Shown piece after piece: positions 1 through 33,931 of a stretch of 33,931 nucleotides of DNA (the stretch's first letter is position 1; every line of letters begins with the position of its first letter). The DNA is from Erysipelotrichaceae bacterium (GTDB lineage Bacteria; Bacillota_I; Bacilli_A; Erysipelotrichales; Erysipelotrichaceae): NCBI GenBank assembly GCA_022767445.1, contig JALENJ010000035.1, positions 1 through 33,931 on the forward strand, written 5' to 3'. The position numbers and the translations under genes were made by a program. Below the pieces are notes generated by a model that worked only from the letters and a program-made list of their open reading frames with translations, ran no database searches and was not told the DNA's origin.

Positions 1-96
1 AAACGACCTCTGATTAACGCCTTTTGGAGTTTCTGGATACAATCCATGATGATACATCTCAATACATTTTCTTTTAAATTCATAGCTATAACGCAT
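1..96 (-). CDS. IS3-type transposase OrfA, N-terminal part (cut by window edge)
   Basis: Reading the minus strand from the ATG at 96-94 gives 32 residues before the window ends, starting MRYSYEFKRKCIEMYHHG and continuing with a PETPKG segment. This matches the opening of the helix-turn-helix OrfA proteins of IS3-family elements, which bind the element ends. A strong AAGGAGG ribosome binding site lies a few bases upstream and is buried in a hairpin (101-133). The gene runs off the window, so neither OrfB nor the far end can be seen. The family call rests on a short stretch; another HTH-type transposase is possible. Confidence 0.6.
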   Translation of the reverse strand, partial: MRYSYEFKRKCIEMYHHGLYPETPKGVNQRSF

Positions 97-100
97 AAAA

Positions 101-133
101 TACCCTCCTTACTGTTGTCCAGTAAAGAGGGTA
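101..133 (-). promoter_or_regulatory. Hairpin sequestering the transposase ribosome binding site
   Basis: Arms 101-114 and 120-133 form a 14-bp stem with one G-T mismatch and a 5-base loop. The arm nearer the gene contains the AAGGAGG of the transposase at 96. In a transcript entering from outside, this would fold and block translation. A promoter inside the loop-proximal arm would make an RNA lacking the far arm. Several insertion sequences use this kind of protection from external transcription. The hairpin may also overlap the element's terminal inverted repeat. Confidence 0.55.
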
Positions 134-192
134 CATATCATATCATTGAGACTTTTTTATTTTTCATTGTTGCAGTAATTAACGAGGGAATG

Positions 193-288
193 GTTTTCCT
201 TCCCCTTCCTTCTCTTCTCTTTCCTTCCTTCTTCCCCTAGAAAGAAGAGAAAAAGAAAGAACCAAAGAAAAAGAGAATAAAGATATAC
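193..288. repeat. Polypyrimidine tract followed by polypurine tract
   Basis: About 45 almost pure C/T bases (193-237) are followed by about 45 almost pure A/G bases (240-288). Part of the first tract (TTCTCTTCT) is the exact reverse complement of part of the second (AGAAGAGAA), so a stem can form. Such strand asymmetry can also form triplex DNA. Function unknown. Confidence 0.6.
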
Positions 289-296
289 CCTATTAA

Positions 297-351
297 CTAT
301 TCTATCTTATCTCATCTTATCCTATCCTATCCCATCCTTTCCGTTCCATTC
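297..351. repeat. Degenerate pentanucleotide array (about 11 units)
   Basis: Read in steps of five from 297, the units are CTATT, CTATC, TTATC, TCATC, TTATC, CTATC, CTATC, CCATC, CTTTC, CGTTC and CATTC. All are pyrimidine-rich and nearly all end in TC or TT. This is a clear 5-base periodicity upstream of the first element gene. It may be slippage DNA or an iteron-like binding site for an element protein. Confidence 0.65.
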
Positions 352-484
352 TGTGCCTAAATCACTATCGTAGACCAAGAGGGCAGACAGCGATGGAACG
401 AAGAGAAAAAGAGGGTTTCAAGGATTTTTGAAGATGCTTATGGAGTAGTGATAAGCAGTATGTAAATCATACTTCTGGAAATCG

Positions 485-519
485 GAATTCTTAAAATCAG
501 AATTCTTAAAAGCAGAATC
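485..519 (+). repeat. 15-bp direct repeats before first element gene
   Basis: GAATTCTTAAAATCA (485-499) is followed directly by GAATTCTTAAAAGCA (500-514) and a partial third copy GAATC (515-519). The array stops just before the AAAGGAG ribosome binding site of the gene at 535, which is a position suited to an operator or leader element. No known regulator site was recognised. Confidence 0.6.
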
Positions 520-534
520 GAAAGGAGAGTGTCT

Positions 535-849
535 ATGGCAGTATTAACCAAGTACGAACAAGAAACCATTATCAACTTCAATGTTGCTGAGACGGATGCA
601 GTAGTCTACACCCGTGACAAGGCTGTTATGAGGAAACTTGATGCATTAGTTAACGAGTTCCCAGAGGTCTATAAGTGCCTAAAGGTAACTGATATCGACA
701 AGACCTATTCCATGCCAAAAAAGTACGTTAAGTATCGTAAGCCGAGAAGAGTATCGGAGAAGATAAGAGAGCAGAGAAAGGAGATGATGCAAAATATAAA
801 TAATACGCAGAAAAACCGACTTATTGACTTTAATACTGAGTTACGCTAA
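535..849 (+). CDS. Small conserved transposon protein, unknown function
   Basis: 104 residues starting MAVLTKYEQETIINFNV. I recognise this type of protein, with the opening T-K-Y-E-Q-E-T and a following VYTRDKA segment, as a recurrent partner of relaxase and serine-recombinase genes in Firmicutes elements, but no function is known to me. The C-terminal third is very basic (KKYVKYRKPRR, then KIREQRKEMMQ) and could bind nucleic acid. ATG at 535 is chosen because AAAGGAG (521-527) sits 7 bases before it; an in-frame GTG at 529 would have no spacing. It precedes the cargo operon and follows a direct-repeat array that may control it. Confidence 0.75.
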   Translation: MAVLTKYEQETIINFNVAETDAVVYTRDKAVMRKLDALVNEFPEVYKCLKVTDIDKTYSMPKKYVKYRKPRRVSEKIREQRKEMMQNINNTQKNRLIDFNTELR

Positions 850-859
850 AGTGATAAAA

Positions 860-923
860 ATTGCACATTTGCTTTAAATGCTTACGAGAAAGGGGGAATT
901 GACATGTTATTTTTATGTGCAAT
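860..923 (+). promoter_or_regulatory. Cargo operon leader: 9-bp inverted repeat and -35-like box
   Basis: ATTGCACAT (860-868) and ATGTGCAAT (915-923) are perfect complements and could close a stem around a purine-rich AGGGGG (891-896) and a possible early in-frame start at 904. A perfect TTGACA lies at 899-904, with only a weak -10 downstream (around 922-929). This could be a promoter with an overlapping operator, or an attenuating fold controlling the permease operon. It does not match any riboswitch I know. Confidence 0.35.
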
Positions 924-960
924 CAATATTTTAAGACATTTTAGACGGACAGGAGGAAAT

Positions 961-2210
961 ATGAGTAGTAAATCTAGAGCTATATTGTTAGGCTTTCAGC
1001 ATGCAATAACAATGTTTGCATCAGTTATTTTAGTACCAAAACTTTTAGGATTGGATATATCTGTAGCTATTCTTATGGCAGGTGTAGAAACGCTAGTTTT
1101 TCATTTTGTTACAAAAATAAAATCCCAATTTTTTTGGGGTCATCATTCGAATTTATGCCAGCTTTAATGGTTGCGAGTAGTGCATATGGAATGGACTATG
1201 CAAGAGGCGGCATGGTTATTTGCTGTTTCGTGTATTTGTTATTTGCATTGTTGGTATATTTGGTAGGAACAGAGAAGATAATAGCGTTATTTCCACCAAT
1301 TGTAAGTGGTAGTATATCTATATTAGTAGGGCTTTCATTAGCATCTTATGCAATTGAACTTGCAAGTTCTTGTTGGGTTTTAGCTATACTGGCATTTTTC
1401 ATAGCTGGAGGAATAAATATTTTTGGAAGTAGACAATTGCAGAGTTTTTCTATCATAATAAGTTTGGTTGTATCATTTTTCGCTGCGCTTATATTATCAA
1501 GTTTAGGTCTACTTGATGTTATTGATTTTGCAGATACTAATGCTGCGGCATGGTTTGGAATACCCAAATTTGTATTACCAAAATTTAGCTTAAACGCAGC
1601 TCTTATTATTTTACCCTATACACTTTGTGGAATTGTTGATCACGTTGGAGATGTGGTTGTTGCCGGAATTATATGTAAAAAAGATTATACAACAGACCCA
1701 GGGGTACATAGAACACTGCTCGGAGATGGTTTGGCTGCGATGATTTCATCTTTTTTCGGCGGTCCGCCTAATGCAACATATTCAGAAAATATTGGATTGC
1801 TTGCCTTGACGAATAATTATGAAACTCTGCCATTAAGAATTGCAGCTGTTATCGCTATATTTATGGGACTTATTCCCAAAATAAGTGCGCTTATTGGGGC
1901 AATTCCTAGTGCAATAATTGGCGGCATTTCGATTATGCTATTTGGGTCTATTTCAGCGATGGGAATTCGGCAGTTTAGTGACAATAAGGTGAATTTTGAT
2001 TCTTCAGCTAACGTGATTATTGTAGCTGCTATGCTTATTATAGGATTAGGTGGAGCAAAAGTATCATTTTCTGCATTAGGTCAAGACTTTATGCTTGAAG
2101 GCATTGGATTGGCCACAGTGGTAGGTGTTTTATTGAATGCCGCTTTTAAATTCGGAAAAATTGGTTTGAAAAATGTGAATAGGAGAGTACATGATGAACA
2201 GTATACATAA
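961..2210 (+). pseudogene. NCS2 uracil/xanthine-type permease, frameshifted
   Basis: The two reading frames 961-~1120 and ~1110-2210 together encode one NCS2 permease of about 415 residues, close to UraA in length. The first frame gives the TM1 segment FQHAITMFASVILVPKLLG. The second continues at KIPIFLGSSFEFMP and includes the NCS2 signature PNATYSENIGLLALT, whose Glu corresponds to UraA Glu290. Continuity needs one extra A in the A-run at 1112-1117, so a single base appears lost. The residue matching UraA Glu241 is Asp (VDHVGD), which may affect proton coupling or substrate choice. ATG 961 has GGAGGAAAT just before it; an in-frame ATG at 904 is an alternative. First gene of the cargo operon. 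The break could be a real mutation, phase variation or a sequencing error in a homopolymer. Confidence 0.8.
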
Positions 2211-2811
2211 TAATCTTTTTATTCTGCTACCTAAAGAAAAAAGAAATTTAGTAGATTTTTATTTTGATTTAAATGTAGTTGGAGAAGAGTATGCAAGAGG
2301 TCTTGGTGATTTAGCTGACCAGTTAGCGGATGTTGCTTTAAGCAAAGATGATGAAGGATACAATACAGTGATATCTCCAATATTACGTGCGGGTAAATCA
2401 GTTTCAGACAGAATCTCCAAAAGATTACCCAAAGCTGAAATTGCTGAGATATGCATGAGACGAAATATCCATACGTTAAAACCTATGGTAGCCTGGAATC
2501 AGTATGATGGTATTTCGAACAAAGAAATAAAAAAGCTAATTATTACTGATCCGGCATTGGCAACAGGTGGTAGCTTAATACAAGCGTTAGATTTAGCTAT
2601 TAGCAGTGGATTTCGAGAGGAAAACATTCTTGTTTTTGCAATGTTTGGTTGTGACTCAGGTTTAAGTAAGGTATTTGGCAAATATCCGAATATTAAAATT
2701 TATCTAGCTCATAAAGCAGACGGGATAAGAGAAGATGGGTATTTACTTCCATATAACGGTGATACAGGTGATAGGTTATATGGGGTAAGAGAAAATGAGT
2801 ATGTATTCTAA
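2191..2811 (+). CDS. Uracil phosphoribosyltransferase-like protein
   Basis: 206 residues. The PRPP-binding loop reads ITDPALATGGS, matching VDPMLATGGS of Upp. The PILRAG segment and the C-terminal YNGDTGDRLYG (compare GLGDAGDKIFG of Upp, the uracil-binding region) are also present. Expected reaction: uracil (or a related base) plus PRPP gives UMP. The N-terminal region differs from canonical Upp, lacking its HPLVKHKL-type opening, so a different pyrimidine base is possible. The start overlaps the end of the permease by 20 bases, with AGGAG ahead, so uptake and phosphoribosylation are translationally linked. The next codon is also ATG (2194). Being next to an NCS2 permease supports a base-salvage role. 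Confidence 0.8.
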   Translation: MMNSIHNNLFILLPKEKRNLVDFYFDLNVVGEEYARGLGDLADQLADVALSKDDEGYNTVISPILRAGKSVSDRISKRLPKAEIAEICMRRNIHTLKPMVAWNQYDGISNKEIKKLIITDPALATGGSLIQALDLAISSGFREENILVFAMFGCDSGLSKVFGKYPNIKIYLAHKADGIREDGYLLPYNGDTGDRLYGVRENEYVF

Positions 2812-2828
2812 GTTTTAGGAGTAAGAAA

Positions 2829-3392
2829 ATGGTTCCAAGAGAGTTTTTAGAAATATTACATGTAGCCGAAAGATTAAAAGATACACCAAGACATTGCACG
2901 ACAACAAAACGTAGGATAGAAAGCGTAGCCGAGCATAGCTGGCGCATATCACTTATGGCTTTCCTTTTAAAGCACGAGTTTACAGAATTGGATATGGACA
3001 AGGTTGTAGACATGTGCCTTATCCATGATTTAGGCGAGTGTTTTACTGGGGATATTCCCACTTTTGTAAAGACTGATAATGATAGGGAAATAGAAGATTC
3101 GCTCCTTAATAAGTGGGTGAAATCACTTCCGGAAGAGTTAGCAAAGGATATATCAGAGCTATATGAGGAGATGGATGCCCAGAAAACCAAAGAGTCAAAG
3201 CTCTACAAGTCATTGGATAAACTTGAAGCTCTTATTCAGCATAATGAATCTCCGCTTGATACGTGGTCAGAAAATGAGTTTGAACTCAATAAGACATATG
3301 CATTTGACACAGTTGAATTTTCTGAGTGGCTTACAGAGTTAAGAAAAGAAATACTAGACGATACTCTGAAAAAAATAGAATTGGAAAGATAA
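2829..3392 (+). CDS. HD-domain 5'-deoxynucleotidase-like phosphohydrolase (YfbR/HDDC2 type)
   Basis: 187 residues with the HD-superfamily metal ligands: H in SVAEHSWR (about residue 36), HD in LIHDLGE (about 64-65), and a later D in SLDKLEA. LIHDLGECFTGDIPTF is typical of the YfbR/HDDC2 group, which removes phosphate from deoxynucleoside monophosphates. In this operon it follows a permease and a phosphoribosyltransferase, so a role in trimming pyrimidine nucleotides is likely; the substrate itself is inferred. AGGAG at 2817-2821 precedes the ATG at a normal distance. HD hydrolases acting on nucleotides also occur in phage defence, which is worth keeping in mind for a gene carried on a transposon. 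Confidence 0.8.
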   Translation: MVPREFLEILHVAERLKDTPRHCTTTKRRIESVAEHSWRISLMAFLLKHEFTELDMDKVVDMCLIHDLGECFTGDIPTFVKTDNDREIEDSLLNKWVKSLPEELAKDISELYEEMDAQKTKESKLYKSLDKLEALIQHNESPLDTWSENEFELNKTYAFDTVEFSEWLTELRKEILDDTLKKIELER

Positions 3393-3421
3393 TAGAGTAT
3401 TGTTAATTGCGGGAGGATTGG

Positions 3422-3940
3422 ATGGAGTCTTTCAGTGAGATAATTATCGGAAATGTTTGTAGCGTTTTTGCGATGATTTCTGATTCTATAAGTGGAACCA
3501 GAAAAAATAGAGCGCAGATGCTTGGTGTACAAATTATAAGTCAGTTCTTTTATGGGGCAGGCTCATTCATTCTTAAGGGCTACAGTAGTGTAGCTCAAAA
3601 TGTCGTTGCTGTTCTTAGAAACCTAGCAGGAATAAAGGAGGTAAGGAACAGAGCAGTAGAATGGTCTTTGGTTCTGCTTGGGGTGATTTTGGGAGCTGTG
3701 TTCAATAACAGAGGAATTTTTGGATGGATTCCTATTATTGCGAATTTTGAGTATTCTGTTTCAATTTTTTGGTTCAAGGATAATGATACTGCACTTAAGA
3801 TTTCTTTTATTATAAACATGGTTATGTATAGCGTGTTCAGCTTCATTATCTCGAATTATGTGAGTGGTATTGCTAATTTTATAGTGGCTATTACAACAGC
3901 AGTAGCTCTAGTAAAAAATACTCAGAAATGTTCAAGATGA
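3422..3940 (+). CDS. YgjV-like inner membrane protein
   Basis: 172 residues with about five hydrophobic segments. The pattern of an N-terminal GNVCSVFAMISDSISGTRKNR segment followed by paired helices resembles the YgjV family of small membrane proteins, whose function is not established. ATG 3422 follows GGGAGGATTGG; the in-frame TTG at 3407 has no ribosome site. Last gene of the cargo operon, 29 bases after the HD gene and followed by a strong terminator (4002-4038). Its presence suggests a transport or membrane-linked step in the same pathway, but nothing in the sequence names the substrate. Confidence 0.65.
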   Translation: MESFSEIIIGNVCSVFAMISDSISGTRKNRAQMLGVQIISQFFYGAGSFILKGYSSVAQNVVAVLRNLAGIKEVRNRAVEWSLVLLGVILGAVFNNRGIFGWIPIIANFEYSVSIFWFKDNDTALKISFIINMVMYSVFSFIISNYVSGIANFIVAITTAVALVKNTQKCSR

Positions 3941-4001
3941 TAGTTTGCGAAATGACAGGACGCAGTATATTTACATTCGTATAACTGAATAATAGCTACA
4001 G

Positions 4002-4038
4002 AGCACTTTAGATTAGAAATAGTCTAAGGTGCTTTTTT
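4002..4038 (+). terminator. Intrinsic terminator of the cargo operon
   Basis: A 14-bp stem (4002-4015 with 4020-4033, two G-T pairs) closes on a GAAA loop and runs into six T residues. It separates the cargo operon from the mobilization genes, so the two are transcribed as separate units. Confidence 0.9.
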
Positions 4039-4065
4039 ATATGAATTATTAAGGAGGTACACACA

Positions 4066-4416
4066 ATGATTAACGTAGCAGAAATCACATCCACCAAAGG
4101 AGTGGAGCAGGCACAGAAACAGATGGAGCAGGCGAAGAACCGCATGGCTCTGGAGAAGAAGAAAGCCAACGAGGAAAGGAGAAAATTTGAGAACCATCAC
4201 AAGTACATGATGGGCGGTGCAGTTCACAAATACTTTAAGGATTGTTTCAGCTTTGAAGAATCGGAAATCAATGAAATCCTTGAGGTGGCATTTAAGACTT
4301 CGGAAGTCCAGAAAACTATCTCAGCCATTAGGAGAAGAGCAGGCGGTCATGTCGAGTCAAGTCCTGTCGAAAGCGAGGTGAAGTCGAATGAGTCAGAACG
4401 TACCGAAAGCCACTAA
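4066..4416 (+). CDS. Relaxase-associated small protein (DUF3847-like)
   Basis: 116 residues. The first 45 are highly charged and predicted to be coiled coil (repeated EQAQKQMEQAKNRMALEKKK-type sequence); the middle (HHKYMMGGAVHKYF) resembles the RRLIERGAIL-type segment of DUF3847 proteins that sit next to MobA/MobL relaxases. The tail is Ser/Glu-rich. AAGGAGG precedes the ATG. Immediately upstream of the oriT and relaxase, it may be an accessory factor for oriT recognition. That role is inferred from position. Confidence 0.6.
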   Translation: MINVAEITSTKGVEQAQKQMEQAKNRMALEKKKANEERRKFENHHKYMMGGAVHKYFKDCFSFEESEINEILEVAFKTSEVQKTISAIRRRAGGHVESSPVESEVKSNESERTESH

Positions 4417-4424
4417 TGCTTTAT

Positions 4425-4564
4425 CACCCAACTTGTTGGGTGCGCACAATACCATCTTCGATGGTATTGTGCGCCCTTCGGGGAGTCTTGCAGACGGCAT
4501 TGCCCCTATAAAGCTCGGGGCAAAAGGGGAAGCTACTCTTCCCCTTCGGTGCAAAAAACGCACC
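4425..4564. other. oriT: hairpin cluster with MOBQ nic-like core
   Basis: Between the accessory gene and the relaxase lie several perfect inverted repeats: 8 bp (4425-4432/4435-4442), 15 bp with a 3-base loop (4442-4456/4460-4474), 6 bp (4501-4506/4517-4522), 9 bp (4524-4532/4538-4546) and 5 bp (4548-4552/4560-4564). The right arm of the 15-bp repeat runs into TTGTGCGCCCTT (4467-4478), close to the AAGTGCGCCCT nic core of RSF1010-type MOBQ origins, which also has an inverted repeat on its 5' side. Together with the MOBQ-type relaxase downstream this is a strong oriT candidate. The exact nick position is inferred from the family. Confidence 0.8.
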
Positions 4565-4662
4565 TACCCTATTGTGCAACTTCAGAACAGCTTTACCACA
4601 AAAAGCCGTGGCAAATCTGATCTGAGGTTTTTTCGTGTGCCTAGCCGAAAGGTGGTGAGACG

Positions 4663-6171
4663 ATGCAGAAGTTTCTAAGCACCCGCATTTCGATTGTCAG
4701 CCGTTCCAAGGGCAGTTGTCGCTCCGCTATTGATGCGAACGGCTACATCGAAAGGGAAGAGCGTGATTGCGAGTATGACGGGCATCATTACAAGCCAGAT
4801 GCTAAAGAGGATTTAGTGCACAAGGAAGTGAATCTTCCAGAGAATGCACCCGAGGAATTTAAGGACAGTGCCACCCTTTGGAACTCAGTGGAGATGGTAG
4901 AGAAAAGCTCCAAGGCTCAGCTCTGCCGACACCTTAAAATGTCGCTACCGAATGAGTGGACTTATGAAGTTGCTGAGGAAGTGGTTCGTAAGTATGTTAT
5001 GGACAACTTTGTTTCCAAAGGTATGTGTGCAAATTGGGCTATCCATGATGCAGTAAACGAGAAGGGACAGCGCAACCTTCACTTCCATTGTCTGCTCACT
5101 TTAAGAGCACTTGATGAAAATGGTAAGTGGATGCCGAAGCAGAGGAAAATCTATATCCTTGATGAGAACGGGAACAAAATCCGCCAAGGCAAAAATTATA
5201 AATGCAAGACGGAGCAAGTCACCGATTGGAATGATAGGAAGTGGGGCAAAATCTGGAGAAGGAATCTTGCCGACCTCATCAATGAAACTAACGAAGCTCT
5301 TAAGATAGATGCACATTGGGAGCATAAGTCATTTAAGGAGCTTGGGATTGATGCACCGCCTACAATCCATTTAGGCAGCAAAGCCAACGCTCTGGAGAAG
5401 AAAGGCATCCATACAGAGCGTGGAGATTATAACCGTAAGGTTATGGAAATCAGAGGGCTCATTAATTTCATTGCAAAGACTTCTGCATCTATCGAATCCT
5501 TTGTCAGTGATAAAGCCCGACTCATCAAAAATGATGTGTCGGATTTAATCAAGGCAGTAGTGAAAAGGCATGGCAGATTGCAGTTGCCGATTATGAAAGG
5601 CGAGTTCATCAGAAAGGTATCTGGCAGAGAAAATTTGCAAGACCCAGAGAACATGTTGAGCTTTGCAGAAGCCAAGGGCATTACTAACTTTGATGAATTG
5701 CAGAGTTTTATGGATGAGCATGGAGCAACCTACGAAAAGTTAGATGCCGATTATGATAAAAGGTCTGACAGAATCAAAGAGCTTCACACCAAACTTCAAT
5801 CTTATGATCGCTATGCGGATTATCTTGAAGTTTATAAAAAGAGCAAGAGCCTTAAGGGTTTTGCCAAGCTGAAATTTGACAGAGATAATAAGGCAATGCT
5901 TGATGCGTACCCATCAGAACTTGAACGACTCCGAAAGGTAATTCCAAAGGGTGAGAAGGTCACACTTGGTAAATGGCAAAAGGAGATTGAACAGCTCCTT
6001 GATGAGCAAGAACCTATCGGCGCAAAGATAGGTGAAGAGGTTCACGACCTTACTTATGCCGAAGTCCTTAAATATAACAAGGGCAATGAAGAACGAGAGC
6101 AAGCGAATGATCGCAGCGCACGTGAACATCAAATAAGCAGACAGAGAAAGCACAGTTACTTGGAAAGGTAA
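4663..6171 (+). CDS. mobA: MobA/MobL-family relaxase (MOBQ)
   Basis: 502 residues. Nicks oriT and stays covalently attached to the DNA strand during mobilization. Visible: the N-terminal SAIDANGYIERE region (catalytic Tyr region of the family), the HUH metal motif in RNLHFHCLLTLR (about residues 142-147), and the conserved GIHTERGDYNR segment around 245. The C-terminal half is charged, helical and probably scaffold or primase-linked-like, with no recognised domain. Full length for the family. AGGTGGTGA precedes the ATG. Directly follows the oriT. It has no type IV secretion genes beside it, so it relies on a helper element. Confidence 0.92.
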   Translation: MQKFLSTRISIVSRSKGSCRSAIDANGYIEREERDCEYDGHHYKPDAKEDLVHKEVNLPENAPEEFKDSATLWNSVEMVEKSSKAQLCRHLKMSLPNEWTYEVAEEVVRKYVMDNFVSKGMCANWAIHDAVNEKGQRNLHFHCLLTLRALDENGKWMPKQRKIYILDENGNKIRQGKNYKCKTEQVTDWNDRKWGKIWRRNLADLINETNEALKIDAHWEHKSFKELGIDAPPTIHLGSKANALEKKGIHTERGDYNRKVMEIRGLINFIAKTSASIESFVSDKARLIKNDVSDLIKAVVKRHGRLQLPIMKGEFIRKVSGRENLQDPENMLSFAEAKGITNFDELQSFMDEHGATYEKLDADYDKRSDRIKELHTKLQSYDRYADYLEVYKKSKSLKGFAKLKFDRDNKAMLDAYPSELERLRKVIPKGEKVTLGKWQKEIEQLLDEQEPIGAKIGEEVHDLTYAEVLKYNKGNEEREQANDRSAREHQISRQRKHSYLER

Positions 6172-6181
6172 TTGTGCTTTC
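6146..6181 (+). terminator. Hairpin overlapping the relaxase stop codon
   Basis: GAAAGCACAGTTAC (6146-6159) pairs with 6168-6181 over 14 bp with one G-T pair; the TAA stop lies in the 3' arm. No T run follows, so it may weaken readthrough or protect the mRNA end rather than act as a full terminator. Confidence 0.4.
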
Positions 6182-6282
6182 TTGAACGAAAGTGAATATT
6201 TTTTAGGATAATGTTGGCGTATTATGAGGACATGGAGCTTTTAGTGTTGTATACTATTGTCCTTGTATATCAAGGAGCTTGA

Positions 6283-6612
6283 ATGATGGAAAACAAGAAA
6301 CGTTGGCTGTTATGCCTATTTATTTTTCTGTTTTCAGCTTCCGTATCGGTTGCGGTATTGCCGATTGGTATTGTAAATGCCTATGGCTTATTTGGTGAAG
6401 TAACGTCTTCATTTGTGACAGAGGACAAAGACTCTGAAATAGTTAATGAACGACAAATTTACGAGCTTAAAAAACAAGTCAAGGGAATCAACATCTACAA
6501 TATTTGGTTTGAAGTCTGGGTGTGCATTATATGCATGATTTTTGTCGCATATATGGTGAGGCTTCCAAGGTGCGATACCATTGTTTCCTTAAAAGTGCGC
6601 ATGGACGATTAA
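6283..6612 (+). CDS. Small two-helix membrane protein, unknown
   Basis: 109 residues with one hydrophobic helix at about 7-33 and a second at about 75-93, separated by a charged stretch (TEDKDSEIVNERQIYELKKQ). The first could be a signal anchor. AAGGAG stands 6 bases before the first ATG; a second ATG follows directly. I do not recognise the family. It lies between the relaxase and the DUF6483-like gene within the element, so it could take part in mobilization (for example membrane coupling to a helper) or be an accessory passenger. Confidence 0.6.
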   Translation: MMENKKRWLLCLFIFLFSASVSVAVLPIGIVNAYGLFGEVTSSFVTEDKDSEIVNERQIYELKKQVKGINIYNIWFEVWVCIICMIFVAYMVRLPRCDTIVSLKVRMDD

Positions 6613-6653
6613 AACTTTCTGCTTATAAAAACGGCAGAAAGGAGGTAAGACTC

Positions 6654-7031
6654 TTGTATGAACAAGATTATATCATGCGCCTCATACAGGAAATGGTAAG
6701 AGTAATTCTTAAACTTTTATTCAATATTGATACGGAATCACCTTCCGCAGAATTGATTGAGGATGCTGAAGAAAAGCAGACTTTGGAATCTTTGTTGGAT
6801 ATGGTTGATGAGGGCAGGATAAATGAAGCAGAAAACAGCCTATATGATTCAATCGAAAACATGAATAAAAGTGATATGGAAATGGCATTGCTGTTTTATT
6901 CGTATCTTAATGACAAATCTGATGAATTTCTTGAAGAACACGATTTTAATCGTGATGAAGTAAAACAGGGATTAGAATGTATTATGTCTAGATACGGGGT
7001 AAGTGGTATTGCAGAAATGTTTTTGAGGTAA
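6654..7031 (+). CDS. DUF6483-like protein
   Basis: 125 residues, helical and acidic, starting (M)YEQDYIMRLIQEMVRVILKL. This opening and the following LLDMVDEGRINEAEN segment match a family of small Firmicutes proteins I know as DUF6483, of unknown function. TTG at 6654 is taken as start because AAAGGAGGT sits 8 bases upstream and the family begins at this point. An earlier in-frame start would overlap the previous gene with unrelated sequence. The helical repeat-like layout suggests a protein-protein adaptor. Confidence 0.7.
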   Translation: MYEQDYIMRLIQEMVRVILKLLFNIDTESPSAELIEDAEEKQTLESLLDMVDEGRINEAENSLYDSIENMNKSDMEMALLFYSYLNDKSDEFLEEHDFNRDEVKQGLECIMSRYGVSGIAEMFLR

Positions 7032-7117
7032 TTTGATACAAATAATTCAAAAGGAATCGGAGCAAATCTGGTGCCTTTATTATCAAAATGCAACTAGGTA
7101 TTTGACCATAAGGTTGA

Positions 7118-7157
7118 AAACGTCAGTTAAGACAATACGTCTGAGCTGGCGTTTTTT
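7118..7157 (+). terminator. Intrinsic terminator before the recombinase unit
   Basis: 7118-7133 pairs with 7139-7154 (15 of 16 positions including G-T pairs, loop AATAC), ending in a run of six T residues. It ends the relaxase-side transcript before the small gene at 7180. Confidence 0.85.
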
Positions 7158-7179
7158 GTTTCTAGAAAGGGGTGATTTA

Positions 7180-7353
7180 TTGGCAAAGACAAAGATTAAA
7201 GTTATCCGTTGCTATGACGGTAATAGAACGGCAAAGGACATTCTCAATGAGGCTATCGCTTTAAAGGTCAGAAAAAAGCTCAATGACGATATAGAAAACA
7301 TAAGGAGAAAGGAATATAATTCAGATAGTACTCAATACAAAAAACACCCATGA
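7180..7353 (+). CDS. Small basic element protein upstream of recombinase
   Basis: 57 residues starting (M)AKTKIKVIRCYDGNRTAKDIL. The TTG start is supported by GAAAGGGGTG at the normal distance; sequence upstream in the same frame is non-coding terminator. Lysine/arginine-rich and helical. It sits 28 bases before the serine recombinase, a place where related elements often have a short protein of this kind. Could assist recombinase directionality, but there is no motif to prove this. Confidence 0.55.
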   Translation: MAKTKIKVIRCYDGNRTAKDILNEAIALKVRKKLNDDIENIRRKEYNSDSTQYKKHP

Positions 7354-7381
7354 GTCTATCTGGATTATGCGGGTGATGAGT

Positions 7382-9079
7382 ATGAGAATGACAAATTTAC
7401 AGATGGAAGAACTTCTTGCACCAACTTACAAGGTGGGCGTGTACTGCCGACTTTCCAAAGAGGATGAAGATATCCGAGATGGAGAAAGTCAGAGCATCGG
7501 TCATCAGCGTGAGATGATAGAGGAGTTCTGCAGAGCGAGAGGATGGGCAGTAGAGGAAGTCTATATTGATGATGGCTACTCTGGTACAACGTCAAACCGA
7601 CCAGACCTACAGCGTATGCTAAAGGACGTTGAGAAAAAGAAAATCAACGTGGTTGTTACCAAAGATTATAGCCGTCTGGGACGAGATAATCTTTTTACTG
7701 AACACCTTCGTGAGATTTGGTTTCCCAAGCATGAGTGCCGTTACGTGGCAATCAATGACAACATTGATACCATGTACGATGATGAAATCGCACCATTTAA
7801 GGCACTTTTCAATGCACAGTATTCAAAGGACATTTCCAAGAAAGTGCATTCTGCTTATATGAACCAAGCTCAGAAGGGAAGGTTTACCGGATGCGTTGCT
7901 CCATTCGGATATCTGAAAGACCCAGAGGATGCCACACACCTTATCATTGATGAGGAAACAGCACCTTTTGTTAGGCAGATATTTGATTGGGCACTTGATG
8001 GGCATGGAACGGCATTTATAAAGCGTAGACTTGAAGCAAATAAAGTGCCTTGCTCTACTTGGTGGAACAGACAGCGGGGCATCCGTAACCACTACACAAA
8101 GTGGGAGATACAAGACCCAGAGAACGGCAGATATGTTTGGGATGATTCGGTAATTGGCGATATGTTAATAAATCCCGTTTACTATGGAGCTATTGCATCA
8201 CAGAAGAAGAACTACAAGTTCAAAGTCGGGGTAATTAATGAGAAAAAGCCAGAGGATTGGATCGTGGTAGAAAACACTCACGAACCAATCATCGACCAAG
8301 ATTCTTTTGACATTGTTCAAGAGAAAATCGAGTCCAGAAAATGTAGCCGTGGAGATGGTACAACTTCTCTCTTTGCAGGTCTTATCAAGTGTGGTGAATG
8401 TGGTAAGGCTCTTACAATCCGTAAGACCAATGCAAAACACCCACAAGATATTTACGCTTGTGTAACCTACAATCGACATGGTAAGAATCATTGCACTCAG
8501 CACAGAATAGAGTTCGATACTCTTTACAACGTTGTGTTTGATGAAATCAAGGAGCTTGCTAATGAGGTTGTGGATGCTTATGACGTAGCCGAAAGCCTTG
8601 CTGATGCTTATGAGAGTGAGCGGAGAGAACAGTAAGAGCTACTGCAAAGAAACATCTGCAAGGCAAAGAACCGCTTGGAAACTTTGGAGCGTATGACAAC
8701 AAAGGCTTACGAGGACTTTCTCACAGAAACAATCACAGAGCCAATGTTCAATTCCCTTGTGGAGCGCACCAAGAAAGAGTCTGAGGACTTGATGAAGCAG
8801 ATTGCTCATGATGAGAAACGGCTGGCAAAGAACGGCAAGAATGACGGCAATGCAAGGAAGTGGATTGACCTTATCAAAGACTATGCCGATATCACAGAGC
8901 TTGATGCTGACACCGTTAATCGCTTGATTAAACAAATTGTTGTTCACGAAGAAATTACTGAGGACGGAACAAGAAATATCTCGATGGAGATACATTACAA
9001 CTTCCGCCCAACAGATGAATCAAAGACTTACAATCTATCTGAATACGCAGAGGCAAATTCTGTTGCCGAAGCTATTTAA
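7382..9079 (+). pseudogene. Large serine recombinase interrupted by an in-frame TAA
   Basis: Excises and integrates the element by serine chemistry. The catalytic serine is Ser25 in VYCRLSKEDED; YSRLGRDNL and GYSGTTSNRPDLQ complete the resolvase domain (residues about 17-165), followed by the recombinase domain and a zinc ribbon with CGECG and a later C near NHCTQH. The reading frame is broken by TAA at 8633-8635, after 417 residues, then continues in the same frame for 147 residues (8636-9079) with coiled-coil content normal for the C-terminus. If the TAA is real, the truncated protein lacks the end that controls synapsis and directionality. Possible starts are ATG 7367, 7376 or 7382; 7382 follows GGGTGATGAG. 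A one-base change (for example from CAA, GAA or AAA) would explain the stop. Confidence 0.9.
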
Positions 9080-9101
9080 GACAATTCTATAAAACTTCTC
9101 C

Positions 9102-9136
9102 GTACCAGAGTAGCTATTATTTTAGCTACTCGGTAC
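9102..9136. terminator. Hairpin after the recombinase
   Basis: 9102-9116 pairs with 9123-9136 (14 bp with one bulged A). It begins 22 bases after the recombinase stop. No long T run follows, so termination strength is uncertain. It may instead be close to the right end of the element. Confidence 0.5.
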
Positions 9137-9189
9137 ACCCTTATATTTCCAACAAACTTGGTATAACACACTTGAAGGCATACAGTCAT

Positions 9190-9296
9190 GGTATAAAATA
9201 AAAAAGATTAACTTGTAAAGGAACAAAGCTTTGTCCCCCAAATGGGGTAGGGTGTATGCCTTAGAATTCTCTTGTTCCTGGGGGTTAATCTTTTTT
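9190..9296 (+). ncRNA. Candidate structured small RNA, unknown class
   Basis: An extended -10 TGGTATAAA (9189-9197) is followed by a perfect closing stem: AAAAAAGATTAAC (9200-9212) with its complement at 9284-9296. Inside are AGGAACAA (9219-9226) paired with 9272-9279, and a CCCC-AAAT-GGGG hairpin (9236-9247). The predicted transcript starts near 9204 and ends in the six T residues of the right arm, about 93 nt. The stem is symmetric, so a minus-strand transcript is equally possible; a TATAAT lies at 9318-9313 on that strand. It does not fit the 4.5S/SRP, 6S, tmRNA or RNase P motifs I know. A simple bidirectional terminator with a big loop is the main alternative. Confidence 0.4.
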
Positions 9297-9317
9297 GTTT
9301 GGCTAAATTTTGATTAT

Positions 9318-9343
9318 AAGAAAACCCTTATGGATAAAGGGTT
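9318..9343 (-). terminator. Terminator of the tRNA-Arg gene
   Basis: On the minus strand AACCCTT (9343-9337), a 7-base loop and AAGGGTT (9329-9323) are followed by TTCTTAT. It lies 18 bases after the tRNA 3' end. Confidence 0.65.
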
Positions 9344-9360
9344 GGTGTAAGCCTATTCAG

Positions 9361-9434
9361 TGTGCTCGATGGGAATTGAACCCACAACCTTTTGATTCGG
9401 AATCAAATGCGCTATCCAGTTGCGCCACGAGCAC
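9361..9434 (-). tRNA. tRNA-Arg (anticodon CCG)
   Basis: The minus strand folds as a cloverleaf: acceptor GTGCTCG (9434-9428) with CGAGCAC (9368-9362), a D-stem GCGC...GCGC, anticodon stem TTTGA/TCAAA enclosing the loop TTCCGAA, and the T-loop GGTTCAATTCC. The anticodon CCG reads CGG (arginine). After the discriminator A (9361) the DNA reads CTG, so the CCA end is added after transcription. The gene lies immediately right of the transposon and of the structured element at 9190-9296. Confidence 0.95.
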
Positions 9435-9460
9435 ATAACACTGTATATATTAGCATGTTA

Positions 9461-9469
9461 TGGTATAAT
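9461..9469 (+). promoter_or_regulatory. Extended -10 promoter, near-leaderless gene start
   Basis: TGGTATAAT (extended -10) ends 9 bases before the ATG of the HAD gene at 9479. Transcription would start about at the start codon, leaving little or no leader; no ribosome binding site is visible. Two more extended -10 copies of the same kind (TGGTATAA) occur at 9160 and 9189. Confidence 0.55.
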
Positions 9470-9478
9470 TTTGAAGAT

Positions 9479-10291
9479 ATGAAAAGTGCTGAGAATATTA
9501 AACTAATTGTCTGTGATATAGACAATACGCTCATTCCTCATGGATCTGAGACTCTGAGTGAGCGCAATCGTAAAGCGTTGCAAAAAGCAATCGCAAATGG
9601 GTATGAAGTATACATCAATACAGGTAGACATTATACTTTCTTACAACCAACTCTATTTGATGATTTACCAATGGATTTGATAGGTACAATCAACGGAGCT
9701 TGCCTTGTAAGAAGGGATGGATCTATTATTGAAAAGCATCCACTTCCAACATCTTATATGGAACAAATTATAGACTTTGCCCAAAAGAATGATATTGGTC
9801 TTGGTTTCAAGTTTGCGGATAGGGTAGTGACATATCACAATCATCAAAAATTTGTGAATGGGTATGTCAATGGTGATCCTGTAAAAGCAAAGTTAATTCT
9901 AGATGATACGCAAAACCGTACACATCATCTAGATTATGGAAATCCTCTAGGTACATTTTTAGTAGGGGATGAAGAAGTAATTAAATCTTTTTCGAAAGAA
10001 GTTCCTGATTTGGTATTTGCTTGGTCTTCTTTGAAGGGATTTGATGTGTTCTTGCATACGATTAACAAGTCTTTAACGGTTGATGCGATATTGAAAGAAA
10101 AGAACTATACTTGGGATAATGTCATTGCCTTTGGTGATGCTGGCAATGATACTCCGTTTATTCGTAAAGCTGGTATTGGTGTTGCGATGGGTAATGCAAA
10201 AGATGATGTACGTCAGTATGCGGATATCGTCGCTGATACTTGTGCCAACGATGGTGTTGCGAAGGTTTTAGAAGAGCTAAAGATCATATAA
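9479..10291 (+). CDS. HAD-superfamily Cof-type phosphatase
   Basis: 270 residues. Cof-like HAD hydrolases dephosphorylate sugar phosphates or nucleotides and act in the cytoplasm. Motif I is DIDNTLIP (DxD nucleophile, about residues 14-16), motif II is NTGRH, motif IV is FGDAGNDTPFIRKAGIGVAMGNA (GDxxND), with a type-IIB cap between. ATG 9479 has no ribosome site and follows a -10 box closely, so it may be leaderless; an upstream ATG at 9455 would overlap that promoter. A short hairpin terminator follows. The substrate is not predictable. Confidence 0.9.
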   Translation: MKSAENIKLIVCDIDNTLIPHGSETLSERNRKALQKAIANGYEVYINTGRHYTFLQPTLFDDLPMDLIGTINGACLVRRDGSIIEKHPLPTSYMEQIIDFAQKNDIGLGFKFADRVVTYHNHQKFVNGYVNGDPVKAKLILDDTQNRTHHLDYGNPLGTFLVGDEEVIKSFSKEVPDLVFAWSSLKGFDVFLHTINKSLTVDAILKEKNYTWDNVIAFGDAGNDTPFIRKAGIGVAMGNAKDDVRQYADIVADTCANDGVAKVLEELKII

Positions 10292-10308
10292 GGGCTTATG
10301 CCCTTTTA
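10290..10308 (+). terminator. Weak terminator after the HAD gene
   Basis: AAGGGC (10290-10295), loop TTAT, GCCCTT (10300-10305), then TTAC. It overlaps the HAD stop codon, with only a short T run, so readthrough into the patatin gene is likely. Confidence 0.45.
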
Positions 10309-10323
10309 CTTTGGAGGTTGATG

Positions 10324-11223
10324 ATGAGAGAATATAAACATTTAGATACGATTCCTACTGGACATGCCAGTGATGTATTGACGAATGGTTGCCTTGTACT
10401 AGAGGGTGGTGCCTTTCGTGGTTTATATACGATGGGTGTTTTGGATTACTTCATGTTGCATGATTTAAACATGCAGACAACAATTGGAACAAGTGCTGGT
10501 GCGCTATGTGGATTTAATTATGTGGCAGGTCAAATTGGAAGAGCTGCGATTGTAAATTTGAAACATCGTCATGATTCCAACTATGTTGGAGCTAGAGCTT
10601 TCTTAGAAGATGGTGGTATTATGGGTTTTACCTATCTTTTCAATGAGTTATCCAATGAGATTCCTTTTGATGAAGAAGCCTTCAACAACCCAGCAAGACG
10701 TTTTATCGCTACCACGACGAATGTTGAAACAGGTAAGACTGAGTATTTTGAAAAGGGTAAGACGGATGATATCTTCAAGGCGATTCAAGCCTCTGCTACG
10801 GTTCCATACATCTCAAGACCAGTGATGATCAACGATACACCATATCTAGATGGCGGTATCGCCACAAAGATTCCTTTGGATTGGGTGCTAGAGGAGAATT
10901 TCGATAAGATTGTAATTGTACGCACACGTGATAAGAGTTATCGTAAGGAAGTACGCTCACCACTGGAAATTGCAAGAAGAGCGTATAAAGATTATCCAGA
11001 GTTTAAGTTGGCATTGGTAGACGAAGCACCTCGTTATAATGTTCTATTGGATCGTATTGATCTATTAGAACAGCAGGGTAGATTGTTTGTACTTGCGCCA
11101 AGTGTACCTGTAGAGGTTTCAAGATTTGAAGGGAATCTAGATAATCTTGGAGACCTATATCAGTTAGGTATGAAGGATGCGGAAGAAAACTTTGAAAAGA
11201 TTCTTGCATATTTAAAAAAGTAG
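10324..11223 (+). CDS. Patatin-like phospholipase (RssA/YlbK type)
   Basis: 299 residues. The patatin fold is shown by GGAFRG (oxyanion loop, about residue 27), GTSAG (nucleophile serine, about 57), and LDGGI (catalytic aspartate region, about 175). It probably cleaves acyl chains from membrane lipids; it has no signal peptide. ATG 10324 has GGAGG 6 bases ahead; the ATG at 10321 is too close. It follows the HAD gene with a hairpin between, and its end faces the convergent pseudouridine synthase gene. Confidence 0.9.
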   Translation: MREYKHLDTIPTGHASDVLTNGCLVLEGGAFRGLYTMGVLDYFMLHDLNMQTTIGTSAGALCGFNYVAGQIGRAAIVNLKHRHDSNYVGARAFLEDGGIMGFTYLFNELSNEIPFDEEAFNNPARRFIATTTNVETGKTEYFEKGKTDDIFKAIQASATVPYISRPVMINDTPYLDGGIATKIPLDWVLEENFDKIVIVRTRDKSYRKEVRSPLEIARRAYKDYPEFKLALVDEAPRYNVLLDRIDLLEQQGRLFVLAPSVPVEVSRFEGNLDNLGDLYQLGMKDAEENFEKILAYLKK

Positions 11224-11236
11224 AGTTTCCTCTACT
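11214..11236 (-). terminator. Terminator at the convergent gene ends
   Basis: AGTAGAG (11236-11230), a GAAA loop and CTCTACT (11225-11219) are followed on the minus strand by a run of T residues (11219-11214). It overlaps the stop codons of both the patatin gene (plus strand) and the pseudouridine synthase (minus strand). The T run favours the minus-strand transcript. Confidence 0.75.
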
Positions 11237-12122
11237 GATTGAATATAGAATACATAGGATTATCGATATCGAATATTCTATGTTTTTTATTTGTGATAGG
11301 ATTTCTAAATTCTATCCAATCTGCCCAAAGACCCATACCTGTAAACGTGGTTGTCTTTTTACCGTATAGGGGATCGTTGACAATTGGATGGTGAATGCTT
11401 GCTAGATGAACACGGATTTGGTGTGTTCTTCCTGTTTCTAACATGCATGAAAGTAAACTGTATGTTTGATAGTTGTTGATTCCATCAACTTGTGTAATAG
11501 CCTCCATACCAGTGGATGAGATGCGATACATTCCACTATGATGTCGGTCTCTACCAAGTTTTTGGTTGATTGTTGTATGAAATGGTAAATCAATATTACC
11601 AAAGGTAATTGCTTGGTAATGTCTTTTGATTTTTTTGGTGGCTAATGCATGGTCAAGCCATGGTTGAAAGAAGGGTATCTTTGAGTAAATGACCAGTCCT
11701 GTTGTATCTTTATCTAAGCGATGAATAGGACGGACTGGTTGGTGAATACCATGGTTGAGTTGATATCTAGCAGCGTAAGCATTCAAGCATGTTGGATCAT
11801 CTTTTTCACTGTGTATGATCATGCCTGCATCTTTGTGTACGATGTAGATAAACGCATCTTCATAGATGACTTTGCATTCCTGGCCTGCCGGTAGCCAATC
11901 CACTGGTAGGTTAGGTATGTGGATTGTTAATAATTGATTGCCTATGATTTGTTTGGCGTTGGTGATGAAGGTGTTGTTTAGTTGTATTTGCTTGTTGAGA
12001 ATGAGTAGATATTTGTTTTTCTTTGATTGATAGTAATCATTTAGAAAGTCTTCAACTGTTTTGTTTATATACTTTCCTTGGGTATCGATTACGATTTTGT
12101 TTGTGTCAATGGTGTACTTCAT
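11232..12122 (-). CDS. RluA-family pseudouridine synthase
   Basis: 296 residues. The catalytic motif RPIHRLDKDTTGLVIYSK is present, with Asp137 in HRLD as nucleophile; the RTHQIRVHLA motif and the C-terminal DPLYGK segment are also typical. It makes pseudouridine in rRNA or tRNA. The N-terminal region is S4-like but not obviously canonical. The ATG overlaps the TAA of the upstream methyltransferase by one base (TAATG), so the two are probably translated together as an RNA-modification pair. Confidence 0.92.
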   Translation of the reverse strand: MKYTIDTNKIVIDTQGKYINKTVEDFLNDYYQSKKNKYLLILNKQIQLNNTFITNAKQIIGNQLLTIHIPNLPVDWLPAGQECKVIYEDAFIYIVHKDAGMIIHSEKDDPTCLNAYAARYQLNHGIHQPVRPIHRLDKDTTGLVIYSKIPFFQPWLDHALATKKIKRHYQAITFGNIDLPFHTTINQKLGRDRHHSGMYRISSTGMEAITQVDGINNYQTYSLLSCMLETGRTHQIRVHLASIHHPIVNDPLYGKKTTTFTGMGLWADWIEFRNPITNKKHRIFDIDNPMYSIFNQ

Positions 12123-13426
12123 TAACCTAACTCCAATACAGTTATTGCCTCTACAAGTGGTGTTTGTGGGAAGAGGTCATATGGGATGATTGTGACTACA
12201 TGATAGCGTTGTTTGAGTTGTTTTAGGTTTTTGGCCAGTGTAGCTGGATTGCATGAGATATAGACAATCTTCTTTGGTAGAACTTTGAGGATGGTTGATA
12301 ACATTGCCTCATCCATACCGCTGCGCGGTGGATCAACTAGTAGGCAGTCTACAGTTTTCTTGTTGGCGATTTGTTGGAGTCCTTTGGCAGCGTCTGCACA
12401 GATAAATTCTGTGTTTTTGATGTGGTTGAGTTCTGCGTTTGATTTTGCATTTTTGATAGCGCTGGCATTGTATTCTATGCCATAGATGACCTGTGCTTTA
12501 TCTTTAGCCATCAATGCCATCGTACCAATCCCACAATACGCTTCCACTAATACTTTGCATGTGTCAATCTTACTGATAGCCATTTGATACATTTTTTCGG
12601 CTTGATCAACATTTAACTGGAAGAATGATTCAGGGGATAATTGTACTTTGATCTGATCGATTTGAATTGTTAGTGCGGGATCTCCTGCGAGTATCTTTGC
12701 TGGGGAGCCGAAGATTTGATTACTCTTTCGATCTGTATTGATGGATTGGCTAAGTGAGTTTAGATTTGAGATTGACATGATGCGGTTGATGATGCTGGCT
12801 GGAATTGTTTCTTTGCCAGTGATTAAAGTACATTGAGCTTGGTCTTGGATATGACGAAGAACGATATAGCGTAGTCCTTTTTGTGTCTTTTGTGAGTAGG
12901 CCTCGTAGTGTTCATCGTTGAGGATATCCAAGATAGCGTGTCGTATTACTTCTAGTTTATCGTCATGTATGATGAAGTGATCGATTGGATGAAAGTGGTT
13001 TGTCTTTGGTTCATACATGCCGTTGATTAATACATCATGTGATTTTTGTACTGGTAGTTTGCATTGGGAGCGGTAACCGACTTGTTTTTCGCTGGCATGC
13101 ATGGAGCGTACAAATGTTCGTTTTACATTTGCGTATTTATAGAGGGATTCCTCGAGTAATTGTTGTTTATATACAAGTTGTGATTGGTAGTCCATGATGA
13201 ACAGTGGACATCCATGACTTTGTTCTAGAGGACTAGAGGAGTCGATGCGCTCTTTTGATTTTGTGATGAGTTTTTTGAGTTTGGCAATTGCATAGCGTGG
13301 CTTTTCGTCGATGATTTCAACATCAGCTATTTCATTGGGTAATACACCATCACAGAAGATTGGTTTTCGTTTTACATAGCCAATTCCTTCGCCATTAATT
13401 CCTAGTTTTTTGAATTCTACTCTCAT
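12122..13426 (-). CDS. rlmD: TrmA/RlmD-family 23S rRNA (uracil-5-)-methyltransferase
   Basis: 434 residues. Methylates C5 of a uridine in 23S rRNA (U1939/U747 class) using SAM. The N-terminal TRAM-like region, the SAM-binding EAYCGIGTMAL, DPPRSGMD, and the catalytic YISCNPATLAKNL (Cys392) are all present. Of the four cysteines that bind an iron-sulfur cluster in RumA, the first two appear missing: only Cys73 (HGCP) remains in that part. GAGGTAAAT precedes the ATG. Transcribed with the pseudouridine synthase, from a region shared with the divergent nucleoside transporter promoter. Confidence 0.9.
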   Translation of the reverse strand: MRVEFKKLGINGEGIGYVKRKPIFCDGVLPNEIADVEIIDEKPRYAIAKLKKLITKSKERIDSSSPLEQSHGCPLFIMDYQSQLVYKQQLLEESLYKYANVKRTFVRSMHASEKQVGYRSQCKLPVQKSHDVLINGMYEPKTNHFHPIDHFIIHDDKLEVIRHAILDILNDEHYEAYSQKTQKGLRYIVLRHIQDQAQCTLITGKETIPASIINRIMSISNLNSLSQSINTDRKSNQIFGSPAKILAGDPALTIQIDQIKVQLSPESFFQLNVDQAEKMYQMAISKIDTCKVLVEAYCGIGTMALMAKDKAQVIYGIEYNASAIKNAKSNAELNHIKNTEFICADAAKGLQQIANKKTVDCLLVDPPRSGMDEAMLSTILKVLPKKIVYISCNPATLAKNLKQLKQRYHVVTIIPYDLFPQTPLVEAITVLELG

Positions 13427-13519
13427 ATTTACCTCGCTTGCGGGATTACATTTCTTTTTACTTGTTTAGCGTAACATGGTTTTGTAAAACTGAGTAGTGA
13501 AATTAGAATTGTTAGCGTA

Positions 13520-13548
13520 TTGCAAACGCTTACGTTACGTTTTAAAAT
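13520..13548 (+). promoter_or_regulatory. Promoter of the nucleoside transporter with overlapping cre-like site
   Basis: TTGCAA (13520-13525) and TAAAAT (13543-13548) are spaced by 17 bases. The -35 is embedded in TTGCAAACGCTTACG (13520-13534), which fits the CcpA cre consensus WTGNAANCGNWNNCW at all but the last position. CcpA bound here would block RNA polymerase, so repression by preferred sugars is expected. Confidence 0.65.
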
Positions 13549-13561
13549 ATTAGTAATAGAA

Positions 13562-13576
13562 GCTAGAGATTCTAGC
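13562..13576 (+). promoter_or_regulatory. GCTAGA/TCTAGC hairpin, copy 1
   Basis: GCTAGA (13562-13567), GAT, TCTAGC (13571-13576) lies in the 5' leader of the substrate-binding protein gene, 22 bases before its ATG and close to its purine-rich ribosome site. A second copy stands at 14869-14881 before the ATPase gene. A shared operator or RNA regulatory element is inferred. Confidence 0.45.
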
Positions 13577-13598
13577 AAAGAAAGGGAAAGATTTAATC

Positions 13599-14714
13599 AT
13601 GAAGAAATTATTTACTTCTGTGTTATCGCTTGCGATGATAGCAACGATGGCAGGCTGCAACGGTACTAAGACAGATGAAGGTACAACAACAACTTCTTCA
13701 CAAGGTTCTACAGCAGAGATTGCGGTTGTTACTGACGTTGGACAGTTAATGGACAAGGGCTTTAACCAAGGAACTTATGAAGGTGCTAAAAAGTATGCGG
13801 AAGATCATGGGTTGACATATAACTACTATCAACCAGCAAATGGTTCCGATGCGACTGACAACGATCGTATTGATGCGATGAAACAAGCAATTGAAAATGG
13901 TGCAAAGATTATTGTCGCCCCTGGATTCTTACAGGCTACTGCGATGGAAACAGTTGCTAAGGAAAATCCTGATGTTAAGTTTGCATTCGTAGATGGATGG
14001 GCATTAGGTTTAGATAATGTTACAGCTATCGTGTATAAGGAACAGGAAGCTGGCTACTTTGCTGGATACGCTGCTGTAATGGAAGGCTATACAAAGCTTG
14101 GCTATACAGGCGGAGGCGGAGGTGCTAACCCTGCATGTAACCGTTTCGGTTATGGATTCGTTCAAGGTGCTAGTGCTGCTGCTAAGGAAAAGGGAATCCA
14201 AGTTGATATCAAGTATTCTTACAGATATGGTTCAACATTCTCTGCTTCAACTGAGTTACAAACACAGATTGCTGGATGGTATGCAAATGGAACAGAAGTT
14301 GTATTCGCATGTGGTGGATCAATGTTCCAGTCAGTTCTATCCGCTGCTTCTGAATATGAAGATGCTAAGATTATCGGTGTAGACGTTGACCAATCAGCTG
14401 AAAGTTCTAAGATTATCACAAGTGCTACAAAGGGCTTAAGTGCTTCTGTAGAGCGTGTACTTGGTCAGTTCTATGATGATAAGTGGGATAGTGAATTAGC
14501 AAACATCGCACAGAATCTCGGTGCTGCTGAAGACGCTACAGGTTTACCTGAAGACACATGGTCAATGAAGAATTTCACTCTTGATGATTACAAAGAATTA
14601 TTCAAGAAGGTAGCTGATGGTGAAATTACACCTAAGGCTGAAACTCCTGAAGACTGCAACAACCCAGATTGGCTACAAGGATTCGACAACGTAACAATCG
14701 ATTTTGAAGCGTAA
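13599..14714 (+). CDS. BMP-family nucleoside-binding lipoprotein
   Basis: 371 residues. The extracellular receptor of a nucleoside ABC importer. The signal peptide ends in a lipobox MAGC with lipid-modified Cys20, then a Thr/Ser/Gly-rich linker. The mature domain opens VVTDVGQLMDKGFNQGTYEG, typical of the PnrA/BMP family, and has the DVDQSAES segment near the nucleoside site. Ribosome site AAAGGG. A partial terminator follows (14732-14772), which explains excess receptor over the membrane genes downstream. Confidence 0.92.
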   Translation: MKKLFTSVLSLAMIATMAGCNGTKTDEGTTTTSSQGSTAEIAVVTDVGQLMDKGFNQGTYEGAKKYAEDHGLTYNYYQPANGSDATDNDRIDAMKQAIENGAKIIVAPGFLQATAMETVAKENPDVKFAFVDGWALGLDNVTAIVYKEQEAGYFAGYAAVMEGYTKLGYTGGGGGANPACNRFGYGFVQGASAAAKEKGIQVDIKYSYRYGSTFSASTELQTQIAGWYANGTEVVFACGGSMFQSVLSAASEYEDAKIIGVDVDQSAESSKIITSATKGLSASVERVLGQFYDDKWDSELANIAQNLGAAEDATGLPEDTWSMKNFTLDDYKELFKKVADGEITPKAETPEDCNNPDWLQGFDNVTIDFEA

Positions 14715-14731
14715 TAAATCATGAGAGGTAT

Positions 14732-14772
14732 GTAGGGATGATAGGAGCGCTATCATCCCTACGTTTCTATTT
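14732..14772 (+). terminator. Attenuating terminator between receptor and ATPase genes
   Basis: GTAGGGATGATAG (14732-14744) pairs fully with 14750-14762 over 13 bp, with loop GAGCG, followed by GTTTCTATTT. The T run is interrupted, so partial termination is likely, giving more receptor than transporter core. Confidence 0.7.
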
Positions 14773-14861
14773 AGGGATATAAGGACGGTTTTATATCCTG
14801 TATAAGTTCATACATGATATAAAACTGCATGATGCCTTGTATGAGTTTCCTGTATGATAAA

Positions 14862-14881
14862 TATAATTGCTAGAATCTAGC
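14862..14881 (+). promoter_or_regulatory. TATAAT box and GCTAGA/TCTAGC hairpin, copy 2
   Basis: A TATAAT (14862-14867) is followed by GCTAGA (14869-14874), one A, TCTAGC (14876-14881), then the AAGGAG ribosome site of the ATPase. A -35 (TTGTAT, 14837-14842) is 19 bases away, so promoter strength is doubtful. The hairpin motif repeats that at 13562-13576. Confidence 0.45.
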
Positions 14882-14896
14882 ACTGAAGGAGAAAGT

Positions 14897-16477
14897 ATGG
14901 AAGAGAAAAATACGCATGATTCCCCGTATATCATTGAAATGCGCAATATTACGAAAATATTTCCTGGTATTATTGCGAATGACAATATTACATTACAGTT
15001 GAAAAAAGGTGAAATTCATGCCCTCTTAGGTGAAAATGGTGCAGGCAAAAGTACATTGATGAGTGTGCTGTTTGGCTTGTATCAACCAGAAGAGGGACAG
15101 ATTTATAAGAATGGTCAGCCAGTGACGATCAATAATCCAAATGATGCCAATGACTTGGGTATTGGTATGGTTCACCAGCACTTTAAGTTGGTTCAAGTCT
15201 TCTCAGTTTTAGAGAATATCATTCTTGGTGTTGAGAATACGAAATTTGGTTTCTTAAGTAAGAAAGCAGCCCGTAAGAAGGTAGTTGAACTATCACAATC
15301 ATATGGCTTAAATGTTGATCCAGATGCGTTGATTGAAAATATTACTGTAGGTATGCAACAACGTACTGAGATTCTAAAGATGTTATATCGCAATAATGAT
15401 ATTCTCATCTTTGATGAGCCTACGGCTGTATTAACCCCACAAGAGATTGGGGAACTGATGCAGATAATGAAGAACTTGGCGAAGGAAGGAAAGTCCATTC
15501 TATTTATCACACATAAGCTAAATGAGATTATGCAGGTAGCTGATCGTTGTTCCGTTCTTCGTAAAGGTAAGTATATTGGTACTGTGGATGTCAAAGATAC
15601 AACCAAGGAAGAGCTATCCAATATGATGGTTGGCCGTGATGTGAAGTTTATTGTGGATAAGAAACCAAGTCAACCAGGTGAGGAAGTCCTAGGTGTCGAT
15701 AAGCTTTGTGTCTTTGACAAGATTCATAAGAAGGATAGCGTACATGATGTTTCCTTTACGGTACGTAAAGGGGAGATTGTCTGTATCGCAGGTATTGATG
15801 GCAATGGTCAAACGGAGCTAGTCAATGCGATTACTGGTCTTGATAAGATCAAGAGTGGTAGCGTATCACTAAAGATTGATGGTGAGATGAAGGATGTCAG
15901 TCATTCTACAATTCGCTATAAGAATACACATGGTATTTCTCATATTCCAGAAGATCGTCATAAACATGGTTTGATTTTGGATTATTCTTTGGAACAGAAC
16001 CTTGTATTGCAAAGATATATGGAACCTGAGTTCCAAAGCCATGGCATGATCCGCTTTAAGGAAGTTCGTCAATATGCTGAACGTTTGATTGATGAATATG
16101 ATGTTCGTAGTGGACAGGGTCCAGTTACGATCTCACGAAGTATGTCTGGTGGTAACCAACAGAAGGCGATCATCGCTCGTGAGCTTGATCGTAAACATGA
16201 CTTACTCATCGCAGTACAACCTACACGAGGCTTGGATGTCGGTGCGATTGAGTATATTCATAAGCAGATTATTCACAGTCGTGATAATGGTTCTGGTGTA
16301 TTACTTGTCTCTTTGGAGTTGGATGAAGTAATGAACTTGTCGGATCGTATCCTTGTGATGTATGAGGGACAGATTGTCGGTGAGCTCGATCCAAAGAAGA
16401 CAACAATTCAAGAACTTGGACTATATATGGCTGGTGTGAAACGAAATGTAGAGGAGGACAAACATGACGAAGAGTAA
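14897..16477 (+). CDS. Nucleoside ABC importer ATPase (two nucleotide-binding domains)
   Basis: 526 residues with two ABC domains. Domain 1 has Walker A GENGAGKST (about 53-61), a VGMQQRTEI signature and Walker B FDEPTAVLTP. Domain 2 has a degenerate Walker A GIDGNGQTEL, signature MSGGNQQKAI and AVQPTRGLDVGA. This asymmetric pair is typical of BMP/RbsA-type importers. ATG 14897 has GAAGGAGAAAG ahead. The end overlaps the next gene by 14 bases. Confidence 0.93.
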   Translation: MEEKNTHDSPYIIEMRNITKIFPGIIANDNITLQLKKGEIHALLGENGAGKSTLMSVLFGLYQPEEGQIYKNGQPVTINNPNDANDLGIGMVHQHFKLVQVFSVLENIILGVENTKFGFLSKKAARKKVVELSQSYGLNVDPDALIENITVGMQQRTEILKMLYRNNDILIFDEPTAVLTPQEIGELMQIMKNLAKEGKSILFITHKLNEIMQVADRCSVLRKGKYIGTVDVKDTTKEELSNMMVGRDVKFIVDKKPSQPGEEVLGVDKLCVFDKIHKKDSVHDVSFTVRKGEIVCIAGIDGNGQTELVNAITGLDKIKSGSVSLKIDGEMKDVSHSTIRYKNTHGISHIPEDRHKHGLILDYSLEQNLVLQRYMEPEFQSHGMIRFKEVRQYAERLIDEYDVRSGQGPVTISRSMSGGNQQKAIIARELDRKHDLLIAVQPTRGLDVGAIEYIHKQIIHSRDNGSGVLLVSLELDEVMNLSDRILVMYEGQIVGELDPKKTTIQELGLYMAGVKRNVEEDKHDEE

Positions 16478-17654
16478 AAAGAGAAAATCCTCAGAAGGAT
16501 TAAAGTCACTGAGTGCTTCTTTACTATGTATCTTAGGTGGTATTCTCGTTGGATTTATCGTTCTAGCAGTACTATCAATCTTCAATCCTAAGATTGGATT
16601 TGCGGAAGCGATTCGTGGCATCATGATTGTTTTGGGTGGACCTTTCTCTGGTGGTGGTAATTCCTTATTCCAACTTGGAAATATGTTGTTTAATGCAACA
16701 CCACTAATCCTTACAGGTTTATCAGCGTGTATTGCGTTTAAGACAGGTTTGTTTAATATCGGTGCGCCTGGTCAATATTTGATGGGTGCGATGGTTACGC
16801 TAATCGTTGCGTTATCTCTACCATCTTCTTCGATGCCTGTGGCACTCATATGGGTGTTAGCATTTGTCAGTGGAACTTTAGCAGGTGCTTTATGGGGTGC
16901 AATTCCTGGCTTCTTTAAAGCATACTTGAATGTAAATGAAGTTATTGTTTGTATCATGACCAACTGGATTGCGGCAAATGTTGTAAGCTGGGTATTCAAT
17001 GGTTCTAGATTTATCAATGTAGCGGAAACAAAGGTTAACTTCATCATGAAGACAACCGCAAACAATATCGCTACACCAACATTTGGTTTAGATCAATTAT
17101 TCTCAGGTGGTTCGGTATCCTCTTATGCGGATATCAGTATCTTCATAGCAGCACTTGTAGCAATTGGTTTATATATCATGATGAATAAGACAACATTTGG
17201 TTATGAACTAAAGGCTTGTGGATTCAATCGTGATGGAGCTAAGTATACAGGCATGAACGAAAAGAGAAATCTACTTCTTGCGATGGCAATCGCTGGTGGA
17301 TTGGCTGCGATGGGTGCTTCCCTATGGTGCTTAAATGGGCATCAGGACTTTAAGTGGGATACATATCAAACTCTTCCTACAGATGGCTTTAACGGTATTC
17401 CTGCAGCACTTCTTGCGGGTAATAACCCGATTGCGATTATCTTTACTTCGATCTTCTTGAAGTATATCAATGTAGGTGGTTCTAATTTGGCTGCTAATAC
17501 TGCATTCAATGAGTACGTATCACAATTGATGGTTGCGATGATCGTATACTTCTCAGGTTTTGCAAGATATATCAGTTCAATTGTTGGCAAAAAGAAGAAA
17601 TCTCTACAGGAGATTGAAAGTGAAATTAAGATGACGAAGGAGGAAAAGAAATGA
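16464..17654 (+). CDS. Nucleoside ABC importer permease 1
   Basis: 396 residues with about ten membrane segments. The core INIGAPGQYLMGA-type segment and LKACGFNRDGAKYTGMN loop (the ATPase-contact loop) are family hallmarks of the NupP/YufP group. The ATG has GAGGAGGAC ahead and overlaps the ATPase gene. The end overlaps the next gene by 4 bases (ATGA). The C-terminus is Lys-rich. Confidence 0.92.
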   Translation: MTKSKKRKSSEGLKSLSASLLCILGGILVGFIVLAVLSIFNPKIGFAEAIRGIMIVLGGPFSGGGNSLFQLGNMLFNATPLILTGLSACIAFKTGLFNIGAPGQYLMGAMVTLIVALSLPSSSMPVALIWVLAFVSGTLAGALWGAIPGFFKAYLNVNEVIVCIMTNWIAANVVSWVFNGSRFINVAETKVNFIMKTTANNIATPTFGLDQLFSGGSVSSYADISIFIAALVAIGLYIMMNKTTFGYELKACGFNRDGAKYTGMNEKRNLLLAMAIAGGLAAMGASLWCLNGHQDFKWDTYQTLPTDGFNGIPAALLAGNNPIAIIFTSIFLKYINVGGSNLAANTAFNEYVSQLMVAMIVYFSGFARYISSIVGKKKKSLQEIESEIKMTKEEKK

Positions 17655-18634
17655 TCTTTATTCTTCAGAAAACGTTGATTTTCACAATACCATTATTGAT
17701 TGTCGCACTTGCAGGCATGTTTGCGGAACGCAGTGGTATTATCAACATTGCATTAGATGGTATTATGATTTTCGGGGCCTTTATCGGCGCTGTTGTTACT
17801 TTGGTTCTTCGACAGAATATTCCTTTCTTTGTCGATCATAATCAATTGATGTTTGTTGTGGCGATGATTGCGGCTACCCTTGCGGGTGCACTGTTCTCAT
17901 TACTGTTGTCAATTTCAGCTGTGAAGTTTAAAGCAGATCAAACAATTGCAGGTACTGCATTAAACCTATTGGCTCCGGCAATCGCATTATTCTTTATTAA
18001 AGTATTTACCAGCAAAGACCAATTGGAAATGGGTACTGCCGTCGATTCACTTGGACAAAGACAGGACTTTGGCTTTGTAATCCAGAATAAAGAGGCGACA
18101 GGTATTTTTGCGGTATTATTTGATAAAGCATATATCTCTACATATATTGCGATTGTATTGTTTATTATATTATCTATCTTCTTGTATAAGACAAAAACTG
18201 GGTTGCGTTTGCGTGCATGTGGTGAACATCCACAAGCTGCCGATTCAGTCGGTATCAATGTCTATAAGATGAGATATTTAGGAACAACAATCTCTGGTGC
18301 CCTTGGTGGCTTTGGTGGATATCTATACATCGCAACAGTTGCCAATGGTACAGCTTCGGGTGCTGTTGCTGGTATGGGTTTCTTAGCAATGGCAATCATG
18401 ATCTTTGGTAACTGGTCTCCACTTGGGGTAGCGTTTGGTTCCTTGATGTTTGGATTCTTGAAGTGCTTAAGTGTGGTTTATAATCAGATTCCATTTACGA
18501 AGCAGTTAAACCTACCAATGTATTTCTACAACATCATCCCTTATCTTGTGGTATTGATTGTACTTGGTATCTCAAGTAGTAAATCAAGAGCACCTAAGGC
18601 AGAGGGTATCCCTTACGATAAGGGAAGTCGCTAA
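17651..18634 (+). CDS. Nucleoside ABC importer permease 2
   Basis: 327 residues, about nine membrane segments. SGIINIALDGIMIFGAF and LRACGEHPQAADSVGINVYKMR (given here in parts: coupling loop near residue 190) match the NupQ/YufQ type. Coupled to permease 1 by the ATGA overlap and followed by a terminator. With the receptor and ATPase it completes a guanosine/purine-type nucleoside importer; substrate class is family inference. Confidence 0.92.
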   Translation: MIFILQKTLIFTIPLLIVALAGMFAERSGIINIALDGIMIFGAFIGAVVTLVLRQNIPFFVDHNQLMFVVAMIAATLAGALFSLLLSISAVKFKADQTIAGTALNLLAPAIALFFIKVFTSKDQLEMGTAVDSLGQRQDFGFVIQNKEATGIFAVLFDKAYISTYIAIVLFIILSIFLYKTKTGLRLRACGEHPQAADSVGINVYKMRYLGTTISGALGGFGGYLYIATVANGTASGAVAGMGFLAMAIMIFGNWSPLGVAFGSLMFGFLKCLSVVYNQIPFTKQLNLPMYFYNIIPYLVVLIVLGISSSKSRAPKAEGIPYDKGSR

Positions 18635-18657
18635 GAGATTTAACAATATGATGTGAT

Positions 18658-18696
18658 AACGGCTCGTGGTTGATTCGATCAATTGAGCCGTTTTTT
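18658..18696 (+). terminator. Terminator of the nucleoside transporter operon
   Basis: AACGGCTC (18658-18665) pairs with GAGCCGTT (18685-18692), with an inner TTGAT/ATCAA stem and a run of T residues (18691-18696). Confidence 0.9.
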
Positions 18697-18739
18697 AGAT
18701 GATTTGATACAAGATGATTGAGGCATGTAATCGGGTGAA

Positions 18740-18769
18740 TTAGGAAAAAAGGGCATTTTGTGATAAAAT
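18740..18769 (+). promoter_or_regulatory. Promoter of the CarD/amylase unit
   Basis: A -10 TAAAAT (18764-18769) and a weak -35 TTAGGA (18740-18745) are spaced 18 bases. The leader is short, ending in AGGTGG before the ATG at 18797. Confidence 0.45.
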
Positions 18770-18796
18770 ATAGCTAGCGAAAGTAGGTGGATCCTT

Positions 18797-19297
18797 ATGT
18801 ATAAAATAAATGATATCGTCGTTTATCGCAGAGATGTATGTCGTATTACAGGTAAGAAACGCAGTGATTTTACAGGTGAGCAATGTTATGTTTTGGAGCC
18901 TTATTTTCCTACTTCTGGTTCTGTATCGATTCAGGTTCCTGTTTCCAATAAAGCAGGTCACTTACGTGATTTAATTACGAAAGATGAGATTAATCAGTTG
19001 ATTATTGATACACCAGATATTGAAACGCTGGAAAGTAAACCAGCGAATATGAAGAGTCAATATACTTCTCTTTTAAAGGGAAATGATATTAGTGAACTCA
19101 TTCGTATTATTAAGACATCTTATGGTCGTAATCAGGAAAGATTAGAACAACATAAGAAGTTAGCTTCCATCGATGATGAATATCTTCAGATTGCGGAAAA
19201 GTATTTATATGAAGAGCTTTCTGTTGTGCTTGGTTTATCGATTGAAGAAGCGAAAGCGTATTTTGAACAAGAGGTAGCGAAACTAGCTCTTGGGTGA
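18797..19297 (+). CDS. CarD-family transcriptional regulator
   Basis: 166 residues. The N-terminal half (KINDIVVYRRDVCRITG... YVLEPYF...) is the CarD/TRCF RNA-polymerase-interacting fold; the C-terminal half (about 85-166) is helical, as in CarD proteins that stabilise open promoter complexes. The gene ends 7 bases before the amylase start. Whether it controls amylase or many genes cannot be told from sequence. Confidence 0.85.
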   Translation: MYKINDIVVYRRDVCRITGKKRSDFTGEQCYVLEPYFPTSGSVSIQVPVSNKAGHLRDLITKDEINQLIIDTPDIETLESKPANMKSQYTSLLKGNDISELIRIIKTSYGRNQERLEQHKKLASIDDEYLQIAEKYLYEELSVVLGLSIEEAKAYFEQEVAKLALG

Positions 19298-19304
19298 GGA
19301 CTGT

Positions 19305-20774
19305 ATGGATCAGAATAGAACATTATTACAATGTTTTGAGTGGTATCTTCCTGCAGATAGTCAGTTATGGAATAACTTGAAGGTGCTAGCACCTTCTTTT
19401 TCTTCGCTGGGAATTACAGATGTATGGTTACCACCAGCGTATAAGGGAGCTGCAGGTAAAGATGATGTAGGATATGGTGTATATGATTTATATGACCTTG
19501 GGGAATTCGATCAAAAGGGTAGTATTCCTACCAAGTATGGAACCAAGGATGAGTATCTTTCTTTGATTCAAGAATTTCATCAACAAAAGATCAGAGTTTT
19601 AGCGGATATCGTCTTGAACCAAAGAATGGGTGGCGATCAACTAGAATACGTAAACGCACAACAAAGTAATCCCGGAAACCGGGAGGAAATTATCAGCGAT
19701 GACTATCAGATAGAAGCTTGGACGAAGTTTAACTTTGTCGGTAGAAAGGGTAAGTATTCAACATTTACATGGAATGCAAAGCACTTTGATGGAACAGATT
19801 GGGATGAGAAGAGGAAACAGAGTGCTGTATACCTGTTGGATGGTAAAAGTTGGGATAACAATGTAGACCATGAGAATGGCAACTATGATTATCTGATGGG
19901 TTGTGATGTGGACTTTACAAATCAAGAAGTCTTAAAGGAATTACATACATGGGGAAAGTGGTATTTAGACTTTACACAGGTAGATGGATTCCGCTTAGAT
20001 GCACTAAAACATATTGACTCTCAATTCTTTAAAGATTGGTTAAATGACATGCGTGCATACCGCAAAGATAACTTCTTTGTGGTAGGTGAGTATTGGAATG
20101 GAGACCTATCTACACTACAGGGATATTTAAGCCAAGTCGATGAGGATATGACCTTGTTTGATGTGCCTTTGCATTATCATCTGATGGATGCCTCAGATAC
20201 GAATGGGAATTATGATATGCGGAATCTATTCAAGGATACACTTGTAGAAAGTGATGCTTGGCATGCGGTGACCTTTGTGGACAATCATGATACAGAGCCT
20301 GGGCAATCCTTGGAGTCATTTGTATTACAATGGTTTAAACCACAGGCATACAGTATCATTCTGTTAAGGCAGGATGGTGTGCCATGTGTATTCTATGGTG
20401 ATTTGTATGGTATTCCTGCCAAGGGTATCGGTGTGGTTAGAGAGTTACCTTTGTTGATGAAGATACGTGCTTCATACGCTTATGGCGATCAACATGATTA
20501 CTTTGATGATGAGGATGTGGTTGGTTGGAGTCGTAGTGGAGATGCTTCGATTGAAGATAGCGGATTAGCTGTTGTGTTAAGCAATCGTAAAGGTGGTTGT
20601 AAGCATATGTACATGGGTAGTCAGTTTGCTGGAAAAGAGTTTGTGGATGCGTTGGGCAACTGCAAAGAGTCAGTGGTAATTGGTGACGATGGATGTGGGG
20701 ATTTCTTGTGTATGGATGGCAGTGTAAGTGTTTGGCTAAGTAAACAAGCAAGCGAAAAAGTAAGCCTTGACTAA
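19305..20774 (+). CDS. Cytoplasmic alpha-amylase (GH13)
   Basis: 489 residues, no signal peptide, so it should act on glucans inside the cell, like E. coli AmyA. The GH13 catalytic residues are Asp232 (GFRLDALKH), Glu262 (VVGEYW) and Asp329 (FVDNHD). Region I reads DIVLNQ (101-106): the usual His of DVVxNH is Gln. ATG 19305 follows GTGAGGA; the upstream in-frame TTG at 19290 lies inside the CarD gene. Transcribed with CarD. It resembles the GH13_5 bacterial amylases in layout. Confidence 0.92.
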   Translation: MDQNRTLLQCFEWYLPADSQLWNNLKVLAPSFSSLGITDVWLPPAYKGAAGKDDVGYGVYDLYDLGEFDQKGSIPTKYGTKDEYLSLIQEFHQQKIRVLADIVLNQRMGGDQLEYVNAQQSNPGNREEIISDDYQIEAWTKFNFVGRKGKYSTFTWNAKHFDGTDWDEKRKQSAVYLLDGKSWDNNVDHENGNYDYLMGCDVDFTNQEVLKELHTWGKWYLDFTQVDGFRLDALKHIDSQFFKDWLNDMRAYRKDNFFVVGEYWNGDLSTLQGYLSQVDEDMTLFDVPLHYHLMDASDTNGNYDMRNLFKDTLVESDAWHAVTFVDNHDTEPGQSLESFVLQWFKPQAYSIILLRQDGVPCVFYGDLYGIPAKGIGVVRELPLLMKIRASYAYGDQHDYFDDEDVVGWSRSGDASIEDSGLAVVLSNRKGGCKHMYMGSQFAGKEFVDALGNCKESVVIGDDGCGDFLCMDGSVSVWLSKQASEKVSLD

Positions 20775-20802
20775 CAGAACTTCTATCGTAGAAAATAATA
20801 CT

Positions 20803-20930
20803 GTAATTTGAGGGAGTAGCTGGCATAGCCCATGCAGCAAGTCAACATACTGGTAATAATACCTGGCTTGTTTTAATTAGCGAGACTCATGATTACCGTT
20901 TTTGGTAATGCATGGTCTCTTTTCTTTTTG
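20803..20930 (+). promoter_or_regulatory. yybP-ykoY manganese riboswitch
   Basis: The aptamer hallmarks are AGGGAGTAGC (20811-20820), CAACATACTGG (20843-20853) and GCGAGACTCATGATTACC at the 3' side. Strand 20803-20812 can pair with 20886-20896 (P1). The same 3' strand is the left arm of a terminator (20882-20897 with 20904-20919, then a T-rich run). Mn2+ binding would favour P1 and prevent termination, turning on mntP. This is a well-established Mn2+ switch class; the competing pairings are visible here. Confidence 0.93.
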
Positions 20931-20968
20931 GAGCGATGTAGAGCCATATTCAAAAGAGGAGTGTGAAT

Positions 20969-21550
20969 ATGATCAGAATGATTCTACAAGCAATGTTATT
21001 AGGTGCTGGTCTTGCGATGGATGCCTTTTCTGTTTCGATGGCAAATGGCATGAATGAAAAAAACATGGCAACCTCGAAAGTGATTAAAATTGCCATGGTG
21101 TTTGCTGGATTCCAGTTTTTAATGCCAATGCTTGGTTGGCTAGGTGTCCATACAGTATTATCCATCTTTACGTTTTTAATGGATTTCATACCTTGGATTG
21201 CCTTGATCCTACTTGTATATATCGGTGTTGGTATGATCAAGGATGGCTTTGATCAAAGTGAAGAAGATGAAGCACAAGAAGAAGCCAATACAGGAAAGTT
21301 AATAATACAAGGTATTGCGACATCCATTGACGCGCTATCAGTAGGTTTTACTATTGCGAATTATAGTTTTGTGTCTGCGTTTTCAACAGCTATCATTATC
21401 GCAATTATGACCTTTGGAATATGCTTTGTCGGCGTGCTTCTTGGCAAGAAGTTTGGTATGATGTTTGCCAATCAAGCAACGATCATTGGTGGTGCGATAT
21501 TGATCTTGATCGGACTTGAAATCTTTGCGAGTGGAGTTGGATTATTTTAA
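20969..21550 (+). CDS. mntP: MntP manganese exporter
   Basis: 193 residues, six membrane helices. AMDAFSVSMANG (TM1, with the conserved Asp) and ATSIDALSVGFT (TM4) are the two repeated metal-site motifs of MntP. It pumps Mn2+ out of the cell. ATG 20969 follows GAGGAGTGTGAAT; the GTG at 20963 lies in that ribosome site. Controlled by the riboswitch directly upstream. Its stop overlaps the 3' end of the convergent sirtuin gene by 9 bases. Confidence 0.95.
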   Translation: MIRMILQAMLLGAGLAMDAFSVSMANGMNEKNMATSKVIKIAMVFAGFQFLMPMLGWLGVHTVLSIFTFLMDFIPWIALILLVYIGVGMIKDGFDQSEEDEAQEEANTGKLIIQGIATSIDALSVGFTIANYSFVSAFSTAIIIAIMTFGICFVGVLLGKKFGMMFANQATIIGGAILILIGLEIFASGVGLF

Positions 21551-22261
21551 GTTTGGAAAAATATTGATAAAGTCATCATGGATAACTAAGCTAGCTTGTT
21601 GTTCGTAAGCTGTTGGTTGTTTATTGATGAGTACTAAATTGTTTCCTATAAAGTATTGTAGTAATCCTGCAGCTGGATATACAACAAGAGATGTACCTAA
21701 TACAATACAAGTATCTGCTTGTTGTAAAGCATGGATGGATTTTGTAAGTATTGTTTCATCTAAGCTTTCCTCATACAGGACGACATCCGGTTTGATAATA
21801 CCGTTACAATTTGGACAATGAGGGATGCCATCCTGATGGATGATTTCATCTATTCCATAGTGATGATGACACTGCATGCATGTATTATGGAGTACACTGC
21901 CGTGTAGTTCTAATACATGTTGAGAGCCTGCACTTTGATGGAGTCCATCGATATTCTGTGTTATGACGGTTACTTGTTTTTGATGATCGAGGGATGCGAT
22001 ATATTGATGTACATAGGTTGGTTTAACATTTGGGTAAATCATCTTTTCTTTATAGAACTGATAGAAGGTATCTGTATGTTCTAAAAAGAAATGATGACTG
22101 AGAATTTTCTCAGGTTGATAGGGATACTTTTGGTGATATAGACCATCTTCACTGCGGAAATCAGGGATACCACTTGCGGTAGATACACCAGCACCAGTGA
22201 AGAAAACAATCCGATGCGATTGATTGATGATATCTTGTAAAAGACTAATCTTCTGGTTCAT
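21542..22261 (-). CDS. cobB: Sir2-family NAD-dependent protein deacylase
   Basis: 239 residues. Motifs: GAGVSTASGIPDFRS (NAD loop), TQNIDGLH, ELHGS (catalytic His), and a zinc site CMQC...CPNC. It removes acyl groups from lysines using NAD. AAAGGAGGTTT precedes the ATG, which lies 17 bases inside the end of the WYL regulator gene, so the two form a translationally coupled pair. Convergent with mntP, overlapping its stop. Confidence 0.95.
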   Translation of the reverse strand: MNQKISLLQDIINQSHRIVFFTGAGVSTASGIPDFRSEDGLYHQKYPYQPEKILSHHFFLEHTDTFYQFYKEKMIYPNVKPTYVHQYIASLDHQKQVTVITQNIDGLHQSAGSQHVLELHGSVLHNTCMQCHHHYGIDEIIHQDGIPHCPNCNGIIKPDVVLYEESLDETILTKSIHALQQADTCIVLGTSLVVYPAAGLLQYFIGNNLVLINKQPTAYEQQASLVIHDDFINIFPNLK

Positions 22262-23216
22262 AAACCTCCTTTTGATACGTATGCAAAATAACTTTGGATA
22301 TCTGTATGAGCTGATCTTTTAAATGTGTTGGTTCAATGACTTTAACACGATCATAGAACAACATAATCCAGTTTATAAATGTTGGTGTGACTGCTGTTTT
22401 GATGGATATCATAAAAGAATTTTCATCCACATGACGAATGATCATATTGCTGGAGAATTCATCAATGACGGTGTTTGCCATCTGACTATCACACTGTAGT
22501 GTAACGGTTTCAGATTTACCTGCATACATCTTCATGGATGTTTGTAAGTGTTGTTCCAAGTCAAACGCAACAGTCTGTGTTGCCTCATCAATTTCATTGA
22601 TGTTCTCCATCTTATCTAATCGATAGTTGGAGAAAGAATGATATTTATCACTATACAACACGCAATAGTATTTACCTTCATAGGATGTAATCGCATAGGG
22701 CATGAGTATGTATTGTTTCTTATTTTTGCGATATTTCTTTTGTTTGGAAATTGTGTAATCGAAATAATAGAACGAAATTGGATGGAAGTGCTGAATTGCT
22801 TGGAGTATCTTTTGGATATTTGGGCGAATATTGTGATTGAGTATATTTGTTTGTTTCAATGCAACAAAGCTTTGTAAAGGATTGGATATTGCCAATAATT
22901 TTGTATAGAGTGTTTGAATATCATCTTTTGAAAGTGCAGTTAACTGTTTTAGATAATCCAGTAAGATAAACTGTTCTACCTCATCTAAGTAAGGTGGCAG
23001 GTAATATCCACTTGTATATTTATGTGTTTTGTATTGTACATGAAAGTTATATTTCTGTAGTGTTTCGATTGCTCGGTATATGGATAGTCTGGTCGATGGC
23101 AGCTCTTGTGCTTCTAGTAGGGTACTTAGTTCTGCCATCGATATGAGGTGTTCCTCATCTGGGTAATCATGTAGTATTTTTAATATTTCTAGTGGGAGTG
23201 CATTTTTATTTTTCAT
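22245..23216 (-). CDS. WYL-domain transcriptional regulator
   Basis: 323 residues from the ATG at 23216. An N-terminal winged helix (about 10-65) is followed by a WYL domain (about 120-200, with YVLMPYAITSYEGKYYCV-like sequence) and a C-terminal WCX-type region. WYL proteins sense small ligands or nucleic acids and often control stress or defence genes. No ribosome site lies directly before this ATG: the AAAGGA is beyond an 18-bp perfect hairpin (23217-23256). An in-frame ATG at 23246 lies inside that hairpin and is the alternative start. It is divergent from the membrane-protein gene at 23294 and coupled to the sirtuin. Confidence 0.85.
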   Translation of the reverse strand: MKNKNALPLEILKILHDYPDEEHLISMAELSTLLEAQELPSTRLSIYRAIETLQKYNFHVQYKTHKYTSGYYLPPYLDEVEQFILLDYLKQLTALSKDDIQTLYTKLLAISNPLQSFVALKQTNILNHNIRPNIQKILQAIQHFHPISFYYFDYTISKQKKYRKNKKQYILMPYAITSYEGKYYCVLYSDKYHSFSNYRLDKMENINEIDEATQTVAFDLEQHLQTSMKMYAGKSETVTLQCDSQMANTVIDEFSSNMIIRHVDENSFMISIKTAVTPTFINWIMLFYDRVKVIEPTHLKDQLIQISKVILHTYQKEVYEPED

Positions 23217-23256
23217 AATATGATAGATGTATACATAAGTATACATCTATCATATT
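23217..23256 (-). repeat. Perfect 18-bp inverted repeat at the WYL gene start
   Basis: AATATGATAGATGTATAC (23217-23234) and its exact complement (23239-23256) are separated by ATAA. The start codon at 23216 touches one base of the hairpin and the AAAGGA ribosome site (23266-23261) stands 4 bases beyond the other. It is a likely operator for autoregulation in the divergent region, a translation-control hairpin, or both. Confidence 0.7.
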
Positions 23257-23293
23257 ATCATCCTTTACAATATGCAATGTAGAGGTGATGACT

Positions 23294-23794
23294 ATGAATA
23301 ACAAACAACTATATTTAATCAATCGTGCAGTATTATTTTTATCAATTGCGTATGCAGTAAACAACTATGTATTACCCGCAATTGTATGTAGTATTGTGTC
23401 TATCTTTTTGACATTAGAATTCAATGAATATCAAAATATGAAGAAGGGGTTTGTACAGGTAGCTATTATGTTTATATTCGCTAGCTTGATGATTGTACAC
23501 TTAGAGATGGTATTGATATTCCCATGTATTCTATTATCTGTATTGGCTAGTATTTTGTTTGCGGTATTCTGGGTGGAGAATCAGACAGTGGTGGTTTCAT
23601 CCATGATCAAGGCAGTACTTATATTGATGTTTGGTTTTTTACTGATTGCGCTTATCATTCCAAGTTCTACACAGGAGTTAGCAATGAATATCGTGTGGAT
23701 TGCGATCGTCTTTATGCCTATGGTTATCAGTTATAGCTATGTTAAGGCAAGAAGTGTTATGACTGTTTTTGATAAGAATACTGTTTTGCGATAG
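23294..23794 (+). CDS. Small multi-helix membrane protein, unknown
   Basis: 166 residues with about five hydrophobic helices and few charged residues except loops and ends. I do not recognise the family. ATG 23294 follows AGAGGTGAT; ATG 23288 and GTG 23285 are too close to that site. It is divergent from the WYL regulator across the palindrome and precedes the CDF exporter by 9 bases, so it could be a co-expressed metal-linked membrane partner; this is inference from position. Confidence 0.6.
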   Translation: MNNKQLYLINRAVLFLSIAYAVNNYVLPAIVCSIVSIFLTLEFNEYQNMKKGFVQVAIMFIFASLMIVHLEMVLIFPCILLSVLASILFAVFWVENQTVVVSSMIKAVLILMFGFLLIALIIPSSTQELAMNIVWIAIVFMPMVISYSYVKARSVMTVFDKNTVLR

Positions 23795-23803
23795 AATGGA
23801 GAC

Positions 23804-24979
23804 ATGGTAGATTATCTAATCAATAAATTTGTAAAGAACAATGAAAATATTGAAGACGAACATGTAAGATATGCCTATGGAAGATTAACAAGTATCACTG
23901 GAATGCTTGTTAATCTTGTTCTGTTTGTGCTGAAGTTAAGCATTGGTCTAATCATGAATTCTGTATCTGTTATGTCAGATGGTTTTAATAATTTATCGGA
24001 TTTGATGACATGTATGGTGACGATATTCGGTTATCGCATTGCCAGTAAGCCAGCGGACAAAGAACATCCTTTTGGTCATGGAAGAGTGGAGTATATCGTC
24101 AGTTTGGTGATTGCGATTATTATTTTGAATGTTGGGTTTGAACTGATACGTCAAGGCATCGGACAGATTTTACATCCAAGTACAGTACACATCAGAATCT
24201 ACATGTTAGTGATTCTGTTATCCTCCATCACTTTGAAATTGTGGCTTGGGTATCTGAATACTACGATTGGAAAGAGAATTGATAATTTAGCGATGATTGC
24301 GACTGGACAAGATAGTCGTAATGATGCTTTATCAACAATGATTACAATTGTGGCGATGTTGATGGCGATTGTGATACCGGATTTTCCTTTTGATGGGATT
24401 GCGACGATTATCATTGCTGGATTTATCCTGAAGTCTGGAATTGATTTAATTAAAGAGATAATAGATCGATTGATAGGTAAGCGTGCTGATACGAAGCTCA
24501 TGAATCAAATCAAAGCCGTGATTTTGGAATATCCGGAAATTCATGGGATGCATGATTTGATCATTCATGATTATGGACCTGGTGTAAAGATAGGTAGTGG
24601 TCATGTGGAAGTGGATGCGCATACGAATATCCTGCAGATACATGAAGTCATTGATCAAGCAGAGCGTAGAGTACAGGATGAATTACATGTGATGATGACT
24701 TTGCATATGGATCCAATTGAGTATGATAATCCTGTAACACAAGCTTATCTAGAGGATGTTAAAAACATAGTGGATACCATTGATCCAAGAATTACAATTC
24801 ATGATTTTCGTACGGTAAATGGAAAGGAACATACCAATATTATTTTTGATATGGTAATACCGTACGATAGTAAGTTAAGTAAAGAAGAGATTCAAAAGTG
24901 TATCAACCAACATTTTGCGAAATATCCAAATCAGATATACACAGTGATTACATTTGATCATGATTATGGTGGTAGCTGA
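23804..24979 (+). CDS. Cation diffusion facilitator, probable Mn2+ exporter
   Basis: 391 residues. TM2 carries MSDGFNNLSD (Asn62, Asp66: NxxxD) and TM5 carries GQDSRNDALST (Asp170, Asp174: DxxxD). Zn-type members usually have His in one of these pairs; the N/D-D/D set is seen in manganese CDF proteins such as MntE. The C-terminal cytoplasmic domain (about 290-391) is present. GGAGAC precedes the ATG. Close to the Mn2+-riboswitch-controlled mntP, which favours Mn2+ as substrate, although Fe2+ or others remain possible. Confidence 0.8.
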   Translation: MVDYLINKFVKNNENIEDEHVRYAYGRLTSITGMLVNLVLFVLKLSIGLIMNSVSVMSDGFNNLSDLMTCMVTIFGYRIASKPADKEHPFGHGRVEYIVSLVIAIIILNVGFELIRQGIGQILHPSTVHIRIYMLVILLSSITLKLWLGYLNTTIGKRIDNLAMIATGQDSRNDALSTMITIVAMLMAIVIPDFPFDGIATIIIAGFILKSGIDLIKEIIDRLIGKRADTKLMNQIKAVILEYPEIHGMHDLIIHDYGPGVKIGSGHVEVDAHTNILQIHEVIDQAERRVQDELHVMMTLHMDPIEYDNPVTQAYLEDVKNIVDTIDPRITIHDFRTVNGKEHTNIIFDMVIPYDSKLSKEEIQKCINQHFAKYPNQIYTVITFDHDYGGS

Positions 24980-25039
24980 TAGATACGGATTATAAGTAAT
25001 ATAACGACAATATTTTAGATTTCATGGTTGAGGAAGATT

Positions 25040-25948
25040 ATGCATAAATATTTTTCAAGAAGTAATACATTGTTGATTATCGCATCTTTGATATGGGGTT
25101 GTGCATTTGTGGCACAGAATGTTGGGATGAATTATATCGGTCCTTGGACTTTCTGTTCTGCTAGATTTTTGATTGCTGGTATCTCTTTGATTTTGATTAT
25201 GCCTTTACTTGAAAAGATACAACCAAAGAGTCATATCAATAATTCAGCTCAAGCTAATAAAGAGCTTGTTATCAGTTCTTTGATATGTGGTGTTGCCTTG
25301 GCAATTGGCAGTGGAATTCAACAGATGGCGATGGTTACTGTGCCAGTTGCGAAAGCTGGTTTTTTAACAACACTGTATGTGTTGTTGGTGCCGGTTTTAT
25401 CTTTGTTTTTGGGACATCGTATCAAAGCGAAGATTTGGGTAGGAATTGTGATTGCCTTGGTTGGATTGTATCTGTTGAGTATGGCGGCTAGTCTAACTTT
25501 GGGAGTTGGTGAAGTCTTGTTGATAGGGTGTGCACTGATATTTGCGATTCACATCATCGTGATAGGACATTACAGTGTTAGGGTTAATCCTGTTAAGCTA
25601 TCTTGTGGACAGTTTTTGGTAGCTGGTGTGATTACATTTTTTCCAGCGATTCTGATTGAGAAGCCTGTCATTTCGAGTGTACTTGCGGCATATATTCCGC
25701 TTTTATATACGGGTATTTTCTCTTCGAGTGTTGCGTATACCTTACAGATATTTGCACAGAAGGGGGCAAGTCCTACAATTGCGGGGATGTTGTTGTCACT
25801 GGAGTCTGTATTTGCGGCAATTGCAGGATATCTGATACTTCATCAAACGTTGACTGTGCGAGAGTTGATTGGTTGTGTGTTGATCTTCGTGGCGATTGTC
25901 ATTGCACAATTTCCAGATCGTAGGGATATGGTGAATGTTACACAATAA
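25040..25948 (+). CDS. EamA/DMT-superfamily transporter
   Basis: 302 residues, ten membrane segments in two EamA repeats (LLIIASLIWGCAFVAQNVG opens the first). DMT proteins move metabolites across the membrane; the substrate is not predictable. ATG 25040 has GAGGAAG ahead; the TTG at 25028 is the first base block of that site. Last gene of the group that starts at 23294, followed by a hairpin. Confidence 0.9.
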   Translation: MHKYFSRSNTLLIIASLIWGCAFVAQNVGMNYIGPWTFCSARFLIAGISLILIMPLLEKIQPKSHINNSAQANKELVISSLICGVALAIGSGIQQMAMVTVPVAKAGFLTTLYVLLVPVLSLFLGHRIKAKIWVGIVIALVGLYLLSMAASLTLGVGEVLLIGCALIFAIHIIVIGHYSVRVNPVKLSCGQFLVAGVITFFPAILIEKPVISSVLAAYIPLLYTGIFSSSVAYTLQIFAQKGASPTIAGMLLSLESVFAAIAGYLILHQTLTVRELIGCVLIFVAIVIAQFPDRRDMVNVTQ

Positions 25949-25960
25949 TAAGTAAATGAA

Positions 25961-25990
25961 AAGGTGCTAGTGATATAGCAGCTTTGTTGT
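25961..25990 (+). terminator. Probable terminator after the DMT gene
   Basis: TGCTA (25965-25969) pairs with TAGCA (25976-25980) inside AAG/CTT flanks, followed by T/G-rich sequence (GCTTTGTTGTT). One mismatch and a weak T run. Confidence 0.4.
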
Positions 25991-26069
25991 TATGGAGCTT
26001 TAAAATCTGATGGGTTGGGGGTAGGCTATTAACTTTTGTGGGCACGAAAAATCATCGTACTCATTTTTT

Positions 26070-26492
26070 GTGGGGAATCCTAAATATTATAAAAACCTCC
26101 ATGCTATTATCTTCTTATCTGTAGATCCATTCCATATAGTAAAACATCTCTCAGATGACTTTACTAAATTTCGTGTTTCCTTAATGAACCAAGATACAAT
26201 CGTTTCTTTTAAAGAATCTAAGCTTGAATGTTATAGCGAATTTATCAAGCTATTAGAGAATTGGTTTGAAGAAATATGTAATTCATTTCAAAGACCAACA
26301 GATAACAGAAAACAGTCTAATGCATTAGCAGAGAGTTTAAATCAAAAGATGCGAGAATTTATAATGATCTCTAATGGTCTAAGCAATTTTGAAAGATTCA
26401 GAGCTCGTGTCATTTATGCATTGAACTATCGAATAAGTATTTCTCTAACATCCAACATAAAAGCTTACAATCGTAAACACAAAAAACAATAA
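26070..26492 (+). pseudogene. ISL3-family transposase, C-terminal remnant
   Basis: 140 residues. SVDPFHIVKHLSDDF contains the second catalytic Asp of the ISL3 DDE domain, and SNALAESLNQKMREFIMISNGLSNFERF the third catalytic Glu with its NxxF context. The zinc-finger and HTH N-terminus and the first catalytic Asp are missing, so it is not active. The opening residues before the homologous part are not a natural start. A hairpin lies after it (26516-26566). Confidence 0.8.
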
Positions 26493-26510
26493 ATATATAC
26501 ATCTTCTCCA

Positions 26511-26566
26511 GTTTAAAAACAGGCAATTACTTAGAGAGAATCACTCTCTTTAAAATCGCCTGTTTT
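26511..26566 (-). terminator. Terminator of the V/A-ATPase operon
   Basis: AAAACAGGC (26516-26524) pairs with GCCTGTTTT (26558-26566), with an inner AGAGAG/CTCTCT stem. On the minus strand a run of T residues follows, so it ends the ATPase operon; it can also act on the plus strand. Confidence 0.75.
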
Positions 26567-26654
26567 ATCCTATCTCTCCCACGAGATTTTATTGCATGTT
26601 TTTTTGAAAACCCCAAACAATTTTAAATTTGCACAGAAAAGCATGACTAACTGG

Positions 26655-27284
26655 TTAATCATGCTCAACTTGTTTTGATTTTTGTGCTTTTATGACCTTC
26701 ATACGTGAGAATTCCTCACGCTCTTTTTCCTCTAGGGATTCGCTCATATCTTTAATCGATGTCTGATAGCGAGGTATCACGACATTCTTTAAAGCATTTG
26801 CACGTTTTTGCGTCTTAGAGATTGCATTCGCTAAACGATAGATAGAGTTATCTACTTCCGCTAAAATCAGTGTAATCTCTTTGACTTTTTGGAATTGGAT
26901 ATACGCTTCATCGATTCTTGATGAGGTTCCTTCAAGTCCATATGGCACAGAGATATTATCTGGTTTTGTATAGATAATATTTGGCACCTCCACACCCATG
27001 ACACTACGATATGTCACGCGAATGGAATCATCCACTTTGATCTGTTCTGTAATAGAACTGATCATACCACTAGACATGTTGGCCTGCTGAAGCAGGTAAT
27101 AACCTGTTTGATAAGCACTGGTGATTTGTTCACGCAGTATTTTAACCTTTTCAACCTGAGACATCATCTCACGTATCAGGATATTACGCTTACGATCCAT
27201 TAATTCAAAGCCATTTTGGGCAAGTGCGAGTGACTTGCGTGCTTTGATTAGATTACCTTTTGTCGCAACTAACTGCGATGGCAT
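26655..27284 (-). CDS. ntpD: V/A-type ATPase subunit D
   Basis: 209 residues, almost all helical. The opening VATKGNLIKARKSLALAQNGFELMDRKR is the standard start of the rotary-shaft subunit D, which joins the catalytic head to the membrane ring. Starts 2 bases after the B stop and is the last gene of the operon. Confidence 0.95.
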   Translation of the reverse strand: MPSQLVATKGNLIKARKSLALAQNGFELMDRKRNILIREMMSQVEKVKILREQITSAYQTGYYLLQQANMSSGMISSITEQIKVDDSIRVTYRSVMGVEVPNIIYTKPDNISVPYGLEGTSSRIDEAYIQFQKVKEITLILAEVDNSIYRLANAISKTQKRANALKNVVIPRYQTSIKDMSESLEEKEREEFSRMKVIKAQKSKQVEHD

Positions 27285-27286
27285 GA

Positions 27287-28705
27287 TTATTCTTCTCCTT
27301 TAATAATCAATTGAATCGTATGTTCAGCGTGCTCTGAATCATAGTTGGCTTCGATAATCTTAGGATCAAGACGATCCAGTGCCTCTTTTGGTAATAGTGA
27401 TAGCAGTGCCCAACCAAGTTCTAATGTCTCTTTCATGGAACGATTGACACGATATCCCTGTCCTAAGAAGACAGCCTCAAAGCGTTTACCAAATGCGATG
27501 TATTTTTTATCCAAAGTGGAAAGCTCATCTTCACCAATAACACTCGCCAATGAACGTGCATCCTGTACTTTTGCATAACATGCAAATAACTGGTTGGCAA
27601 CATCCTGGTGGTCAGCTCTTGTATAGCCCTCACCAATACCATCCTTCATCAATCGTGATAAGGAAGATAAGATACCAATTGGCGGATTGATATTGTTGAG
27701 ATATAGATCTCTATCCAATACAATCTGCCCCTCTGTTATATATCCTGTTAAATCAGGTACAGGGTGTGTAATATCATCATTTGGCATTGTTAAGATAGGA
27801 ATTTGGGTAACAGAACCCTTACCACCTTTGACAATACCTGCTCTTTCGTATAGAGAAGCTAAGTCAGAATACATGTATCCTGGGAATCCCTTACGTGATG
27901 GAATTTCACCCTTGGAGGATGAGAACTCACGTACAGCCTCACAATACGCTGTCATATCTGTCAATATAACAAGAACATTCATATCACATTCATACGCTAG
28001 ATATTCTGCTGCAGTTAGCGCACAACGTGGTGTCATAATTCTCTCTAGGATTGGATCATCGGATAAGTTGATGAACATGCATACCTTATCCATAACACCT
28101 GTCTCTTCAAATGAACGTCTAAATGTATCCGCTACATCGTTTTTAACACCCATGGCACCAAAGACGATACAGAAGTTATCGGCATCTTGTCCTGTCAAGG
28201 ATGCTTGACGGACAATCTGACTGGCTAATTTATCATGTGGTAAACCTGAGCCAGAGAAGATAGGTAGTTTTTGTCCACGAATCAATGTATTCAATCCATC
28301 GATTGCAGAGATACCTGTATTGATGTAGTTTCGTGGATATTCACGTGATACTGGGTTTAATGGTTTACCATTTACATCCTCATATTTGTTGATGTAAACA
28401 GGACCCAGATTATCAATTGGATCACCTACACCATTGAATGTACGGCCAAGTAATTCCTTGGATACACCTAGTACCATAGGATGTCCAAGTAGCTTTGTCT
28501 TGGTGTTGGACTTTCCAAGTCCATCAGTACCTTCAAATACCTGTATGATGGCTCTTTCTCCTTCAATCTGTACGACTCTTCCCTTACGTGTTGAGCCATC
28601 ATTTAATTGAATGGATACCATCTCTTCATTGGATACCCCTTTTACATGATCCAACGCAACAAGAGAACCCTGGATTTCATCTAAACCTAATAGTTGTAAA
28701 CTCAT
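27287..28705 (-). CDS. ntpB: V/A-type ATPase subunit B
   Basis: 472 residues. Regulatory nucleotide-binding subunit of the head. The position of Walker A reads [15 protein letters not shown], without the GKT lysine, as expected for B. Later [21 protein letters not shown] is a B hallmark. Follows subunit A with a short gap. Confidence 0.96.
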
Positions 28706-28720
28706 TGAAATCCTCCTCTC

Positions 28721-30472
28721 TTATTGGATTGATGCAAGTAATGCATCAATCTTTTCGTTATATGTATCTAGTAAATCAATTTGGTTATTTGGTACATCGT
28801 ATTTCATCTTGATGACATCATCGAATACACCTGTCTGAGTCATCAAGGAAACTGGAATGTGTTTCTGAATATAAGGAATGCATGCTTGTCTTAAATAGTG
28901 AATGACTTTGAGCATCTTATATTGTTTCTGAAGAGATACATAAGTATCTTCAGGATGGAATGAATTTTGTTGTAGATAACCTACACGAACAACACGACCA
29001 ATCTCTAACGTTAGTTTTTGATCTTCTGGCAATACATCAGAACCGATCAACTTAACGATTTCCATCAATTGTGCCTCTTCATGAAGAATGGATTGCATCT
29101 CTTGACGAAGATCAATAAAGTCATGCGCTACAGACTTATCATACCAACGCGTTAAGTCATCAACATACTCAGAATAGCTGTCTGTCCAGTTCACTGCTGG
29201 ATAGTGACGCATATACGCAAGTGATTTATCCAGTGCCCAGAAGCTACGTACAAATCTCTTTGTATTCTGCGTAACAGGCTCTGAGAAGTCTCCACCTTGT
29301 GGAGATACAGCACCGATTAAAGTAACAGAACCCTGCTTACCAGCAAGTGTATCAACCATACCTGCACGTTCATAGAACTGCGCAATACGTGATGGTAGAT
29401 ATGCTGGGAAACCTTCCTCAGCTGGCATCTCTTCAAGACGTCCAGAAATCTCACGTAATGCCTCAGCCCAACGTGAAGTTGAATCAGCCATTAAGGCTAC
29501 GTGATATCCCATATCACGATAGTACTCGGCAATCGTTACACCTGTATAGATGGATGCCTCACGTGCCGCAACAGGCATATTTGAAGTATTGGCAATCAAC
29601 ACCGTACGATCTAATAAAGGTTTACCAGACTTAGGGTCAATCAGATCACTAAACTCCTCAAGTACCTGTGTCATCTCATTACCACGTTCACCACAACCTA
29701 CGTAGATGATGATATCCGCATCACACCACTTCGCTATTTGGTGCTGTAACATTGTCTTACCAGCACCAAATCCACCAGGGATTGCAGAAGAACCACCCTT
29801 GGCAATTGGGAACATCGTATCAATGACACGTTGTCCCGTAATCAAAGGAATAGAAATTGGTTGACGATTGATAATTGGACGAGGATTACGGATAGCCCAT
29901 TGTTGCGCTAGTTTTACCTCAACTAAGGATTCATCCACATCACTCTTTACAACAAGTAATGTATCTGTAACGGTATACTCACCAGAATCTTTCGCTTCTA
30001 CAACAGTGCCGTTTAATCCTACAGGGATTAATGAACGATGCTCAATCAGTGATGTTTCAGGTGTTGTCGCAAAGATTTGACCTGAGTGAACCACATCACC
30101 AACCTTTACCAACATCGTGACATTCCACTTCTTAGCCTGATCCAATGCTGGTACTGACTTACCCTCCGCAATAAAGGAACCTTGTTCCTTGGCAATTTCA
30201 TCCAGAGGTCTTTGAATACCATCATAGATATTTCTAAGAATACCAGGACCTAGTGTTGCGTTTAATAAATGTCCAGTCCCTTTGACCGGTTCATTTGGTT
30301 TTAGGCCGGTTGTAGATTCATATACCTGAATCATCGTCTTATCTTCATCTACACGGATAACCTCACCAAGTAGTTCCTTATCGCCTACGTAAACCATCTC
30401 ACGCATAGCGAAACTCTTTGTGTTTCTTACAGAAATGACAGATCCATTAATCGTATAAATCACATCACTCAT
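28721..30472 (-). CDS. ntpA: V/A-type ATPase catalytic subunit A
   Basis: 583 residues from the ATG at 30472. Walker [14 protein letters not shown] and the GCGERGNEM catalytic Glu region are present, plus the A-type non-homologous insertion (about 110-200) found only in V/A-type A subunits. ATG 30472 overlaps the E stop by 8 bases; GAAGGAAG precedes it. An in-frame GTG at 30481 is the alternative. Confidence 0.96.
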
Positions 30473-31073
30473 GATCTTCACTTCCTTCCGTGATAATAAA
30501 GCCTGAATGTTGACGGAAGAATTTACGTGCTTCCTCCAGTCTTTCTACAAGATCACAACGATACTCAAGACGGCTGTCTAAGTCCGTATATGTAAATCCA
30601 CCAAAACGGAAATATCCTGTCTGTACATTCGCTTCAATATTTTTTTCTTTTAAGATATCTTTGAATAGCTCTTCATCCTGTTTTCTAACAGTGAATACAC
30701 CATTCTTTGTGATTGATACCTTATCGATATTCTCCTCTAAGTAAGAGCGATATTCATCGGATTTAACGAAATCCTCAATCTTCTTAGAAGCTCCATCTAA
30801 TAACTGTTTTATAAAATCCATACGTAACTTTAAGAGATCTTGTTTGATCTTTAAAGTCTCTTGCGATAGCTGAGATGAAGCACTCAAACGTAAGTCATTT
30901 GTCTCTTTTTCAAGATAGGCTTCTGTTTCTTTACGCAATCCCACTTTGAAGTAATTTAACTGTTCATCATGCATCATCTGAATTTCTTTCATGACAGTCT
31001 CTTCAACAAGTGTGGATTGGCTCAACATATCGGACTTAATGGATTTGATTATTTTCTCTTCAAAATCTTCCAT
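30465..31073 (-). CDS. ntpE: V/A-type ATPase subunit E
   Basis: 202 residues. Long N-terminal helix (about 1-100, with charged heptads) and a C-terminal globular end (FTYTDLDSRLEYRCDLVERLEEAR), matching the peripheral stalk subunit E. Lies between F and A; overlaps A by 8 bases. Confidence 0.9.
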   Translation of the reverse strand: MEDFEEKIIKSIKSDMLSQSTLVEETVMKEIQMMHDEQLNYFKVGLRKETEAYLEKETNDLRLSASSQLSQETLKIKQDLLKLRMDFIKQLLDGASKKIEDFVKSDEYRSYLEENIDKVSITKNGVFTVRKQDEELFKDILKEKNIEANVQTGYFRFGGFTYTDLDSRLEYRCDLVERLEEARKFFRQHSGFIITEGSEDHE

Positions 31074-31082
31074 TGCTCACCT

Positions 31083-31391
31083 CTATAGTTTTACGCCAAT
31101 CGCCTCACTGATATAGCGGTCGATGGTCTCACCAATCTTGGCAGAACCATGACGGTCGGATATCTCAGTGATTAGCGGTCTTTGTAATGTCAGTTTCATT
31201 CTAGCCACAACATCAGCGACTTGTTCCATCGCCTTAGTTGTCATTAACACGATTGCGATTTCAGGATCATCAATCAACTGATTTAGCTTTGCTAGAATTT
31301 CTTCTCTTTCATGTAATACGATACCCTCAAAACCTGCAAGTCGCATGCCCATAAGTGTATCGTTATTATCACTAATACAATACGCTTTCAT
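31083..31391 (-). CDS. ntpF: V/A-type ATPase subunit F
   Basis: 102 residues. MKAYCISDNNDTLMGMRLAG and VLMTTKAMEQVADVV are typical of the rotor regulatory subunit F (the Rossmann-like fold sits on D). Nine bases separate it from E. Confidence 0.9.
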   Translation of the reverse strand: MKAYCISDNNDTLMGMRLAGFEGIVLHEREEILAKLNQLIDDPEIAIVLMTTKAMEQVADVVARMKLTLQRPLITEISDRHGSAKIGETIDRYISEAIGVKL

Positions 31392-31400
31392 AAGGCTTCC

Positions 31401-31844
31401 TTATAGTGCGTTGATAATTAAGATAGAGATTAACAAACCGTAGATAGCAACACCTTCACCCAAGGCAACGAAGATGATTGCACGACCGAAGTTATCGCCA
31501 TTTTCAGATACAGCACCAATCGCAGCAGGAGCAGCAGAAGCTACAGCCCAACCAGCACCAAGACATGAAGCAGCGACAGAAATCGCAGCAGCGATAAAGC
31601 CTAGACCTTTCGCAAGATCACCAGTCGCAGCTGTTGTAGTTGCCTCTTCAGCAAGAGCTGTGAATGAGTGAGCTTGGAATAATAATGTAACTAAGAATAC
31701 CCCAGCAAAGATAGAGATTTGGGCAAGAATTCTTGTCTTAGCATTTGATGTATTTACGCCCTTGCGTAATAGAATCCATAAAGGACCAACAACCAAAATG
31801 ACAGCGAGTAATGGTAATAAAATTTCTTTTGTAGTTAATAACAT
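31401..31844 (-). CDS. ntpK: V/A-type ATPase proteolipid subunit K
   Basis: 147 residues, four membrane helices. The second hairpin (about 80-147) is the Gly/Ala-rich c-ring unit with the ion-binding Glu130 in ALGEGVAIYG. The first hairpin (about 9-60) is not Gly-rich and has no matching carboxylate, so it is not a tandem copy of the second. Whether H+ or Na+ is moved cannot be read with certainty. Confidence 0.9.
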   Translation of the reverse strand: MLLTTKEILLPLLAVILVVGPLWILLRKGVNTSNAKTRILAQISIFAGVFLVTLLFQAHSFTALAEEATTTAATGDLAKGLGFIAAAISVAASCLGAGWAVASAAPAAIGAVSENGDNFGRAIIFVALGEGVAIYGLLISILIINAL

Positions 31845-31862
31845 GATTTTTCCTCCTAGTGT

Positions 31863-33683
31863 TTATTCTGCTTGATCTGCAGTATATGCTTGATACTTCG
31901 TACCGCCACCATTGTAGTAACGGCTAAACATTTCGTAATATTCAAGACGTAGCGTCTGAATACCAACGATCAATCCCTCTAATGCCATAACAAAGATATT
32001 ACCGAATATCGCAACCGCAATACCTGCATTCCCTGTCATCTTAACAAGAGTCATAACAACCAACATCATACCAGCATGGCTTAAAACGAAACCACCAACA
32101 CGAAGATATGACATGGAGTTTGTCACAAAGCTCAACAATATTTCAAATGCTTCAAAGAAGTTCATAACGAAGTAATTACCCCATCCACCTTCCGGTTTTA
32201 ATGGATGACCTTCAAACTTCTCTGCGAAAGCTTCCTTCATCATGAAGCACAAGATAGGTACAACAATAAATGGAACTACGAATACTGGCTTTAATAAGCT
32301 AATCTTCATCACCATCAACATGACAGCCGCAACGATAATAAATCCGTAGAATACAAATCCTGCAACACCATTCTGTGAGAAGAAGAACTCAGCCCATTGT
32401 TTCTTACGAGCACGATTCCACATATTCATAACCATCGTCACAAGAATCAATACACCACCGATCGCAATCGCACCGATTAGCAGTATCATCGTACTATCCG
32501 AGCTCATAACCTCAAATAATTTATCTCGTACGCCAAATAGCGATTGGTGGATAGGATTTAAGAGGCTTTCATAACCAAACACAGAGCCGAACAAGAAACC
32601 AAAGATAGAAGAAGTAATACCAACTCTACCAACGATACCAAATAGCTTTCCCTTCTTTTCAAGAAGGAATCCTAGTATCACTAGGACTAAGCCCTGACCT
32701 AAATCACCAAACATGATACCGAATAAGATACAGTAAGTAATACCAATAAATACCGTTGGATCAAAGTCATCATATGCAGGTAAGCCATACATCTCAATGA
32801 ACAACTCAAATGGTCTAAAGAACCAACTATTCTTTAATAGTGTTGGACAATGAAGTTCACTTACCTCACTTGGCTCTTTCACTCTAAAGTCAACTGGTTG
32901 ATTCTTGAAGGCAGCCTGATATGTCTCAACATCACTAGCCTTCATAAATCCACTTAAAATATGTTTTTGATCTAAGATAGCGACATACGGATACATATTA
33001 CATATCGAACTTTGACGTACACAGTACGAATACATATCCACCATCTTTAAACGACACTGTTCAACTCTTTCATGGATATCAAAGTTCGGTATCTGCATCG
33101 GTTCAAAGAATAAACTTTCGAAGATCTTCGCTGTCTTACCAGCATAGGTGTCACTTGTCACATATACCAACCATACATACTGTTGGGTTGAATATAGACG
33201 ATGTAAGACAAACATCTCTTCACGATATAATGATAGCTTCTTGAAACTATCCATTGGTAAGCGACCAAAGCCAAAGTTCAAGTACTCACAACTATGAATG
33301 CGTTCAAAGCTTAATTCTGATAAAGCCTGTAGTGCCTTCTCATCATCAGGAGATAACACTTCATTTTGACTATCCATATCTAAGCCAAACTCTTCATTTA
33401 ATTCTTTAATATACGCTTCAATTTCATCTGTCGTATATTTTGATGTGACATTCTCTTTGATATGTAAGTCACAACCAACAGCGCGTGCAATGTTTTTTAA
33501 GGTCTGTAGATAGTCCTGATAAGGATTTTCTGTACTGATAACGCTACCGTGATTATCATCATTGATGATATTCGTCGCAATCTCGGGCTGTAATAAACCA
33601 GTCTTCATCGCCGTCAGTAACATTGTGTCCAAATGTTCCTTATCACTGCACGCACTTACAAATTTCATTTTTTCGATTGCCAT
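31863..33683 (-). CDS. ntpI: V/A-type ATPase subunit I (a-like)
   Basis: 606 residues. N-terminal cytoplasmic domain (1-~330) and a C-terminal membrane domain with about seven helices; NFFEAFEILLSFVTNSMSYLR and the following helix contain the stator Arg and Glu region. AAAGGATCGCAC precedes the ATG 33683, which fits the family start MAIEKMKFVS; earlier in-frame starts lie in the C gene or in non-coding sequence. Confidence 0.94.
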   Translation of the reverse strand: MAIEKMKFVSACSDKEHLDTMLLTAMKTGLLQPEIATNIINDDNHGSVISTENPYQDYLQTLKNIARAVGCDLHIKENVTSKYTTDEIEAYIKELNEEFGLDMDSQNEVLSPDDEKALQALSELSFERIHSCEYLNFGFGRLPMDSFKKLSLYREEMFVLHRLYSTQQYVWLVYVTSDTYAGKTAKIFESLFFEPMQIPNFDIHERVEQCRLKMVDMYSYCVRQSSICNMYPYVAILDQKHILSGFMKASDVETYQAAFKNQPVDFRVKEPSEVSELHCPTLLKNSWFFRPFELFIEMYGLPAYDDFDPTVFIGITYCILFGIMFGDLGQGLVLVILGFLLEKKGKLFGIVGRVGITSSIFGFLFGSVFGYESLLNPIHQSLFGVRDKLFEVMSSDSTMILLIGAIAIGGVLILVTMVMNMWNRARKKQWAEFFFSQNGVAGFVFYGFIIVAAVMLMVMKISLLKPVFVVPFIVVPILCFMMKEAFAEKFEGHPLKPEGGWGNYFVMNFFEAFEILLSFVTNSMSYLRVGGFVLSHAGMMLVVMTLVKMTGNAGIAVAIFGNIFVMALEGLIVGIQTLRLEYYEMFSRYYNGGGTKYQAYTADQAE

Positions 33684-33696
33684 GTGCGATCCTTTC

Positions 33697-33931
33697 TTAA
33701 TAAATGAGCATACTCTTAATTCTATCTTGAGGGATTTGATAACGGACACCCTCAATCACATTGATTACATTCACAAGCTCAGTACCCGCCAAAATGACAT
33801 ATGCTTGTAAGGCTAAGTTTGGTTCGTTATACATTCTCATAAAATGTAAATTCATGTTGAATATAATCTGATGTGTAAAATGCTCAATATAGATAAACTT
33901 CTCATTCTTGATAAATTGCTTATAGCGAGAA
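33697..33931 (-). CDS. ntpC: V/A-type ATPase subunit C, C-terminal part (cut by window edge)
   Basis: The minus strand encodes 77 residues ending MYNEPNLALQAYVILAGTEL...VRYQIPQDRIKSMLIY, which fits the end of the AC39-type subunit C that links the rotor head to the ring. The stop lies 14 bases before the subunit I start. The rest of the gene is outside the window. Confidence 0.85.
   Translation of the reverse strand, partial: SRYKQFIKNEKFIYIEHFTHQIIFNMNLHFMRMYNEPNLALQAYVILAGTELVNVINVIEGVRYQIPQDRIKSMLIY

Follow-up and report, generated by a model that had tools for sequence, protein, structure and literature searches.

The prophage RNA RCd22 of C. difficile, about 100 nt long, has its own SigA promoter and neutralises the HEPN-fold protein AbiF in trans by direct binding (PMC12373285). 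AbiF with RCd22 (RF03085) is the nearest precedent for the RNA described here, which accompanies genes of the DUF3644 family. In both cases a prophage-borne HEPN-fold protein, a toxin in AbiF and a putative one here, lies beside an RNA about 100 nt long that has a separate promoter and terminator. However, AbiF is an Abi_2 protein and the partner here is DUF3644. The AbiF RNA is located upstream on the same strand, is partly co-transcribed and contains two RF03085 motifs, whereas the present RNA is located downstream in convergent orientation, is predicted to form one multibranched fold and does not match RF03085.

In the ToxIN system, ToxI consists of an array of repeats, and ToxN is not known as a HEPN protein. 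The RNA-protein principle is assumed to be alike in both. Phages carry mimics of the type III antitoxin, for example pseudo-ToxI in phage PhiTE (PMC3475682), and the tRNA-linked phage copies described below may be their counterparts. A type III repeat array upstream on the same strand is not found here, where the RNA is single-copy, convergent and downstream, and DUF3644, with a HEPN fold and an Rx4H motif, would be a predicted counterpart of the RNase toxin of type III systems. Nor is the antisense pairing of type I systems seen: in none of 40 loci is the RNA complementary to the start of the gene, and the 3' overlap amounts to a few nucleotides. HEPN-MNT (HepT-MntA) is similar in the HEPN fold of its toxin (Z 9.1), but has a nucleotidyltransferase protein as antitoxin in place of an RNA. 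DUF3644 itself was placed in the HEPN superfamily of RNases, with no RNA component given (PMC3710099), and PADLOC catalogues this protein, with which the RNA family is associated, as a single-gene candidate (PDC-S19/DUF3644). We found no paper on the RNA family in the literature searched; most subscription journals and preprints lie outside it, and an earlier description is possible.

A candidate small RNA beside tRNA-Arg(CCG)

The window, i.e., the whole analysed stretch of 33,931 nucleotides from an Erysipelotrichaceae bacterium, contains the following features in and around the RNA.

3991-9170, + strand: integrative mobilizable element (Pfam content), ending about 30 bp before the RNA and separate from it
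9172-9199, + strand: putative promoter TTGAAG-16 nt-TAAAAT (consensus scan), with an extended -10 element TGGTATAAAAT at 9189-9199
9200-9212, + strand: left arm of stem P1, perfect complement of 9284-9296; P1 covaries in relatives
9204-9297, + strand: almost certainly an orphan small RNA of the DUF3644-associated family; model R2, from which the window was left out, matches it at 66.2 bits (E 1.6e-14)
9219-9229, + strand: left side of P2 as paired in the family, with AGG at 9219-9221 and AGC at 9227-9229 on either side of a bulge (alignment, pair counts)
9236-9247, + strand: P4 hairpin CCCC-AAAT-GGGG; CCC-GAAT-GGG in most relatives
9249-9262, + strand: P5 hairpin, whose sequence varies and shows compensatory changes
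9274-9279, + strand: right side of P2, GTT-CCT (alignment, pair counts)
9284-9296, + strand: right arm of P1 and T-run, together the terminator; in relatives it overlaps the DUF3644 stop codon, and here no DUF3644 lies behind it
9360-9434, - strand: tRNA-Arg (CCG), a host gene with its own terminator at 9323-9343; in most relatives the same tRNA adjoins the HAD gene

The perfect 13-bp stem P1, the small hairpin with four base pairs inside it and the T-run at the 3' end are all present as an earlier sequence-only reading had claimed. Markov-shuffled windows are expected to yield on average 0.065 inverted repeats of 13 bp with a gap of up to 80, the nested stem arrangement was absent from 200 such windows, and the folding z-score of the RNA is -4.0. 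The 8-bp inner stem of that reading also exists, but it is peculiar to the window copy, since the family pairs P2 differently. Of a third inverted pair, proposed to compete with the inner fold, the right arm belongs to P5, whereas the left arm (9175-9184) lies outside the RNA, upstream of the -10 box. The extended -10 element, with TTGAAG 16 nt upstream of TAAAAT, predicts a start at about 9204-9206, inside the left arm, and not at 9200.

In the window, the tRNA-Arg(CCG) gene was the only Rfam match; its arrangement with the terminator, to the right of the RNA, is common to the relative G061. The RNA does lie next to a tRNA, but this closeness probably reflects integration of elements at tRNA-Arg(CCG) and not function.

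The mobilizable element to the left contains genes for a DUF3847-like protein, MobA/MobL, DUF6483 and a large serine recombinase (Pfam), and its ends were fixed by near-identical copies at other sites in Butyrivibrio. Since it ends near 9170, the RNA lies outside it, and the third inverted pair starts at the element edge; the RNA as an end of the mobile element is thus ruled out. A role as terminator of the YgjV operon to the left of the element was rejected as well, because this arrangement occurs in no relative and the RNA family explains the feature better. An integron attC-like layout was discarded, as the GATTAAC and GTTAATC boxes each deviate from the core consensus. A search of plasmids and phages with the recombinase end gave no match.

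Several observations concern the element and the rest of the window. The serine recombinase gene (7367-9079) has an in-frame TAA at codon 423 (8633-8635); two Butyrivibrio copies (L040, L041) are free of this stop and encode 570 aa, so intact copies exist. Over 422 residues the recombinase is identical to one in Butyrivibrio sp. LB2008, although the window genome belongs to another family. The right-hand target here differs from that in Butyrivibrio, which suggests a secondary site. The most stable fold of the window (4401-4550, -47 kcal/mol per 100 nt), which includes an inverted repeat starting at 4442, falls within the element immediately ahead of the MobA/MobL gene and is perhaps a transfer origin. 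Near the contig end, a uracil permease gene is apparently split over two frames (904-1167 and 1134-2210) and is likely a pseudogene.

The RNA family and its structure

Searches with blastn in the genus, order and phylum returned only short promoter or terminator look-alikes of the window RNA. A covariance model built from the window sequence alone (R1) found no further match in 70 genomes of the genus. In the wider taxonomic family it gave full-length matches in genomes G292 (52 bits), G105 (44 bits) and G178 (37 bits), together with weaker ones, and the first relatives found had their loop sequences and the offset of the upstream -10 box in common with the window RNA. Some weak R1 matches (L194, L197, L198, L200-L203) resemble simple terminators or unrelated sequence and were rejected; L202 and L203 gave no match with the second model.

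This second model (R2) was built from 46 RNAs partnered with DUF3644, with the window left out. It matched the window at 66.2 bits (E 1.6e-14) over model positions 1-93 of 93 and found nothing in a negative control of 705 kb of unrelated viral contigs, which had been those with chance matches to an earlier loose viral pattern. We therefore regard the membership of the window RNA in the DUF3644-associated family as practically certain. Judged from its sequence, the window feature is more than a bare terminator palindrome and reads as a small RNA gene, a diverged copy of the family.

The window RNA and ten canonical loci stayed under every gathering threshold of Rfam 15, that of RF03085 included; E-value thresholds gave no match for the window RNA or its relatives either, and there was no match of 6S RNA (RF00013) at the window RNA; the 6S-like match of this genome (45.9 bits) is on another contig. 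The family is thus new to Rfam 15, while RNA-controlled HEPN nucleases as such are already known (AbiF). The earlier view of a stand-alone RNA, about 93 nt long and outside the known classes, agrees with these results, and the relatives have the same layout and promoter offset and show extensive covariation. At the same offset, a sigma-70 promoter (TTGACA/TATAAT, at least 10 of 12 matches) is present in 35 of 44 relatives, compared with 2.75% of background stretches.

The family RNA consists of the terminator stem P1, P2 with an internal bulge, P3 (GGG/CCU), P4 (CCC-GAAT-GGG) and the variable hairpin P5, which form one multibranched structure present in a single copy per locus. According to the alignment, only P5 varies freely and there is no variable guide-like segment. 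RNAalifold predicted 23 pairs from 49 sequences, 15 of them with double changes. By pair counting, 94.9% of cells are paired, and covariation is 0.351 versus 0.184 in shuffles (reached in 0 of 500); when the partners were slid by 1-3 columns, pairing fell to 35-62%. Compensatory changes in the stems among relatives, which the sequence-only reading had suggested looking for, are thus extensive, so that a terminator-like palindrome alone fails as a description of the family.

The window copy departs from this structure. P1 and P4 are intact, P2 is possible but not favoured, and two of the three P3 pairs are lost. The family-type P2 (AGG..RGC / GYY-CCU) can be formed at -13.1 kcal/mol, versus -30.8 kcal/mol for the RNA's own optimum, in which P2 is rewired. 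Among the 48 columns kept by at least 90% of partnered copies, the window RNA differs at 10, a count whose P1 share is inflated by a one-base alignment shift; most partnered copies differ at 0-2 of these columns, and one of them (L211) also at 10.

Association with DUF3644

In five of the first-found loci the same gene lies at the 3' end of the RNA on the opposite strand. It encodes a DUF3644 protein (PF12358, E 9e-64 for G292) whose C-terminal domain is EC042_2821-like (PF18740), and the PADLOC PDC-S19 models match the partner proteins at 466 bits (G292) and 266 bits (G178). Among 272 genomes of the family, eight have a confirmed RNA, eight have DUF3644 and five have both (hypergeometric, 2.5e-7), the RNA count being a lower bound because R1 misses some copies.

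A similar picture was obtained for viral sequences. In 76 of 80 viral DUF3644 loci, R2 finds the RNA at the 3' end of the gene on the opposite strand, and in the remaining four (L230, L235, L240, L291) the contig ends at or just past the gene. Many of the 46 RNAs of R2 stem from these same 80 loci, so the scores are not independent; R1, the window-only model, had already matched the RNA in nearly all of 55 loci tested. In 38 of 40 loci the RNA extends at its 3' end over the stop codon of DUF3644, with a median overlap of 7 nt. In Listeria phage LP-HM00113468, Staphylococcus phage B_UFSM4 and Streptococcus satellite phage Javan9, the RNA is located between DUF3644 and the integrase and carries no RNA annotation in the records.

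Scans of viral contigs that started from the RNA found it in 63 and 44 contigs; the conservation of the core in these scans is partly due to selection, because the scan patterns required core sequence. DUF3644 is present in 45 of the 63 (one copy, L304, is broken) and in 35 of the 44, and missing from 18 and 9, respectively, although a few of the 18 offer too little sequence. We saw no intact DUF3644 of the RNA-linked clade without the RNA. No such RNA was found at divergent or truncated DUF3644 genes (L208, L212, and the plasmid copies L296 and L297), and the link therefore holds for one clade. It should be mentioned that L212, from G061 of the same genus as the window, is a truncated gene of a divergent clade beside another large ORF. 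Taken as a whole, a functional link between the RNA family and the DUF3644 nuclease can be assumed with high confidence.

DUF3644 is predicted, from its sequence and a structural model, to be an RNA-cutting HEPN defence nuclease. The AlphaFold2 model of the protein, made with 39 homologues, has a mean pLDDT of 84.5. Its residues 1-135 align with the HEPN chain 2hsb (Z 9.8, 118 aligned, rmsd 2.8), HepT 6m6w (Z 9.1, 112 aligned, rmsd 2.9) and Csm6' 8pe3 (Z 8.6, 126 aligned, rmsd 3.6), and the motif R98-x4-H103 is invariant. The E-values given by Foldseek itself are weak, and high scores come easily to helical bundles; we therefore base the assignment on Pfam, the published placement (PMC3710099), the motif and the HEPN chains in the top rows taken together. 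AbiF or Cas13 chains are absent among the structural matches listed, which excludes nothing.

DUF3644 is missing both from the site and from the rest of the window genome, which is 97% complete, and the RNA there is therefore an orphan; no convincing DUF3644 remnants were seen in the window. The RNA is probably a leftover of an earlier element at tRNA-Arg, and we read this copy as decaying or drifted; it may still give protection against DUF3644 elements or may have lost this ability. In other orphan loci a different gene occupies the DUF3644 slot, namely SIR2_2 (L310), DUF2326 (L321), Abi_2 (L330 and L403) or NYN (L393), and the RNAs facing these defence-like genes are full-length. Given these neighbours, two of them Abi_2, the RNA may have further partners. 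On the Fructilactobacillus ixorae plasmid NZ_CP097479 (L361, 2999-3090), an orphan RNA (92 bits) adjoins a tyrosine integrase, with a DUF5067 gene in the place of DUF3644.

In four phage loci the core lies directly behind a tRNA gene and near terminase genes, and its P1 has been lost or replaced:

L309, 1702-1929: tRNA-linked core copy
L340, 3817-3958: tRNA-linked core copy
L345, 322-448: tRNA-linked core copy
L350, 3096-3245: tRNA-linked core copy

The genes before these cores are those of tRNA-Ile (TAT) and of a tRNA-like RNA whose anticodon was called as cccc. By analogy, one may speculate that these copies are decoy RNAs.

Possible roles of the RNA

We consider it probable, though far from settled, that the RNA is the antitoxin of the DUF3644 nuclease. 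Whether on phages, satellite phages or integrated elements, the RNA carries a promoter of its own and runs convergently to the nuclease gene, whose stop codon is overlapped by the terminator made up of P1 and the T-run. The folded RNA would bind the nuclease and keep it inactive, as in a protein-RNA toxin-antitoxin system of the type III or AbiF sort, and infection or loss of the element would remove the RNA and free the nuclease. The family, its structure, the linkage, the promoters and the orphan state of the window copy follow from the analysis, while binding, inhibition and release are inferred. The RNA is often found alone and the intact nuclease of its clade never was, which suits an antitoxin, because loss of the toxin is harmless and loss of the antidote is not. 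Against this reading count the convergent layout of gene and RNA, unlike that of AbiF and ToxIN, the orphan RNAs that face other genes, and the departures of the window copy at 10 of 48 columns and its other favoured P2. Divergent DUF3644 clades have no RNA, so there the protein can exist without it.

The RNA might instead be a cofactor or sensor, scaffold or guide needed for nuclease activity or for recognition of infection, which we consider unlikely. A linkage this constant and a core so strongly conserved would also fit such a role, and HEPN enzymes such as Cas13 use RNA. However, a guide role is disfavoured by the lack of a variable guide segment, only P5 varying freely, and a cofactor leaves unexplained why the RNA often persists without the nuclease.

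Less probable still is that the RNA is mainly a conserved feature of an integrase-adjacent cargo site, such as a terminator or recombination border, with DUF3644 its commonest neighbour by history. SIR2_2, DUF2326, Abi_2 and NYN in the same slot of orphan loci speak for it, but a border or terminator needs neither covarying internal hairpins nor invariant loops nor a promoter, and in other phage loci the core lies near terminase genes after tRNA genes, far from this slot. Control of the DUF3644 mRNA by base pairing or transcription interference, in the manner of type I systems, is very improbable: the layout is convergent with overlapping 3' ends, but the overlap is a few nucleotides, and such control does not need conservation of a tertiary type. 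Complementarity to the gene start (z below -2) occurs in 0 of 40 loci, which disfavours antisense control. That the window feature is a terminator-like palindrome only, as its flanking A-tract and T-tract and the lack of near DNA relatives might suggest, has a negligible probability and is refuted, as far as its origin goes, by the whole-length 66-bit match to an independently built model.

If DUF3644 does have an RNA partner, a second lineage of HEPN nuclease under RNA control would join AbiF, a point relevant to how RNA-controlled HEPN enzymes such as Cas13 originated. More tentatively, and with rather more doubt than confidence, DUF3644 and the structured RNA may form a widespread unrecognised immune module, overlooked because the protein was catalogued alone, in which the tRNA-joined phage copies would act as decoys and bacterial orphan RNAs would protect their hosts against elements with the module. 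If so, the orphan RNAs and the tRNA-linked phage copies would make an arms race at the RNA level directly testable. Finally, if an RNA partner of DUF3644/PDC-S19 exists, work with only the protein would give misleading results.
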